Below the pieces are notes generated by a model. The model did not search any database, was not told where the DNA came from, and saw only the letters and a program-made list of their open reading frames with translations. The translations under genes were made by a program, and so were the position numbers. A DNA stretch of 64,000 nucleotides, from contig NZ_CP031148.1 of NCBI RefSeq assembly GCF_003342675.1, positions 1,426,001 through 1,490,000 of the forward strand, written 5' to 3'. The stretch is from Haloplanus rubicundus (GTDB lineage Archaea > Halobacteriota > Halobacteria > Halobacteriales > Haloferacaceae). This document shows positions 1 through 64,000 of the stretch, piece after piece; position 1 is the first letter of the stretch, and every line of letters starts with the position of its first letter.

Positions 1-1349
1 AGTTCGACAAGCACGGCACGGACGCGAAGACGGAGGTCGTCGCGGGGATCACGACCTTCCTGACGATGTCGTACATCATCGTCGTGAACCCCGCGATCCT
101 GTCGGCGGCCATCTCCATCGAGGGCTACTCCGACGGGCAGGTGTTCCAGATGCTCGCCATCACGACGATTCTGGCCGCCGCCGTCGGCTCGACCGTGATG
201 GCGCTGTACGCGAACCGACCGTTCGGCCTCGCGCCCGGCATGGGGCTGAACGCGTACTTCGCGTTCACCGTCGTGATCGCGCTCGGAATCCCGTGGCAGA
301 CCGCGCTCGCGGCGGTGTTCGTCGAGGGCATCGTCTTCATCGCCATGTCCAGCGTCGGCGCGCGGCGGTACATCATCGAGTTCTTCCCGGAGCCGGTGAA
401 GTTCGCCGTCGGCGCCGGCATCGGCCTCTTTTTGCTCCTGCTCGGCCTCATCGAGATCAACGTCGCCGTCGCGGACGAGGCGACGCTGGTCTCGCTCGGC
501 AACGTCGCCTCCGACCCCGTTGCCCTGCTGGCGCTGGCCGGACTCGCCTTTACCATCGTCCTCTACGCGATGGACGTGACCGGCTCCATCATCACCGGCA
601 TCGTCGCGACGGCGGCCGCCGGATGGGGGCTGACGCTCGCCGGCGTCGTCGACGGCGGTGTGCTCACCCCCGACGGCCTCCCGCCGATCAACTACGACAT
701 CACGCCGCTGGTCGGGGCGTTCGTCGATGGCTTTCAGAACATCGAGCCGATATCGTTCCTGATCGTCGTGCTCACGTTCTTCTTCGTCGACTTCTTCGAC
801 ACCGCCGGCACGCTCATCGGCGTCTCCCAGTTCGGGGACTTCCTCGACGACGACGGAAATCTTCCGGAGATGGAGAAGCCGCTGATGGCCGACGCCGTCG
901 CCACCACCTTCGGCGCCATCGTCGGCACGACCACCGTGACCACCTACGTCGAGAGTTCGACCGGCGTCGAGGAGGGCGGGCGGACGGGGATGACCGCGCT
1001 CGTCGTCGCGCTCCTCTTTCTGGCATCGCTCGTCCTCGTCCCCGTCGTCGCGGCCATCCCGACCTACGCCTCCTACCTCGGCCTCGTGCTCGTCGGCCTC
1101 ATCATGCTCCAGGGCGTCACCGACATCCAGTGGGACGACGCCGAGTGGCTCATCCCGGGCGGTCTCACCATCGTCATGATGCCCCTCACGGCCTCCATCG
1201 CCAACGGCATCGCCGCCGGGATCATCAGCTACCCCATCGTCAAGGCGGCACAGGGTGAACACCGCTCGATCCACGTCGCTCAGTGGATCCTGGCGGGGTC
1301 GTTCGTCCTCTACTTCTACGTCACCGCCGGCGGCGTGATGGGCGGCTGA
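1..1349 (+). CDS. AzgA-type NCS2 purine permease (5' end outside window)
   Basis: Multi-pass membrane transporter of the AzgA branch of the NCS2 family (adenine, guanine or hypoxanthine with protons or cations). The reading frame is open from base 3, and the family N-terminal signature AGITTFLTMSYIIVVNP starts before the first in-window ATG at 66, so the true start lies upstream and roughly 15-20 residues are missing. Further family blocks are visible: GLAPGMGLNAYFAFT, a conserved acidic stretch around FVDFFDTAGTLIGV, and TTTVTTYVESSTGVEEGGRTG. Eight or more hydrophobic helices follow. It sits 5' of an MFS gene, adenine deaminase and a molybdenum hydroxylase, which supports a purine substrate. 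The exact base specificity is not readable from sequence. Confidence 0.9.
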   Translation, partial: FDKHGTDAKTEVVAGITTFLTMSYIIVVNPAILSAAISIEGYSDGQVFQMLAITTILAAAVGSTVMALYANRPFGLAPGMGLNAYFAFTVVIALGIPWQTALAAVFVEGIVFIAMSSVGARRYIIEFFPEPVKFAVGAGIGLFLLLLGLIEINVAVADEATLVSLGNVASDPVALLALAGLAFTIVLYAMDVTGSIITGIVATAAAGWGLTLAGVVDGGVLTPDGLPPINYDITPLVGAFVDGFQNIEPISFLIVVLTFFFVDFFDTAGTLIGVSQFGDFLDDDGNLPEMEKPLMADAVATTFGAIVGTTTVTTYVESSTGVEEGGRTGMTALVVALLFLASLVLVPVVAAIPTYASYLGLVLVGLIMLQGVTDIQWDDAEWLIPGGLTIVMMPLTASIANGIAAGIISYPIVKAAQGEHRSIHVAQWILAGSFVLYFYVTAGGVMGG

Positions 1350-1418
1350 GACGGGGGGCGCGCCTCCCACGATACGAGGCTTTTTGTTCGCGGCGACGGA
1401 TGCACGAGAGGAGAGCGC

Positions 1419-2648
1419 ATGTCCGCAGAGCAGCGTGTCGAGATTCCCTGGTCGTCCGCCGCCTTCCGGACGATACTCGCCTGTTCGCTCATCGGCGTCA
1501 TGGGCGTCCCGCTCATCAGTCCCATCCTGCCGGAACTCCGGACCGTGTTCGGTATCTCCGATACGCAGGCCGGGCTCATCATCACGGCCTACACCCTCCC
1601 GGGCGTGTTCCTCACGCCCTTTATCGGGCTGCTCTCGGATCACTTCGGCCGCCGACCCGTCGTCCTGCCGCTGCTCTTCCTGTTCGGCCTGTCCGGCGCC
1701 GCCATCGGCTTCGCCCCGGCCTTCGAGGTCGTGTTGCTCCTCCGTCTCCTGCAGGGGGTCGGCGCGAGCGGCCTGATGGTGCTGGCGATCACCCTCATCG
1801 GCGACTTCTACGACGGTCCACAGCGTCACGCGGTCATCGGCGTCAACGGCAGCGCCATCGGCATCGGCGCGGCGTCGTACCCGCTGATCGGCGGCGCCCT
1901 CGCCTCCGTCGGCTGGAACGTCCCCTTCGCCTTCTTCGGGGTCAGCCTCGTCGTGGGCGTCGTCGCCCTCTTTTCGCTCACCGAGCCCGCCATCGACGAC
2001 CCGCCGTCGTTTCGCGTCTACGCGGGTCGGCTGGCGTCTGCAGCCTTCGTCCCGGAGGCGCTCGGCCTCTGGCTCGCGGCCTTCTTCACCTTCTTTCTCT
2101 TCTACGGCGGCGTCCTCACGACGCTCTCGCTCCTTCTGAGCGACGTCTACGGGCTCGCGGCCGGGGAGATTGGCCTGCTGTTCAGCATGGTGTCGCTGGC
2201 CAACGCCACCATGGCGTCGCAGTACGGTCGGGTGTCGGGCTTTCTCCCCGCGAGACAGCTCGTCGCGCTCGGGTTCGTCGGGTTCGGCGTCAGCCTGCTC
2301 GGCGTCTGGGCCGCCGCGACGCCCGTCGCCATCGGCGCGATGCTCGTCTGTTTCGGCCTCGGCTTCGGCGTCGTGATGCCCTCGCTCGACACCACGACCG
2401 CCGGCCTCGTCTCCGGCCAACTGCGGGCGAGCATGCTCGGCGTCCTGACGAGCATGCTCTGGTTGGGTCAGACCGTCGGCCCCGTCGTGTTCACCGGTAT
2501 CGCCCAGAACGCGTTCGCGAGGCCCGTCGCCGGCTACCGGTTCCTGTTGCTGTTCTGGGGCACCGGTGCGCTCCTCGGCGGGCTGAGCGTCTTCGCCTAT
2601 CTGGTGCGCCGAACCGAGACGACCACGACCCACTCCGACACGTCGTGA
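1419..2648 (+). CDS. MFS transporter, DHA1-like
   Basis: Encodes 409 residues with about 12 predicted membrane helices and the MFS loop 2-3 signature (GLLSDHFGRRPVVLP). This is the length and layout of drug/metabolite:proton antiporters. The ATG at 1419 follows a T-rich promoter-like stretch near 1377-1390, about 70 bp after the permease stop. The gene lies inside the purine island, so it may export or import a purine-related compound or a drug analogue. That is only a neighbourhood inference and the substrate is unknown. Confidence 0.85.
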   Translation: MSAEQRVEIPWSSAAFRTILACSLIGVMGVPLISPILPELRTVFGISDTQAGLIITAYTLPGVFLTPFIGLLSDHFGRRPVVLPLLFLFGLSGAAIGFAPAFEVVLLLRLLQGVGASGLMVLAITLIGDFYDGPQRHAVIGVNGSAIGIGAASYPLIGGALASVGWNVPFAFFGVSLVVGVVALFSLTEPAIDDPPSFRVYAGRLASAAFVPEALGLWLAAFFTFFLFYGGVLTTLSLLLSDVYGLAAGEIGLLFSMVSLANATMASQYGRVSGFLPARQLVALGFVGFGVSLLGVWAAATPVAIGAMLVCFGLGFGVVMPSLDTTTAGLVSGQLRASMLGVLTSMLWLGQTVGPVVFTGIAQNAFARPVAGYRFLLLFWGTGALLGGLSVFAYLVRRTETTTTHSDTS

Positions 2649-2808
2649 GGGGCGCGTTCGTGCGACCCGCGCCGAGCCAAACTACTTTCTACCTCCGCCG
2701 AGTGTCGGTTCGTATGTGGCGTCCTGACACCCGACCCGAACCGGCGGTCGCCGCGCGCGTCCGTGCGTGTCCGAGCCGTGACCGACACCGCCGCGACCCC
2801 CGAGACCC

Positions 2809-4473
2809 ATGACCGATGCGGTCGATACCCTCGTTCGCGGCACGCTAGTAAACGTCCACACGGGGACCCTCGAGGACGGCGCCGTCGCCGTCGACGACGG
2901 CGAAATCGTCGCGCTGGCGGAGCGCCCGGCCGAGCGAACCCTCGACGCCGGCTACGTCGCGCCCGGACTCGTCGACGCGCACATGCACGTCGAATCGAGC
3001 ATGGTGACGCTGCCGGAGTACGGCGACGCGGTCCTGCCGCGTGGCGTGACGAGCGTCGTCCACGACCCCCACGAAATCGCGAACGTGCTGGGGGCGGCCG
3101 GCGTTCGCGCTGTCGTCGCGGACGCGGCGAACACGCCGCTGAAGGCCCGTTTCACCGTCCCGTCGAGCGTCCCGGCGTCATCGCTGCAGGACGCGGGGGC
3201 GACGATAGACGCCGACGCCGTGGCGTCGTTGCTCGACCTCGACTCCGTCGTCGCGCTGGGCGAGGTGATGGACGTGCCGGGACTCCTCGCCGGCGACGAC
3301 GAGGTACACGCGAAGATCGCGGCCGCCCGGGAGCGCGGCCTCCCGGTCGACGGCCACATGCCCGGCGTCGAGGGCGCAGCCCTCCACGAGGCCGCCCGGT
3401 ATCTCGACACCGACCACGAGAGCATCACGCTCGCCGAAGCGCGGGCGCGGGCGTCGCTCGGCGTCCGGGTCTACCTGCGCGAGGGCTCGTCGAGCAAGAA
3501 TCTCGCCGACCTCCTGCCGCTCGTCGACGACATCGACACCCGCCGGCTCTCGCTCTGCACCGACGACCGGGAGGTGGTCGACGTCGTCGACCACGGCGGC
3601 GTCGACTTCGCGGTCCGGAAGGCCATCGACGAAGGGGCCGACCCCGTCGAGGTGGTCCAGATGGCGACGCTCAACACGGCCGAGAGCTACGACCTGCCGT
3701 TCGGACGGCTCGAACCCGGCGCGCCGGCCGATCTGGTGTTGCTCGACGATCTGGCGTCGTGGACGGTCGCGGACGTGATGGTCGACGGCGAACTGAACCC
3801 CACGGCGGACGAGCGACCCGACTCGACGAACTTGGCGACCGATACCGTCCAGTTCGACCCGGTCTCGGGCGCGGACCTCGCCGTCGAGGCACCCGCCGAC
3901 GCCGGGGAGACGGCTCGCGTCCGCGTCATCGACGCCGTCGGCGGACTCCAGACCGATCCCATGGAGACCGCCGTCCCGGTCGACGCGGACGCGCTGGTGC
4001 CACCGGTCGACGACGACGTCTGCTCGCTGGCCGTCATCGAGCGCCACGGCGGGAACGGCGGCATCGGACGGGGCTTCGTCCACGGCCTCGGCCTGCACCG
4101 TGGCGCTATCGGCTCCACCGTCGCCCACGACGCCCACAACTGCGTGGTCGCCGGCGCGGACCACGACGCCATGGCCCGCGTGGCCAACCACCTGCGCGAG
4201 GTCGGCGGCGGCATCGCCGCCTTCGACCCCGCCGCCGGGACGATGGCGTCGCTCCCGCTGCCGGTCGCGGGGCTCATGTCCGACGAGCCGATAGAGACGG
4301 TGTACGAGGGGTACGAACGGGTCGAGTCGCTCGCGGCCGACCTCGGGCTGGTCGAGGCCGGCCTGATGGAACTGTCCTTCCTCGCGCTGGAGGTCATCCC
4401 GACCTACCGGCTGACGAACCGGGGACTGGTCGACGTGGCAGCGGGCGAACACGTCGACGTGGTTCGGTCCTGA
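2809..4473 (+). CDS. ade: Adenine deaminase
   Basis: Converts adenine to hypoxanthine and ammonia (purine salvage or catabolism, cytosol). The 554-residue length matches the prokaryotic Ade family of the amidohydrolase superfamily. Visible motifs are the metal-binding DAHMHVESSM near residues 57-66, the VHDPHEIANVLG block, GHMPGV, the SLCTDDRE active-site strand and the late block GGNGGIGRGFVHGLGL. The ATG at 2809 begins MTDAVDTLVRG, typical of the family. It is followed on the opposite strand by a xanthine-dehydrogenase-like enzyme, which would take the hypoxanthine product onward to xanthine and urate. Confidence 0.95.
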   Translation: MTDAVDTLVRGTLVNVHTGTLEDGAVAVDDGEIVALAERPAERTLDAGYVAPGLVDAHMHVESSMVTLPEYGDAVLPRGVTSVVHDPHEIANVLGAAGVRAVVADAANTPLKARFTVPSSVPASSLQDAGATIDADAVASLLDLDSVVALGEVMDVPGLLAGDDEVHAKIAAARERGLPVDGHMPGVEGAALHEAARYLDTDHESITLAEARARASLGVRVYLREGSSSKNLADLLPLVDDIDTRRLSLCTDDREVVDVVDHGGVDFAVRKAIDEGADPVEVVQMATLNTAESYDLPFGRLEPGAPADLVLLDDLASWTVADVMVDGELNPTADERPDSTNLATDTVQFDPVSGADLAVEAPADAGETARVRVIDAVGGLQTDPMETAVPVDADALVPPVDDDVCSLAVIERHGGNGGIGRGFVHGLGLHRGAIGSTVAHDAHNCVVAGADHDAMARVANHLREVGGGIAAFDPAAGTMASLPLPVAGLMSDEPIETVYEGYERVESLAADLGLVEAGLMELSFLALEVIPTYRLTNRGLVDVAAGEHVDVVRS

Positions 4474-4544
4474 TCGCCAGCGGGCGTTTCGGGCGACGGA
4501 CTCGGAATCGTCGACGAAACGAGAAATGGGAACGGCGAGTCGGC

Positions 4545-6992
4545 TCAGTCGTCGTCGAGCGCGCTCTTGATCTTCTCCGCGGTGATCGGCATGTCGCCGA
4601 TGCGGACGCCGACGGCGCGGCGGACGGCGTTGCTCAGCGCCGGCGGCACCCCGTTGACCGGAATCTCGGCGACCGACTTCGCGCCGAAGGGACCGGTCGG
4701 CTCGTGGGTCTCGACGATGATGGATTCCATCGGGGGCTGGTCGGCCGTGGTCGGCATATCGTAGTCGCGGAAGCCGAGCGTCTCCGGCCGGCCGTCCTCG
4801 TCGAAGCCGATGCCGTCGCCGGTCGCCAGTTCGTAGCTCATGTGCATCGCGCCCTCGATCTGGCCCTCCACGAGGTCGGGATTGAGGGCGACGCCGCAGT
4901 CGACGGCGTACACCATGTCGTGAATCTCGAACTCGCCGGTCTCCTCGTTCACGGTCACGTCGACGAACTGCGCGCCGAAGGGCGGCGGCGACTCCTCCGT
5001 GCAGTGGCTCGCGTCGCCCATCACGTGGGCGCGCACCTCGTCGCCGTACATGGACTCGTAGCCGATCTCTTCGAGCGACACCGACTCGCCGGTGACCGCC
5101 GAGACGACCGCCCCGTCGTCGACGGTGAACGCGTCCTCGGGTTCGTCGAGCATCCGCGAGGCGAACTCGAACAGCATCCCGCGGGCGTCCTCGGCGGCCT
5201 TCTTGACCGCCTGCCCGGTGATGTACGTCGTCGAGGAGGCGTAGGCGCCGTGGTCGAACGGCGAGATGTCGGTGTCCGACGGCTGGACGAGTACGTCCGC
5301 CGGGGGCACGCCGAGCACCTCGGCCGCGATTTGTGCCATCACGGTGTCGGCGCCCGGCCCGATGTCGACGGCGCCGGTCTGGAGGATAAAGGAGCCGTCC
5401 TCGTTCATCTTGATGTGTGCCGCGCCGAGTTCGTCGCCGGGGACGCCGCTGCTCTGGATGGTGAGCGCCATCCCACAAGCCCGGTGGAGGTGGTCGGCGT
5501 CGGGCCCTTCGACGTCGTCCCAGCCGATGGCCGCCCGGCCCTCGGCGATGCACTCGTCGAGACCACACGAGCGGATGCGTCGGCCGTACTCCTTCTCCTT
5601 GAGGATGCCCGAGGCCACGTCGAGGTCACCCTCCGAGATGGCGTTCCGCGACCGGAGTTCGATGGGGTCGAGGTCGAGTTCGTGGGCGATTTCGTCCATG
5701 TGCCCCTCGACGGCGAGGTGGCCCTGCGGGGCGCCGTAGCCGCGGAAGGCGCCCGCGACCGGCAGGTTGGTGTGGACGGCCGTCATCTCGAAGCGGATGT
5801 TCGGCGTGTGCGTATAGAGCGGCAGCGGCTTCTTGCCGACGGCGCTGGCGACGGTCATCCCGTGGGGACCGTAGGCCCCCGAGTTCGTGACGGCGTCCAT
5901 GTCCAGCGCCCGGAGGTCGCCGTCGTCGGTCACGACGCTCCGGAGCGTGACGCGGGCGGGCCGGCGGTTGCGCACCGCGTGGAACTGCTCGCGCCGCGTC
6001 GTCTCGACCATCACCGGCCGACCGGCGGCCTCCGCGAGCGCCATCGCGATCGGTTCGGTGTGCATCCCCTGCTTCGAGCCGAAGCCGGCGCCGATCCGCG
6101 GCTTCGACACCTGGATGTTCTTGATCGGCACGTCGAAGAGATGGGAGAGCTGTCGGCGCGTGTGGTAGGGCACCTGCGTGCTGGAGATGAGGTGGTACCG
6201 GTTGTCCTCGTCGCGGTGGGCGATGGTCGTATGCGGCTCGGGGACGCAGTGGGACTGGTAGGGCGTCTCCCACTCCGTCTCGATCACCGTCAGATCGTCC
6301 CGCTCCTCGGCCTCGGCGAAGGCGGCGTCCACGTCGCCGATTTCGCCCGCCATGTTGGACTCGACGTTTCGCTCGTAGTCCGCGCCGGGCTGGTGGTTCT
6401 CCACCTCGTCGGGGTCGTGAATCTGTGGCGCGTCGGGCTTCGTCGCCGCCGCGGTGTCGAAGACGGCGTCGTACTCCTCGTAGGAGACGTCGAGTTTGCG
6501 CGCGGCCTTGCTCGCGGTGTCCGCGTCCTCGGCGACGACGGCGGCGATGGGGTCGCCGACGAAGCGCACCTTCCGACGGAGCACCCGGAGGTCCCACGGG
6601 GAGGGCTCGGGGTAGGACTGGCCGGCCGACGTGTAGGGCTCGTTCGGGACTTCGGGGGAGTCCGGCGTCACGACGGCGTAGACGTCGTCCATCGCCTCGG
6701 CCGCGCTCGTGTCGATGTCCGTCACGACGCCGTGGGCGATGTCCGAGCGGACGATCTTCGCCTCGGCGAGGTCCGGGAACTCCCGGGCGTAGTCGGCCGC
6801 GTACTTCGCCTCGCCGGTGACGATCTTCGTGGCGTCGTCTTTCTCCTCGCGGTGTGAGACCGTTCGGCGCTCCGCCGGCGCTTTCCGGTTGTTCGGCGCC
6901 TCGTCCCACTCCATCGGGTTGGCCGCCTCGATCTTCGAGGCGTCGTCGGCCTCCTCCTCCTCTTCCGGCTCCGGCTCGTCGGTCTTGCTCAT
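4545..6992 (-). CDS. Xanthine dehydrogenase-like molybdopterin-binding large subunit
   Basis: Molybdenum hydroxylase large subunit of 815 residues. Residues 1-60 are an acidic, probably disordered extension. The small N-terminal a/b-hammerhead domain then starts near TGEAKYAADYAREFP, followed by two Mo-binding lobes. The active-site loop reads AFRGYGAPQ (about residues 415-423), as in xanthine dehydrogenase and form II enzymes, and not the CO dehydrogenase form I loop. The catalytic glutamate is in AKSVAE (Glu776). The start ATG overlaps the stop of the iron-sulfur subunit (ATGA), so the two are cotranscribed. No FAD subunit gene is adjacent. Position beside adenine deaminase and a purine permease points to hypoxanthine/xanthine oxidation, although the substrate is inferred. 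Confidence 0.88.
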   Translation of the reverse strand: MSKTDEPEPEEEEEADDASKIEAANPMEWDEAPNNRKAPAERRTVSHREEKDDATKIVTGEAKYAADYAREFPDLAEAKIVRSDIAHGVVTDIDTSAAEAMDDVYAVVTPDSPEVPNEPYTSAGQSYPEPSPWDLRVLRRKVRFVGDPIAAVVAEDADTASKAARKLDVSYEEYDAVFDTAAATKPDAPQIHDPDEVENHQPGADYERNVESNMAGEIGDVDAAFAEAEERDDLTVIETEWETPYQSHCVPEPHTTIAHRDEDNRYHLISSTQVPYHTRRQLSHLFDVPIKNIQVSKPRIGAGFGSKQGMHTEPIAMALAEAAGRPVMVETTRREQFHAVRNRRPARVTLRSVVTDDGDLRALDMDAVTNSGAYGPHGMTVASAVGKKPLPLYTHTPNIRFEMTAVHTNLPVAGAFRGYGAPQGHLAVEGHMDEIAHELDLDPIELRSRNAISEGDLDVASGILKEKEYGRRIRSCGLDECIAEGRAAIGWDDVEGPDADHLHRACGMALTIQSSGVPGDELGAAHIKMNEDGSFILQTGAVDIGPGADTVMAQIAAEVLGVPPADVLVQPSDTDISPFDHGAYASSTTYITGQAVKKAAEDARGMLFEFASRMLDEPEDAFTVDDGAVVSAVTGESVSLEEIGYESMYGDEVRAHVMGDASHCTEESPPPFGAQFVDVTVNEETGEFEIHDMVYAVDCGVALNPDLVEGQIEGAMHMSYELATGDGIGFDEDGRPETLGFRDYDMPTTADQPPMESIIVETHEPTGPFGAKSVAEIPVNGVPPALSNAVRRAVGVRIGDMPITAEKIKSALDDD

Positions 6993-7537
6993 TCGTCGAC
7001 CCCTCCCTCGAAGCAGTCACAGCCCGAACAGGCGCCGTCGCCGGGGACGCGGCCGCCGTCGGCCGCCACGTCCGCCTCGCCGGTCATGCGAGTCGAGGCG
7101 TCCTGCACCGCGTCGATGATCTTCTCGTAGCCCGTGCACCGACAGAGGTTCTCCGAGAGCGCCTCGCGAATCTCGGCCTCGTCGGGGTTCGGGTTCTCCG
7201 ACAGCAACACCTTCGAGCGCATGATCATGCCCGGAATACAGAAGCCACACTGGAGCGCGGCGTTGTCGACGAACGCCGACTGCACCGGTCCCAGGTCGTC
7301 CTGTGTGCCCAGGTTCTCGATGGTTTCGACGTCCGCGCCGTCGAATTGGCTGATCGGCCGAATACAGGATTTGACCGGCTCGCCGTCGACGATCACGGTA
7401 CAGAACCCGCAGTCGCCGGTGTCACAGCCGCGTTTCGCGCCGGTGTACCCGTTGTCCCGGAGGACGTCGAGCAGCGTATCCGAGCGCGCGGCCTCGAACG
7501 TTACGTCGTCGTCGTTCAGCGTGAGATCGATTTCCAT
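6989..7537 (-). CDS. [2Fe-2S] subunit of xanthine dehydrogenase-like enzyme
   Basis: Encodes 182 residues carrying two [2Fe-2S] clusters that pass electrons from the Mo site. The plant-type cluster uses GCDTGDCGFC plus the later VKSC. The second, in an all-helical domain, uses LQCGFC and NLCRCTG. The start at 7537 (MEIDLTLNDDD) is chosen over a longer in-frame ATG because it begins the ferredoxin fold and has GGAG upstream. The C-terminus is extended past the usual end and carries an extra cysteine group, CSGCDC, also seen in altered form in the CoxS paralogue at 59519-60169. First gene of a two-gene operon with the large subunit. Confidence 0.93.
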   Translation of the reverse strand: MEIDLTLNDDDVTFEAARSDTLLDVLRDNGYTGAKRGCDTGDCGFCTVIVDGEPVKSCIRPISQFDGADVETIENLGTQDDLGPVQSAFVDNAALQCGFCIPGMIMRSKVLLSENPNPDEAEIREALSENLCRCTGYEKIIDAVQDASTRMTGEADVAADGGRVPGDGACSGCDCFEGGVDE

Positions 7538-7887
7538 ACGTATCTCCGTTTGATGGTGATCGCAAAGTCGGTCCACACGTGCCGACGGAGGCGTCGCGTC
7601 GCCGAGGCCCGCGACGGGGCGAACGGTCGACCTGACCTCCAGATGTCCGGCATGTTACTTCCTCGCACGAGATATGTAGTAGGGGAGCAGTTAAAATTTT
7701 CCATGAGGTATCCGTTCACGGGACGCCGACGGTGTCCCCCCCGATTCGAGCCGCGTCGACGACACGGGCGGTCACGGATATTTATTAGCTGACGGGTCCG
7801 ATCGACCCACATGGTATCCGCGCAACCGAGCCGACGGACCGGCAGTGTGTCTACCGTCGACGGACGGACCAAGGGCGGTCGAGGCGC
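7538..7887. promoter_or_regulatory. Divergent promoter region, purine genes
   Basis: A 350-bp gap between the minus-strand iron-sulfur subunit and the plus-strand amidohydrolase. Two AT-rich patches stand out. One around 7685-7705 (GTTAAAATTTTCC) can serve as a minus-strand TATA region. The other around 7777-7789 (GGATATTTATTAG) fits a plus-strand TATA box about 100 bp before the ATG at 7888. No convincing gene lies inside. Confidence 0.45.
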
Positions 7888-9306
7888 ATGACGGACGTAC
7901 TGGTAACCGACGGAACGGTCGTCACGCAGAACCGGGACCGCGAGGTGATCGAAGACGGCGCCGTCGCCGTCGAGGGCGACCGAATCACGGCGGTCGGGTC
8001 GGCCGACCGTCTCGAAGCCGACACGGATCCGGACCGGATCGTCGACGCCGACGGCGGCGCGGTGATCCCCGGGCTGATCAACGCCCACACCCACGTCTCC
8101 GACATCTTCCTCCGTGGCGCGTTCGAGGGCGACCGGGGGCTGTACGACTGGCTGTTCAACGTGAAACAGCCCGCACTCGCCGTGATGGACGCCGACGAAC
8201 ACGCGCTCGCGGCGCGGCTCTACTGCGTCGAGGCGATTCGGTCGGGCACGACCACGTTCGTCGAGAACGCGACGGCCCTCGACTGGGCCGATCTCGCTCC
8301 GACGCGCCGGAAACTCGGCGTCTACGACGAACTCGGCGTCCGGAACGTCTACGGCGCCGGGCTCCGGGACCGCTCACCCGACGCGGAGTTCAGGCGCCTG
8401 TTCGAGGAGATCACCGACACCGGCGGCGGGGCCGTCCACCCGGGACCGGACGCGCTCGTCGTCGACACCGAGGCGGGTCTGGCGGGCGTCGAGTCACTGA
8501 TCGAGACGTATCACGAGCCGGACGGTCGGCAGTCGGTCTGGCCCGCCCCGGCGACGCTCGCGACGACGACGCCCGAGCTGCTCCGTGGGGCGTACCGCCT
8601 CGCCGAGGAGCACGACGTGATGACGACGGCCCACGTCGCGGAGGCGGAAGCCGAGACGAGGGAGCGGGGCGCCGTCTCCAGCATCGAGTACCTCCGCAAC
8701 GTCGGCTATCTGGGTGAGCGCGCGCTGCTCGGTCACTGCGTCCAGACGAACGCCCGTGACGTGCGGCTGCTCGCGCAGACGAACACGCCGGTCGTCCACA
8801 ACTTCCGGGCGAACATGCGGCTCGCGACCGGGTTCGCGCCCGTCGTCGAGATGCTCGCCCGCGGCGTCACCGTGGGCGTCGGGACGGACAACACCATCCT
8901 GAACGACACGGCCAACCCGCTCTCGGACGCCCGCGCCGTCGCGACGGCACACAAGGGCTACCACCGCGACTCCGGGGTCGTCCCCGCATCGACGGCGTTC
9001 GACATGGTGACGCGGGACGCCGCCGCGGCCATCGGACGCGGCGACGACCTCGGGTCGCTCGAACCGGGCACGCAGGCCGACATCGCGGTGATCGACCTCG
9101 ACCGCCCACACCTCACGCCCGCGCCCGACCCGGTGCACGCGCTGGTCTACGGGCTCCAGGGCAACGAAGTCGAGACGGTCCTCTGTGCCGGCGAGGTCCT
9201 GATGGACGACCGTGAGCTGCGCACGCTGGACGGCCCCCTCGCCGACCTCCTCTCGACGGCCGAACGCACGGCCGCCGACGTGGTTCGGCGGGCCGGCATC
9301 GAGTGA
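7888..9306 (+). CDS. Amidohydrolase family deaminase (guanine/MTA-SAH type)
   Basis: Encodes 472 residues of the TRZ/ATZ-type cyclic amidohydrolases, metal-dependent deaminases of purine or pyrimidine rings. Motifs in order: NAHTHVSD (HxH metal site, near residue 68), the HVAEAEAE block, GHCVQTN (third His), VVHNFRANMRLATG and VGVGTDN (metal Asp). Known activities in this family include guanine, 8-oxoguanine, methylthioadenosine/SAH and cytosine deamination. Neighbouring purine transport, adenine deaminase and hydroxylase genes favour a purine substrate. The precise substrate cannot be read from sequence. Confidence 0.82.
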   Translation: MTDVLVTDGTVVTQNRDREVIEDGAVAVEGDRITAVGSADRLEADTDPDRIVDADGGAVIPGLINAHTHVSDIFLRGAFEGDRGLYDWLFNVKQPALAVMDADEHALAARLYCVEAIRSGTTTFVENATALDWADLAPTRRKLGVYDELGVRNVYGAGLRDRSPDAEFRRLFEEITDTGGGAVHPGPDALVVDTEAGLAGVESLIETYHEPDGRQSVWPAPATLATTTPELLRGAYRLAEEHDVMTTAHVAEAEAETRERGAVSSIEYLRNVGYLGERALLGHCVQTNARDVRLLAQTNTPVVHNFRANMRLATGFAPVVEMLARGVTVGVGTDNTILNDTANPLSDARAVATAHKGYHRDSGVVPASTAFDMVTRDAAAAIGRGDDLGSLEPGTQADIAVIDLDRPHLTPAPDPVHALVYGLQGNEVETVLCAGEVLMDDRELRTLDGPLADLLSTAERTAADVVRRAGIE

Positions 9307-9348
9307 GCGGGAATGGGTCCCTCGCGGGTCGGGGTTCCCACTGGCCCC

Positions 9349-9798
9349 TCACTCGCCGGCGACGACGCCGTCGTCGACGAGGTCCTGCAGTACGTCGCGG
9401 GCGTGTCCGTCGGGGTCGACGCCGCGGTAGACGCGCTTCACCTCGCCGTCTGCGAGGACGTACGTCACGCGGTCGGCGGTCCCGCCCTCGACGGCGACGC
9501 CGAAGGCGGTCGCGACCTCGCCGTCGGGGTCGGCGAGGAGGTCGATATCCAGGTCGTACTTCGCGCGGAAGGCGGCGTGACTCTCGACGTCGTCGGTCGA
9601 GACGCCGTAGACGGCGACGCCGGCGTCGCGATACGCCGCCAGTTCCGCGTCGAACCCCTCGGCCTCGACCGTACACCCCGGCGTGTCGTCGCGCGGGTAG
9701 AAGTAGAGTACCGTCGGCTCGGCAAAGGAGAGCGTCACCGTCTCTCCGTCGTGATCGGCCGCCGTCACTTCGGGCGCCTCGTCGGTGGCTTGTAGCAT
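9349..9798 (-). CDS. Peroxiredoxin, Bcp type, single cysteine
   Basis: Thiol peroxidase of 149 residues that reduces hydrogen peroxide and organic hydroperoxides. The peroxidatic cysteine is Cys42 in RDDTPGCTVEAEGF. Bcp-type enzymes with a resolving cysteine usually have a second Cys five residues later. Here that place is Glu and no other Cys occurs in the protein, so it should work as a 1-Cys enzyme needing an external thiol. Start 9798 (MLQATDEAPEV) is chosen because the longer frame upstream has no homology-like sequence. Convergent with the amidohydrolase gene, 42 bp apart. Confidence 0.92.
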   Translation of the reverse strand: MLQATDEAPEVTAADHDGETVTLSFAEPTVLYFYPRDDTPGCTVEAEGFDAELAAYRDAGVAVYGVSTDDVESHAAFRAKYDLDIDLLADPDGEVATAFGVAVEGGTADRVTYVLADGEVKRVYRGVDPDGHARDVLQDLVDDGVVAGE

Positions 9799-11179
9799 GT
9801 CCAATCGGACGACGAGGAGCCATTTAGAGGTTGGCGTTGCCGACGGTCCACGACGAACGCGTTCGTCGGACGCGAACAGGTGTCGCTCTCCCCGTCTATC
9901 GGCCGCAATCACACCCGTGTGCCGCCCTTCCCGGCACGATGCAACGCTTTCGACCGTCCGTACGCCGCCGAATCGACCGCATGCGGGCGAAGCTTCCGCT
10001 CCGAGACTTTTGCATTTTACAAACGAACATCCGACCGACCGACGGGTGCTCGAAGCCGAACGACACTGCCCTCGCGGGGGATGGGCTACCTTCTAATAAC
10101 AAAAATATCAGTGTTATTCTACCCCTCGTCTGAGGGGTATCCGGTTCGGCAGGGTACGTTCCACGACCCGGCGTGCACTCGTGCCTTCGTCGTTTCGTTC
10201 GCGGGGGGAGGCGACGACCGCCGGACCGTTCGGTCGACTGGCGGCGACCCGTTCCCCGGTTCCGAACTCTCGCGTTCGACTGCCTCGACCGACCCCGTTC
10301 CTCGCGTCGAGGGCTGGCTTTCGTCGTCGCGACGCACGCCGCCACTCTGTTATCATTTCGCGTACATCCCGTACCGTCGGGCCAGCGTATCCGTCGTCGC
10401 CCTCGCCGTAGGCGTCCCCGTGTGTCGGCTGACCGAAAGATTGTTATAGAGAGCCAACGTCGATCGGATCGTTCGGCCCGCAGTGCCTACCGGGGCGTGT
10501 GCGATCCACCCGCCCTGCAGCACGCCTCCCCGACGGGGTCGGGCGTCTGTCGCGATCCAGCGCTGCGTCGAGCCGGACGTGGAGTCGATCACTCAATGGC
10601 CCGAGTTTCGGGACGGCCGTCGGAACGGCCACACGCCGCTCCGAGGGGTGCCCGTCGTCCCGACGCCTCCTTTCCTCGTGCATCCACGCGCTCGCTTCGG
10701 CCGTGCACGCCACCCACTCGACGACGATACGACAGTTCACACGTTTTATAGTTACTAACAATTCTCAATTACACTATATTTCATGTCGCCGAACGCGACG
10801 ACGACCTCGATCACGGGGCGATGTACGCGACGATCGACCGATAAGCAGCCAAAGGGCCCTCGTCGACCGGCCGAATCTCGTCGTGTCTCTGAGTCACGCT
10901 CCGAAACGACCGAAACGACGTGAAAGAGTGTAAACGCACGTCTCGACGCGTTTGAGAGACTACGATAGCGACATGCCTGATCGCAGGTCTCTGGTCGTAC
11001 ACTGACGCCATCATATACGATCTACAGATATAACAGATCGAATATCTTTCGTCCGAAGCGTCGCCGCCGACCGAGCGCTCGGCGTGTCGTCGCGGTGGCT
11101 CCTCGTCGCCCGCTCGTGCGTGGAAGGATTCAGGAGGGGTCGCGACCAACCACACCGCGGACGGCCACCCCGACCCACC
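9799..11179. other. 1.4-kb region without a recognisable gene
   Basis: No open frame here has haloarchaeal character. The longest translate to Arg/Ser-rich, low-acid proteins typical of noncoding frames. AT-rich promoter-like patches occur near 10091-10118, 10436-10447, 10740-10782 and 11015-11050. The last could drive the aldolase gene at 11180. A short hairpin lies at 10120-10139. The block 10450-10760, bounded by two TATA-like patches, could be a noncoding RNA, but I saw none of the conserved blocks of SRP RNA or RNase P RNA. Confidence 0.5.
10120..10139. terminator. Hairpin TACCCCTC-GTCT-GAGGGGTA
   Basis: Perfect 8-bp inverted repeat with a 4-nt loop, just downstream of an AT-rich patch (10091-10118). 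It may be a transcript end or a processing hairpin. No gene on either side clearly owns it. Confidence 0.35.
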
Positions 11180-11836
11180 ATGACGGACGACTTACTACAC
11201 GGCGCAGAACGGACGGCAGTCAGTGACCTCGGCCGCGAACTGCTCGCACAGGGACTGACGACGGGAACCGGCGGCAACCTGAGCCAACTGTGCGCCGACG
11301 GTGAAACGGTCGCCATCTCGCCGTCGGGCGTCCCCTACGGGGACGTAACCGCGGCGGACGTTCCGCTCGTCGCCCTCGACGGTGAGCAGGTGGCGGGGGA
11401 CTTCGACGCCTCCAGCGAGACGCCGATGCATACGGCGCTCTACCGTCGACGGGACGACATCGGCGGCGTCGTCCACACACACTCCCCCTACGCGAGCACG
11501 TTCGCCGCGCTCGGCGACCCCATCCCGGCGTCGCACTATCTGATCGCCTTCGCCGGTGATCGGGTTCCAGTCGCGGGGTACGACCGACCCGGAAGCGAGG
11601 AACTGGCCGAACTCGCGGCCGAGACGATGGGGACGGAGTACGACGCCTGCCTCCTCCAGAATCACGGGACGATCACCGTCGGCGAGACGGCCGAAGCGGC
11701 GTTCGAGGTGGCGCTGATGGTCGAATACTGCGCGCGCATCCACTATCAGGCCATCAGCGTCGGCGAGCCGATCATCCTCCCCGACGAGGAGGTCGACCGT
11801 CTCCGCTCGCTGTTCGAGGGCTACGGCCAGCGCTAA
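11180..11836 (+). CDS. Class II aldolase/adducin family (FucA-like)
   Basis: Zinc-dependent aldolase of 218 residues that cleaves or forms a sugar-1-phosphate to DHAP plus an aldehyde. The catalytic residues keep the exact spacing of E. coli FucA: Glu80, His99, His101 and His162 (FucA Glu73, His92, His94, His155), seen in ASSETPMH, HTHSPYAS and QNHGTITVG. Start 11180 (MTDDLLHGAE) is preferred to an in-frame upstream ATG at 11084 whose extension is Arg-rich and unlike the family. With the MtnA-type isomerase at 15455-16522 it could form the aldolase step of a deoxyadenosine/methylthioadenosine DHAP shunt (inference). Confidence 0.9.
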   Translation: MTDDLLHGAERTAVSDLGRELLAQGLTTGTGGNLSQLCADGETVAISPSGVPYGDVTAADVPLVALDGEQVAGDFDASSETPMHTALYRRRDDIGGVVHTHSPYASTFAALGDPIPASHYLIAFAGDRVPVAGYDRPGSEELAELAAETMGTEYDACLLQNHGTITVGETAEAAFEVALMVEYCARIHYQAISVGEPIILPDEEVDRLRSLFEGYGQR

Positions 11837-12182
11837 GGTCCACCCCGCCGTTCCCCCGGCCCGTCGGGCTGCTTCGGAACGAAGACGTTCCGGATATCAG
11901 TGATACTATGAAATCCGAAATATTCGATCTGCACTATCCTCGGCAGAATCAGTCCGCTATCGCGGATATTGACGCTTCAGCGGGTATGAACGCGATATTT
12001 TCACCGAATCGACGCACACAGACTCGGAGTGCATCGATCGGCCGATACTGCCGTAAATCGGGCCAAAGGGGAAGTGAACGCCGAATCAGCCGATCGATCC
12101 ACGAAACGACGTCTCGCCCAAAATACGTTCATATATCAGAATTATCGGACAAAATGTACGATATTCGGTAGTTATGCGACCG
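11837..12182. other. Intergenic, AT-rich, no gene seen
   Basis: A 346-bp gap between the convergent aldolase and Nudix genes. It starts with a GC-rich potential terminator (about 11844-11876) and then becomes AT-rich with several ATAT-type stretches. An 87-codon frame from 11908 lacks acidic bias and family resemblance, so it is not called. Confidence 0.4.
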
Positions 12183-12650
12183 TCAGTCGGCGGCCACGCC
12201 CGGTCCCGATCCGTCGGCGTCCACGCCGGTCAGCGTGCCGAGGTAGTCGTCGAGGTCGAGGGCGAAACGAGCGTTCGTCCCGAGGTCGAGCCAGGAGAAG
12301 GTGAACTCCGACCCGCGTTCGGCACCGGTTCCGGTGACCGTGTGGGTCCACGAATCCCGCGGTTCGTGGACCGGGACGTGATAGAAGTGCCGGACGTACC
12401 GCTTCGGCGGCGACTCACGGCGAGTCCACACGTCGGTGACGAGGCGTTCGACGTCCCCGAACGTCGCGAGGCCGCTCTCTTCGACGACTTCGCGATACAG
12501 CGCCTCCCGCGGCGTCTCCCCCGGTTCGACGGTTCCTTTCGGTATCTGCAAGCCCTCGTGGCCCGGCCCCTCGAACACCAGCACCTCCGACCCGCCGCGG
12601 GTGACGTAGGCACACGCCTTCTGGACGTACGTCGCGCTGTGTGCTAACAT
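12183..12650 (-). CDS. Nudix hydrolase
   Basis: Encodes 155 residues that hydrolyse a nucleoside diphosphate linked to another moiety. The Nudix box is perfect: G-x5-E-x7-REV-x-EE-x-GL, seen from GTVEPGETPREAL through REVVEESGL (about residues 43-65). Start 12650 (MLAHSATYVQKACAYV) begins the first strand of the fold. A longer frame adds 47 unlikely residues that would run into the divergent promoter. The substrate is unknown. Confidence 0.92.
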   Translation of the reverse strand: MLAHSATYVQKACAYVTRGGSEVLVFEGPGHEGLQIPKGTVEPGETPREALYREVVEESGLATFGDVERLVTDVWTRRESPPKRYVRHFYHVPVHEPRDSWTHTVTGTGAERGSEFTFSWLDLGTNARFALDLDDYLGTLTGVDADGSGPGVAAD

Positions 12651-12795
12651 GTCACGACGTTTCGGCAGGCCCCGTATAGTAGTGTCCACATATGATCCTA
12701 AAGGTGTTCTAGCGCGACACGGCGCTCCCGTTATCGATTCTGACACTGCTGACGCCACCGTTATGGGTGGTTCGTTCCTCCATCTCGACACGGAG

Positions 12796-13668
12796 ATGGC
12801 AACCGAATCGAACGCCCGTCCTCGCCACGCCGGCCCGCGTAGCGCGGCGCTCGGCGACCGGATCCGCCCCGCCGACGTCGCACTTCTCGGTTCGGTCCCG
12901 GTGACGCTCGGTCTCGTCTCGCTGCTCCCGCGGGCGACGCGTCGGTCCCTCGTCTTCGACTACGCGGCGCCGACGCTGCCCACGGCCTTCGCTTCGGCAT
13001 TCGTCCATCTCGACCCCGTCCACCTGTTGGTCAACGTGGTCCTGTACGCCCTCCTCGCCGCCACGTCGCTCGCGCTCGACCTCGCGAGCGGGCATCGACG
13101 CCGCTTCTACACCGCCTTCCCGACGTTCGTCCTCGTCTTTCCCGTCGTGCTTTCGTATCTGAATCTCGCGGTTCCGCGGTCGGCGACGACGCTCGGCTTC
13201 TCCGGGGTGGCGATGGCCTTCGTCGGCTACCTCCCGCTCGCGCTCGCGGACTACCTCGACGCCCGCTTCGGCATCGGTCCCGCGACCCAGCTCGCCCCCG
13301 CCCTGTTTCTGTCCAGTCTGGCCCTCGTCGCGGTGTTGAGCGTCCGGTCGGCGTTCGCTCTGGTCGGTGACCGCGCCACCCTCCTGGCTCTCGCGGCGTC
13401 GCTCGGTGCCCTTCGGTACGCCCTCGTCGTGGCGGAGCGGTCCGACCTCCGTGCACGCTGCCGGCGCCTCCTCGGGACGCCCGGTGCGGTCGAACTGACC
13501 GCCGTCGCCGCCGCGCTCGTGTTCGCGGTGCCGTTCGTCGCGTTCCCGGCGTCACCGGAGCGTGGCGCCGGCGTCCTGAACCTCTACAGCCACCTCCTCG
13601 GTTACGCGCTCGGCTTCCTCGTTCCCTTCGTGACCGTGTCGGCGCGCCGATTCGTGGCGGGGTCGTGA
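12796..13668 (+). CDS. Rhomboid-like intramembrane serine protease
   Basis: Polytopic membrane protein of 290 residues from the ATG at 12796 (an alternative ATG at 12763 would add 11). Rhomboid landmarks are present in order: a His-rich loop with HLDPVHLLVNVVLY (matches the H-x-x-HL-x-x-N pattern), GFSGVAMAFVG (GxSG with the nucleophile Ser), and SHLLGYALGFLVP (the catalytic His in the later helix). It is divergent from the typical family core and has a long middle region, so proteolytic activity is likely but unproven. The gene is divergent from the Nudix gene. Confidence 0.75.
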   Translation: MATESNARPRHAGPRSAALGDRIRPADVALLGSVPVTLGLVSLLPRATRRSLVFDYAAPTLPTAFASAFVHLDPVHLLVNVVLYALLAATSLALDLASGHRRRFYTAFPTFVLVFPVVLSYLNLAVPRSATTLGFSGVAMAFVGYLPLALADYLDARFGIGPATQLAPALFLSSLALVAVLSVRSAFALVGDRATLLALAASLGALRYALVVAERSDLRARCRRLLGTPGAVELTAVAAALVFAVPFVAFPASPERGAGVLNLYSHLLGYALGFLVPFVTVSARRFVAGS

Positions 13669-13741
13669 GACCGTCGCTCCACAACCGGCAACCGTCGTCT
13701 GGTCCCAACCGCTCTTCACGCCGCCGCTCGTTCGACCAGCC

Positions 13742-14971
13742 GTGACCCGCTCCCGCCGTCGCCTCCACGACGCCCTCGCTCCGCTCCGTGGCGACGGGCG
13801 GGGCTGGGTTCTCCTGACCGTCGCCACCGGCTGGCTGTTCACGCTCGGGCTTCGCTTCCTCGTCCCGACGCTCCTCCCGCAGGTCAAGACGACGTTCGCC
13901 CTCGACAACGCCGCCGCCGGCTTCGCCGTGACGGTCATCTGGGGCTGTTACGCGCTGATGCAGTTTCCCGCCGGCCTGCTCACCGACCGGGTCGGCGAGC
14001 GGACCGTCCTCGCGACGAGTCTCGCGCTCAGCGCCGGGAGTCTCGCCCTCCTCGCCGCGGCGCCACTGTTCGCCGTCTTCCTCCTCGCCGCCGCGGCGTT
14101 CGGCGTCGGCTCCGGCCTCTACGGTCCCGCGCGCGGCACGTCGCTCTCGAAGGCGTTCCCGGACAACGACGGCGCCGCCTTCGGCATCACGCTCGCGGCG
14201 GGAAGCGTCGGCTCCGCGGTCATCCCGCTCGTCGCGGGCACCGCGGTCGGTGCGCTCGGCTGGCGCCTCCTCGTCGGCGGCACGACGCCCGCGTTCGTGG
14301 CCGTGGCCGCGCTCGCGTGGGTGACGCTCCCGGAGCCTATCGGCGCGACGCGGTCCGACGGCGGGTCGACGCCCGTCCCCGGACCGTCCGCCGTCGAGGC
14401 GGTTCGCCGCCTCCCGCGCGCCCTCCGTGACCGCAACGTCCTCCTCGCCAGTCTGGCGATCATGTTCTACCTCTTCGCGTTTCAGGGGCTGACCGCCTTC
14501 CTCCCGACCTATCTCGTCGCCCACGAGGGGATCGGACAGGGCGTCGCCGGCCCCATCTTCGCGCTCCTGTTCGTCGGCGGCGCCGTCTGCCAGCTCGGCG
14601 TCGGCACCGCGGCGGACCGCTACGGCGCCCGCCCCGTCCTCGTCGCCGTCGCGGCCCTCGCCGTCGTCACCCTCCTCGTCGTCCCCGTCGTCGACGGCCG
14701 CCTCGCGTGGGCGACCCTGGTCTTCCTGCTCGGCACCCGCATGGCCATCGCCCCCGTGACGAACGCCTACGTCGTGGCGCGACTCCCCGACGACGTGCAG
14801 GGTGCAGCGTGGGGCTTTCTCCGCACGTGCCTGTTTCTCGTCGGATCGACCGGCTCCCTGTTCGTCGGCGCGATGGCCGACGCCGGCCGCTTCGACGCCG
14901 CCTTCCTCGCGCTCGGCGGCGTCACCGCCGTCGCCGTCGTCTGTTACGCCGGTCTCGTCCCGGGGCAGTGA
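13742..14971 (+). CDS. MFS transporter
   Basis: Encodes 409 residues with about 12 membrane helices. The MFS loop 2-3 motif is GLLTDRVGERTVL, and a second copy sits at the start of the C-terminal half (GTAADRYGARPVL). The start is taken as GTG 13742 (MTRSRRRLHD), giving a short basic N-terminus before the first helix. The gene is 73 bp downstream of the rhomboid-like gene in the same direction. Substrate unknown; the general type resembles sugar-phosphate/nitrate-like or drug carriers. Confidence 0.8.
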   Translation: MTRSRRRLHDALAPLRGDGRGWVLLTVATGWLFTLGLRFLVPTLLPQVKTTFALDNAAAGFAVTVIWGCYALMQFPAGLLTDRVGERTVLATSLALSAGSLALLAAAPLFAVFLLAAAAFGVGSGLYGPARGTSLSKAFPDNDGAAFGITLAAGSVGSAVIPLVAGTAVGALGWRLLVGGTTPAFVAVAALAWVTLPEPIGATRSDGGSTPVPGPSAVEAVRRLPRALRDRNVLLASLAIMFYLFAFQGLTAFLPTYLVAHEGIGQGVAGPIFALLFVGGAVCQLGVGTAADRYGARPVLVAVAALAVVTLLVVPVVDGRLAWATLVFLLGTRMAIAPVTNAYVVARLPDDVQGAAWGFLRTCLFLVGSTGSLFVGAMADAGRFDAAFLALGGVTAVAVVCYAGLVPGQ

Positions 14972-15010
14972 AGCCACGGGGATTATGCGGCTCGCGCCCG
15001 AGAGACGACC

Positions 15011-15448
15011 ATGAGCGACCACCTCGCGTCCGCGTTCGACGCACCGATCGACGACCTGCCCCAGTCGGTCGACCGCGCGGCCGTTCGGCGGCTACGCGTC
15101 GTGGCGCGCGTCCTCGACGACAGCGTCCGGATTCCGGGGACTGACTTCCGGATCGGTCTGGACCCGTTGCTCGGCCTCCTCCCCGTCGCCGGCGACGCGG
15201 TGAGCGGCGTGCTTTCGCTGTACATCGTCGTCGAGTCGGCCCGCCTCGGCGTTTCCTCCCGGACTCTCGTCCGGATGCTCGCGCACATCGGTATCGACGT
15301 GGCCGGCGGCTCGGTGCCAGTCGTCGGCGACCTCTTCGACGCGGCGTGGAAGGCCAACACGCGGAACGTCGGCCTCGCGCTCGCCGACCTGGCCCGCGAC
15401 GGCTCGACGCCGACGCGGGACGCCGGCGTCGAAATCGAGATCGAGTGA
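15011..15448 (+). CDS. DUF4112 domain protein
   Basis: Small (145-residue) membrane-associated protein of the DUF4112 family. The family core is visible: a short helix ending VARVLDDSVRIPG, the glycine-rich GLDPLLGLLPVAGDAVSG, and the closing GGSVPVVGDLFDAAWKANTRN. No biochemical function is established. It lies 39 bp after the MFS gene and may be cotranscribed. It converges on mtnA with a 6-bp gap. Confidence 0.85.
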   Translation: MSDHLASAFDAPIDDLPQSVDRAAVRRLRVVARVLDDSVRIPGTDFRIGLDPLLGLLPVAGDAVSGVLSLYIVVESARLGVSSRTLVRMLAHIGIDVAGGSVPVVGDLFDAAWKANTRNVGLALADLARDGSTPTRDAGVEIEIE

Positions 15449-15454
15449 CGCCGC

Positions 15455-16522
15455 TCACGGGGTCGCCCGATCCGCTTCGGCCTCGAAGGCCGCGCGGTCG
15501 AGCGGCGGCTCGTACACGCCCGTCTCCGTGACGAGGTAGTCGACGAGTTCCATCGGCGTCGCGTCGAAGGCGGGGTTGTAGACGGCCGTCTCCGGCGGCG
15601 CGTTCTGTGTCCCGTAGATCTCTCTGAGTTCGTCGCCGTCGCGCTGTTCGATCTCCACCTCGTCGGCGCTTCGCTCGGTGTCTATCGTCGCGTGCGGCGC
15701 GGCGACGACGAACGGCACGTCGTGGCGGTCGGCGAGCACGGCCTGTTTGTACGTGCCGATCTTGTTGAAGACGACTCCCTGATCGCCGAACTCCTCGCCG
15801 CCGTCGAGGACGACCCGGTCGGCACCGACGATCACCGCGTCGACCATCCCCTGCTGCATGCACAGCCCGCTGGCGTTGTCGGGGACGAGCGTCGTCTCGA
15901 CGCCGCGCTCTTGCAGTTCGACGGTCGTGATCCGCGAGCCCTGGTTCAGCGGCCGCGTCTCGTTCGCGATCACGTCGACCCGCTTGCCCGCCTCCTGTGC
16001 GGAGTAGACGACCCCGAGCGCCGTCCCCCAGTCGACGGTCGCGAGAGCGCCGGCGTTGCAGTGGGTCATCACCGTGTCGCCGTCGTCGAGGAGTTCGGCG
16101 CCGTGTTCCCCGAGCCGCTTGTTCCGTGCCACGTCCACGTCGGCGAGTTCCTCGGCCGCCGCGAGCGTCCGCTCCCGCGCCTCGGGGATCGACGTACAGC
16201 TCCGGAGGACGCCGCGCAGCGAGTCCACCTCGCGTGAGAGGTTCACCGCCGTCGGCCGCGCAGTCGCGATGGCCTCGGCGTCGGTCGCCACGGCGTCGAC
16301 GAACGCCTCGAAGTCGTCGGCGTCGTTCCGGCGCGTCGCGAGGGCGACGCCGTAGGCACCGGCCGCCCCGAGCCCCGAGGCCCCGCGGATTCGCAACATC
16401 TCGATGCTCTCGATCAGTTCGGGCACCGTCTCGGCGTGGTACGTAGTGTGCTCCGCGGGGAGTTTCGTCTGGTCGATCATCACGATGCAGTCGCGCTCGT
16501 CGTCCCAGGTGATCGTTCTCAT
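15455..16522 (-). CDS. mtnA: Methylthioribose-1-phosphate isomerase (eIF2B-alpha-like fold)
   Basis: Isomerises an aldose-1-phosphate (5-methylthioribose-1-P or 5-deoxyribose-1-P) to the ketose form. Catalytic residues match the family: Cys155 in THCNAGALATVDWGTALGV and Asp235 in VGADRVVLDGG, followed by the conserved NKIGTYKQAVLA. The 355-residue length is normal. Start 16522 (MRTITWDDERD) is the family start; a longer frame adds eight residues. Haloarchaeal members are often labelled translation initiation factor eIF-2B, but the Cys/Asp pair argues for the isomerase. The related ribose-1,5-bisphosphate isomerase is the main alternative. Confidence 0.85.
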   Translation of the reverse strand: MRTITWDDERDCIVMIDQTKLPAEHTTYHAETVPELIESIEMLRIRGASGLGAAGAYGVALATRRNDADDFEAFVDAVATDAEAIATARPTAVNLSREVDSLRGVLRSCTSIPEARERTLAAAEELADVDVARNKRLGEHGAELLDDGDTVMTHCNAGALATVDWGTALGVVYSAQEAGKRVDVIANETRPLNQGSRITTVELQERGVETTLVPDNASGLCMQQGMVDAVIVGADRVVLDGGEEFGDQGVVFNKIGTYKQAVLADRHDVPFVVAAPHATIDTERSADEVEIEQRDGDELREIYGTQNAPPETAVYNPAFDATPMELVDYLVTETGVYEPPLDRAAFEAEADRATP

Positions 16523-16616
16523 GACTAGTGGTAGCGCGGCCCGCATCTTAACCCGCTCGCTCGGGTGCGGGGTGGACGCCCCCTGGTTCTACATGGGTGG
16601 AATGCCATCAATGTCC

Positions 16617-17282
16617 ATGGCAGTTATCGCCGAGTTCACCATCGACTCCGATCAGTTCATTCTCGGGCAAGTTCTCGCACTCGACCCGGACACCCACGTC
16701 GAAATGGAGCGTGTCGTCCCTGCCTCGGGCCGCGTGATGCCCTACGTCTGGGTACAGGGAGGCGATCTGGACGCGTTCGAAGCCGCCATTCGCGCCAGCG
16801 AGTACGTACAGGGTCTCACCGCACTCGACGTCGTCGAGGACAGCGCCCTCTACCGCGTCGAGTGGGACGAACAGGTCGAGAGCCTCATCTACGGCATGGC
16901 CGAGACGAACGCGACGATTCTGGAGGCGGCCGGTAACGAGAAGTGGCACTTCCGCATCCGGTTCGACGACCACTCCGGCATGACCGGTTTCCACAACTAC
17001 TGTACGAGCCACGAAATCCGGTTCCAACTGGATCGAGTCTACACGTTGGCCGAGGATCAGGACGGTGGCTACTCGTTCGACCTGACGAAAGCCCAGCGAA
17101 GCGCGCTCGTCACCGCGGTCCAGGACGGCTACTTCGAAGTCCCGCGCCGGACGACCCTCGGCGCAGTCGGCGAGAAACTCGGCGTCACCGAACAGTCGGT
17201 TTCCGAAAACCTCCGGCGCGGCGCCAACAAGGTGTTGCGGAAGTCGCTGTTGTCCCCGTCCGCTGCGGACCTTCGACGATGA
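16617..17282 (+). CDS. Bat-type regulator with C-terminal HTH_10
   Basis: Encodes 221 residues. The N-terminal about 150 residues form the bacterioopsin-activator-like sensor region starting MAVIAEFTIDSDQFILGQ, the usual opening of haloarchaeal members. The C-terminal region from LTKAQRSALVTAVQDGYF through LGVTEQSVSENLRRGANKV is the HTH_10 DNA-binding domain. ATG 16617 is chosen; ATG 16611 just upstream would add Met-Ser. It is divergent from mtnA (94-bp gap) and followed by two further small regulatory genes. Target genes are unknown. Confidence 0.88.
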   Translation: MAVIAEFTIDSDQFILGQVLALDPDTHVEMERVVPASGRVMPYVWVQGGDLDAFEAAIRASEYVQGLTALDVVEDSALYRVEWDEQVESLIYGMAETNATILEAAGNEKWHFRIRFDDHSGMTGFHNYCTSHEIRFQLDRVYTLAEDQDGGYSFDLTKAQRSALVTAVQDGYFEVPRRTTLGAVGEKLGVTEQSVSENLRRGANKVLRKSLLSPSAADLRR

Positions 17283-17292
17283 CACACAGGGC

Positions 17293-17305
17293 TTATTTAA
17301 AAATA
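17293..17305 (+). promoter_or_regulatory. TATA-box promoter for the HTH/HalOD1 pair
   Basis: The stretch TTATTTAAAAATA lies about 55-65 bp before the ATG at 17360, directly after the Bat-type gene stop. It is the strongest TATA-like element in this gap and predicts a leader of about 30 nt. Confidence 0.5.
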
Positions 17306-17359
17306 GCCTGTGATATCAGGCAGTATTCTTAGGCGAGATTGCGACGTACGTTCGTTCGA

Positions 17360-17725
17360 ATGTCTACCCCCACCCACAAGCCGATCGATTGGACGCCGCT
17401 CTACGAGTCGCTGGCTAGCGAGACGCGACGGACGGTGCTGCAGTTCCTGACACAGCGGACGGGATGCGTGGACGTTGCGGACGTGACGGACTACCTCCTT
17501 CGGACGGCCGACCAGTCTCGGACCGACGAGCGAGCGGCGCAAGTCGAACTGCAGTTGTATCACGGTCACCTGCCACGCCTCGCGGACGCGGGGCTCGTAG
17601 AGTGGGATACGGAGCAACGAACCGTCTCGCTGACCGACCTCGGACTCCAGCTTCCGGTCGCGCTTCTCAGACCACAGCTTCTCGGGGCGCCAGCGCGGAG
17701 CGCCGTAGAGAGTGCGGGCGACTGA
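17360..17725 (+). CDS. Small winged-helix protein (DUF7344-like)
   Basis: Encodes 121 residues. A winged-helix fold is visible from WTPLYESLASETRRTVLQFL through LYHGHLPRLADAGLVEW and a short wing, the pattern of haloarchaeal ArsR/DUF7344-type regulators. Start 17360 (MSTPTHKPIDW) is preferred over an in-frame ATG at 17339 that lies too close to the TATA box. The stop is 6 bp before the next ATG, so it forms an operon with the HalOD1 protein. Target unknown. Confidence 0.8.
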   Translation: MSTPTHKPIDWTPLYESLASETRRTVLQFLTQRTGCVDVADVTDYLLRTADQSRTDERAAQVELQLYHGHLPRLADAGLVEWDTEQRTVSLTDLGLQLPVALLRPQLLGAPARSAVESAGD

Positions 17726-17731
17726 CGAACG

Positions 17732-17983
17732 ATGACGGGCAGGACGCCCTCCGACGATTCGATGGATCCCACGAGCACCCGGGTCGTCGACCGCGTCTCG
17801 GACGCTCTCGGCCTCGATCCGCTCGACCTCCCCCCGCTCTACGACGCCGTCGACCCCGACGCACTCGACGAACTCACGGGGGACGGGGGCGGGCGATACC
17901 GCCTCTCCTTTCCCTTCGCCGGCGTCCGGATCCACGTCTCCGAGACGGGTGACGTTCGGATCGTCGAGTCCGAAGCGGAGTAG
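17732..17983 (+). CDS. HalOD1 output-domain protein
   Basis: Encodes 83 residues. The haloarchaeal output domain 1 pattern is clear: VVDRVSDALGLDPLDLPPLY, AVDPDALDEL, then the beta hairpin FPFAGVRIHVSETGDVRI. HalOD1 domains occur alone or attached to receiver domains and are thought to be signalling outputs, with no defined biochemistry. It is translationally close to the winged-helix gene upstream and ends 7 bp from the convergent trkH gene. Confidence 0.85.
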   Translation: MTGRTPSDDSMDPTSTRVVDRVSDALGLDPLDLPPLYDAVDPDALDELTGDGGGRYRLSFPFAGVRIHVSETGDVRIVESEAE

Positions 17984-17990
17984 TGCCCGA

Positions 17991-19481
17991 TCAAGCACGC
18001 CAGTACGACGGCGTCAACAGCACGAACACGGGGATGATCTCGATGCGACCGATCCACATGAGAAACGTCATCGCGAGTTTGGTCGACCGCGGGAAGGGTG
18101 CGTAGCTCGCGAACGGGCCGGCGATGCCGAACGCGGGGCCGACGTTGAAGAAGGTGGAGGCGGCGGCGCCCATCGCCTCGAACTCGGTGATGGCGAGGCC
18201 GACGCGCGAGGCGTCGATGACGACGAACACCGTCGCGACGATGAAGATGACGAGGCTCACGAGCGTGTACGCGTAGATGTCCCGGATGGTCTCCTCGTCG
18301 ACGACGTCGCCGCTCAGTCGGACCGGCCGGACGGCGCTCGGCTGGGCGGCGACGAACAGATCGCGGCGGAACGCCTTGAGCACGACCAGCCAGCGGAGCG
18401 TCTTGATCGAACACGTCGTGCTCCCGGCCATGCCACCGATGAACATGCAGACGAAGAGGAGATGTTTGGCCGACGACGACCAGAGGTTGAAGTCGGTACT
18501 CGCGTAGCCGGTTGTCGTAACGATGGAGACGACCTGAAACAGGGAGTGGCGGGCGACGGCCTCGGCGCTCCCGTACGTCGCGTCGGCCGTCTCCACGAGA
18601 GCCACGACGACGGCGAAAAAGGCGAGGATACCGACGTAGAACCGGAACTCGTCGCTCTCGCGGAGGCGACCGACGTTCCCTCGGAGGACGAAGTAGATGA
18701 GGACGAAACTCGTCGCGCCGAGGATCATGAACGGGATGATCGCCCACTGAACGGCGGGCGAAAAGGCGGCGATGCTGTCGGCGCGTGGCGAGAACCCGGC
18801 CGTCGAGATGGTGGTGAACGCGTGGGCGACGGCGTCGTAGAGCGTCATTTCGGGGGCGAGCCCCCCCAGATGGAGCCCGTAGAGGACGGTCACCTGTAGC
18901 CCGGTCAGGCCGAGGTACAGTTTTCCGAGGAGCGTCGCCGTTTCGGAGATGCGCGGCGTGAGCCGGCTGTTGTCTCCCGTCTGGCTCTCCGTCTCCATCA
19001 ACTGCGCGCCGCCGACGGAGAGCTGTGAGAAGATGGCCGTCGCCAGGACGAGGATGCCGAGACCACCCAACCACTGGAGCAGCGCCCGCCACAGGAGTAT
19101 CGCCCGCGAGTGGCGGTCGAAGTCGACGACGACGGTCGCACCCGTCGTCGTGATGCCACTCATGCTCTCGAACAGCGCGTTCACCGGGTCGGCCAGCGTC
19201 CCCTGCCCCGCGAGGACGAAGGGGACGGCGCCGACGACGGCGACGCCGAGCCAGGTGAGCGACACCATGAGAAAGGCCTCGCGGGCCCGCAGGTCGCTCC
19301 GCTCGGTCAGCCGTTCGAGGCCGACGCCGAGGGCGGCGGTGCCGGCCATCGGCACCACGAAGGGAAGGGGGGCGCTCCCGTCGACGAGCGCGATGCCGAA
19401 CGGGAGCGCGAGCGGCACCCAGAGCCACTTCAGGACCGTCCCGACCAGCCGACAGCTCACCCGCCAGTCGACGCGGATCAT
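17991..19481 (-). CDS. TrkH/KtrB-type potassium uptake channel subunit
   Basis: Integral membrane K+ translocating subunit of 496 residues. Selectivity-filter-like segments are visible: ESMSGITTTGATV in the first pore loop, later TTISTAGFSP, VVSIVTTTGYASTDF, and FNVGPAFGIAGP in the fourth. High intracellular K+ is the osmotic strategy of haloarchaea, so this is a core function. No TrkA (RCK) subunit lies next to it. The ATG at 19481 faces the VanZ gene. Two TTAAGTG heptamers (19528-19534, 19541-19547) lie in the promoter region. Confidence 0.92.
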   Translation of the reverse strand: MIRVDWRVSCRLVGTVLKWLWVPLALPFGIALVDGSAPLPFVVPMAGTAALGVGLERLTERSDLRAREAFLMVSLTWLGVAVVGAVPFVLAGQGTLADPVNALFESMSGITTTGATVVVDFDRHSRAILLWRALLQWLGGLGILVLATAIFSQLSVGGAQLMETESQTGDNSRLTPRISETATLLGKLYLGLTGLQVTVLYGLHLGGLAPEMTLYDAVAHAFTTISTAGFSPRADSIAAFSPAVQWAIIPFMILGATSFVLIYFVLRGNVGRLRESDEFRFYVGILAFFAVVVALVETADATYGSAEAVARHSLFQVVSIVTTTGYASTDFNLWSSSAKHLLFVCMFIGGMAGSTTCSIKTLRWLVVLKAFRRDLFVAAQPSAVRPVRLSGDVVDEETIRDIYAYTLVSLVIFIVATVFVVIDASRVGLAITEFEAMGAAASTFFNVGPAFGIAGPFASYAPFPRSTKLAMTFLMWIGRIEIIPVFVLLTPSYWRA

Positions 19482-19610
19482 CGTGGCACACCGGCCATGT
19501 CCATCGGGTCGTGGACGCGAACGGGATTAAGTGATACCCCTTAAGTGGTCTCCCCCTCGTGCGCTCGCGATACCACCCGAGGTTTTGCCGTCCGGCCACG
19601 TAGGACACCT

Positions 19611-20063
19611 ATGACCGGCTTCCGCCTCCGACTGCCCCTCGTCCCACGGTGGCTCCGCTGGTCGCTGGTGGTCGCGGTGCTCGCGACCCTCCTCGTCTTC
19701 TCCGTCGTTCGCCCGCCGGGAACGACGGGCCGCGCACTCGGTCCGCTGGACGTGTTCCCCCTGACCGCGTGGCTCCACGCCGTCGGCTACGCCGGGCTGG
19801 CGTTCGTGCTCGCGTACGCCCTCCAGACCAGTCCGCGGCCGGACTGGCAGGTTCTCTGTGTCGTGTTCGCGTTCGCGACGGCGTACGGCGCCGGTATCGA
19901 GCTGATCCAGTCGACGCTCGCCTACCGCACCTTCGACGTGGGGGACATCCTCGTCAACGCCGCCGGCGCGACAGTCGCGGTCACCGGGTGGAAACTGCTC
20001 GTGCGACGCGTGCGCTTCTATCGGTGCCGGCGGATCGACGCGCTTCGCCCGCCGCTCGGCTGA
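19611..20063 (+). CDS. VanZ family membrane protein
   Basis: Encodes 150 residues with four predicted helices and the VanZ family signatures: a helix ending in AYGAGIELIQ, then TFDVGDILVNAAGA near the C-terminus. ATG 19611 (MTGFRLRLPL) is chosen because the upstream frame is Arg-rich. VanZ-like proteins are linked to surface polymers and lipopeptide/glycopeptide resistance in bacteria; the archaeal role is unknown. Confidence 0.82.
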   Translation: MTGFRLRLPLVPRWLRWSLVVAVLATLLVFSVVRPPGTTGRALGPLDVFPLTAWLHAVGYAGLAFVLAYALQTSPRPDWQVLCVVFAFATAYGAGIELIQSTLAYRTFDVGDILVNAAGATVAVTGWKLLVRRVRFYRCRRIDALRPPLG

Positions 20064-20110
20064 GGCGTCTCACCAACCTATATGTCCGTCCGCTCGCCTC
20101 GTCCGTACGA

Positions 20111-20662
20111 ATGGCTCCCTACGAGGCGTTCGACGAGGACGTGGAGGTCCATGGCCGAACGATCATCGCCGTCGCCGACGACGCCCTGTCCCGCTTTTCG
20201 GACGCCTACCGCGAGACGGCGTTCGACGCCCTCGCGGCCAACGGCATCGAGGACCCCTCCGCCGACGAGTGGTACCCCCAGCAGGCGTGGCTGAACACGT
20301 TCGAGGCCATCGCCGCGGAGCTCGAACCGCACATTCTGGACCGACTCGGCGAGCAGATTCCCGACGTGGCCGAGTGGCCAACCGGCGTCTCGTCGGTCGA
20401 GGCGGGCCTGCAGTCCATCGACGACGCCTACCGGCGCAACCACCGCGGCGGCGACATCGGCTCTTACGACTTCGAGACGACCGGCGAGCGGACGGGCGAG
20501 ATGATCTGCGAGAACCCCTACCCCTGCGAGTTCGACCGGGGGTTGATCCGGGCCGTCGCCCGGCGATACGCGCCCGTCGAATCGTTCGTCGTCGTCGAGG
20601 AACGTGGCGAGCGGTGTCGACGCGACGGCGACGACGCCTGCGTCTACACCGTCTCCTGGTGA
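20111..20662 (+). CDS. Conserved haloarchaeal protein, V4R-like C-terminus
   Basis: Encodes 183 acidic residues with no membrane segment. The C-terminal part (from about residue 135: ENPYPCEFDRGLIRAV, then ERGERCRRDGDDACVYTV) resembles the Cys-containing end of V4R/4-vinyl-reductase-type small-molecule-binding domains. The N-terminal about 120 residues are helical. Start 20111 (MAPYEAFDEDVEV) follows a TATA-like CCTATATG near 20087. A sensor or ligand-binding function is possible, but I do not recognise a named family with certainty. Confidence 0.7.
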   Translation: MAPYEAFDEDVEVHGRTIIAVADDALSRFSDAYRETAFDALAANGIEDPSADEWYPQQAWLNTFEAIAAELEPHILDRLGEQIPDVAEWPTGVSSVEAGLQSIDDAYRRNHRGGDIGSYDFETTGERTGEMICENPYPCEFDRGLIRAVARRYAPVESFVVVEERGERCRRDGDDACVYTVSW

Positions 20663-20723
20663 CTGAGGGGAGTACCGTCCCCCGATCCGCTCGTCTCGGC
20701 GAGCGTCGACGGCGACCGTCCTC

Positions 20724-21242
20724 TCACTCTTCGTAGGCCTCGATGGCTTCGATCAACTCGGGGACCGAATGGTCCATCGCGAGTTCGAGGAGCGTCTCGA
20801 ACTCGTCGTAGGTCGCCGCGAGCGCCGCCACGCGGTCGTACGCCGGGTCGTCCTCGTCGATTTCGGCCTCCTCCAGTCGGTCCAGCGCCCGGTCGAGCGT
20901 CCGACGGGTCGTCTCCATCTCCCGCGCGACGTACTGCTGGAAGACGTCCTGCACGACGAACCAGAGGTCGGTCTCGGGTTCGAACTGCACGCGCCGGCCG
21001 CCGCCGCCGGTCGAGCGCCGGCGAATCAGACCGATGCGCGTGAGTTTCCGCGTCACGTTGCTGATCGTCGACTTCGCGTAGCCCGTCTCTTCGACTAGTT
21101 CGGGGATGGACAGCGGCCCCGCGGCGAAGTAGAGCACGCCGTACACCCGGCCGGCGCTCCGGCTCAACCCGTACACCTCGGCCGACCGCTCCATCGATTC
21201 GATCACGTCGCGCCGGACCGCCTCGGCGTCGTCCCCGCTCAT
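20724..21242 (-). CDS. GbsR/MarR-family transcriptional regulator
   Basis: Encodes 172 residues. The winged-helix domain covers about residues 20-95: GRVYGVLYFAAGPLSIPELV, the recognition helix around GYAKSTISNVTRKL, then a basic wing with RRRSTGGGGRRVQF. The C-terminal half is a long helical dimerisation region (EMETTRRTLDRALDRLEEAE). This layout is the GbsR subgroup, which senses osmolyte-related ligands in bacteria. A perfect palindrome lies upstream of its own TATA box (21325-21350), consistent with autoregulation and control of the divergent small membrane protein. Confidence 0.88.
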   Translation of the reverse strand: MSGDDAEAVRRDVIESMERSAEVYGLSRSAGRVYGVLYFAAGPLSIPELVEETGYAKSTISNVTRKLTRIGLIRRRSTGGGGRRVQFEPETDLWFVVQDVFQQYVAREMETTRRTLDRALDRLEEAEIDEDDPAYDRVAALAATYDEFETLLELAMDHSVPELIEAIEAYEE

Positions 21243-21302
21243 CGTCGCCCCCCGCAGTGATACTCGGTTCGCCGTGCGTTCACGTCCCTACTCGATGGAC
21301 CG

Positions 21303-21350
21303 TAAGTATTAAATCGTTTGGTCCGTTTGTTCGGGATGAGCCGAACAAAC
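21303..21350. promoter_or_regulatory. GbsR promoter and palindromic operator
   Basis: On the minus strand an AT-rich TATA element (about 21303-21316, GATTTAATACTTA) lies 60-70 bp before the regulator ATG. Immediately upstream of it is a perfect inverted repeat, GTTTGTTCGG-GATGAG-CCGAACAAAC (21325-21334 and 21341-21350). Size and symmetry suit a dimeric winged-helix regulator. It sits between the regulator and a divergent plus-strand gene and could control both. Confidence 0.6.
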
Positions 21351-21441
21351 AAAACATCCGGCTCATATCCGGCGGCGTCCCCCTCCCCGCTTCGGCCCTC
21401 ACACGCTCCCCTCCCGACGCCGTCGACATCCTCCCCCACCG

Positions 21442-21654
21442 ATGTTCCCCATCCACACCACCCGCCCCCGACGTGAACGACTCGCCGACCGAGCCGAGAG
21501 CGACCCGCTCCTGACGGCCCTGTTCGTCGTTCCCCTCCTCGCTCTCGTCCACCCTGCCGCCCCGGCGCTGGCGGTGCTCCTGCTGTGTGGCCGTCGACTC
21601 GACCGGTCCGCCCGCGCCCCGACGGGCCACGGCCGCGTTCGTCGCCCCGCGTAG
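21442..21654 (+). CDS. Small membrane protein, unknown
   Basis: Encodes 70 residues: a basic N-terminus (about 20 residues), two short hydrophobic stretches (LLTALFVVPLLALV and APALAVLLLC) and a basic tail. I do not recognise a family. It is divergent from the GbsR regulator with the palindromic operator between them, so it is a candidate target. Coding status is moderate because the ORF is short and in GC-rich DNA. Confidence 0.45.
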   Translation: MFPIHTTRPRRERLADRAESDPLLTALFVVPLLALVHPAAPALAVLLLCGRRLDRSARAPTGHGRVRRPA

Positions 21655-21713
21655 GCGCCGTCGCCGACCGCCGCTTCCCAACCTTCTATAACCCCTGACA
21701 GGTTCCTCCCCGT

Positions 21714-22520
21714 ATGGACCCGCATCTGGTCGCCGTCGTCGTGGGGCTCCTGCAAGGGGTGTTCGAGTGGCTCCCGATCTCCAGCGAGGGCAACATCGCC
21801 ATCGCCCTGACGGCGCTCGGCACCGCGCCGGGCGTCGCCGTCTCCTACGCCCTCTTCGTCCACCTCGGGACGGCGCTCTCGGCCACCGCGTACTACCGCG
21901 ACGAGGTGCGGACCGCGCTCGCCTCGTGGTCGTCGCTCCGCCCGGAGTCGGCGTTCGACGGCGAGACGGCGACGCTCTCCTTCGTCGTCCTCGCGACTGC
22001 CGCCTCGTCGGCGGTGGGTCTCGTCGCCCTCCTCGCGCTGGACGCGCTCGTGACCGAACTGACCGGTGGCGCGTTCGTCGCGCTCATCGGCGCCCTCCTC
22101 GTCGCCACCGGCCTCCTCCAGCGGTTCGCGGACGCTCGGTCGCTGGCGACGCGGGAGACGCCCGACGCCCTCGACGCCGTCCTGGTCGGCGGCCTTCAGG
22201 GACTCGCCATCCTCCCCGGCGTCTCCCGCTCCGGCACGACGACGAGTGCCCTCCTCCTGCGGGGCCACGACGGCCCGGCCTCGTTCCGGCTCTCCTTCCT
22301 GCTCAGCATCCCCGCCGCGCTCATCGGCGGCACCGTCGGCGTCGTCCGCGGGGGTGGCATCGGCGTCTCGCCCACCGCCGGCGTCGTCGCCCTCGTCGTC
22401 GCCGCCGTCGTCGGCTACGCGACCATCGACCTGCTGATGCGGGTCGTCCGTCGAGTCGCGGTCTGGCTCCTCTGTGTGGGCCTCGGCGCCCTCGCCGTCG
22501 CCGGCGGCCTGCTCGTTTGA
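21714..22520 (+). CDS. uppP: Undecaprenyl/polyprenyl-diphosphate phosphatase family
   Basis: Membrane phosphatase of 268 residues (UppP/BacA family) that dephosphorylates polyprenyl diphosphate carriers, in archaea probably dolichyl diphosphate. Both family signatures are present: LQGVFEWLPISSEGN near the N-terminus and LPGVSRSGTTTSALLLRG (about residues 165-182). The remainder is hydrophobic helices. It precedes a glycan-assembly block (sugar-phosphate transferase, epimerase, STT3-like), in line with lipid-carrier recycling for surface glycans. Confidence 0.9.
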   Translation: MDPHLVAVVVGLLQGVFEWLPISSEGNIAIALTALGTAPGVAVSYALFVHLGTALSATAYYRDEVRTALASWSSLRPESAFDGETATLSFVVLATAASSAVGLVALLALDALVTELTGGAFVALIGALLVATGLLQRFADARSLATRETPDALDAVLVGGLQGLAILPGVSRSGTTTSALLLRGHDGPASFRLSFLLSIPAALIGGTVGVVRGGGIGVSPTAGVVALVVAAVVGYATIDLLMRVVRRVAVWLLCVGLGALAVAGGLLV

Positions 22521-22648
22521 CCCCGGTAATTCTCGGTTACCCGGGTTCATGCGCGGCCTACTATCCGGTAGGTCCGGATTACCTTCCGGTCCGAATCGGC
22601 CACCAGCGTCAAGAGACACGGTTAACAACTAACTAACCAAATAGCTGT

Positions 22649-24091
22649 ATGCACACTCCACTGGTAATGCTCTCGGGGTGGCGGTATCGATTCACCAGTG
22701 GGGTGGGAGCCGCAGCGCTGGTGGTGGGGAGTGTCGGCGTCGCGAACCATCCGGCTGCACAGCGACTGACCGACGTGGTGCCGGTCTTCGGTCGGTTGCC
22801 GGCGACGACCCTCTCGAACGGCGACCTCTCGCTCGCCATCGCAACCACGCTGTTCGTCGCCCTCGCTGCCCTCCTCCCACTGTTCAAGCCGCGGCCCCGG
22901 CGCGTGCTGGATACGATCATGCTGGTCGAGCGACGGGTGTTCCTCGTCGCCGTCGCCCTCGCGGCCGTCGGCTACTTCGACTACACGTACCGCCTCCCCC
23001 GGACCACCCTCGTCCTCACGACGCTCGCCATGGGCGCCCTGCTGCCGGCGTGGTTCGTCGTCATCCGGCGGAGCCCGCGGGTCGATCCCGAGCGGACGGT
23101 GGTCGTCGGGGACGATCCGGAAACTATCGACGAGGTAACCTGTGGAACGGACGTCCCCGTCGTCGGCTACGTGGCGCCGTCGCTACTGACCGACGACGCC
23201 GGCCGCTCGACTGCAGTCACGGATGGGGGGGCGGCGGCTGATGGCGGGAACGTTCCCAACGCGACGTGTCTCGGTGGTCTTTCCCGTCTCGACGAGATTC
23301 TGATTCGCCACGACGCCGACGCCGCCATCCTCGCCTTCTCACGGCCCGATCGCGGCGAATTCTTCGGGACGTTGGATACGTGCTTCGACGTCGGTATCCC
23401 GGCCATGGTCCACGACCAGCACGCCGACGCCGTGTTGACGACCGGCGTCGAACGGGACGAGTTCGTCGCCATCGACCTCGAACCCTGGGACCTGCAGGAA
23501 CGGTTGACCAAGCGACTGTTCGACATATGTTTCGCTGCAACCGCGATGCTCGTCCTCGCTCCCCTGCTGTTCGTCATCGCCGTCGCGATCAAACTCGACA
23601 GCCCAGGTCCGGTCCTCTACAGCCAGGAGCGGACAGCCGAGTTCGGTGACACCTTCACAGTCTACAAGTTCCGAAGTATGGTCCCGGAAGCGGAGGCTGA
23701 CACCGGAGCCGTCCTCAGCGCCGAGGACAGCGGCGACGTCGACCCGCGCGTGACTCGCGTGGGGCGCATCCTTCGGGAAACACATCTCGACGAAATCCCA
23801 CAGCTCTGGTCGATCCTCGTCGGCGATATGAGCGTCGTTGGCCCACGTCCCGAACGCCCGGAACTCGACGAGGATATCCAGCAGAGCGTTCGCACTTGGC
23901 AACAGCGGTGGTTCGTCCGCCCCGGTCTCACTGGCCTCGCACAGATCAACGATGTGGCCAGCACGGAACCTGCAGAGAAACTCCGATACGACGTGGCCTA
24001 TATCCGAAATCAGTCGTTCTGGTTCGACCTGCGAATCCTCTTGCGCCAGCTCTGGATGGTCGTCAATGATGCCCTCGGATTCCTTCGATAG
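22649..24091 (+). CDS. Polyprenyl glycosylphosphotransferase (initiating sugar transferase)
   Basis: Encodes 480 residues that transfer a sugar-1-phosphate from a nucleotide sugar to a polyprenyl phosphate, the first step of exopolysaccharide or glycan-lipid assembly. The N-terminal half has four or five membrane helices and a nucleotide-binding-like middle region. The C-terminal about 200 residues are the bacterial-type sugar transferase domain: [64 protein letters not shown] and [10 protein letters not shown]. Start 22649; ATG 22667 is possible. Confidence 0.92.
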
Positions 24092-24148
24092 CATGTCCAC
24101 CGACGGAACTATCAATATCTCCCTCGACGAACTGATCAGTACACTTCC

Positions 24149-25087
24149 ATGACTTCTCTCGGCCCCACCGATCGTTCGATCCTCGTAACCGGCGGTGCCG
24201 GCTTCATCGGTAGCCACCTCGTCGATGCGTTGGTTGCCGACAACGACGTTCGCGTCTTGGATAACTGCTCCCGTGGGTCGCGTTCGACCGCTTCCGACGA
24301 CGCCGAGTTCGTTGAAGGGGACATTCGGGACGCGGAGACAGTCGATCACGCGTGTTCGGACGTGGATATCGTCTTCCATCAGGCAGCCAACATCAGCGTC
24401 GATCGATCCGTGGCAGACCCCATCGAGAGCCACCGGGTGAACGTTGACGGTACGCTGAACGTGCTCGAGGCGGCACGGGACGTGAACGCGCGTGTCGTGT
24501 TCGCCTCCAGTGCCGCCGTCTACGGCGAGCCCTCCTCCGTCCCTGTCACGGAATCCCAGCCGAAAACCCCGTCGTCACCGTACGGCGCGGAGAAGCTCTC
24601 GGCCGATCGATATATGCGACTGTACGCCGACCTATACGACTTGGACACCGTTGCCCTCCGATATTTCAACGTCTACGGTCCCGGCGGCATCGGAACCGAT
24701 TACAGCGGCGTCATCGACGCGTTCCTCACCCGTGCTCGAGGGAACGAGGAACTCCCCGTCCACGGCGACGGCACCCAGACGCGAGATTTCGTTCACGTCT
24801 CCGACGTCGTTCGGGCAAATCTTCTCGCTGCGGTAACCGAACAGACCGGCGACGCGTACAACGTTGGAACTGGCAAGAGTGTAACGATCAACCGGTTGGC
24901 GGAATTGATCGTCGACGTGACGGATTCGTCGTCCGACATCGTCCACACTGAACCCAGAGCTGGCGACATCGACGAGAGCGAGGCGAACATCGAACGGGCA
25001 TGTGATCAACTCGGCTACGAACCGCGGACGACCCTCCGAGACGGTCTGGAGGCGCTAGTCCACGATACGGCGTCGACGACACGATGA
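24149..25087 (+). CDS. NAD-dependent UDP-sugar epimerase/dehydratase
   Basis: Short-chain dehydrogenase (extended type) of 312 residues. The NAD-binding GGAGFIG is at residues 15-21, the active site has Tyr145 and Lys149 in SPYGAEK with SSAAVYGEP before it, and RYFNVYGPG follows. This matches UDP-glucose/galactose 4-epimerase relatives. It is 57 bp after the sugar transferase and 25 bp before the STT3-like gene, so probably one operon supplying a nucleotide sugar. G+C looks lower than in neighbouring genes. The exact sugar is unknown. Confidence 0.9.
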   Translation: MTSLGPTDRSILVTGGAGFIGSHLVDALVADNDVRVLDNCSRGSRSTASDDAEFVEGDIRDAETVDHACSDVDIVFHQAANISVDRSVADPIESHRVNVDGTLNVLEAARDVNARVVFASSAAVYGEPSSVPVTESQPKTPSSPYGAEKLSADRYMRLYADLYDLDTVALRYFNVYGPGGIGTDYSGVIDAFLTRARGNEELPVHGDGTQTRDFVHVSDVVRANLLAAVTEQTGDAYNVGTGKSVTINRLAELIVDVTDSSSDIVHTEPRAGDIDESEANIERACDQLGYEPRTTLRDGLEALVHDTASTTR

Positions 25088-25112
25088 CGTTGCAGTTGGC
25101 CTGTATGAAATC

Positions 25113-27413
25113 ATGACCGACGATGCCGACTTGGCTTCGCTTCTGGAAACGCGTCCCGACTTCGCATCGAAGCTCGACCGACTGCTCGACGTCGACGCCG
25201 AGCAAGACGCGTGGCGGCCGGTAGATGCCGGTGTCGACGACGCGGTGGCAGTCACCCTCGTCGACAGTGGGCACGTCGAGAAGGTCCCCGATGGCTATCG
25301 GTTCACCGACCGGGAGACCGTCCGTGCAGCCGTCGACGACTACCGACGCGACGCGTCGGACGACCGCCGCCGCATCCGCGTCCGCACGGCTCTCCTCGTC
25401 GCGCTTGCGCTCGTCGTTCTCGTCCGCCTGCCGACGATCCAGGAGGTCTTCCGCGACGACTGGGTCGTCCTCGCCTCGAACGACCCGTACTTCTATCGGT
25501 ATCTCGTCGATCAGGCGCTCCTAGATGGCCCGCTCCCGTCGCTCCCGGAGCGAGCGCTCCGGGGCGAACCCCTACTCGCCGCGACGCTTGCAGTCGCGGC
25601 CTGGCCCTTCGGCGCGGGCACCTGGGGATCGGGGTTCGTCGTCGCCTGGTATCCCGTCGTCGCGGCCGTCGCCACGGCGGCGCTGGTGTACGGTGCCGCG
25701 ACGCGGCTCACCGACGACGCCCGCGTCGGCCTCGCCGCCGCGGGGCTCCTCGCCGTCACGCCGGCCCACGCATACCGGACGGCCCTCGGCGTCGCCGATC
25801 ATCACGCCTTCGACTACGTGTGGCTCGCGCTGACGGCGCTGGCCGTGATCGAACTGCTCTCGCGGAGCGAGCGGGACCGCCGAACGTGGCTCGCGGCCGG
25901 CGGCCTCGCCGTCGGCGTCGCCGCGCAGGCGCTGGCGTGGGAGGCCGCTCCGCTCCTCCTGCTCCCGCTCGCGCCGGGACTCGCGCTCGCCGCGCTGGTG
26001 GAGATTCGTCGCCCCGGCCCCGAACGGCTCGCGCCGGTCGTCGCCGGCCTCGTCGCCGGCGCGGCGCTCGCCCACCTCGTCCACCTGCTGCTCGGCTGGC
26101 AGTTCGAAGCCGTCGTCTACGCGCTCGACTTGCTCGCGCTGGGGAGCGTGGGCCTGCTGGCGCTCGTCGTCGTCGTCCGCCGCCTCGACGGCTCGTGGAC
26201 GTGGCTCGCGGCCGCCGAAGTCGTCCTCGCCATCGCTGCCGTCGTCGCCGTGCGACGGATTCCGGTCGTCTCGACCGAACTGGACGCCGGACTCGACTTC
26301 TTCCTCCGGAGTGGGCCGGCGGAACTCGCCGGCGTCGGGGCGAACTACGGCGCCGTCGGCGTCCTCGTCATCCTCGGGTTCGCGTCGGTGCTCGCCGCCC
26401 CGATGCTCCCCTTCGCGGCCAAGTGGGGCTGGCAACGGCTCGAATCCGGCTGGTTCGTCGTCGGCGTGTACGCCATCCACTTCGGCGTGCTGGCGGCGCT
26501 CCAGCGTCGCTTCGGCGGCGAACTCGCCCCCTTCGCCGCCATCCTCGGCGGCGTCGGCTTCGTGTTGCTCGCGTCGTGGTTCGACCTCGTGAAGCCACCC
26601 GTTCCGCGGCGGCTCGCTGGCCGCGATACCGATGGAGCCGTCGCCGCCGACGGGGGCGACGACGACGCCCTCGTCGTTCCCGACCGGACCCGGGTCGCCT
26701 TGCTCGCCGGCCTCGCGGGCGTCGCCGTCGGCTCCGGCTCGCTCTACGCCGCACTCATCGACCGCCGACTCGTCATCACCGACGCCACCTACGAGGCGGC
26801 GCGCTGGATATCCGAGTACGTCGACGAGCACGACATCCCCTATCCCGAGAGCTACGTCCTCAGCAAGTGGGGCCGCAACCGCGTCTACAACTACTTCGTG
26901 AACGGCGAGGCGGCGTCGTACAGCTATGCCGAGCGCACCTACGAGGACTTCCTGTTCTCGAACGACGCCGACTCGTGGCACGAGGAGTTCGCGGACCGCG
27001 TGGGGTTCGTGGTCACCCGGGACCTGCCGCATCTCGGCCTGATCTCCGCGTCGACCGTGCAGTCGACGCTCCACGATCGCTTCGGCAGCGCCACGATCAG
27101 CAACATCGGCGGTGTCGGTCACTTCCGGGCCGTGTTCGCCACCGACGACGGCGCGCGGAAGGTGTTCCGCGTCGTCCCCGGGGCGACGATCCGCGGCCCT
27201 GCACCGGCGGAGACGGCACGCGTTCGACTCGTCGCCGACGTGTCGATCCCCGGCGACGAGTTCGAATACGTCCGACGGGCGACGGTGACCGACGGAACCT
27301 TCGAGGTGACGGTCGCCAACCCGGGAACCTATCGAATCGGGCAGGGCGACACGACCGTCGAGGTGTCCGAGCGGGCGGTGCAGGCGGGCGAGGCGGTGAC
27401 CCTCGACTCCTGA
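25113..27413 (+). CDS. STT3/AglB-like membrane glycosyltransferase
   Basis: Encodes 766 residues. A cytosolic N-terminal region of about 90 residues precedes about 11-13 membrane helices (95-560) and a C-terminal extracellular globular part. STT3-type features are NDPYFYRYLVDQ (acidic first loop, Asp124) and GVADHHAFDY in a later loop. The place where oligosaccharyltransferases carry WWDYG reads KWGRNRVYN (Trp586), so the acceptor-binding motif is changed. It may be a divergent oligosaccharyltransferase or a glycan ligase/polymerase working with the two upstream glycan genes. Function is inferred. Confidence 0.75.
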   Translation: MTDDADLASLLETRPDFASKLDRLLDVDAEQDAWRPVDAGVDDAVAVTLVDSGHVEKVPDGYRFTDRETVRAAVDDYRRDASDDRRRIRVRTALLVALALVVLVRLPTIQEVFRDDWVVLASNDPYFYRYLVDQALLDGPLPSLPERALRGEPLLAATLAVAAWPFGAGTWGSGFVVAWYPVVAAVATAALVYGAATRLTDDARVGLAAAGLLAVTPAHAYRTALGVADHHAFDYVWLALTALAVIELLSRSERDRRTWLAAGGLAVGVAAQALAWEAAPLLLLPLAPGLALAALVEIRRPGPERLAPVVAGLVAGAALAHLVHLLLGWQFEAVVYALDLLALGSVGLLALVVVVRRLDGSWTWLAAAEVVLAIAAVVAVRRIPVVSTELDAGLDFFLRSGPAELAGVGANYGAVGVLVILGFASVLAAPMLPFAAKWGWQRLESGWFVVGVYAIHFGVLAALQRRFGGELAPFAAILGGVGFVLLASWFDLVKPPVPRRLAGRDTDGAVAADGGDDDALVVPDRTRVALLAGLAGVAVGSGSLYAALIDRRLVITDATYEAARWISEYVDEHDIPYPESYVLSKWGRNRVYNYFVNGEAASYSYAERTYEDFLFSNDADSWHEEFADRVGFVVTRDLPHLGLISASTVQSTLHDRFGSATISNIGGVGHFRAVFATDDGARKVFRVVPGATIRGPAPAETARVRLVADVSIPGDEFEYVRRATVTDGTFEVTVANPGTYRIGQGDTTVEVSERAVQAGEAVTLDS

Positions 27414-27493
27414 CCCGTCCCGAGAAGCGACCGCCATACCGTGCTTAACGAGCAATTATCTATGAGCAGCGAGAGAGTGTACTTGATCGACGC

Positions 27494-28321
27494 ATGTCCT
27501 TCAGTGACCGCGTGCATGGCCTCCGCCAGCCGGAGTACACCGGGGAGAATCGTTGTACGCCGTGTACGGTCGTCAATCTCGTCATCGCTGTCGTCGTCAG
27601 CGGCCTCGTAGCGACTGTCTTCCCGCCGGCGGCGGTCGCCGTGTTCGTCGTCTCCGTCGCCGCCATCTATCTCCGGGGCTATCTGGTTCCCGGGACGCCG
27701 ACGTTGACGAAACGCTACCTCCCCGATTCGGTGTTGAAGCTGTTCGACAAGTACGAGCCCCCCGAGCCGCCGGCCCTCGACGACGACGCCGACATCGAGG
27801 CGTTCCTGCTCGACGTGGAGGCGGTCGAGGAGTGCCGCGACGGGACGGACCTCTGTCTGACCGACGAGTTCGCTGAGGCGTGGTACGGCCGCATCGAGTC
27901 GCTTCGCGACCGGGACGACGACCGGGACAGCGTCGCCGTCCTGTTCGACGGACTCGACGTCGACCGCGACCGGGTCCGTATCGAATCCTACGGGGACGCG
28001 TACGACGCGTACATCGACGATACGCGGGTCGGGCAGTGGGAGTCCCGAGCGGCGTATCTGGCCGATATCGCCGCCGAAGCGGAGTTCCGCGAGCGCCATC
28101 CAGCGTGGGAGCGCCTCGGCTTCGACGAACGCACGGAAGTGCTCGGCGCGCTCCGCCTGTGGCTGGAGCGGTGTCCGGAGTGTGACGGGCCGGTGACGCT
28201 CGGCGAGGACACCGTCGAGTCGTGTTGCCGATCCATCGACGTCATCGCCGCCACCTGCGAGGACTGCGGTGCCCGGGTGTTCGAAGCGCAGTTCTCGCCG
28301 GAAGCGATGGCGGCGGGGTGA
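27494..28321 (+). CDS. Membrane protein with C-terminal zinc ribbon-like Cys cluster
   Basis: Encodes 275 residues. Two N-terminal membrane helices (about residues 24-62) follow a CTPC pair. The rest is soluble, acidic and helical, ending with RCPECDGP, VESCC and ATCEDCGARVF, a probable zinc ribbon. I do not recognise a named family, but the acidic bias and TATA-like AATTATCTATG upstream (about 27453) support a real gene. It lies 80 bp after the STT3-like gene in the same direction. Confidence 0.75.
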   Translation: MSFSDRVHGLRQPEYTGENRCTPCTVVNLVIAVVVSGLVATVFPPAAVAVFVVSVAAIYLRGYLVPGTPTLTKRYLPDSVLKLFDKYEPPEPPALDDDADIEAFLLDVEAVEECRDGTDLCLTDEFAEAWYGRIESLRDRDDDRDSVAVLFDGLDVDRDRVRIESYGDAYDAYIDDTRVGQWESRAAYLADIAAEAEFRERHPAWERLGFDERTEVLGALRLWLERCPECDGPVTLGEDTVESCCRSIDVIAATCEDCGARVFEAQFSPEAMAAG

Positions 28322-28580
28322 CCGGCGGACTGGTCGTGCTCATCAGCCAAGCGTCATGCCGAGCGCTGTCAGTAGCAGCGCCAATCGTTCTGATGATAGG
28401 ATGACACGACCACTGGGGGAGTGGTTTGGAAATAACTGTTAGGTTGCTGTTTTCAGATCTAGTAATCGAACCATCGGGATCCGACATCGTGTCGTGGGAC
28501 AACGCCTGACGGCCGTCTATACGGGTGATATCGAACAGGAAACGAATCGACGAGTCGGTCCCCCCCCTCGAACCAACTCC

Positions 28581-29210
28581 TCACTCGTCGTGTGCGTCGA
28601 GGATGCGCTGGAAGTAGGGCGTCATAACTCGGTGAGCCTGTTGATATTGCCGAGTATCGTGAAGTTCAACACCCAGTGTCCACCGCGCAGGTTCGGCCCC
28701 GAACCCCGACTGGCCTTCACGTGGTTTATCAGGGTAGGTCGGATCCTGTAGTGCCACGCGGAGTTCGAGCATCTGAGCGTGCATCATCGGTGTCCAGTAA
28801 TCTCCACCGACCTTGTGCCGGCGCCACCCCTCGGCCGTTAGTTCGGCGTATTTGGAATCCACTCCTGTAACAGAGGCGCGCTGTTCGAAGGCCTCTTTCA
28901 CCGGACTCCAGTCTACTCTGCCCAGCCGATCGTAATCAACTTCTCCGTCGACTCGGCATTCGTCTTCCAGATCATCCTTCGCCCACAGTGCATCTACTCG
29001 GGCTTTAGCTGCCTGATATGCCTCTTTGTCGTTCAGATGTGAGAACTGAAGTGCGTCCACAGCGGCAAACGCTTCAATCGCATCCTCACGATTCCGACGG
29101 TCGTGGTTGACGAAGCCTTGACCTAACTGATCAGCCATATACGACGCTGGTTGTTCTACGTTCGGGGGGAGGTATGGCTCCTCTGACCAGCTACTACGGC
29201 TTTCACTCAT
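28581..29210 (-). CDS. Hypothetical protein in AT-rich island
   Basis: Encodes 209 soluble, mainly helical residues with no recognised motif. Aromatic and charged stretches such as EGWRRHKVGGDYWTPMMHAQ are the most distinctive. The start at 29210 gives an acidic, Ser-rich N-terminus. Codon use and base composition are less GC-rich than the neighbours and the flanks are clearly AT-rich, so it may have been acquired. No partner gene suggests a function. Confidence 0.6.
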   Translation of the reverse strand: MSESRSSWSEEPYLPPNVEQPASYMADQLGQGFVNHDRRNREDAIEAFAAVDALQFSHLNDKEAYQAAKARVDALWAKDDLEDECRVDGEVDYDRLGRVDWSPVKEAFEQRASVTGVDSKYAELTAEGWRRHKVGGDYWTPMMHAQMLELRVALQDPTYPDKPREGQSGFGAEPARWTLGVELHDTRQYQQAHRVMTPYFQRILDAHDE

Positions 29211-29422
29211 TGTTCAGCCTATGTTGGATTCCCAGTTGGAATAAGCATTGCTTTGGGAATATCGTTTCAGATAATTAGTGTTGGTTGATTTTGAAGAAGA
29301 GAATATGTGCTTTCCAGGCCCAGAATCCACAATATTTATCTTTTCAGCTAGTTCATTCATGCTATTATTTGAGCGCATTCATCAAATAGTATGTACGTTA
29401 ACTATGATTTATCACATTACTG

Positions 29423-29959
29423 TTATAATAATTGCTGCAGATACAACCACCGCCGCGACCAGAATTGATAGAGCGTCGACACGGCGATGACGACGAGGAA
29501 GAAGCTCGCCCACAGGAGTGGGTCGACGGTCGAGATTAGCGGCGTGTCGGTAGACGCGAGTACGATGCTGAGCAACGAAATCGTCCCGATTGCCCGGTAG
29601 TAGGTTGCCCACGTGACACCGTATCGGGTGACGACCTCCATGTACAGATCGACCTGCCGCGCGGATTTGCGGAGGAGGATCGTCTTTCGGTCGCTGTCGT
29701 AGTCGACGATCCCCGCGTCGTCGAGTTTGGGGAGGTGCGTCTGGTGGAGGGAGACGTAGACGCTATCGCGGATGTTGCTCGGCGGGGGTGATTCGTTCGT
29801 CTCGATTTCGGCGATGTGTTCCGCGAGGTCGCGAAGCGATACCTCCCGCCCCCGATCCTGAAGACACTTGATGACGTTTCTCCGCCGGTCGTTTCGGAGA
29901 ATGTCGTGGATGTCCGTTTCGGGAAGTACGTCGTCCGTCTGGAGTAGTCCGATGTTCAT
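29423..29959 (-). CDS. Membrane-anchored winged-helix regulator (DUF7344-like)
   Basis: Encodes 178 residues. The N-terminal about 105 residues form a winged helix: DIHDILRNDRRRNVIKCL, SLRDLAEHIAE, then SVYVSLHQTHLPKLDDAG and a wing. The C-terminal end has two membrane helices (TWATYYRAIGTISLLSIVLA and LLWASFFLVVIAVSTLY), which would tether it to the membrane. Start 29959 (MNIGLLQTDDVL) avoids nine extra residues in a longer frame. It is divergent from the SipW-substrate gene cluster, making it the best local candidate for its regulator. Confidence 0.8.
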   Translation of the reverse strand: MNIGLLQTDDVLPETDIHDILRNDRRRNVIKCLQDRGREVSLRDLAEHIAEIETNESPPPSNIRDSVYVSLHQTHLPKLDDAGIVDYDSDRKTILLRKSARQVDLYMEVVTRYGVTWATYYRAIGTISLLSIVLASTDTPLISTVDPLLWASFFLVVIAVSTLYQFWSRRWLYLQQLL

Positions 29960-30279
29960 GTGTAGCGACCGGGTCGACCACAACAACAGGACAAAAGAGC
30001 ATAGTTATCAGGAGCTTTCTCCGCGGACGGCCGAGCCTGAACACGCGGATAACAGCCAGTTAGCTGGTCTGGTCGGTCCGGATATTTCGGAGTTTCAGGC
30101 CGTCTCTGTGGTTAATGTATAATTAAGGCGCGAGCGCTACGCGCGCGCGAATGCCTCGTCGTGCCGTGTCATCCGGGCCGCTAGGGTAATGGGTCCTTTC
30201 CCCCGCTTAGTCCGACGTTATGTGAGAGAATTGGTGATTAGCTATGGGGGTAGATGTGTTGGATAGCAGTGTCGGCACA
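29960..30279. promoter_or_regulatory. Control region of the SipW-substrate cluster
   Basis: A 320-bp gap between the divergent HTH regulator and the first SipW-type substrate. The best plus-strand TATA is TATAATTAA at 30118-30126, predicting a start near 30150 and a leader of roughly 190-200 nt. It is followed by an alternating GC run (30127-30150) that could form secondary structure. The leader ends in the structured element described at 30280-30334. Confidence 0.5.
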
Positions 30280-30334
30280 CCCACGCTGGTCACGACGACG
30301 GTTCGACTCCGTCGGTGGGCATCCCCTCACGGGG
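30280..30334 (+). promoter_or_regulatory. T-loop hairpin leader element, copy 1
   Basis: An outer 5-bp stem CCCAC/GTGGG (30280-30284 with 30315-30319) encloses a 6-bp stem CGACGG/CCGTCG (30296-30301 with 30309-30314) whose 7-nt loop TTCGACT matches the tRNA T-loop consensus. A second hairpin, CCCC-TCAC-GGGG, follows at 30323-30334, 10 nt before the ATG. No acceptor, D or anticodon arm is present, so it is not a tRNA. Two relatives precede the next two paralogous genes. Confidence 0.6.
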
Positions 30335-30344
30335 GGAACACACC

Positions 30345-31346
30345 ATGACGGACGAACGATTCGACATTTCGCGGCGGAAGGCATTGGCTGCTCTCGGCAC
30401 CATCGGCGTCGCCTCGGCGGGCGCCGGACTGGGCACGAGCGCGTACTTCTCCGATCAGGAGACGTTCGAGAACAACCAGCTGACGGCCGGCACCCTCGAT
30501 ATGGGCGTGTCGTACTCGGCGCATTACTCGGACTGGAGCGACGACGAGGGCGAGGGCGTCGATGTCAACATGTGGGACGGTCCCGCGAACACGACGGGTA
30601 CCGCGAACGATCTCACGGACGGCTACACCGGCCTGCCGGCGAACGACGCCTGGCTCATCGAGGTCGACGATCCGGCGCAGTTCCTCGAAAACACGGAAAC
30701 CCAGTCGTACAACGCGGACACGGAACTCGTCTGTGAGGCCGGCGAAGCGATCTCGCAAGCCGACGACGCTCCCAAGCCCGTCATCGAGCTGGGCGACGTG
30801 AAGCCGGGTGACTTCGGCGAGGTTACGTTCAACTTCATCCTGTGTGATAACCCCGGGTACGTCTGGCTGAACGGCGGCCTCGTCAGTGAGAGCGAGAACG
30901 GCGTAACCGAACCCGAAGCCGACGACCCGGACGAGATGGCCGGAGTCGTCGAACTCCTCGACGTCGTCAAGGCGGCTGTCTGGATCGACAACGGCAACAA
31001 CTACCAGGACGGCGACGAGATGATTCCCTCCTCCTACACCGGATCGCTCCGCGACGTGCTGGGCATGATCGAGGGCTCCAACGGGACGCCGCTCCCCGGC
31101 AACATGAACGCCGAAGCGGGCGGCGGGACCGGCGAACAGGGTTGCTTCTCCGCCGACGAAGAACACTCCATCGCGTTCGCGTGGTGGGTGCCGGTCGACC
31201 ACGGCAACGAAATCCAGTCCGACAGCGCGACCTTCGACCTGGGTCTCTACACCGAGCAGTGCCGCCACAACGACGGTAGCGGCCTGAACAACGAGGGCCT
31301 CGAAGACGAGGTCGACGACGACGAGGAAGACAACAACGGGACGTAA
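30345..31346 (+). CDS. SipW-type signal, TasA/CalY-like secreted protein
   Basis: Encodes 333 residues, extremely acidic. The N-terminus (FDISRRKALAALGTIGVAS then GTSAYFSDQETFENN) is the SipW-dependent signal segment seen in TasA/CalY-type proteins, preceded by a twin Arg. The mature part is beta-rich with the scaffold blocks VKPGDFGEVTFNFILCDNPG, ESENGVTEPE and EIQSDSATFDLGLYTEQCRH, and an acidic tail. Start 30345 (MTDERFDIS) follows the leader element. The expected fate is export, cleavage by the SipW-like peptidase at 34548 and assembly at the cell surface. Confidence 0.85.
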   Translation: MTDERFDISRRKALAALGTIGVASAGAGLGTSAYFSDQETFENNQLTAGTLDMGVSYSAHYSDWSDDEGEGVDVNMWDGPANTTGTANDLTDGYTGLPANDAWLIEVDDPAQFLENTETQSYNADTELVCEAGEAISQADDAPKPVIELGDVKPGDFGEVTFNFILCDNPGYVWLNGGLVSESENGVTEPEADDPDEMAGVVELLDVVKAAVWIDNGNNYQDGDEMIPSSYTGSLRDVLGMIEGSNGTPLPGNMNAEAGGGTGEQGCFSADEEHSIAFAWWVPVDHGNEIQSDSATFDLGLYTEQCRHNDGSGLNNEGLEDEVDDDEEDNNGT

Positions 31347-31358
31347 CGGCGCGACCGA

Positions 31359-31428
31359 CCCACTCGGAGACGGCGTTTCCGACGCCGACGGCGGTTCGAC
31401 TCCGCCGGTGGGCATCCCCTGGATGGGG
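31359..31428 (+). promoter_or_regulatory. T-loop hairpin leader element, copy 2
   Basis: Same architecture as copy 1. The outer stem CCCAC/GTGGG is at 31359-31363 with 31408-31412. The inner stem CGGCGG/CCGCCG (31389-31394 with 31402-31407) differs from copy 1 by a compensated A-T to G-C pair, with the identical loop TTCGACT. An extra hairpin CGGCGT-TTCCG-ACGCCG (31371-31387) fills the variable arm, and CCCC-TGGAT-GGGG (31416-31428) follows. It lies in the gap between the first two substrate genes, 42 nt before the ATG. Confidence 0.6.
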
Positions 31429-31470
31429 AGCGAGGCCGCCTCACGGTGGTCAATCGGAGGATACCAAACC

Positions 31471-33348
31471 ATGTCAAACGATTTCGAACTCTCACGGCGG
31501 AAGGCGCTCGCCGCGCTCGGCAGCATCGGCGTGGCATCGGCTGGGGCCGGACTCGGTACGTCCGCGTACTTCAGCGATCAGGAAACGTTCGAGAACAACC
31601 GGCTCGTGGCGGGCGAGCTGGACCTCAAGATGGACTGGGAGGAGCACTACTCCGACTGGTCGGCGGACGAGAACGATATCCGCGACGGTGAAGGCGAATT
31701 CGAAGTGCGGATGGAAGCCCCGGACAACCCCAGTGGATACCGGGAGTTCCCGCCGGGAGCGTCAGAGCCCTTGATCTGGGTTCCTGAACCGTCCGTGGAC
31801 GACTTCATGGACAATACGTCTATCGAGGGATACCCCGACGCAGACAACGACGGTATCACGGAATTCCCGATAGAAGAAATGAACGGGCGGGCACCGTGCG
31901 ACTACCTCGCTGATGTGGGTAACGACGATGAGGGCTTAGACCCGGACAGCGACGAACTGGGCCGGACGGATACCGACGACACGCGACTTGACGACGGCTC
32001 CCCGGCGCCGCTGATCAATCTGCAGGACGTAAAACCGGGCGACTTCGGGGAGATCACGTTCAGTACCCATCTCTGTGACAACCCCGGCTACCTCTGGATG
32101 AACATGCCGGGCGGTCTTGAGGCGAGCGAAAACGGCGTCACTGAACCCGAAGAGGACGACCCGGACGAGGGAGAGGGTGTTGAACTCGTCGAGAAGATTC
32201 AGACCGCCCTCTGGTACGATAACAACTGTGACAATCTCATCACGTGTGAAGAGAAAATCGACGTGATGGTCGTGGCCGATACGTCCGGGAGCATCGGAGG
32301 TAACCTCGACAACGGTATTCCGGGTGAGGATGTCGACATTCTAGCCAACGCAGCCAATACCTTCTTCACCGAGCTTGAAGCACGAACGACTACTGATGAA
32401 GTCCGGGCAGGGTTACTGACATTCAACGGACCGAGTGATGCTGGTGAAGATGATCCGACGGTGTTCAATAGGCCCGCTCTCCGCGCTGGCCTAGGCCCAC
32501 TCGATCAGTTCGATGTTGACAGCGACGGAAGCCCCGACCTCAGAGAATTCTTACCCACTAGAGGGAGCGGTAACACGCCCACGCCCCACGCGCTGGATCT
32601 GGCTCGGAAGGTTCTCAACGATCAGGGTCGACCGGATGCGAAACAAGTTATCGTCCTCGCCACCGACGACAATCCGGATTACGTCGGTGGCGACTCTCCC
32701 ACCATCCCGTACACCGTTACGGAAGGTGAAGGAAGCCCACTTCCGGCAGGACCGAGCTACACGTCAGAGGTCTACGCTGGCAACAGTGATGGATTCAGTT
32801 CTACCACGGAACAAGATGAGACTGCGGATGCAGCTGAAAGCGTCCAACAAGATGGAATAGAAATCCGGGTCGCTGGGATCGGCGTGGATGATCTCGTCCT
32901 CCTGAGAGACCGTGTCGCTGGAGATGATGGTGACCAAACTATGGCACAGCCGGACTTCTTCGACGAGGCCACGATTGACAACGTCGTGACAGTTGCTGAA
33001 GGAATAGTGCAAGACATTGTCGGAGGAACTGGGCGCTGTGACGAAGTCATCTTTACAGGAAGCCTCGGCGAACTCGAAAACGCCCTCACCGCCAACGGTG
33101 GTCGCGGAATTCCGCTCGATGGGGATCGCGGAACCCAGTTCGACGAACTGAACGGGGACGAAAACGACGAGAATCGGGAGTGCTTCCTGGCCTCCGGTAC
33201 CAACTGCTTCGGCCTCGCCTGGTGGCTCCCCGAGAACCACGGCAACGAGGTCCAGTCCGATTCGGTCCGCTTCGACCTCGGCTTCTACACCGAGCAGTGC
33301 CGCCACAACGACGGCAGCGGCATGAACAACGAGAACGTCGACGCCTGA
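31471..33348 (+). CDS. TasA-like secreted protein with inserted VWA domain
   Basis: Encodes 625 residues. The signal segment (FELSRRKALAALGSIGVAS, GTSAYFSDQETFENN) and the scaffold ends match the protein at 30345-31346. Within it, at about residues 262-523, is a von Willebrand factor A domain with the MIDAS start VMVVADTSGSIGG (Asp270) and the later blocks VRAGLLTFNG and VIVLATDDNPD. The scaffold resumes at DEVIFTGSLGELENAL and ends HGNEVQSDSVRFDLGF. The insert looks less GC-rich than the flanks. GGAGG at 31456-31460 precedes ATG 31471. Likely a metal-dependent adhesive variant of the surface protein. Confidence 0.85.
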   Translation: MSNDFELSRRKALAALGSIGVASAGAGLGTSAYFSDQETFENNRLVAGELDLKMDWEEHYSDWSADENDIRDGEGEFEVRMEAPDNPSGYREFPPGASEPLIWVPEPSVDDFMDNTSIEGYPDADNDGITEFPIEEMNGRAPCDYLADVGNDDEGLDPDSDELGRTDTDDTRLDDGSPAPLINLQDVKPGDFGEITFSTHLCDNPGYLWMNMPGGLEASENGVTEPEEDDPDEGEGVELVEKIQTALWYDNNCDNLITCEEKIDVMVVADTSGSIGGNLDNGIPGEDVDILANAANTFFTELEARTTTDEVRAGLLTFNGPSDAGEDDPTVFNRPALRAGLGPLDQFDVDSDGSPDLREFLPTRGSGNTPTPHALDLARKVLNDQGRPDAKQVIVLATDDNPDYVGGDSPTIPYTVTEGEGSPLPAGPSYTSEVYAGNSDGFSSTTEQDETADAAESVQQDGIEIRVAGIGVDDLVLLRDRVAGDDGDQTMAQPDFFDEATIDNVVTVAEGIVQDIVGGTGRCDEVIFTGSLGELENALTANGGRGIPLDGDRGTQFDELNGDENDENRECFLASGTNCFGLAWWLPENHGNEVQSDSVRFDLGFYTEQCRHNDGSGMNNENVDA

Positions 33349-33374
33349 TCGCAGACGGCTCGCTCCCCACCCTA

Positions 33375-33442
33375 CCCACGCTGGTGCCGGACGTTCCGGG
33401 TTACGCCGGACGCCCCTACGACGGTTCGATTCCGTCGGTGGG
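33375..33442 (+). promoter_or_regulatory. T-loop hairpin leader element, copy 3
   Basis: The outer stem CCCAC/GTGGG is at 33375-33379 with 33438-33442. The inner stem CGACGG/CCGTCG is at 33419-33424 with 33432-33437, and the loop TTCGATT again fits the T-loop consensus. The sequence after CCCAC (GCTGGT) is shared with copy 1. A small hairpin CCGGA-CGT-TCCGG (33387-33399) occupies the variable arm. GTGGG ends only 5 nt before the ATG at 33448, so the stem could mask the ribosome-binding region. Confidence 0.6.
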
Positions 33443-33447
33443 CCTAC

Positions 33448-34233
33448 ATGCCGCTCGATTCGCTCACTCGACGACGGATTCTCGCCGCGGCCGGGAGCGT
33501 CGGGGCTCTCTACCTTGGCGTGGATCGCGCCGGTGCCGCCCTCGGCTACGAACCGGTCGATCTGAACCAACGGGCGGTGAACGGCACGTACGCGCGCACG
33601 AACGAGTTCACACAGGCGCCGCCACGGATCGCCCTCTCGTGGCGCGAAATCGTGAACGGCGAGAGACAGGAAGACACGGGGCTCACGACGGACGCGGAGG
33701 GCGAGACGGGCGACGTGGGACTGGTCGTCGACGAGGCGGTGATGCCGGGCGACAGTGGATCGGTGACGATGCGGGCCGAGTTGCTCGAGCGCGACACGCC
33801 GACCGTCGATTCCGTCGCGCTCTATCTCCTCCTTCGGCTCTCCGATACGGCGGAAAACGGCGTGAACGAACCCGAGTTGGACGCCGGAGATTCTCCGGGC
33901 GAAGACGGCGGGGAGCTGCAGGATCACACGGAGATTTCCGTCTGGATCGACGAGGGAATCTTCACCGGGAACGGCGAACTGGAGGAGCTACCGGTCATCG
34001 GGGACAACACCGTCGCGGAGGGCACTCTCGCAGAGGTCGCCGATCCGGATCCGAAAGGGACTGGGGACGGCGAGTATCGGATCAGGATCGACGGGACCGA
34101 CTGTTTCTCGCCGGGCGACGAAGTGTACGTCTCCTTCGAGTGGCGGATTCCTGACACCGTCGGGAACATCATCCAGAGCGATTCGGCCACCTTCCAGGTT
34201 GCCTTCGATCCGCGGCCGTGCACGGAGGGGTAA
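33448..34233 (+). CDS. SipW-cluster secreted protein, TasA-like scaffold
   Basis: Encodes 261 residues. The signal is shorter and Tat-like (LTRRRILAAAGSVGALYLG) and lacks the clear AYFSD block. The mature scaffold shares blocks with the two upstream proteins: MPGDSGSVTM, ENGVNEPELDAGDSPGE, ISVWIDEGIF, and the ending GNIIQSDSATFQVAFDPRPC. The third gene of the array, it has leader element copy 3 directly before its ATG. Probably a minor or capping subunit, but its role is inferred from synteny and sequence resemblance. Confidence 0.8.
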   Translation: MPLDSLTRRRILAAAGSVGALYLGVDRAGAALGYEPVDLNQRAVNGTYARTNEFTQAPPRIALSWREIVNGERQEDTGLTTDAEGETGDVGLVVDEAVMPGDSGSVTMRAELLERDTPTVDSVALYLLLRLSDTAENGVNEPELDAGDSPGEDGGELQDHTEISVWIDEGIFTGNGELEELPVIGDNTVAEGTLAEVADPDPKGTGDGEYRIRIDGTDCFSPGDEVYVSFEWRIPDTVGNIIQSDSATFQVAFDPRPCTEG

Positions 34234-34547
34234 CCAATGCCTAAACGGGTCATTAATCGGACGTTAGGCAGTCGATTAACGGCCACGTATACCGGTTCAG
34301 GCCGGCGATTTGTGGATTTTTCGCCTGCGGATATCGAAACGGCGGCACCCGCCGTTCAGACCCGGCTTCAGGATCGCCTTACCTTCTGCCCTGTCCTGTC
34401 AAAGCGACGGATAACTAAGGCCGTTAGAAGGCTCGTTAGTGGTGATGGACGCAACGGGGGAGATCGACGAGTGGCCGAGTCATACGGGGGACTGGCTGTG
34501 ACGATAGCCGACTCTCGTCGGGTGGCTGTTCCCACGCGGAGCCGGAG
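34234..34547. other. Gap between substrate array and sipW gene
   Basis: A 314-bp gap with no convincing gene. It contains a possible hairpin GGCGA...TCGCC with a T-run (about 34306-34333), a strong terminator-like hairpin (34338-34356) and an AT-richer stretch GGATAACTAAGGCCG near 34411-34425 that could be the promoter of the sipW operon. This suggests the array 30345-34233 and the operon 34548-39158 are separate transcripts. Confidence 0.4.
34338..34356 (+). terminator. Hairpin AACGGCGG-CAC-CCGCCGTT
   Basis: Perfect 8-bp stem with a 3-nt loop, about 105 bp after the third substrate gene. No T-tract follows directly, but a TTTTT run lies just upstream (around 34317). Probable transcript end of the substrate array. 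Confidence 0.4.
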
Positions 34548-35690
34548 GTGTGGAGCGTGAGTCTCGTCGGTGACCGCGACGTGCCACGGCTGGCGGTGAA
34601 CGGTCTGATCATCCTCGTGATCGCCGCCGTCGTCGCGCCTTTCATCGTGTACGCCGTTCCGGGCGTCGTCGGGGCGGACCACGGACTCGTCGTCCTCTCC
34701 GGCAGCATGGAACCGCGGATGAGTCCCGGCGACGCCGTCATCGTCCGAGAAGTGCCGCCCTCCGAGATCGAACGGCAGGACATTATCACGTACCAACGGC
34801 AGGGAAGCGACACGCCGACGACCCACCGCGTGATCGAGAAGCAGTCGACCGAAAACGGCGTCGCCTACGTCACGAAAGGCGACGCCAACGAGGAGCGTGA
34901 CCGTGGAACCGTCTCACACGATCGGGTAGTGGGCGAGGTCATCTTCGTGATTCCGTTCATCGGTCACGTGATCCAGTTCGCCAACACACAGCTCGGCTTC
35001 CTCGTGCTCGTGCTCACGCCGATGGTGCTGTTCGTCCTCTCGGAGCTTTGGGAACTGGCGAAATCGGTCCGTGACCCCGAAACTGGGGGCGAAGACGGCT
35101 CGCCCGCCGCGGACGAGCCACCGGCTGTGACCACGACGGCTGCGGAGACCAGCTCCACCACCGACGACGAGTCCGACGGCTTCACGCTCACGCGGTCGAG
35201 CCTCCAACTGGTCTTACTCCTCTTCGGGCTGTACGTCCCGTACAGCGCGTACGTAGCGTATACGACCCAGGAAGCGTGGTCTATCGCCGTCGCGACCGGG
35301 ACAGCTATCGGGTTCCTGTTCTGCCTCGTGCTCTATCTGGCCAGCCGCGGTTCCGGTTCGAATTCGGGGGCGACCCGCTCCGTCGACGGCGTCGTCCGGC
35401 GTGGCGAGTTGCCGGCCGGGATCAGTGACCGAACCACGATTCCGCTCGAATCGGTCGAATCGTTGGTCCAGATGGCGCTGGACCGCGACGACTGGGTCAT
35501 CTACGACGAGGAGCAGGACACGTACTACATGACCCGTGACGACGCCCTCTATCTACACCGTGCTGCCCCCGAAACCGACGGTGGGACGGCGGTCGATGGG
35601 GGCGATCCGGCGTCCAACGACACGGTCGATTCGGCGGGGAGCCCCGCGGATGGCGATCACTCGCGACCGACGGGCGGTGATGGGACGTGA
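34548..35690 (+). CDS. SipW-like signal peptidase with extra membrane and C-terminal domains
   Basis: Encodes 380 residues. The N-terminal signal peptidase I part has one helix, then VLSGSMEPRMSPGDAVIV with the catalytic Ser53, and TTHRVIEK with His93 in place of Lys (Ser/His type, as in SipW and the ER enzyme), then TKGDANEERD. After a second helix comes a Thr/Ser/acid linker, two more helices (about residues 220-265) and a soluble C-terminal region with VQMALDRDDWVIYDEEQD, an addition over plain SipW. Start GTG 34548; GTG 34557 is equally possible. The ATG-less start overlaps nothing, while its stop overlaps the next start (GTGA). Confidence 0.85.
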   Translation: MWSVSLVGDRDVPRLAVNGLIILVIAAVVAPFIVYAVPGVVGADHGLVVLSGSMEPRMSPGDAVIVREVPPSEIERQDIITYQRQGSDTPTTHRVIEKQSTENGVAYVTKGDANEERDRGTVSHDRVVGEVIFVIPFIGHVIQFANTQLGFLVLVLTPMVLFVLSELWELAKSVRDPETGGEDGSPAADEPPAVTTTAAETSSTTDDESDGFTLTRSSLQLVLLLFGLYVPYSAYVAYTTQEAWSIAVATGTAIGFLFCLVLYLASRGSGSNSGATRSVDGVVRRGELPAGISDRTTIPLESVESLVQMALDRDDWVIYDEEQDTYYMTRDDALYLHRAAPETDGGTAVDGGDPASNDTVDSAGSPADGDHSRPTGGDGT

Positions 35691-36706
35691 CCGATCCCCG
35701 CTCCCTGTCGCGCCGAAAGCTCCTGTGGGCGCTGACCACCGTGGGAGCTGCGGCGTCGACCGGGGGCGGAGCGGCCGCGCTGTTTCACGACTCGGAGACG
35801 TTCGGCGAGTCGAGGGTATCGGCCGGCGTGGTCGACCTGGAGGCCGAGCCGTCGTGGGGGAACGACGACTCGCTCGGGACGATATCGACGGGTGAGAGCG
35901 GGAGCCGGGAGGTCCGACTCACCCTCGTCGACAACCCGTCCTACGTCTGGTTCCGGACGGAGTGTACACAGTGTCTGGACGTCGAAGAGGCGCTGTACGT
36001 TCGATACGGGATCGACACCAGCGGGGACGGGGAGATAGACATGCCGATCACGGACGGATACATAACCCTCCGCGAGGCACGCGACCGGTTCGGAACCGGC
36101 GAATTCGTCGGTACACTCCAGCCCGACGCGGAGTGGCTGCTCGTCGCCGAGTGGGAGCTTCGTGAATGGGTCGAGGATACCGACGTGTCGCTCTCGTTCG
36201 ACTTCTACGCGACACAAACCCGACACGTGTCCGATCCGAGCGATATCGAGCTTCCGTGGTCCTGTGTGGACTGTGGCGATCCGACGGGTGATCCGTCGGA
36301 CGGGGACGACGTCGTGTCGGAGATAAGCTGGGTGGCGTTCTGTGGCAGTTCGGCGTTCGACACCGACTTCACACCGCAGCTGACCGACGAGGGTCGGACG
36401 CTCCTGCTCGACACCGACGCGTACACGATCCCCGATACGGTCGAGACGGTCGCGATCAAGTACGGACGGACGATCGAGGTCTTCACGTACGGTAGTCAGG
36501 ACTCGCTCACGGTCGGCGTCAACGACGGGACCACGTACCCGAAACTGGACGGACGGGGTAACGGGTACGCGAACACCTCTCGCAGCAGTTCGAACTTCTG
36601 TGACGGCGAGGACGGCTGTAAGTACGAGTTCGACGACGGCGAGTGGGAATGCACCAACGGGAGGCCGAACCGCGCGCTTCGCGGTCGTCTCGGAGGTAAG
36701 CGCTGA
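35687..36706 (+). CDS. SipW-type signal protein, Cys-containing secreted subunit
   Basis: Encodes 339 residues from GTG 35687. The N-terminal SLSRRKLLWALTTVGAA followed by ALFHDSETFGESRVSAG is a SipW-dependent signal variant. The mature part has CTQC and CVDC pairs, an acidic beta-rich core resembling the TasA-like scaffold (SGSREVRLTLVDNPSYVW), and a second region from residue about 205 (VSEISWVAFCGSSAFDTDF) of unknown type, perhaps a separate adhesion or fibre domain. Start overlaps the sipW stop; stop overlaps the next gene (TGATG), so translation is coupled. Confidence 0.8.
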   Translation: MTDPRSLSRRKLLWALTTVGAAASTGGGAAALFHDSETFGESRVSAGVVDLEAEPSWGNDDSLGTISTGESGSREVRLTLVDNPSYVWFRTECTQCLDVEEALYVRYGIDTSGDGEIDMPITDGYITLREARDRFGTGEFVGTLQPDAEWLLVAEWELREWVEDTDVSLSFDFYATQTRHVSDPSDIELPWSCVDCGDPTGDPSDGDDVVSEISWVAFCGSSAFDTDFTPQLTDEGRTLLLDTDAYTIPDTVETVAIKYGRTIEVFTYGSQDSLTVGVNDGTTYPKLDGRGNGYANTSRSSSNFCDGEDGCKYEFDDGEWECTNGRPNRALRGRLGGKR

Positions 36707-38943
36707 TGTCGCGACTCGACGATCCCGGATTCGACTGGACGGCCGTCGTCACGCTCTTCGTCGTGTTCGCTGTCGTCGTCTCCGGCGCCGGTGGCGGGAC
36801 GTACGCCGTTCTCTCCGACATCGAGAACACCACGGGGACCCTGTCCATCGAACAGGTCGTCCAGAACGAGCAGTACCAGGTCTACGATGTCTCTTGTGAC
36901 GTGATCGAGGAGGGCAACGTCGTCGAGACGTCCTCCGACGCCAGCGAGATGAGAAGCCTCCGGGACTTCGAGATCCCGGATCGGGAGGGCTGTGTCAAGG
37001 TGTCCGTCTGGCTCCAACCCTCTGCATTCGGCGATTCGTCGCCAAAGAACGCGACCATCGCCCACCGGCACGAGGGAGAGTGGAAGTACCTCAACACCTC
37101 GGTCAAGTGGAACACCGAAGGCTGGATGATCGAGCTGTCGGCGTACACGGAGAGCTACAGTCCGTTCGCCGTGTTCGTCCCCAACGAATCACGGCAGACC
37201 ACGCAGTTCGCCGACCCCCTCGTCCCGGCGAACGCGTCGACGGATAACGGAACGGCGGCACCGACGGTGACGCCCACGCCGACACCGACAGCCACTCCGA
37301 CGCCGACACCCGAGCCGACGGCGCCGCCCACGCCGACACCGACAGCCACTCCGACGCCGACACCCGAGCCGACGGCGCCGCCCACGGACGAGCAGGACTC
37401 CGGTGGTGGTGGCGGTGGCGGCGGCGGTGCGTCTGGAGCGGCGACGGACGACGATGACCACGGGTCCGACTTCGCCGACGATGACGACGGTTCCGACACC
37501 TCGTCCGACGAGTCGACGAACCCATCCGAGGACGGCTCGGAGGACGAGAGTTCCGGTGAGGGTGCGGACGAGTCGTCGGACGAGAATTCGACGGACGATG
37601 GTTCGGAGGAGTCGTCCACCGACGGCGAGTCGGATGATGAATCGGAGGACACCTCCGGTGACGACGAGTCGGACGATGGAACGGACGACGAGTCGGACGA
37701 TGGAACGGACGACGAGTCGGACGATGGAACGGACGATACCTCGGGCGACGACGGATCGGAGGACACCTCCGGTGACGACGAGTCGGACGATGGAACGGAC
37801 GACGAGTCGGACGATGGAACGGACGATACCTCGGGCGACGACGGATCGGAGAACACCTCCGGTGACGACGAGTCGGACGATGGAACGGACGACGAGTCGG
37901 ACGATGGAACGGACGATACCTCGGGCGACGACGGATCGGAGAACACCTCCGGTGACGACGAGTCGGACGATGGAACGGACGACGAGTCGGACGATGGAAC
38001 GGACGACGAGTCGGACGATGGAACGGACGACGAGTCGGACGATGGAACGGACGACGAGTCGGACGATGGAACGGACGATACCTCGGGCGACGACGGATCG
38101 GAGGACACCTCCGGTGACGACGAGTCGGACGATGGAACGGACGACGAGTCGGACGATGGAACGGACGATACCTCGGGCGACGACGGATCGGAGAACACCT
38201 CCGGTGACGACGAGTCGGACGATGGAACGGACGACGAGTCGGACGATGGAACGGACGATACCTCGGGCGACGACGGATCGGAGAACACCTCCGGTGACGA
38301 CGAGTCGGACGATGGAACGGACGACGAGTCGGACGATGGAACGGACGACGAGTCGGACGATGGAACGGACGACGAGTCGGACGATGGAACGGACGACGAG
38401 TCGGACGATGGAACGGACGACGAGTCGGACGATGGAACGGACGATACCTCGGGCGACGACGGATCGGAGAACACCTCCGGTGACGACGAGTCGGACGATG
38501 GAACGGACGACGAGTCGGACGATGGAACGGACGATACCTCGGGCGACGACGGATCGGAGAACACCTCCGGTGACGACGAGTCGGACGATGGAACGGACGA
38601 CGAGTCGGACGATGGAACGGACGACGAGTCGGACGATGGAACGGACGATACCTCGGGCGACGACGGATCGGAGGACACCTCCGGTGACGACGAGTCGGAC
38701 GATGGAACGGACGATACCTCCGGTGATGACGGGTCGACCGATGGAGGGGACACCTCCGGCGATGACGGGTCGACCGATGGAGCAGACGACAACGAGTCGG
38801 ATGACGGATCGGATGACACCTCCGGTGATGACGGGTCGACCGATGGAGGGGGCACCTCCGGTGACGACGGCGGCTCGGACGGGAGCAGCAGCGGCAGTAG
38901 CCCGTCCGGATCGGACGGAAGCACTAGCGACGACTCACAATGA
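36706..38943 (+). CDS. Very acidic repeat surface protein, SipW-type N-terminus
   Basis: Encodes 745 residues. One N-terminal membrane or signal helix (residues 11-30) runs into TYAVLSDIENTTGTLS, a SipW-type segment. A globular domain follows (to about 170) that ends ESYSPFAVFVPNES, like the PGF-pre-PGF region. Then come PT-rich repeats (TPTPTATPTPTPEPTA, twice), a Gly run, and about 500 residues built from DESDDGTD and DTSGDDGSENTSGD units. No C-terminal membrane anchor or PGF-CTERM-like end is seen. GGAGGT precedes ATG 36706, which overlaps the previous stop. Probably an extended, Ca2+-binding or spacer-like surface chain. Confidence 0.82.
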   Translation: MSRLDDPGFDWTAVVTLFVVFAVVVSGAGGGTYAVLSDIENTTGTLSIEQVVQNEQYQVYDVSCDVIEEGNVVETSSDASEMRSLRDFEIPDREGCVKVSVWLQPSAFGDSSPKNATIAHRHEGEWKYLNTSVKWNTEGWMIELSAYTESYSPFAVFVPNESRQTTQFADPLVPANASTDNGTAAPTVTPTPTPTATPTPTPEPTAPPTPTPTATPTPTPEPTAPPTDEQDSGGGGGGGGGASGAATDDDDHGSDFADDDDGSDTSSDESTNPSEDGSEDESSGEGADESSDENSTDDGSEESSTDGESDDESEDTSGDDESDDGTDDESDDGTDDESDDGTDDTSGDDGSEDTSGDDESDDGTDDESDDGTDDTSGDDGSENTSGDDESDDGTDDESDDGTDDTSGDDGSENTSGDDESDDGTDDESDDGTDDESDDGTDDESDDGTDDESDDGTDDTSGDDGSEDTSGDDESDDGTDDESDDGTDDTSGDDGSENTSGDDESDDGTDDESDDGTDDTSGDDGSENTSGDDESDDGTDDESDDGTDDESDDGTDDESDDGTDDESDDGTDDESDDGTDDTSGDDGSENTSGDDESDDGTDDESDDGTDDTSGDDGSENTSGDDESDDGTDDESDDGTDDESDDGTDDTSGDDGSEDTSGDDESDDGTDDTSGDDGSTDGGDTSGDDGSTDGADDNESDDGSDDTSGDDGSTDGGGTSGDDGGSDGSSSGSSPSGSDGSTSDDSQ
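37663..38712 (+). repeat. 24-bp tandem repeat array inside the acidic surface protein gene
   Basis: Twenty-eight near-identical 24-bp units (encoding DESDDGTD) in ten runs of 3, 2, 2, 5, 2, 2, 6, 2, 3 and 1, each run separated by a 42-bp unit (DTSGDDGSE[D/N]TSGD). The DNA, not only the protein, is repeated almost without change, so recent in-frame expansion and contraction is likely. Length variation between strains or within assemblies should be expected here. Confidence 0.95.
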
Positions 38944-39158
38944 CTCTGGGTGACGCCGAACTGTTACGGGCGGTCCGCCGGTTCCGACGCGCGATCAGCA
39001 ACCAGTCGACCCGTCGATGGCTCGGCCCCCTCGTCGGTACTGGCTCGTGGCTCCTCAGGCTCTCGGGGATGCGGCCACGCGCACCGAAGCGAAACGTCAT
39101 CCTCGGGCTGATTTATCTCTACGCGCTGCTGGTTCTGGTGTCGGTCGGTTCTGTCTGA
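38940..39158 (+). CDS. Small membrane protein at end of sipW operon
   Basis: Encodes 72 residues. The basic N-terminal half (AVRRFRRAISNQSTRRW) is followed by one hydrophobic helix at the end (VILGLIYLYALLVLVSVGSV). The start ATG overlaps the previous stop (ATGA), so it is cotranslated with the repeat protein. No family recognised; it may be an anchor or accessory to the SipW machinery. Confidence 0.7.
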   Translation: MTLGDAELLRAVRRFRRAISNQSTRRWLGPLVGTGSWLLRLSGMRPRAPKRNVILGLIYLYALLVLVSVGSV

Positions 39159-39233
39159 CTGTCGTAACGCCTAATAGTCGAACACACCTTTTTTGGACAA
39201 TGAGAGTAACACGAACGCAACGGAGGTGGGACC

Positions 39234-39923
39234 GTGGGGGTTGAAATAAAGGAGTCCGCCGTCTCGGACGCGGCGTTCGAGGAAATGAAGCAGTTCGTCT
39301 CGGACTACCTCGCCGCGAGCGTCGAGAACGAGGACGACGGCGGGCGGATGCGGTGGTATCCGTGGCACAGCGCCGAGTACCGATTCAACCACACGCTGAA
39401 CGTCGTCGACCTGGCGGCCGATATCGCCCGCCGCGAAGGCGCCGACGTCGACGTGGTTCGCGTGGCGGCGCTGTTTCACGACATCGCGAAACTCGAAGCC
39501 GAACAGGAACGCCACGCCGACGAGGGTGCGCGCGTCGCTCGCGAATACCTCACGACGCGCGGGGACCATCCACAGTCGTTCGTCGACCAGGTGACCCAGT
39601 CCGTCCGCGAGCACTCCTATCAGGGTACTCTCGACGACGTGTCGCTGGAGACCCAGTGTCTCATCGAGGCCGACATTCTGGACAAGATCGGTGCCAACGG
39701 CGCCGTATTGATGCTCCTGCGGATGGGATACGAGTCACGCACGCACATGGACGCGGGCGAGATGATCGACCGCGTCCTCGAACGCGGGCACGACGCCGCC
39801 GACCGGGTCGAGAGCGACGCGGCAGAGAGCGTCGCTCATCAGCGACTCAAGCGCGTGAAGTGGTTCCGCGAGTGGCTCGAAGACGAAGTGCCAGGTATCG
39901 ACGAACGAGACGCGGACGCGTAA
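39234..39923 (+). CDS. HD-domain metal-dependent phosphohydrolase
   Basis: Encodes 229 residues. The HD pattern is visible as RFNHTLNVVDLA (first His), ALFHDIAKLEAE (HD doublet), and REHSYQG, with EADILDKIGANGAVLM supplying the final Asp. Such enzymes hydrolyse nucleotides or cyclic nucleotides. The start is taken as GTG 39234 because it is preceded by a GGAGG-type site at 39222-39226; the next codons (GVEIKESAV) suit a protein start. It follows the sipW operon but after a T-rich promoter-like gap, so probably separate. Confidence 0.85.
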   Translation: MGVEIKESAVSDAAFEEMKQFVSDYLAASVENEDDGGRMRWYPWHSAEYRFNHTLNVVDLAADIARREGADVDVVRVAALFHDIAKLEAEQERHADEGARVAREYLTTRGDHPQSFVDQVTQSVREHSYQGTLDDVSLETQCLIEADILDKIGANGAVLMLLRMGYESRTHMDAGEMIDRVLERGHDAADRVESDAAESVAHQRLKRVKWFREWLEDEVPGIDERDADA

Positions 39924-39991
39924 CCCTGGGGTCGTTTTTCGATCGCCCCGTTCCGTCGCCGCAGTCTGAGCGCCCGCTCTACAGTTCGAAA

Positions 39992-40008
39992 CGGGGGCCT
40001 CGCCCCCG
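39992..40008 (-). terminator. Hairpin CGGGGGC-CTC-GCCCCCG between convergent genes
   Basis: Perfect 7-bp stem with a 3-nt loop between the 3' ends of the HD gene and gltB. A second, imperfect hairpin around a TTTTT run (39928-39949) lies closer to the HD gene. Together they can stop transcription in both directions. Confidence 0.5.
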
Positions 40009-40017
40009 CCGCCTCGA

Positions 40018-43000
40018 TCAGTCGTCGCCAGTCTGGACCGTTCCCGCACCGATTTCGGCGCCACCGGCCTTCGACGCCGGTTCGGGGAGGTCAGTGCGCA
40101 CGTCCTCGCGGCTCTCCTCGGCGATGACCTCGGCGTACGCGTCGGGCATCACCTTCGTGAAGTTCAGGACTTCGGTGCCCCAGTCGTCGAGGAGCGTCGC
40201 TGCACGGTCGCTGTCGGTGTAGGCCGCGTGGTTCTCGACCATCCGGCGGAGCATGGCCTCGTCGGACTCCTCGAGGTCGTGGTGGATGGTCACCATGCCC
40301 TCGTTGGCGCGCTCCTGGAAGTCGCCGTCGGGGTCGTAGACGTAGGCGATTCCGCCGGACATCCCGGCCGCGAAGTTCCGCCCCGTCTCGCCGAGGACGG
40401 CGACGACGCCGCCGGTCATGTACTCGCAGCCGTGGTCGCCGACGCCCTCGACGACGGCTTTCACGCCGCTGTTGCGGACGGCGAAGCGCTCGCCAGCGAG
40501 GCCGTTGACGTAGAGTTCGCCCTGCGTCGCGCCGTAGAGACAGACGTTGCCGACGAGGATGTTGTCCGCGGGGTCGTACGCGGCCGTTTCGGGCGTCCGG
40601 ACGATCACCTTGCCGCCCGAGAGCCCTTTGCCGACGTAGTCGTTGGCGGCGCCGACGAGTTCCATCGTCACGCCGTTGGCGAGGAAGGCGCCGAAGCTCT
40701 GGCCGGCGATGCCGTCGAACGTACAGGAGATGGTGTCCTCGGGGAGGCCGCTCTCGCCGTAGCGCCGCGAGATGCGGTTCGAGAGCATGGCGCCGACTGC
40801 ACGGTCACCGTTCGAGATGTCCCGTCGGATGTGGATCGGCTCACCCTCCTCTATTGCGTCGGAGGCTTCGCCGATCAGGTCGCGGTCGAGGTGGGTCTGC
40901 ACGTCCGCGTGCTTCTGTTCACGAACCTTGTGACGTTCGCCGCCCTCGGGTTCGGCGATGATGGCCGACAGGTCGAGGTGTTTGGCCTTCGGGTGGTCGG
41001 TTTCGGTCTGTTTCAGGAGGCCGGGGCGACCGATCATCTCTTCGACCGACCGGAAGCCGAGTTCGGCCATGATCTCCCGCAGTTCCTCCGCGAGGAACGC
41101 CATGTAGTTGATGACGTGGTCCGGCTGGCCCGTGAAGCGGTCGCGCAGGTCCTCGTCCTGCGTGGCGACTCCCGTCGGACAGTTGTTGGTGTGGCAGATG
41201 CGGGCCATCACACAGCCGGAGGTGATGAGGCTGGCGGTGCCGAAGACGTACTCCTCGGCGCCGAGCAGCGCGGCGATGGCAACGTCGCGGCCGGTCATCA
41301 TGCCGCCGTCGGTGGAGACGCGGATGCGGTCGCGCAGCCCCGTCGCGCGGAGCATCTGGTTGGCCTCGGCGAGGCCGAGTTCCCACGGGAGCCCCGCGTT
41401 CTTGATCGACGTCTTCGGCGACGCGCCGGTGCCGCCGGAGTGGCCCGAGATGTGGACCACGTCGGCGTTGGCCTTTGCGACGCCGGCGGCGATGGTGCCG
41501 ATGCCCGCTTCCGCGACGAGTTTCACGTTGATGTCGGCCTCGGGGTTGGCCGTCTTCAGGTCGTGGATCAACTGTTTGAGGTCCTCGATGGAGTAGATGT
41601 CGTGAAGTGGGGGCGGCGAGATGAGGCCGACGCCCGGCGTGGAGTAGCGGACGTGGGCGATCATCTCGTTGACCTTCTTCCCGGGCAGGTGGCCGCCCTC
41701 GCCCGGCTTGGAGCCTTGGGCCATCTTGATCTGCAGCTCTTCGGCCGAGGAGAGGTAGTTCGACGTGACGCCGAACCGGCCGGACGCGACCTGCTTGATG
41801 TTACACTCCTTTTCGGTGTCGAAGCGCTCGGGGGGTTCGCCACCTTCGCCGGTGTTGGACTTCCCGCCGATGCGGTTCATCGCGATGGAGTTCGTCTCGT
41901 GGGCCTCCGGCGAGAGCGACCCGAGCGACATGGCGGCCGTCGAGAATCGCTCGACGATTTCGTGGACGGGCTGAACTTCGTCGAGCGGGACCGGATCGCG
42001 GTCGCTGTCGAACTCCAGCAGTCCGCGAAGGGTCTGGAGGTTCTCGCGCTGGTCGTTGATCAGCGCCGCGAACTCCTGGTACTTCTCGTAGTTCCCCGAG
42101 CGGACCGCCTGCTGGAGCGTCCCGACCGTCTTCGGGTTCCACTGGTGGTGGATGCCGTTCGAGCGGTGTTCGTACTCGCCCTGTCGTTCGAGCTCCGGAT
42201 CGGCACCGTAGGCGACGGCGTGGCGCGTCAGGAGGTCCTCTTCGAGCTGCGGGATGCCGATGCCTTCCGTTCGAATCTCCGTCCCTTCGAAGTACTCGCG
42301 GATGAACTCGGAGGAGAGGCCGACGGCCTCGAAGATCTGGGCGCCCTGGTAGCTCTCGACGGTCGAGATGCCCATCTTCGCCATCGTCTTCAGGAGGCCG
42401 TCCTCGAGGGCCTTCTTGTAGTGGGAGATGGCCTCGGCCTCCTCGGCGCCGTCGGGGCCGGCGACGATGTCACAGATGCTCTGGTAGGCGAGGTAGGGGT
42501 TGACCGCGTCGGCGCCGTAGCCGACGAGGGTCGCGAGGTGGTGGACCTCTCGCGGGTCGCCGGACTCGACGACGAGGCCGGCGTGGTTGCGGAGGCCGTT
42601 GCGGACGAGCGCGTGGTGGACGCCGCCGGTGGCGAGCAGGCTCGGAATCGGCACCCGATCCGGTCCCGTGTTCCGGTCGGAGAGGACGACGATGTCCACG
42701 CCGGCTTCGATGGCCGCGCGGGCGTCGCGGCGCAGGTCCTCGACGGCCGCCTCGAGGTCGCCGTCTTTCTCGTAGGTCATGTCGACGATGGCCGAGGAGA
42801 ACTCGCCCTCGAGGTCCTTGATCTCCGCCGTCTGTGCGTCCGTCAGGACCGGCGAATCGACGACGAGCTGGCGGGCGTGTTCCGGCGTCTCGTCGAGGAG
42901 GTTGCGCTGGGGACCGAGCCGGGATTCGAGGCTCGTCACCAGTTCCTCGCGGATGTAGTCGATGGGCGGGTTCGACACCTGCGCGAACAGCTGTTTGAAG

Positions 43001-44550
43001 TAGGTGAACAGCGGCCGGTTGAAATCGGAGAGCACCGACAGCGGCGTGTCGTCGCCCATCGAGCCGACGGGGTCCTTGCCCTCTTTCGCCATCGGTTCGA
43101 CGAGGTGGTCGAGTTGGTCGTACGTGTAGCCAAAGGCGGCCTGCTGGGCGCGCAGGGAGCCCACGTCCTCGCGGGGGTCGTAATCGGTATCGGCGCCGTC
43201 GCTGAGATGGCGTTGCTCCCGTTCGACCCACTCGCCGTACTGCTCGTCGGTGAGGTCGGCGAACACCTCGTCGTCGGGGACGACCCGTCCACGTTCGGGG
43301 TCGGCGACGAGCAACTGGCCGGGCTGGAGGCGGTGGCGTTCCTCGATGTCCGCGGGGTCGACGTCGAGGGCGCCCGCCTCGCTCGCCATGATGAGTCGGT
43401 TGTCCTCGGTCACGTCGTACCGGCAGGGCCGCAACCCGTTGCGGTCGAGTGCCGCGGCGATCTGTTCGCCGTCGGTGCCGACGACGAGCGCCGGGCCGTC
43501 CCACGGTTCGACGAGGCTCGCGTGGTAGTCGTAGAAGTCCTTGCGTTCCGGCGCCATCTCGTCGTTCTTGCGGAACGCCTCGGGGATGAGCATCCGGAGC
43601 GCGTGCGGGAGGTCACGGCCGCCCTGCACGAGGAGTTCGAGGGCGTTGTCCACCGACGCCGTGTCGCTCTGGTTCGGATCGTTGATGATGGGCTTCAGCG
43701 TGTCGATGTCGTCGCCGAACTCCGGGTGAGCGAGGTCCGTCTCGCGGGCCCGCATCCAGTTGATGTTGCCGCGGATGGTGTTGAACTCGCCGTTGTGGAT
43801 GATGTTGCGGTAGGGGTGTGCGAGATGCCAGGCGCCGAGCGTGTTCGTCGAGAAGCGCGCGTGGACGAGAACGAGCGTCGATTTGACGCGCTCGTCGACG
43901 AGGTCCGGGTAGTAGGTCGGGAGCTGCGTCGCCTTGAGCAGACCCTTGTAGACCAGGGTCTTGCGGTCGAGCGAGCAGATGTAGAACCGGTCGGCGCCGG
44001 CCGAATCGAGCTCGTCGATTGCGTTCTCGACGGCGCGGCGGGCGACGTAGAGCGCGCGGTCGAAGTCGTCGTCGTCCATGCCCTCGGTCGGCCGGACGAA
44101 CGGCTGATACACGTCGGGTTCGGAGTCGAGGGCGGTCTGCCCGAGGTCGGTGTTGTCCGTCGGTACGTCCCGCCAGTGGAACACTTCTACCCCGTGTTCG
44201 GCGAGCGTCCGCTCGAAGATGGTCATGAGACCCTGTCGGGCGGCGCCGTCACGCGGCATGAACACCGACCCGACCGCGTACGTCTCGGGGAGGTCGGCGT
44301 CGACGACGGCGTCGAAGAACTCGTCCGGGCGCTGGAGCATGATGCCGGCCCCGTCGCCGGTCGCCTCCTCGGCCCCCGTGGTTCCACGGTGTTCGAGGTT
44401 GATGAGCAGGTCGATGCCGTCGGCGACCGTCTCGTGCGAGTCGCCGCCGTCGAGGTCGAGGACGACGCCGACACCACAGTTGGATCGCTCGTCGGTGGGG
44501 TCAGCCAGTCCCCCCTGAGCGGCGTGGGCGTCTCTCCGCGGCTTGGTCAT
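40018..44550 (-). CDS. gltB: Glutamate synthase large subunit
   Basis: Encodes 1510 residues: full-length class II glutamine amidotransferase, central, FMN/TIM-barrel and GXGXG beta-helix domains. Cys25 in SNCGVGVVLDLDG is the expected N-terminal nucleophile after propeptide removal. The 3Fe-4S site is CVMARICHTNNC (C-x5-C-x4-C). The FMN region reads HISGHSGGTGASP. It makes two glutamates from glutamine and 2-oxoglutarate. No gltD small subunit lies beside it, so the electron donor may be ferredoxin or a distant partner. ATG 44550 has GGGGAGAT as ribosome-binding site. Confidence 0.97.
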   Translation of the reverse strand: MTKPRRDAHAAQGGLADPTDERSNCGVGVVLDLDGGDSHETVADGIDLLINLEHRGTTGAEEATGDGAGIMLQRPDEFFDAVVDADLPETYAVGSVFMPRDGAARQGLMTIFERTLAEHGVEVFHWRDVPTDNTDLGQTALDSEPDVYQPFVRPTEGMDDDDFDRALYVARRAVENAIDELDSAGADRFYICSLDRKTLVYKGLLKATQLPTYYPDLVDERVKSTLVLVHARFSTNTLGAWHLAHPYRNIIHNGEFNTIRGNINWMRARETDLAHPEFGDDIDTLKPIINDPNQSDTASVDNALELLVQGGRDLPHALRMLIPEAFRKNDEMAPERKDFYDYHASLVEPWDGPALVVGTDGEQIAAALDRNGLRPCRYDVTEDNRLIMASEAGALDVDPADIEERHRLQPGQLLVADPERGRVVPDDEVFADLTDEQYGEWVEREQRHLSDGADTDYDPREDVGSLRAQQAAFGYTYDQLDHLVEPMAKEGKDPVGSMGDDTPLSVLSDFNRPLFTYFKQLFAQVSNPPIDYIREELVTSLESRLGPQRNLLDETPEHARQLVVDSPVLTDAQTAEIKDLEGEFSSAIVDMTYEKDGDLEAAVEDLRRDARAAIEAGVDIVVLSDRNTGPDRVPIPSLLATGGVHHALVRNGLRNHAGLVVESGDPREVHHLATLVGYGADAVNPYLAYQSICDIVAGPDGAEEAEAISHYKKALEDGLLKTMAKMGISTVESYQGAQIFEAVGLSSEFIREYFEGTEIRTEGIGIPQLEEDLLTRHAVAYGADPELERQGEYEHRSNGIHHQWNPKTVGTLQQAVRSGNYEKYQEFAALINDQRENLQTLRGLLEFDSDRDPVPLDEVQPVHEIVERFSTAAMSLGSLSPEAHETNSIAMNRIGGKSNTGEGGEPPERFDTEKECNIKQVASGRFGVTSNYLSSAEELQIKMAQGSKPGEGGHLPGKKVNEMIAHVRYSTPGVGLISPPPLHDIYSIEDLKQLIHDLKTANPEADINVKLVAEAGIGTIAAGVAKANADVVHISGHSGGTGASPKTSIKNAGLPWELGLAEANQMLRATGLRDRIRVSTDGGMMTGRDVAIAALLGAEEYVFGTASLITSGCVMARICHTNNCPTGVATQDEDLRDRFTGQPDHVINYMAFLAEELREIMAELGFRSVEEMIGRPGLLKQTETDHPKAKHLDLSAIIAEPEGGERHKVREQKHADVQTHLDRDLIGEASDAIEEGEPIHIRRDISNGDRAVGAMLSNRISRRYGESGLPEDTISCTFDGIAGQSFGAFLANGVTMELVGAANDYVGKGLSGGKVIVRTPETAAYDPADNILVGNVCLYGATQGELYVNGLAGERFAVRNSGVKAVVEGVGDHGCEYMTGGVVAVLGETGRNFAAGMSGGIAYVYDPDGDFQERANEGMVTIHHDLEESDEAMLRRMVENHAAYTDSDRAATLLDDWGTEVLNFTKVMPDAYAEVIAEESREDVRTDLPEPASKAGGAEIGAGTVQTGDD

Positions 44551-44623
44551 ATCTCCCCTTCTATGTTCCCACTTATCAGCCTGTCCCTGTTACCGTAAGG
44601 CTTCATTAGTCACATACAAGGCA

Positions 44624-44631
44624 ATATATAT
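44624..44631 (-). promoter_or_regulatory. TATA box for gltB
   Basis: The run ATATATAT on the minus strand is centred about 75 bp before the gltB ATG and is the strongest AT element in the gap 44551-44730. That gap also holds the proS 3' end and a repeated GGCCTT/TAAGGC pair (44596-44601, 44650-44656). Confidence 0.5.
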
Positions 44632-44730
44632 CATACTAAGTCTGTAGAAGGCCTTAGCGAATTTGTATAACGATTAATTGATAACGGTGGGGGATTCGGG
44701 TCTGAGAGGTTCTCTGGACGGCGATTTCGA

Positions 44731-46224
44731 TCAGTACGACTTGGCGAAGTACGCCGTCTCGACGGCGGCGTCGTCACAGAGGGCACACGTCTCGCCCTCG
44801 TGGATCGGTTCGGTGTCGCTCTTCGAGGAACGTGGTTCCTCGCCACCCTCGAAGGGAACGAGCACGATTTCGGCCGCGATCTGTTCTTTGATCTCCGCTT
44901 CGCACGCCTCGTCGCCACACCACGGCGCCTTCACGTAGCCGCCGTGTTGGCCGATGGTGCCCAACAGCTCCGCGCGGTCCGACGCCTCGCGGACGCTTCC
45001 CTCCAGGTTCTCCTCCGCGGCGGCGTAGAGTTTGGCGTAGACGGTGTCGAAGTGATCCTCGACGGTGTCGACGATGTCGTCTCGGCCGTCGCTCGTCGAC
45101 TCGCCGTCCGGTCGATGGACGAGCGTCACCGACTCCTCGTCGACTTCGTTGGGACCGACTTCGATCCGCAAGGGGACGCCTTTCAGCTCCCACTCGTTGA
45201 ACTTGAAGCCGGGGTTGCGCTCGTCGCGGTCGTCGAGTTCGACGCGCACGCCCGCCTCGCGGAGGTCGGCGGCGATGCCCTCGGCGTATTCGAGTACGTC
45301 GTCTTTCGTCTCGTCCTGCCAGATGGGGACGATCACGACCTGTTCGGGCGCGACCGTCGGCGGCAGGACCAGCCCCTGGTCGTCGCTGTGGGTCATGATG
45401 AGCGCGCCGAGCGCGCGCCACGAGATACCCCACGACGTGGTGTGGGCGACGCGTTCGTCCTCGTCCTCGTCGGTGAAGGTGATGTCGAACGCCTCCGCGA
45501 AGCTCTGGCCGAGGTAGTGGCTCGTGGCGCCCTGAACGGACTTGCCGTCGGGCATCAGCGCCTCAACCGTCGTCGTCGTGTCCGCGCCGGGGAACTTGTC
45601 GTGTTCGGGCTTCTTCCCCCGGAGGACGGGGATGGCGAGCACGTCCTCGTACACCGCCTCGTACTGGTCGAGGCGAGTCGTCGTCTCCGACCACGCATCT
45701 TCTTCGCTCGCGTGCGCGGTGTGTCCCTCCTGCCAGAGGAACTCCTTGGTGCGGAAGAACGGCTTCGTCTCCGTCGCCTCCCAGCGGATCACGCTACACC
45801 ACTGGTTGACGCGCATCGGGAGGTCCCGGTAGCTCCGAATCCACTGGCTCAGATACGGTGCGATGATGCTCTCGCTGGTCGGGCGGACCGCGAGGCGCTC
45901 CTCCAACTCCTCGTAGCCGCCCTGGGTGACCCACGCCACCTCGGGGTCGAACCCCTCGACCACGTCCTTCTCGCGTTCCAGATACGACTCCGGAATGAGC
46001 ATCGGGAAGTAGGCGTTCTGAACGCCCGTCGCCTTGAACCGGGCGTCGAGTTCGTCCTGTATCGCCTCCCAGAGCGCGTAGCCACGCGGGCGCGTGACGA
46101 TGAACCCGCTCATGCCCTCCGGACCGTAGTTCGCGAGGCCGGCCTTCCGGACGACTTCGGCGTACCACTCCCCCGTGCTGTGTTCTTTCGACTCGGTGAT
46201 GCCGAGTTCCTGATCGTCGGTCAT
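44731..46224 (-). CDS. proS: Prolyl-tRNA synthetase, archaeal type
   Basis: Charges tRNA-Pro. At 497 residues this is the archaeal/eukaryote-like short form without the bacterial editing insert. Class II motifs are visible: VTRPRGYALWEAIQDE (motif 1), VNQWCSVIRWEATETKPFFR and REFLW-type TKEFLWQEGHTAH (motif 2), and THSDDQGLVLPP with GISWRALGALIM (motif 3 region). The C-terminal zinc-binding domain has KAPWCGDEAC and ETCALCDD, and the protein ends in Tyr (AKSY), both typical of this class. It is followed by endonuclease V and rhomboid genes on the same strand upstream. Confidence 0.95.
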   Translation of the reverse strand: MTDDQELGITESKEHSTGEWYAEVVRKAGLANYGPEGMSGFIVTRPRGYALWEAIQDELDARFKATGVQNAYFPMLIPESYLEREKDVVEGFDPEVAWVTQGGYEELEERLAVRPTSESIIAPYLSQWIRSYRDLPMRVNQWCSVIRWEATETKPFFRTKEFLWQEGHTAHASEEDAWSETTTRLDQYEAVYEDVLAIPVLRGKKPEHDKFPGADTTTTVEALMPDGKSVQGATSHYLGQSFAEAFDITFTDEDEDERVAHTTSWGISWRALGALIMTHSDDQGLVLPPTVAPEQVVIVPIWQDETKDDVLEYAEGIAADLREAGVRVELDDRDERNPGFKFNEWELKGVPLRIEVGPNEVDEESVTLVHRPDGESTSDGRDDIVDTVEDHFDTVYAKLYAAAEENLEGSVREASDRAELLGTIGQHGGYVKAPWCGDEACEAEIKEQIAAEIVLVPFEGGEEPRSSKSDTEPIHEGETCALCDDAAVETAYFAKSY

Positions 46225-46269
46225 TACCGAACGGTGACGGAGATGCGGCTTAAAACGTGCGAAGCCCCC

Positions 46270-47034
46270 CTACGCCTGCCCTTTGCACTCGTCGGCGTAC
46301 CGGTCCGCCAGCCGCGTCGGCTCCGGGAGCTTGTAGCCGGCGCCGAGTCGGGCCACCAGATCCACCGCCGTCTCCGCGCTCACGCGGTGGCCGGGACTGA
46401 CGTACAGCGGGTTGATGACGGCGTTCGACTCGTACTGGCGCGACTGGTAGGCGTAGCCGATGACGGTCCCCGCGGGGGCGTCCACCCCGTCGTCCGCGAC
46501 GACGGGCGCCCGCCACCCCTCGGGGCGGCCGTCGACGTCGCCCTCGACCCGGCCACAGAGGAGGTTCTTGGCGACGCCGATGCTCGGTACGTCGAGGACG
46601 ACGCCGAGGTGGGTAGCGAGGCCGGCCTGTCGGAAGTGGATGCGGCCGCTCCCGTCGAAGACGACGAGGTCCGGCGTCGAGTCGAGCGCCTCGAACGCCG
46701 CGAGGATCGGGCCACCCTCCCGAAAGGAGAGGAGACCGGGTACGTAGGGGACGGAGAGATCGGTGACGGCGTGGGCGCGTTCGACCACCTCGCCGCCGCG
46801 CAGGCAGACGACGGCGCTGACCGCCCGGTCGTCGTCGAGGAAGGCCTGATCGACGCCCGCGACGAGCGGTCGGTCCCCGGTGAGCGACGCGTCACCGGAG
46901 ACGGCGACGGCCGCCGAGTCGAAGTCGAAGTCGTCCTCGAACCGGGCGGCGCCGGCTACCCGCCGCTGGAGCGCCTCCATCTCCGCTCGGGACTGGGCGG
47001 GGTCGGGGACGAACTCGGGGTGGGCGGGCGTCAC
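46270..47034 (-). CDS. nfi: Endonuclease V
   Basis: Repair nuclease of 254 residues that cuts near deaminated bases such as inosine. The catalytic Asp62 sits in VAGVDQAFLDD. The other family blocks are SVPYVPGLLSFREGGP, VFDGSGRIHFRQAGLATHLG and IGVAKNLLCG. The start is taken as GTG 47034 (MTPAHPEFVP) because the longer frame would overlap the upstream rhomboid gene and its extra 24 residues are unlike the family. Minus-strand order is rhomboid, nfi, proS, possibly one operon (spacing 7 and 45 bp). Confidence 0.9.
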   Translation of the reverse strand: MTPAHPEFVPDPAQSRAEMEALQRRVAGAARFEDDFDFDSAAVAVSGDASLTGDRPLVAGVDQAFLDDDRAVSAVVCLRGGEVVERAHAVTDLSVPYVPGLLSFREGGPILAAFEALDSTPDLVVFDGSGRIHFRQAGLATHLGVVLDVPSIGVAKNLLCGRVEGDVDGRPEGWRAPVVADDGVDAPAGTVIGYAYQSRQYESNAVINPLYVSPGHRVSAETAVDLVARLGAGYKLPEPTRLADRYADECKGQA

Positions 47035-47041
47035 GCGAGGC

Positions 47042-47983
47042 TCACCGCCGGCCCGGGCCGCCGGGACCACCCGGACCGCCGGGGCCGCCCGGCCCTCGTC
47101 CCCCACCGAACGTCAACTGGTCGGGGACCTTCCGTGGCCGCTTGATCCGCTTCCCGTACGCCAGGCCGACGACGAGGCCGATCAGGTGGGCGAGGTGGGC
47201 GACGTTGCCCTGCCCAACCGACGCGGCCGACTGTGGCTGGAGGAAAAAGAGCACCGAGATGACGGCGAACGCGGCGGTGAACAGCCACAGCGGGATGGGG
47301 ATGATGAAGTAGAGGTAGATGCGCAGGCTGGGGTTGAGGACGGTCAGCACGCCCAGAACGGCGAAGATGGCACCGCTGGCGCCGACGACGGAGACGGCGC
47401 CCGCACCGAGGACGATGCTGGCGACGACGAACCCGAGACCCGCGAGGACGCCGCTGGCGAGAAAGAGCGCGGCGAAGCGTTTCGATCCGGTGTACCGCTC
47501 GACGAGCGGGCCGAAAAAGTACAGCACGATGCTGTTACCGGCGATGTGATACAGGCCGCCGTGGGCGAAGATGGAGGTGAGCCACGTCCAGACGTAGAGG
47601 AGGCGGTCCGACTGCAGAACGAACAGCGTCTCCATCGCGCCGCGTCCGAACAGGCCGCCGACCAGGAACTGGAGGGCGAAGGTGATCCACATGAGCGCGA
47701 GAAACAGGTACGCGACGTTGCCACGGAAGTACCCGAGGACGCCACCGGTCCCGGTCAGCGAGCCGAGGCTTGGGAGTCGGTCCGCCAGCCCTCGGCTCCC
47801 GCCCTCGTCGCGGACGCTGTCGTCGAAGCCGCTGTCGAAGACGCCGTCGGGGTCGTTCCACTCGTTCAGCCCGGGACAGTCGTGGTTCTCGGGCAACCGG
47901 TGTTCGGCACAGAACGTCCCGCCACAGCGCCGACACTGGTACGGCAGGTTCTCGTGACTGCCGCACTCGTCGCACTGAGCCAT
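47042..47983 (-). CDS. Rhomboid intramembrane protease with N-terminal zinc finger
   Basis: Encodes 313 residues. The first about 37 residues form an AN1-like zinc finger (CDECGSHENLPYQCRRCGG, then FCAEHRLPENHDC). Six membrane helices follow with rhomboid hallmarks: FAHGGLYHIAGNSIVLYFFG, VVGASGAIFAVLG (nucleophile Ser) and VAHLAHLIGLVVGLAYG (catalytic His). The C-terminus is a Gly/Pro repeat (GPGGPGGP). Zinc-finger rhomboids are common in haloarchaea. Substrates unknown. Confidence 0.92.
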   Translation of the reverse strand: MAQCDECGSHENLPYQCRRCGGTFCAEHRLPENHDCPGLNEWNDPDGVFDSGFDDSVRDEGGSRGLADRLPSLGSLTGTGGVLGYFRGNVAYLFLALMWITFALQFLVGGLFGRGAMETLFVLQSDRLLYVWTWLTSIFAHGGLYHIAGNSIVLYFFGPLVERYTGSKRFAALFLASGVLAGLGFVVASIVLGAGAVSVVGASGAIFAVLGVLTVLNPSLRIYLYFIIPIPLWLFTAAFAVISVLFFLQPQSAASVGQGNVAHLAHLIGLVVGLAYGKRIKRPRKVPDQLTFGGGRGPGGPGGPGGPGGPGRR

Positions 47984-48238
47984 TGGCGACCACTAACGGT
48001 GGCGCCGACAAAAAGGGGTGCGTTCGTCGACGCCTCGCTATCGACCGACTCCGCCCTCGGCCGCCCCGTCGTCGTCGCGTCGCTCGTAGTTCGACGGAAC
48101 GACCGTCGGGTGACGAAGGCCGAGACGCGCCGATTCGGTGTCGCTCATACCTCCGATTACGGCGGTCTCACTCAAAAGATTACCCATGCGCATAACACAT
48201 CGCGGGTGCCGGAGGAATTACCGAGGGGTATCGCGCGC

Positions 48239-48772
48239 CTACGCGAACTTCTCCTGGTAGAGATCGAGTGCGTGTTCGATGGCGTCTTTCGCGGCGGCCT
48301 TGTCCTCCCAGCCCAGCGTCTCGACTTCCTTGCCCTCCTCCAAGTTCTTGTAGGTCGTGAAGAACTCGTCTATCTCGTCGACGGTCTGCTGGGGGATGTC
48401 GTCGAGGTCCTGCAGGTGGTCGAAGCGGGGGTCCTCGGTCGGCACGGCGATGACCTTGTCGTCCTGTTCGCCGTCGTCGTCCATCTTCATCAGCGCGATG
48501 GGACGGGCTTCGACGATGCAGCCCGGGAAGGTCTGGTCCTCGACGAGGACGAGGACGTCGAAGGGGTCCTCGTCGTCGTAGTACGACTGCGGGATGAACC
48601 CGTAGTCGCTCGGGTAGTGGACGTTGCTGTGGAGGACGCGGTCGAGGACGACGCCGGGGACGTCCTTGTCGTACTCGTACTTGTTGCGTTCGCCTTTGAG
48701 ACACTCGACGACCGCGTGGATGGTCTCGGGCGGATTCGGACCGGCATCGAGGTCTGTCCAGAGGTTCACCAT
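48239..48772 (-). CDS. ppa: Inorganic pyrophosphatase, family I
   Basis: Hydrolyses pyrophosphate to drive biosynthesis. The 177 residues match the soluble family I size. Signature blocks are VVECLKGERNKYEYDKD, YPSDYGFIPQSYYDDEDPFDVL and the metal-binding EDPRFDHLQDL. Start 48772 (MVNLWTDLDAGPNPP) is the family start. Monocistronic; the gap to the rhomboid gene (47984-48238) shows no gene. Confidence 0.96.
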   Translation of the reverse strand: MVNLWTDLDAGPNPPETIHAVVECLKGERNKYEYDKDVPGVVLDRVLHSNVHYPSDYGFIPQSYYDDEDPFDVLVLVEDQTFPGCIVEARPIALMKMDDDGEQDDKVIAVPTEDPRFDHLQDLDDIPQQTVDEIDEFFTTYKNLEEGKEVETLGWEDKAAAKDAIEHALDLYQEKFA

Positions 48773-49095
48773 GTTGATACGACTACCGAAGCGTCAAATA
48801 TGCCTTTCGGGACGGGACGGAAACACGAATGAAAAAGTACATGAACGGCCGGTCCGGATGTTGCGTGACTGCCACGAACGGTCGGCCGACCACCGGTCGA
48901 CCGTCCCGCACCGGGCACGCGACGAGCCAGATGGCGACGACCGGGCAGTTGTCGTCACGACGAATCCGTCTACACTGGTTCGATCAGAGACCTGTCCATC
49001 TTCGGTGAGATCGCATTTTCCCGATACGGGCGAGAGAACGCCCGTAGACAGCCGAGTTGAGAAGGGTTAAATATCCCCGTGACATTTCCATAAGC
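48773..49095. promoter_or_regulatory. Divergent ppa/padR region with inverted repeat and TATA box
   Basis: A 323-bp gap. At the padR side a perfect inverted repeat ACGGGCG-AGAGAA-CGCCCGT (49026-49045) lies 21 bp before the TATA box TTAAATAT (49067-49074), which itself is about 25 bp from the ATG at 49096, implying a leaderless message. The repeat is a candidate operator for the PadR-type product. No other gene was seen. Confidence 0.5.
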
Positions 49096-49455
49096 ATGTC
49101 AGAGGCACAAACAGTCAGCAGCGAGCCCGGCATCGTTCGCGATCTCACCGCGTTCCAGCACAACATCCTCGTGATCCTCTCCGAGGAACCCATGTACGGC
49201 CTGGCGATCAAGCGCCAACTCGAGGAGTACTACGGCACCGAGGTCAACCACGGACGCCTGTACCCCAACCTCGACGACCTCGTCGAGATGGGACTGGTCG
49301 AGAAGAGCGAACTCGACAAACGGACGAATCAGTACGAACTCACCGAGGACGGCCACGAAGCGGTCCTCAACCGGATGAACTGGGTTCTCTCGAAGTTCGT
49401 CACCGGCGACGACCGGGCCGAGTCCGTCCGCGATCTCGTCGACGCGCAGTCCTGA
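49096..49455 (+). CDS. PadR-family transcriptional regulator
   Basis: Encodes 119 residues. The PadR winged helix is clear: LTAFQHNILVILSEEPMYGL, AIKRQLEEYYG, VNHGRLYPNLDDLVEMGLV and the wing KRTNQYELTEDGHEAV. ATG 49096 (MSEAQTVSSEPG) gives a leaderless start after the TATA box at 49067. The target is unknown; autoregulation through the inverted repeat at 49026-49045 is plausible. Confidence 0.92.
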   Translation: MSEAQTVSSEPGIVRDLTAFQHNILVILSEEPMYGLAIKRQLEEYYGTEVNHGRLYPNLDDLVEMGLVEKSELDKRTNQYELTEDGHEAVLNRMNWVLSKFVTGDDRAESVRDLVDAQS

Positions 49456-49479
49456 ACTCGGGCACCGGCGGTTCGTCCG

Positions 49480-50061
49480 TCAGTTCCGGCCGTCGTGGTC
49501 GGTGACAGTCCGTAACCGATCACGACCGTCCGTCTCGGTCACCGCGAAGACGTGTTCGAGCGACCGCTCCACGGCGTCCCGTTGCTCGTCGCTCGGCCAC
49601 GCGTTCCGCGGGTAGTACTCCGTCAGGAACTCGCGTAGCTCCGCCGCCGTCGCCGTCTCCACCCGCCGGGCGTAGTGGTTGCCCATGAAGTCGGCGAACG
49701 CGCGGGCGTTCGCGGCGTGGACCGCCCCCGCCCGCTCGGCCACCGCCTCCACCACCTCGGCGTTGTGGGTCTCGACCGCGTCCCACGACTCGGGGTCGCC
49801 GCTCCCCGAGAGCGACACTTCGACCGCCCGGTCCGTGTCCTCGATCCGATCCATCCGGACCGTATCGCCCTCCAGCCACTCGGCTGGGTGGCAGACGAGC
49901 GTGTCGTCGCTCTCGCGGACCCGCGCGGTGAATCCGTATTCGGCGAGCCGTTCGTCCCGGTCGCGTTCGTAGGCCGCCGCCTCGGCGTCGTCGACCGCCC
50001 GGCGGGCGAGTCGGGTCAGCCGCTCCGCCGCGTCCACGACCTCCCGTGGTAGCTCAGTCAT
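49480..50061 (-). CDS. rnhA operon protein
   Basis: Encodes 193 residues, acidic and soluble, of the haloarchaeal family named for its place beside rnhA. Conserved-looking parts are LAEYGFTARVRESDDTLVCHP, AFADFMGNHYARRVE, LREFLTEYYPRNAWP and VERSLEHVFA. No biochemical role is known. Start 50061 (MTELPREVVDAAERL) overlaps the rnhA stop by 8 bp, so translation is coupled. Confidence 0.85.
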   Translation of the reverse strand: MTELPREVVDAAERLTRLARRAVDDAEAAAYERDRDERLAEYGFTARVRESDDTLVCHPAEWLEGDTVRMDRIEDTDRAVEVSLSGSGDPESWDAVETHNAEVVEAVAERAGAVHAANARAFADFMGNHYARRVETATAAELREFLTEYYPRNAWPSDEQRDAVERSLEHVFAVTETDGRDRLRTVTDHDGRN

Positions 50062-50647
50062 CGTCGAGCGCCTCGTTCGCCAGTTGGTCGGCACGGTCGT
50101 TTATCTCCCGCGGTACGTGTTCGAGCGACCAGCGGTCGAACCCGTCGAGCAGTTCGCGCGCCCGCACCCGCCGCTCGCGCAGGTCGGGATCGTTCGTGTT
50201 CCACGCCCCCTTCACCTGCTTGACGATCAATTCCGAGTCGCCCCGCACGTCCACCTCGTCGAAGCCGTGGTCCCGGGCCATCTCCAGTGCCCGGATCAAC
50301 GCCTCGTACTCCGCGCGGTTGTTCGTCGTCTTCCCGATGGTTTCGCTTCCCTCGTCGACGATGCCGTCGCCGCTGACGAGCACCCATCCGATCGCACCCG
50401 GCCCGGGGTTGCCGCGGCTCGCACCGTCGAAGTAGACGTGGGCGCGTCCTCCCGACTCCGAGAGGAGGGCGGTCAGGTCGGTCGGTCGCGCGCCCTGGAC
50501 GACCACCGAGTCGTCGTAGGCGACCGCGACCGCGTCGCCCCGCTTGGCGCGCCAGCGCTCGTGGTCCGTGTTCCCCGGCTCGATGTCGACGCCGGCGTCG
50601 GCTAGCCGTCGGCGAACGGTCTCGGGATCGCAGTCGATGGTCGGCAT
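50054..50647 (-). CDS. rnhA: Ribonuclease HI
   Basis: Degrades RNA in RNA-DNA hybrids. The 197 residues have an N-terminal extension of about 65 residues, typical of haloarchaeal members. The catalytic domain follows with HVYFDGASRGNPGPGAIG (first Asp), NNRAEYEALIRALE (Glu), DVRGDSELIVKQVKG (Asp) and REINDRADQLANEA (last Asp). Start 50647 (MPTIDCDPE) is close behind a TATA box, implying a short or absent leader. Confidence 0.95.
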   Translation of the reverse strand: MPTIDCDPETVRRRLADAGVDIEPGNTDHERWRAKRGDAVAVAYDDSVVVQGARPTDLTALLSESGGRAHVYFDGASRGNPGPGAIGWVLVSGDGIVDEGSETIGKTTNNRAEYEALIRALEMARDHGFDEVDVRGDSELIVKQVKGAWNTNDPDLRERRVRARELLDGFDRWSLEHVPREINDRADQLANEALDDD

Positions 50648-50678
50648 CGTCGACGCTTGGCGGGACCGACTCATACAG

Positions 50679-50748
50679 TTTATTATAAGTCGTTCCCGGT
50701 GGTCCGCCGGTCATCTCGACGGACCACCGGTACACAGTTACAATAATC
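50679..50748. promoter_or_regulatory. Divergent promoters with 11-bp inverted repeat
   Basis: A minus-strand TATA (TTTATTATAA, 50679-50688) serves rnhA and a plus-strand AT element (TTACAATAATCC, about 50738-50749) may serve the hydrolase. Between them is a perfect inverted repeat CCGGTGGTCCG (50696-50706) and CGGACCACCGG (50720-50730) with a 13-nt spacer, a candidate operator or insulating hairpin. Confidence 0.5.
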
Positions 50749-50819
50749 CGTATCAAAGGCCGTTCGTTCCGCCGGCGACGTCACGGGGGCTTTTCCGCCC
50801 CGCTCGCGAACCGCCGACG

Positions 50820-51668
50820 ATGGATGCCGCCAGCCCTCCACCCGCCGACCGCGTCTCCGTCGCCGCCGACCGCCACGTCGCCTACGCCGAGTACGGCGAC
50901 CCCACGGGCCGCCCCGTCCTGTTCCTCCACGGCACGCCGGGATCACGCCGGCTCGGCCAACTGTTCGACGCCCCCGCACGGCGCGAGGGCGTCCGGATCG
51001 TCGCCCCCGACCGCCCCGGCTACGGCGCGTCGTCACCGTGGCCGACCCGCGACCTGACCGACACCGGCGCGTTCGTCGCCCCGGTCCTCGACGACGCCGG
51101 CGTCGACCGCGCCGGCGTCGTCGGCTTCTCCGGCGGCGGCCCGCACGCACTCGCGCTCGCCGCCACGCACGCCGACCGCGTCACGTCGGTCGACGTCGTG
51201 GCCGGTGCGACGCCGCCAGACTGCCCGCCGACGCCGCGCGTCCAACGCCTCCTCGGCCGGCTAGCGTCGACGACACCTCGTCTCTTATCGGGGCTGCTCC
51301 GCGTGCAGGCGTGGCTCGCCGGCGTCGCTCCGGCCGTCGTCGTCTCCCAGTACGCCGAGACGGAACGCGTCCCCGACGAGGTGGCGTCGCTCGTCGCTCG
51401 CGACTTCGTCGACGCGGTGGCGGCCTCCCGCCGTGGCGCGATCACCGAACTCCGACTGCTCGCGGCGTCGTGGGACCTGCCGCTCGCGTCCGTCGACCGT
51501 CCGGTCCGCCTCCGGCACGGCACTCGCGACGCGAACGTCCCGATAGCCGGCGCCCGTGCCCTCCGTGACCGGCTTCCCGACGCCCGGCTGACCGCCGTCG
51601 AGGACGCGGACCACCTGACTGCGCTCCTCCGGAGCCGTGCGCCGGTCGTCGCCCAGCACGCCGACTGA
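50820..51668 (+). CDS. Alpha/beta hydrolase
   Basis: Encodes 282 residues. The fold is recognised from VLFLHGTPGSRR (oxyanion loop), the nucleophile elbow VVGFSGGGPHALAL, HGTRDANVPIAGARAL (acid) and EDADHLTALL (His). The ATG at 50820 begins MDAASPPPADR; a longer open frame upstream crosses the promoter region and is not used. Likely an esterase, lipase or epoxide-hydrolase-type enzyme of unknown substrate. Convergent with the CoxI gene. Confidence 0.88.
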   Translation: MDAASPPPADRVSVAADRHVAYAEYGDPTGRPVLFLHGTPGSRRLGQLFDAPARREGVRIVAPDRPGYGASSPWPTRDLTDTGAFVAPVLDDAGVDRAGVVGFSGGGPHALALAATHADRVTSVDVVAGATPPDCPPTPRVQRLLGRLASTTPRLLSGLLRVQAWLAGVAPAVVVSQYAETERVPDEVASLVARDFVDAVAASRRGAITELRLLAASWDLPLASVDRPVRLRHGTRDANVPIAGARALRDRLPDARLTAVEDADHLTALLRSRAPVVAQHAD

Positions 51669-51701
51669 GCGCGCGGGACACTCCGACGCCCGACGACCGC
51701 G

Positions 51702-52862
51702 TTATCGCGGCGGGACGCCGGCGTCCGCGTCCACGTCCACCCGGTCGTGGATCGGCCCCTCACGCGTCTTCAGGTGCCGCGGCGTCCGGTCGTTGACGAC
51801 GGCCAGTACCTCCGCGACGATGCTGTGTGCGATCTGATACGGCGAGCCGCCGCCCAGGTCGAGTCCGACCGGCGTGTAAAGCGTCGATAGCTCCGAGTCG
51901 GCGAACGTTCGCCCCTCCTCCGCGAAGGCGTCGCGCATCTGGTCGAATCGCTCCCGCGGCCCCATCAGGCCGACGTACGGGACCGCGGCGTCGAGCAACG
52001 CCTCGACGGTCAGCCGGTCGTCGACGAAGTTGTGCGTCATCACGACGGCGTACGTGTTATCGTCGAGGTCGACCACCTCGGTCAGCGATCCGGGCGAGGT
52101 GGTCAGCGTCCGATCCGCGGCGGGGAACCGCTCCGCGAGGTCGACCGCACCCCGGAACCCGACGACGGTCACGCGGAAGTCGTTTTTCGCGGCCAGCTCC
52201 GTCACCGGCCCCACGTCGTGGCCGGTGCCGAAGACGACGAGTTCCGGCGGCGCCGACAGGCCGTCCACGAACAGCGTCGCCCCGTCGACGGTCACGGTGT
52301 CGGCGCGGCCGCGCTCGGCCAGCTCCGCCGCGGGGGCGGCGAGCGCATCCGTCGGCCACGCGGCGGCGTCACCGTCCGGCGCCGACAGCGTTCCACCGGC
52401 CGGATCGTAGTAGGCGCGGTCGCCGCGTTCGAGCGACCCCGACCCGCCGTCGAGCACCGTCACGACGGCTACGTCGCGGCCGTCCCCGAAGGCCTCGACC
52501 GCTGGCCGGTACGTCTCCGTCAGCGGTTCGAGCAGGACCTCGATGACGCCGTTGCAGCCGACGCCGAGGCCCCACACCTCCTCGTCCTCGCCCTCCATCA
52601 GGTCGTAGGTGACGAGGCGTGGCTCGCCCGCCGCCCTGACCTCGTCGGCGACGCGGACGAGTTCGTCCTCCAGACAGCCAGCAGTGATGCTGCCGACCCC
52701 GTCGCCGTCGGCGTCGAGGAGCATCTTCGCCCCCGGCCGCCGGTAGGCGTTGCCCTCGATGTCGACGACCGTCGCGAGGACGTCCGTCCCCGCTGCGTCG
52801 AGTCGGTCGCGGATGCGCTGTACGACTTCCGTCTCCGGCACGCTCCAGTTACGTCCTGTCAT
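51702..52862 (-). CDS. XdhC/CoxI family molybdenum hydroxylase maturation factor
   Basis: Encodes 386 residues. XdhC-type proteins bind the molybdopterin cofactor and help insert the terminal sulfur and protect the cofactor before transfer to the enzyme. Visible parts are VVDIEGNAYRRPGAKMLL, GSITAGCLEDELV, YDLMEGEDEEVWGLGVGCNGVIEV in the first domain, then the Rossmann domain FGTGHDVGPVTEL, VVMTHNFVDDRL, YVGLMGPRER. Start 52862 overlaps the DUF364 stop by 14 bp. Last gene of the cox accessory operon. Confidence 0.9.
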   Translation of the reverse strand: MTGRNWSVPETEVVQRIRDRLDAAGTDVLATVVDIEGNAYRRPGAKMLLDADGDGVGSITAGCLEDELVRVADEVRAAGEPRLVTYDLMEGEDEEVWGLGVGCNGVIEVLLEPLTETYRPAVEAFGDGRDVAVVTVLDGGSGSLERGDRAYYDPAGGTLSAPDGDAAAWPTDALAAPAAELAERGRADTVTVDGATLFVDGLSAPPELVVFGTGHDVGPVTELAAKNDFRVTVVGFRGAVDLAERFPAADRTLTTSPGSLTEVVDLDDNTYAVVMTHNFVDDRLTVEALLDAAVPYVGLMGPRERFDQMRDAFAEEGRTFADSELSTLYTPVGLDLGGGSPYQIAHSIVAEVLAVVNDRTPRHLKTREGPIHDRVDVDADAGVPPR

Positions 52863-53670
52863 GGTTCTTCTCGGTCGTATCGAATCGCACGCCGGGTGCC
52901 CGGTCGGCCACCGCGTACACCTTGCGCACGCCGGCGTCGTGCAGGTCGGTTCCACAGGCTCCCGCCCGAACGGCGTCGCGAACCCGGTCGGGGTCGTCGA
53001 CGGCCGCGCCCGCGACGGCGTCCGCGCCCGCCGCGAACAGCGGCGCCGGCAGGAAGGAGGCCGTCGCCCCGACGACGACGAGCGTCGCCGACGGGGGGGC
53101 GGCGTCGAGATACGCCGCCGCGCCGCCGTAGACGAACGCCGACCCGGTGCAAAAGACCACCTCGGCCCCGTCCATCGCCGCCGCCGTCTCCGCCGGCGTG
53201 AACGTCTCCACCCGGACGCCCGCCGGCGCCGACACCTCCCCCACCGGCTTCCGTTCGATCACGCGGACGGTCACGTCCGCGAACTTCCGCAGGGCGGGGC
53301 GAAAGAGGCCGACGGTCGTCACCCGATCCACCCCGGGGTCCAGCAACGCCATCGGATCGCCCGTCCGCCACGCGACGTGCGGGGCCGACAGCGCGTTCAG
53401 CGTCGCGAGGCCGAGCGCCCGCCGGATGGGGTCGGTGCCCCCCGCCCCCGCCCCGTCCTCGTCCCCCGTCGCCCACCCCAGCAGCCGCGGTAGGTCGACG
53501 CCGTCCGTCGCCGGGGCCGTGCCCGGCGGCCGGTGGGCGAGGCCGACTCCGCTGGACAACTCCACCAGCACGGCGGCGTCCCCGACGGTGATCCGGTCGA
53601 CGCTCGCGTCCGCCGTCGTCCCACGGTCCCGGAGGCGGTCGGCGACCCGCGCGACCACCGAGTCCGTCAC
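52849..53670 (-). CDS. DUF364 (putative heavy-metal chelation) protein
   Basis: Encodes 273 residues from GTG 53670. The DUF364 pattern is visible in ATLNALSAPHVAWRTG, VTTVGLFRPALRKFADVTV, VVFCTGSAFVYGG and a central Rossmann-like region. Members have been linked to chelation of metals, without firm biochemistry. It is embedded in the cox accessory operon, overlapping coxE (GTGA) and coxI, so a role in cofactor or metal loading of the CO dehydrogenase is an inference from position. Confidence 0.8.
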   Translation of the reverse strand: MTDSVVARVADRLRDRGTTADASVDRITVGDAAVLVELSSGVGLAHRPPGTAPATDGVDLPRLLGWATGDEDGAGAGGTDPIRRALGLATLNALSAPHVAWRTGDPMALLDPGVDRVTTVGLFRPALRKFADVTVRVIERKPVGEVSAPAGVRVETFTPAETAAAMDGAEVVFCTGSAFVYGGAAAYLDAAPPSATLVVVGATASFLPAPLFAAGADAVAGAAVDDPDRVRDAVRAGACGTDLHDAGVRKVYAVADRAPGVRFDTTEKNHDRT

Positions 53671-55031
53671 GACCCGTCACCTCCCGCCCGCCGGCGGCGG
53701 TCGTACTCGTACCCGACCGGGCCGGCGAGTCCCCGGCGTTCGAGCTGTCGGGCCGCTTCCCCGAGATCCGCCGGTTCCGCGAAGCCGAAGAGCGCGTCGA
53801 CGTACGGCTCGCTCGTCGCCATCCCGCGGGACCGGGGTGCGAACTGCGGCGACACGGCGAGCGGATTGAGCCAGAGCAGCGCCCCCGCGCGGTCCGCCAG
53901 CCACGTCACGCCGTCTTTCAGTACGTCTTCGTCGCCCACGTCGAGGCCGTCGCTGACGACGACGACGGCCGTCCGCCGGTCGACCGCGTGGGGGTGGTCC
54001 CGGCGGAGGGTCGTGAACGCCCCCCCGATTTCGGTGCCCCCGCCCCACTCCACCGCGGCGTCCCGGAGCGCGCCCGCCGGGTCGCCGCCCGCCCGGTCGA
54101 ACTGCGCCGTCACCTCCCGCAGGTCGGTGTCGAAGAGGAAGATTCGCGCGTCCCGAGCGCTCGCGTGCAGGCGCTCAGCGAACGCGAGTAGGACGCTCCG
54201 GTCCACGGTGTCGAGGACCGACCCGCTCACGTCGACGAGCAGGCAACACCGGAGTTCGCTGGGCGTCGGCTCCCGACGCGGCAGGTCGATGGCCGCGCCG
54301 CCCGTCTCCAGGCTCGCCCGGAGCGCCCGCCGTGCGTCCACCCGCTCGCCCGTCCGTGACGCCCGCCGGCGCCGTCCGGGGAGGGTCGCGAGCGCGTCCA
54401 CGAACCGATCGACCGCCGCCGACTCCGCCGCGGTCAACTCCGCCGCGTCGACGTCGACTCGACCGCCTTCGCCGACGGCGCTGTACCGCCGGGCGTCCCC
54501 CTCTCCCGTCTCGACCGCCCGGTCGCCCGTCACGTGCCGGCGCTCCGTCGGGATGCGCACCGCCACCTCGCCCGGGCCGCCCTCGCCGTCCATCTCCGGC
54601 GCCTCCGCGTCCGCGAGCAGTCCGGGATCGTCGGTCGTCGACTCGGCGTCGGCCACGGCGTCGTCGCCGTCCTCCCCGTCGGGCGTCGGCCCCTCGTGAT
54701 CCGTCGCGATGGCGTCCAGCCCCGACCGAAGCCGGTGCCAGAACTCGGGGAATGCCTCGTCGAAGGCGTCGAGGTCCGACGCCTCGGAGACGAGCGTCGC
54801 GCGCAGCGCCGCCTCGGCGGCGTCCCGGTCGCCCAGCCCGACGGTCGCGAGCGCGCGCGCCGCCGCCAGCGACCCGCTGGTGGGGACGGGGACGCCCTCG
54901 CGTCGGAGCATCCCGGCGAGCCGTATCGTCTCGATCAGCACGTGACGCCGTGCGGCTCCAAAGTCGGGCACGTCGTCGTCACTCGTCGTCGGGGCGTCGA
55001 GGCCGGCGTCCGAGTCGTCTGTCGGGGCCAT
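53667..55031 (-). CDS. CoxE-like VWA domain protein
   Basis: Encodes 454 residues. The N-terminal about 200 are acidic and helical. The C-terminal half is a CoxE-type von Willebrand A domain with CLLVDVSGSVLDTVDRSVL (MIDAS), FLFDTDLREVTAQF, WGGGTEIGGAFTTL and VVVVSDGLDVGDEDVL. It acts with the MoxR ATPase CoxD in maturing the Mo-Cu active site of CO dehydrogenase in bacteria. ATG 55031 overlaps the CoxD stop (TAATG). Confidence 0.9.
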   Translation of the reverse strand: MAPTDDSDAGLDAPTTSDDDVPDFGAARRHVLIETIRLAGMLRREGVPVPTSGSLAAARALATVGLGDRDAAEAALRATLVSEASDLDAFDEAFPEFWHRLRSGLDAIATDHEGPTPDGEDGDDAVADAESTTDDPGLLADAEAPEMDGEGGPGEVAVRIPTERRHVTGDRAVETGEGDARRYSAVGEGGRVDVDAAELTAAESAAVDRFVDALATLPGRRRRASRTGERVDARRALRASLETGGAAIDLPRREPTPSELRCCLLVDVSGSVLDTVDRSVLLAFAERLHASARDARIFLFDTDLREVTAQFDRAGGDPAGALRDAAVEWGGGTEIGGAFTTLRRDHPHAVDRRTAVVVVSDGLDVGDEDVLKDGVTWLADRAGALLWLNPLAVSPQFAPRSRGMATSEPYVDALFGFAEPADLGEAARQLERRGLAGPVGYEYDRRRRAGGDGS

Positions 55032-55954
55032 TACGCTTCGAGTCGGTCCTCGGCGGCCGCGGCGGCCGCCTGCAGCCGTTCGAGCAACTCGGTGTCCACC
55101 CGTTCCACGTCCTCGACTTCCTTCAGCAGACAGCCGATGGTCCGCTCGATTTCGTCGGCCGAGAGCGGTTCGTCGTCGGTCCGGAGTCTCGCGACTGCGC
55201 GCGCCCAGTCCAGCGTCTCGGCCACGCCCGGCCGCTTGAGGAAGGCCTCCTCGCGGAGGCGGGCGACGACGGCACACACCTCGGCCGCCACCGCCGCGTC
55301 GAGTTCCGGCACCTTCCGGCGGACGATTTCGTACTCGTCCTGGAAGTCCGGCGGGTCGACGTGGAGGTAGAGACACCGGCGCTTGAGCGCGTCCGAGAGT
55401 CCGCGGGTCCGGTTCGACGTGAGGACGACCACCGGCGGCCGCTCGGCGCTGACGGTGCCGAGCTCCGGAATCGACACCTGAAAGTCCGAGAGCAGTTCGA
55501 GCAGGAACGCTTCGAACTCCTCGTCCGCGCGGTCGATTTCGTCGATCAACAGGACCGGCGGCGTTTCGTCGCCCGCGGTGAGCGCACGGAGGAGCGGCCG
55601 CTCCAGCAGGTACTCCTCGTCGAACACCGACCGCTCGTCGTCCGCGACGCTCCCCTCGTCGGCCTGCACCGCGAGCAGCTGTTTGGTGTAGTTCCACTCG
55701 TAGAGGGCGTTCTCCGCGGTCAGCCCCTCGTAACACTGCAGGCGGATCAGATCGGTGTCGAACGACGCCGCGAGCACCTTGCCGAGCTCCGTCTTGCCGC
55801 TTCCCGGCGGTCCCTCGACCAGCAACGGCCGCCCCAACTGGAGCGCGAGGCTGACCGTCGTCACCGTCCGGTCGTCGGCCACGTAGTCCGCCCGCTCGAA
55901 GCGCGCTTCGAGGTCCGATTCGGTCACCGACTCGAACGACGTGTTCCGAGTCAT
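55031..55954 (-). CDS. MoxR-type AAA ATPase, CoxD-like
   Basis: Encodes 307 residues. Walker A is VEGPPGSGKTELGKVL, Walker B is PPVLLIDEIDRADEEF, and the sensor region contains VVLTSNRTRGLSDALKRRC, all typical of the MoxR family. CoxD is needed to sulfurate and load the binuclear active site of CO dehydrogenase. Start 55954 (MTRNTSFESVTESDL) overlaps the CoxF-like stop (ATGA). A much longer open frame upstream is a shadow of the coxF gene. Confidence 0.9.
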   Translation of the reverse strand: MTRNTSFESVTESDLEARFERADYVADDRTVTTVSLALQLGRPLLVEGPPGSGKTELGKVLAASFDTDLIRLQCYEGLTAENALYEWNYTKQLLAVQADEGSVADDERSVFDEEYLLERPLLRALTAGDETPPVLLIDEIDRADEEFEAFLLELLSDFQVSIPELGTVSAERPPVVVLTSNRTRGLSDALKRRCLYLHVDPPDFQDEYEIVRRKVPELDAAVAAEVCAVVARLREEAFLKRPGVAETLDWARAVARLRTDDEPLSADEIERTIGCLLKEVEDVERVDTELLERLQAAAAAAEDRLEA

Positions 55955-56976
55955 GCTGGGGCGGTCGAGTCCTCCTCCAGATACGCCGCGGGGTCGGCGC
56001 GGAACGAGTCCGCACAGCCCCGACAGCAGAAGTGGTACGTCTCGCCGTCGTGATCGACGCTCGCGGCCGCCTCGCCGGGCGTCACCGTCATGCCACACAC
56101 CGGGTCGATCGCGTCGGCGTCGGTCTCGTCCGTCCCCGCGGCCTCGGTGCCGCCGACGGCACGGGCCCGCACGTCGACCACCTCCGCGAGGATGCTCGCG
56201 GCGATTTCGGGCGGGGTGTGGGCCGCGATGTCGACGCCGGCGGGGTTCGTCACCGCCGCCCGCACCGCGTCCGGGTCGCGGTCCAGCAGGTCGGCCGCCC
56301 GCTCGATCACCTCCGCACACCGGGCGTCGCTGGCGACGAGACCGATGTAGCCCGCGTCCGCGCGGACGCCGGCGGCCACCCCGCGGGCGTCGTAGCCGCC
56401 CATCGAGGCGACGACGACCAGCGGCGCCGTCCCCACCGCCGCGGCGATTTCGTCCGGATCGGTGACCGTCGTGGCCGCCGTCCCCGGCGGCAAGTCGTCG
56501 GCGTCGCCGTCCGGGTCGACCAGCGTCACGTCGACGGGGAGTTCGGCGGCCAGCCGCGCGAGTGACCGCGCGATGGGCGACCCGCCGACGACGAGCAGTT
56601 CCGGCGCCGGCGTCACCGGCTCGACGAACAGTTCGAGGACGCCCTCGCTGTGACACTGCATGGGAAACGCCGACACGCCCGGTCGGTCGACCGTATCGGG
56701 GTCGGGGGCGATGCCGAGCAGGCGCGGCTCGCCGTCATCGATGGCGGTCGTCGCCTCCTCGCTGACGACCGACTGCGCACACGACATGCCGCCGATCCAG
56801 CCGTGAATCTCCCCCGAACGCGTCACGACCGCCCGGTCGCCGACGTTCGCGGAGACCGGCGGCTCGCGCCGGACGACCGTCACCCGCGCGTACGCCTCGC
56901 CGCGCTCCGCGAGCGCCCGCTCTAGGGCGGCCCCGTCGTCGCTCGATTCCTCCGGTCGCGTCTCGTCCCGTGTCAT
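55951..56976 (-). CDS. XdhC/CoxF-like maturation factor fused to YHS metal-binding domain
   Basis: Encodes 341 residues. The XdhC-type N-terminal part has GWIGGMSCAQSVV (Cys) and the Rossmann part ELLVVGGSPIARSLARL. Near the C-terminus DPVCGMTVTPGEAAASVDHD followed by TYHFCCRGCADSF is a complete YHS domain, a copper/heavy-metal-type Cys motif not usually attached to XdhC. CO dehydrogenase form I needs Cu and sulfur in its active site, so a copper-handling role is a reasonable guess. It is 47 bp from coxL and overlaps coxD. Confidence 0.88.
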   Translation of the reverse strand: MTRDETRPEESSDDGAALERALAERGEAYARVTVVRREPPVSANVGDRAVVTRSGEIHGWIGGMSCAQSVVSEEATTAIDDGEPRLLGIAPDPDTVDRPGVSAFPMQCHSEGVLELFVEPVTPAPELLVVGGSPIARSLARLAAELPVDVTLVDPDGDADDLPPGTAATTVTDPDEIAAAVGTAPLVVVASMGGYDARGVAAGVRADAGYIGLVASDARCAEVIERAADLLDRDPDAVRAAVTNPAGVDIAAHTPPEIAASILAEVVDVRARAVGGTEAAGTDETDADAIDPVCGMTVTPGEAAASVDHDGETYHFCCRGCADSFRADPAAYLEEDSTAPA

Positions 56977-57023
56977 CTGTCGTGGTCCCGTGTTCTCGAA
57001 GGTGGGGCGGCGGCTCGCCCCGA

Positions 57024-59518
<2,495 letters not shown>

Positions 59519-59522
<4 letters not shown>

Positions 59523-60169
59523 GTGTCCTCACCTCCAACGTCGTCGAACTGGGGATCGGCGCCCTCGATCGGACCGTCCGCCGACGGGCCGCCACAGCAG
59601 TCCTCGACGCCGCAGTCGAAGTCGGTCTCGCCGTCGAACCGTTCCGCGGCGGTGACGCTCCCGCCGTCCGCAGTCGCGGGCTCCGCCTTCAGCTCGTCGG
59701 CGGCGTACTCGATGGACTTGACGATGTTCTGGTAGCCGGTACACCGACAGAGGTTGCCGCTGATCGCTTCGCGGATCTCCCCCTCCTCTGGGTCGGGGTT
59801 CTCGTCCAACAGCGCCTTCCCCGACATGATCATCCCGGGCGTACAGTAGCCACACTGGAGGCCGTGTTCCTCGCGGAACCCCTCCTGGAGCGGGTGGAGT
59901 TCCCCCTCGGCCTCGGGCAGGTCCTCCATCCCCTCGACGGTCATGATCTCGCTCCCATCGGCCTGGACCGCGAAGGTCAGACAGGACTTGATCGGCTCGC
60001 CGTCCTTGAGGACGGTACACGCGCCGCAGTTACCCGTGTCACAGCCGATGTGGGTGCCCGTCAGGTCCAGATCCTCGCGGATGGCGTGGACGAGCAGCTT
60101 TCGCGGTTCGACTTCGATCGTGTGTTCGGTGCCGTTGACCGTCAGCGTGATTTCGCGTTCGTCAGTCAC
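59519..60169 (-). CDS. coxS: CO dehydrogenase iron-sulfur small subunit
   Basis: Two [2Fe-2S] clusters for electron transfer from CoxL to CoxM. The first uses Cys43, 48, 51 and 63 ([17 protein letters not shown]). The second uses LQCGYCTPG and NLCRCTG. The 216 residues exceed the usual about 165. The extra tail from about residue 160 is acidic with [13 protein letters not shown], a Cys group like that in the xanthine dehydrogenase small subunit of this window. Start GTG 60169 overlaps coxM; stop overlaps coxL. Confidence 0.94.
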
Positions 60170-61053
60170 TGTGTGACCCTCCGTTTGACGGCGCCGGCTC
60201 GCTCGGCCGCGTCACCCAGCGCCCGCTGGGTCAGCACGTCGACCATCCGCTCCTTGTAGGCCGCGTCGCCGTGTTCGTCGGATTCGGGGTTCGACGCCTC
60301 GGCCGCGAGTTCGCCCGCCGTCTCGAACAGGTCGGCGCTCGGCCGTTCGCCTTCGAGGTGCGCTTCGGCGTCCGCCGCCCGGGCGTTCGTGATGTCGACG
60401 GCGGTCATGCCGATGCCCGCGTCCTCGATCCGTCCGTCGTCGTCGAGGACGAGTCGGGCCGCGACCCCCGCCATCGCGTAGTCGCCCGTCTTGCGTTTCA
60501 GCTTGTGGTACGCGCTTCCCTCGCCCGGAGCCGGCGTCGGGACGCGCGCCTCCGTGATGAGTTCGTCCTCCATCAGCGACGTGTCGTACGGCAGGAGGAA
60601 CAGTTCGTCCGCGGGGATGGTTCGCTCCCCGTCGGGTCCCTTCGCGACCACCTCGCCGTCGTGGGCGATGAGGACGCTCCCCCAGTCGCCCTTGGGATCG
60701 GCCTGTGCCATCGATCCGACGATGGTGCCACGGTTGCGGATCTGCGGGTCCGCGATCAGCGGCGCGGCGTCGGCGAAACTCCCGTACCGATCCTCGATCA
60801 GCTCGTTGTCCTCCACGTCGGCGTGGCGGGCCAGCGCACCGATCTTCAGGTAGCCGTCGTCCTCGTGGAAGTAATCGAGCGAGTCGATGCCGTTGATGTC
60901 GACGACGGTGTCCGGGCGAGCCAGCCGGAATCGGAGCATGGGCACGAGGCTCTGTCCCCCCGCGAGGATCGTCGGCTCGTGCAGGCTCTCCAAGAGGCTC
61001 ACCGCCTCGTCGACCGTCGTGGGTTCGTGGTGTTCGAACGGTGCAGCTTTCAT
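60166..61053 (-). CDS. coxM: CO dehydrogenase FAD-binding medium subunit
   Basis: Encodes 295 residues. FAD-binding motifs match CoxM in position and sequence: [18 protein letters not shown] (AGGQS at residues 31-35) and [17 protein letters not shown] (TIVGS at 110-114). It accepts electrons from CoxS and passes them to the respiratory chain. ATG 61053 overlaps the CoxG stop (ATGA) and its own stop overlaps the CoxS start. The M-S-L order and overlaps indicate translational coupling. Confidence 0.94.
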
Positions 61054-61646
61054 AGCATGTTGCGGAGTCGGTCGGTGACGCCGGAGCTGGTCTCCTCGTC
61101 GACGTCGGTCATCTGCTGCTCGATGTTGCTGAAGAAGTTGTTCACGATCTTGTCGGAGACGGGCTTGATAACCCGGGAGCCGAGCTGGGCGATGCGCCCC
61201 GAGATGTCGGCCTCGGTCCACCACTCGATGCGCGACCCCCCGCCGTCCTCCAGCTCGTGGATGCGCATCCCCGAGTTCATGCTGAAGCTACTGCCGCTGG
61301 CGTCGCCGCCGCCGCTCGCCAACATCTCGAAGTCGTCGCCGTCGCGCTCGTTGATGGTGACCGTCGTCTCGAACTGCGGTTTCACGCTGCCGACGCCCAC
61401 CTGCATCAGCGCCGCGTACTTCTCCCCGGCGACGAACGCCCGGTCGGCCACGTCGTCGGCGTCCGCGTCGGGCAGCGTCTCCAGGCCCTCCTCGGGCTCG
61501 TACTCGTCGAAGTTGAAGTCGTCGTCCATCGGGGCGATATACCGGCACCCCTTCAGCGCGTCCCGGACCGCGATGGGGTCCGAGAGAACGATCCACGCCT
61601 TCTCGGGCGGTACCCCGTCGAGCTCGAACTCGCCTTCGAAATTCAT
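61050..61646 (-). CDS. coxG: CoxG-like SRPBCC protein, membrane anchor/assembly factor
   Basis: Encodes 198 residues of the CoxG (carbon monoxide dehydrogenase subunit G) family. The fold is recognisable from FEGEFELDGVPPEKAWIVLS, DPIAVRDALKGCRYI, and the later IEWWTEADISGRIAQLGSRV. The C-terminal region has IVNNFFSNIEQQM. In bacteria CoxG helps attach CO dehydrogenase to the membrane. The start 61646 (MNFEGEFELDG) follows GGAGGG. First gene of the operon, with the promoter TATA at 61689-61696. Confidence 0.88.
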   Translation of the reverse strand: MNFEGEFELDGVPPEKAWIVLSDPIAVRDALKGCRYIAPMDDDFNFDEYEPEEGLETLPDADADDVADRAFVAGEKYAALMQVGVGSVKPQFETTVTINERDGDDFEMLASGGGDASGSSFSMNSGMRIHELEDGGGSRIEWWTEADISGRIAQLGSRVIKPVSDKIVNNFFSNIEQQMTDVDEETSSGVTDRLRNML

Positions 61647-61791
61647 CGGTCGATCCCTCCGACCCGTCCGTCGTGCCACATCGTCATCTTTTATAACCCT
61701 CCACTATGTGCATACTATTAGCACGGGTCGTGGTATGGGCCATCACAGCAATAAAAGTTGGTGACGTATATTCAGATCCTAAGTCCATATT
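61647..61791. promoter_or_regulatory. Divergent cox / moeA control region
   Basis: A 145-bp gap. The minus-strand TATA (TTATAAAA, + strand 61689-61696) is about 45 bp before the coxG ATG, giving a leader of about 20 nt with GGAGGG. The plus-strand TATA (GTATATT, 61766-61772) is 20-26 bp before the moeA ATG, implying a leaderless message. A short inverted repeat GTGC-N9-GCAC (61708-61724) lies between them. CO- and cofactor-related genes can thus be co-regulated here. Confidence 0.55.
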
Positions 61792-63012
61792 ATGACTGGA
61801 GACACACACGACGACCTGATCGAGTGGGACGACGGCGCCGAACGGGTTCGAGCCCTCCGTGAGGCGTGGCTGCCGCGACTCGGCACCGAGACGGTGCCGC
61901 TCGACCGCCTCGCCGGCCGTGCCGTCGCGGAGCCGATCCGCGCGCCCACGGACGTGCCTGCGCACAGCCACGCGACCATGGACGGCTTCGCGTTCGACGC
62001 GACGGACCCGTATCCGCTCGAACTCGTGGATGTCGAGGTGTTTCCGGAGGACGACCCGCCGTCCCTCGGCCCCGGCGAGGCGGCCCGCATCGCCACCGGC
62101 GCGCCCCTCCCCGAGGGGGCGAACGCGGTGTTGAAACGAGAGGAAGCGAGCTTCGACGCCGGCCGTCTGACGGGGACCGACCTCTCCCCCGGCACCTACG
62201 TCTACGAGCGCGGAAGCAACGTCGCCGAGGGGGAGCAACTGTTCGCGGCCGGGGAGCGCCTCGGTCCGAAGGACGCCCTCCTCCTCGCGGACCTCGGGAT
62301 CGATTCGGTGACCGTCCGCGACCGGTTCTCGGTCGGCCTGCTGGCCACCGGTACCGAGATTCACGAGGGGCGCCAGCGCGACCTTGACTCCGCGATGCTC
62401 GCGGGTCTCGTCCGGTCGTGGGGCCACGAGGCGACCCACGAGGGGAGCGTCCCCGACGACTACGACCGCGTCGAGTCGCGGATCGACGAACTCGCGCGCG
62501 AACACGACGTGGTGATGACCACCGGCGGCACCAGCGTCGGCGACAAGGACTTCGTGGTGCGGGCGCTCGCTGCCCTCGGCGACCTGCGCTTCCACCGGGT
62601 GGCCCTCCGCCCCGGCAAGCCCATCGCCGTCGCCGAACTCCCCGATCACGACGCCGTCGCCGTCGCCATCCCCGGCAAACCCGTCGGCGCCCACGCCGTG
62701 ACGACGCTCGTCGCCCGCCCCTTCTTCACCGGCGACGCGTCGCTCCCGACGGTCGACGCGTCGATGGCTCGGGCCGTCGATATCGCGGCCCCCGGCTTCG
62801 CCTACGCTATCCCCGTCACCCTCGACGACGGGACGGCGATGCCCCTCGGCCACGCCGACTCCCCCCTGCCGATCTACGACGACGCCTTCGATCCCAGCGT
62901 CCTCTCGTCGAGTACGCGCGCGACGCGGGCGAACGGGTTCGTCCTCACTGAGTCGGCGCTCGACCGCGGCACGGCGGTCGAGGTGGTCCCCTACCCCGTC
63001 GTGGAGCGATGA
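61792..63012 (+). CDS. moeA: Molybdopterin molybdotransferase MoeA
   Basis: Inserts molybdate into adenylated molybdopterin. The 406 residues show the full MoeA layout: VPAHSHATMDGFAF, ARIATGAPLPEGANAV, GLLATGTEI, the MoaB/MogA-like active region VVMTTGGTSVGDKDFV, VALRPGKPIAVAEL, and AIPGKPVGAHAV near the C-terminus. ATG 61792 follows a TATA box at 61766, so leaderless. It overlaps the MocA start (ATGA) and is divergent from cox, so it probably serves the CO dehydrogenase cofactor. Confidence 0.93.
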   Translation: MTGDTHDDLIEWDDGAERVRALREAWLPRLGTETVPLDRLAGRAVAEPIRAPTDVPAHSHATMDGFAFDATDPYPLELVDVEVFPEDDPPSLGPGEAARIATGAPLPEGANAVLKREEASFDAGRLTGTDLSPGTYVYERGSNVAEGEQLFAAGERLGPKDALLLADLGIDSVTVRDRFSVGLLATGTEIHEGRQRDLDSAMLAGLVRSWGHEATHEGSVPDDYDRVESRIDELAREHDVVMTTGGTSVGDKDFVVRALAALGDLRFHRVALRPGKPIAVAELPDHDAVAVAIPGKPVGAHAVTTLVARPFFTGDASLPTVDASMARAVDIAAPGFAYAIPVTLDDGTAMPLGHADSPLPIYDDAFDPSVLSSSTRATRANGFVLTESALDRGTAVEVVPYPVVER

Positions 63013-63617
63013 GTCTGCCCGTCGTCTCCCCACCGTTCGACGCGCCCGACGAGTCCCCGTCCGTCGCCGGCGTCCTCCTCGCCGCCGGCACCAGCGATCG
63101 GTACGGCGAGCGCAACAAACTCCTCGAGACCCACGACGGCGACCCCCTCGTTCGGGGCGCCGCGCGGACGCTCCTCGCGGCGCCGGTCGACCCCGTAATC
63201 GTCGTCGTCGGCCACGAGGCCGACCGCGTCGCCGCCGCGCTGAATGGACTCGACGTCGAACTCGTTCAGAACGACGCCTACGCCACCGGGCAGGCGTCCT
63301 CGGTCCGCGAGGGGATGCGCGCGGTTCCGGATCGGGCCGACGCCGCCGTCGTCGCCCTCGGCGACATGCCCTTCGTCGCGCCGGCGACGGTGGGGCGACT
63401 CGTCGACGCCTACGCCGCGGGCGCCGGGGACGCGCTGGCGGCCGCCCACGACGGCCACCGGGGTAACCCCGTCTGTTTCGACCGTCGGTTCTTCGACGCT
63501 CTCACCGACGTGACCGGTGACGTGGGCGGACGGTCGATCCTCCTCGATCACGGCGTCCTCGTCGACACCGGCGACCCCGGCGTCCGGCGCGACGTGGACG
63601 AGCCGTCGGACCTGTGA
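63009..63617 (+). CDS. MocA-like molybdenum cofactor cytidylyltransferase
   Basis: Nucleotidyltransferase of 202 residues. The nucleotide-binding signature is GVLLAAGTSDRYGERNKLLE, followed by VVVGHEADRVAAAL, NDAYATGQASSVREGM, ALGDMPFVAPATVG and HRGNPVCFD. MocA adds CMP to molybdopterin to give the MCD form used by CO dehydrogenase of the form I type. Position directly after moeA and opposite cox supports this. The start ATG overlaps the moeA stop. Confidence 0.88.
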   Translation: MSLPVVSPPFDAPDESPSVAGVLLAAGTSDRYGERNKLLETHDGDPLVRGAARTLLAAPVDPVIVVVGHEADRVAAALNGLDVELVQNDAYATGQASSVREGMRAVPDRADAAVVALGDMPFVAPATVGRLVDAYAAGAGDALAAAHDGHRGNPVCFDRRFFDALTDVTGDVGGRSILLDHGVLVDTGDPGVRRDVDEPSDL

Positions 63618-63623
63618 TCTCAT

Positions 63624-63676
63624 ACTGACGGCTGTACGTCAGTTGGGATATTCGCCACCCCGGGGTGGCGAATATC
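63624..63676. repeat. Two inverted repeats: 7-bp stem-loop and perfect 30-bp palindrome
   Basis: ACTGACG-GCTGTA-CGTCAGT (63624-63643) is followed 3 bp later by a perfect palindrome with no spacer, GATATTCGCCACCCC then its complement (63647-63676). They lie between the convergent mocA and AbrB-type genes, so a bidirectional terminator is the simplest reading. The paired hairpins could also be an end of an IS200/IS605-type element, but no transposase is present in the window. Confidence 0.6.
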
Positions 63677-63700
63677 TTGAAACAGTTACAGTCGACAGTA

Positions 63701-63856
63701 TCAGCCCTCCCCGTCGTCGACCCGGACGACGATCCGCCCGTCCTCGACGTGCCACTCCACCCGGTCTCCGGCGCCGATATCCAGGAAGTTCCGCACCGGC
63801 TTCGGGACGGTCGTCAGGTTCTTCTCCGAAATCTTCGTATCGGTGAGCTTACCCAT
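63701..63856 (-). CDS. AbrB/SpoVT-family DNA-binding protein
   Basis: Encodes 51 residues from ATG 63856 (MGKLTDTKISEKNLTTVP). The swapped-hairpin AbrB fold is visible in TTVPKPVRNFLDIGAGDRVEWHV in two halves (strand-helix-strand), typical of transition-state or antitoxin-type regulators. It stands alone; no toxin gene is next to it within the window. An upstream inverted repeat (63883-63900) overlaps its promoter. Confidence 0.8.
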   Translation of the reverse strand: MGKLTDTKISEKNLTTVPKPVRNFLDIGAGDRVEWHVEDGRIVVRVDDGEG

Positions 63857-63882
63857 CGATCCGGCGTACGACCCTAGTAAAT

Positions 63883-63900
63883 ACATAGTTTACGCTATGT
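63883..63900. promoter_or_regulatory. Inverted repeat ACATAG-TTTACG-CTATGT at AbrB promoter
   Basis: A perfect 6-bp repeat with 6-nt spacer, immediately upstream of the likely minus-strand TATA (TATTTACT, about 63876-63883). It is 27-44 bp before the ATG at 63856, a suitable site for autoregulation by a dimeric AbrB-type protein. Confidence 0.45.
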
Positions 63901-63913
63901 CGGTCCGCGCCGG

Positions 63914-64000
63914 TCACACGGACGACTTCCACCGGTGGGCACCGCCGTCGGAGGCCCGGTCGAAATCGAGGTCGAACCGGTCGGAGTCCAGGAGGACCGA
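63914..64000 (-). CDS. C-terminal end of a further minus-strand gene (partial)
   Basis: The last 28 codons and TGA stop of a frame that runs out of the window. The translation (SVLLDSDRFDLDFDRASDGG, then AHRWKSSV) has the acidic composition of a haloarchaeal protein. No family can be assigned from so short a piece. Confidence 0.5.
   Translation of the reverse strand, partial: SVLLDSDRFDLDFDRASDGGAHRWKSSV

Follow-up and report, generated by a model that had tools for sequence, protein, structure and literature searches.

Intercistronic tRNA-like elements in haloarchaeal SipW-type operons as candidate signals for transcript processing

Introduction

Within a 64-kb stretch of DNA (hereafter the window, the whole of the sequence analysed) from the 3.77 Mb genome of the haloarchaeon Haloplanus rubicundus, three secreted-protein genes are each directly preceded by a copy of the same hairpin-bearing sequence, raising the question of what this repeated element is and how it affects the transcripts carrying it. 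An earlier note had described the copies as an undescribed cis-acting RNA that could control translation or processing. Comparative analysis confirmed the repeated element, placed it in a family larger than first described, and added a conserved GG, a second hairpin at a predicted cut, an occurrence before 5S rRNA and defined spacings to stop and start codons. A structured, tRNA-like cis-acting RNA preceding SipW-type genes was thereby upheld, but the kind of RNA is already known, since it matches the t-element found before haloarchaeal 5S rRNA.

In Haloferax volcanii the 5S rRNA 5' end is made by tRNase Z at a tRNA-like structure (PMC3296008, PMC4326828, PMC7714728), and RNase P and tRNase Z release an RNA flanked by t-elements by cutting at these (PMC4326828). 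The haloarchaeal BHB splicing endonuclease, another enzyme of stable RNA, is reported to act on an mRNA too (PMC7714728), although its processing differs from that of t-elements in both enzyme and motif. In organelles, tRNA-like structures likewise define the ends of protein-coding mRNAs in long transcripts of plant mitochondria (PMC8003010), and in animal mitochondria the tRNA-shaped units between cistrons are substrates of RNase P and RNase Z (PMC5474008). The former are organellar and sporadic, whereas the haloarchaeal elements form a conserved family repeated across the tandem operons of a single gene class; the latter are real tRNAs, whereas the haloarchaeal elements lack an anticodon arm in their short form and match no tRNA model. 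Haloarchaeal 5S rRNA and mRNAs of plant mitochondria provide earlier examples of t-elements; their use in archaeal protein operons appears to be new. Other predicted H. volcanii t-elements were reportedly left uncut in vitro (Hoelzle 2012, Biochimie 94:940), which counts against a processing role here; those elements came from a structural search in a genus other than the present one.

Results

Organization of the locus

All three copies were re-located in the window through their CCCAC, T-hairpin and GTGGG segments at the positions first described (Table 1). In each, a T-hairpin of 6 bp and a 7-nt T-loop is followed by GTGGG, and the stretch between CCCAC and the T-hairpin measures 11, 25 and 39 nt in copies 1, 2 and 3, respectively. 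The arm between the stems, said to fold in two copies, does so in copies 2 and 3, and the outer stem of copy 3 indeed ends 5 nt before the ATG at 33448. All three genes carry an RR-type signal. The SipW-type signal peptidase further downstream, which scores 96.8 bits against NF046067 SipW, under that model's cut-off, is a probable processing partner of the proteins of the cluster, and no t-element is found at its gene.

Table 1. Features of the SipW-type gene cluster in the window
Feature	Position	Strand	Basis
Conserved promoter-like block GTTATGTGAGAGAATTGGTGATTAGCTATG, 5' of copy 1	30217..30246	+	
t-element copy 1	30280..30319	+	sequence; model R1 E 1.2e-15; Lactobacillaceae-trained R2 E 9.1e-7
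Copy 1 acceptor strands	CCCAC 30280-30284, GTGGG 30315-30319	+	sequence
Copy 1 GG	30288-30289	+	
Copy 1 T-hairpin CGACGG-TTCGACT-CCGTCG	30296-30314	+	sequence
Copy 1 second hairpin UCCCC-UCAC-GGGGG, beginning at predicted tRNase Z cut 30321/30322	30322..30336	+	homologue covariation, register
SipW-type signal gene 1, Camelysin/M73-like N-terminus	30345..31346	+	TIGR04088 34.9 bits (cut-off 19); PF12389
t-element copy 2, 12 nt 3' of gene 1 stop	31359..31412	+	sequence, model R1
Copy 2 acceptor strands	CCCAC 31359-31363, GTGGG 31408-31412	+	sequence
Copy 2 extra folded arm	31369-31388	+	
Copy 2 T-hairpin	31389-31407	+	
Copy 2 second hairpin UCCCC-UGGAU-GGGGA, at predicted cut 31414/31415	31415..31429	+	sequence, register, covariation
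SipW-type signal gene 2 with von Willebrand A domain	31471..33348	+	TIGR04088 27.2 bits (cut-off 19); PF00092
t-element copy 3, 26 nt 3' of gene 2 stop, long folded arm	33375..33442	+	sequence, model R1
Copy 3 acceptor strands	CCCAC 33375-33379, GTGGG 33438-33442	+	sequence
Copy 3 GG	33383-33384	+	
Copy 3 T-hairpin	33419-33437	+	
Copy 3 predicted cut giving a 3-nt leader; no second hairpin	33444/33445	+	sequence
Gene 3, RR-type signal, related secreted protein, no named family	33448..34233	+	
Archaeal signal peptidase I, SipW type	34548..35690	+	TIGR02228 106.8 bits (cut-off 51.85)

The promoter-like block 5' of copy 1 is found again in three related genomes, upstream of the orthologous first element. 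Its TTAGCTAT part also precedes several SipW-type paralogues, some of them without a t-element, and the first genes of clusters have a conserved upstream block containing TTAGCTAT. The block, which ends in this motif, is likely to be a shared promoter or regulator site. A divergent gene for a DUF7344 winged-helix-like protein (29423-29986, minus strand) adjoins the SipW cluster and is a candidate regulator, and the cluster ends with a gene carrying a long acidic repeat (DESDDGTD units, 36706-38943).

Fold of the element

The evidence for the fold is comparative and does not come from single-sequence energy; taken one by one, the window copies have unremarkable folding energies (z from -1.5 to +0.1), which counts against the t-element assignment. 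In an alignment of 148 distinct copies, which was fitted to the model and so leans towards the structure, the T-stem and second hairpin hold standard pairs in 94.4% of cells versus 89.3% in shuffles, and 78 double-sided changes versus 18.3. None of 500 shuffles reached any of these measures, and sliding destroys the signal. For the outer stem, which lies outside the model, a full-strength 5' partner was present in 92 of 114 copies, compared with 48 for a reversed control. An independent test, in which the 5' strand was chosen from flanking motifs only and the 3' strand was left unused, gave full pairing in 117 of 147 copies and 620 Watson-Crick pairs versus 606 (sd 2.7), above all 2000 shuffles, an excess that is modest because most copies share CCCAC/GTGGG. 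Compensated variants include CCCGC/GCGGG, CTCAC/GTGAG and CCCAT/ATGGG. About 10–20% of copies have no clear 5' partner, and the stems amount to 11 pairs in total, not 12, both of which count against assignment as a t-element. An extra acceptor pair joining positions -1 and +6 was rejected as weakly supported (58 of 117 versus 52 expected).

Next to the 5' acceptor strand comes N-C-N-GG, whose G at +4 is present in 83 of 92 copies, and this GG can plausibly dock on the T-loop in the manner of the D-loop G18-G19 of tRNA. The tRNA-like T-loop contact suggested in the earlier note thus becomes plausible in a specific form, with the conserved GG taking the place of the D-loop. The loop of the T-arm (UUCGANU) meets the T-loop consensus, though TTC[G/A]A formed part of the search pattern. 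Where the arm between the stems is long, it forms one or two hairpins (n=46, mean z -2.4 versus single-base shuffles). Judged by comparison among copies, the whole element has a tRNA-like fold in which middle arms are optional.

Inverted repeats lying between genes, several copies to a genome, might also represent a signal acting at the DNA level (an operator, a recombination repeat or a transcription terminator) and only resemble RNA. This is very unlikely, since the T-loop sequence, single-stranded in the fold, and the GG are conserved as in tRNA, the arms between the stems fold, and the spacing between stems varies from 8 to 66 nt. An intrinsic transcription terminator was likewise rejected, as the sequence after the elements is C-rich and has no U-tract.

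Family size and distribution

A 20-nt core pattern matched the genome at 13 sites, compared with none for the reversed pattern. A covariance model (R1) built from seven own-genome copies, leaving out the 5' strand and including no 5S leaders, recovered both 5S rRNA leaders in addition to nine mRNA copies, all at E<2e-4; another match, L028 at E 7e-5, falls in coding-like sequence and was rejected as chance, and all others in this genome had E>0.02. Matches L014/L048 and L017, and those in coding sequence at 42965 and 60284 of the window, were discarded by hand as chance. Each of the nine mRNA copies is in sense with the gene that it immediately precedes, and these genes, most of them SipW-type, all have RR-type signals.

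In the haloarchaeal DNA collected, 164 distinct copies were found, and 35 of 60 related genomes have a match at E<=1e-3, 5S-leader matches included; in a sample of 247 genomes from the phylum, matches at E<=1e-6 are confined to the same order. Named hosts include Halorubrum, Halobellus, Halobacterium, Halolamina, Haloarchaeobius, Haloglomus, Salinigranum, Halomicroarcula and Halorientalis, and copies on megaplasmids of Natronorubrum and Halorubrum adjoin genes annotated as SipW-dependent or vWA proteins. The covariance search proposed at the outset has revealed a family exceeding three copies and placed mostly before SipW-type genes. Simple gene duplication was rejected because the copies are dispersed and covary.

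Neither are they tRNA 3' ends at integration sites. The T-loop and acceptor do resemble a tRNA 3' half, and ARAGORN calls copy 3 a tRNA-??? with no defined anticodon, as might be expected of tRNA ends or remnants left by integrating elements. Yet ARAGORN reports no tRNA at any other copy in the same genome, the Rfam tRNA model does not match the elements even at E 10, and the paired 5' strand is present, with covariation kept and copies always in sense before genes. Such an origin is contradicted by copies that are dispersed, covary and precede a single gene class, and is improbable in the extreme. A functional tRNA was rejected as well, the element having no anticodon arm. No Rfam family was matched by the haloarchaeal elements at its gathering score.

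Relation to the 5S rRNA t-element

The leader of 5S rRNA in the same genome (CCGAC-GCTGG-cgtta-CGATGG-TTCGATT-CCATCG-GTCGG-CA) follows the same plan as copy 1. Such leaders, absent from the training of any model, were nonetheless recognised by R1 (E 1.7e-4) and by R2 (E 1.9e-5), a model built from Lactobacillaceae elements only. By their sequence and architecture, the mRNA elements are of the same family as the haloarchaeal 5S t-element, which (Hoelzle et al. 2008, as described in PMC3296008 and PMC4326828) has the same acceptor strand followed by N-C-N-GG, the same T-arm and the same register to the RNA downstream. That element lies before 5S rRNA, with a single copy for each 5S gene (L152 has two 5S genes in tandem), whereas the new copies precede protein genes, often with long arms and a second hairpin.

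Gene association and intercistronic position

Under strict patterns, 106 of the 164 distinct copies precede SipW-type genes and a further 24 precede genes of the RR...GAFTS type; with looser RR signals counted the figure rises to 153, this looser class being without a control. Only 7 of the 16 genes scoring above the TIGR04088 cut-off in the own genome carry the element, so that it is not required for SipW proteins, and is a feature of certain operons rather than of the secretion route itself.

The distance from acceptor to start codon has a median of 25 nt over the 164 copies, and in 70 element-gene-element units the median from a stop codon to the next element is 29.5 nt. This closeness to the preceding stop codon indicates punctuation rather than a simple leader. 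The original description as a leader is correct in that the element precedes genes, but most copies are intercistronic and lie just 3' of a stop codon.

Haloarchaeal t-elements with other acceptor sequences were seen before non-SipW genes in L128, L149 and L157, possibly of viral origin. In L150 (reverse complement, about 408-432) a t-element just 3' of a stop codon is followed by a TATA-like sequence and then a secreted-protein gene, and here seems to mark where the upstream gene ends.

Predicted cut site and second hairpin

In 144 of 164 mRNA copies a U occupies the third position after GTGGG, and the second hairpin, where present, most often begins exactly at this U (GTGGG-N-N^U). Since the U is kept in 27 of 30 copies without that hairpin, it is not explained by it. 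The Rfam 5S model begins 3-4 nt after GTCGG of the own-genome 5S leader, within 1 nt of the same register, which places the predicted cut about 2 nt after the acceptor strand. Cleavage there would leave the RNA downstream of copies 1 and 2 with a blunt stem-loop at its 5' end. A tRNase Z gene was found in the own genome. The second hairpin is missing from some copies, including copy 3, which counts against the t-element assignment.

Alternatively, the element might be an uncut regulatory RNA, in which the tRNA-like fold and the hairpin near the start codon control translation or stability by binding a protein (for example a tRNA-binding or tRNA-modifying enzyme) or the ribosome. The strong structure, the conserved T-loop and the proximity of the second hairpin to the AUG are in accord with this proposal; however, the elements stay near the preceding stop codon, not all copies have the second hairpin, and the architecture is that of the 5S t-element, a cleavage signal, all of which make it unlikely. 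Between the two roles first envisaged, processing is thus favoured, and nothing points specifically to translational control.

Discussion

A model for operon processing

We consider it rather probable, from sequence comparison, that the copies are intercistronic t-elements splitting SipW-operon transcripts through tRNase Z, probably together with RNase P. Transcribed within the operon mRNA, each would adopt a minimal tRNA-like fold composed of an acceptor-like stem, a GG docking on the T-loop, an optional variable arm and the T-arm. Cleavage by tRNase Z would fall two nucleotides after GTGGG, before the conserved U, and RNase P would probably cut at the acceptor 5' end, so that the transcript is divided into single-gene mRNAs whose new 5' ends are a blunt GC-rich stem-loop or, as in copy 3, a near-leaderless AUG. 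The 5' stem-loop, often with a GNRA-like loop, may stabilise the mRNA, and the levels of co-transcribed surface-protein subunits could in this way be uncoupled, with consequences for their stoichiometry.

The element provides a candidate mRNA processing signal defined by sequence and structure, with exact predicted cuts and a tie to SipW-type exported proteins. If the model is true, the logic of mitochondrial tRNA punctuation extends to free-living prokaryotes, the 5S t-element has been reused, and a way is suggested by which co-transcribed surface subunits receive unequal mRNA fates.

Related elements in Lactobacillaceae and viral contigs

Beyond the haloarchaea, the genome-wide DNA scan picked up Pediococcus and Lapidilactobacillus, with elements of the form CCCACTCTGGTGAC...CAGCGG-TTCGATT-CCGCYG-GTGGG-N-N-U. 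These are not tRNAs, nor is there a match to any Rfam family; their compensated outer stems include CCCGC/GCGGG and CTCAC/GTGAG, and the GG is conserved. Matches occur in 6 of 41 sampled Lactobacillaceae genomes. Several elements lie in prophage DNA, adjoining integrase and repressor genes, and those with a resolvable neighbour start 3-17 nt after a stop codon. Applied to the collected haloarchaeal DNA, R2 found 85 places at E<1e-3, nearly all of them the elements described above, 5S leaders included, and its eight best matches in the own genome are six mRNA copies and both 5S leaders. Whether tRNA-like punctuation of protein operons, cut by the ordinary enzymes of tRNA maturation, is a general prokaryotic device used in two domains (in haloarchaeal SipW operons and in prophage genes of Lactobacillaceae, through minimal t-elements alike in acceptor strand, GG, T-arm and cut context) is in our estimate evenly poised.

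In Pediococcus acidilactici (L160), minimal tRNA-like elements directly follow stop codons at 5155-5195 and at about 3810-3850 (minus strand), and like elements are present in other Lactobacillaceae sequences (L175, L192, L195, L196, L198, L199, L201-L203, L205, L208-L210 and L216-L228). The IMG/VR viral contigs L197, L200, L204, L206 and L207 carry a tRNA-like element GCCCACGCTGGTG...GGTGGGC, and in several IMG/VR contigs the GCCCACGCTGGTG element lies a few dozen nucleotides before a 42-codon ORF (MYIEITDTIAIVIAL...).
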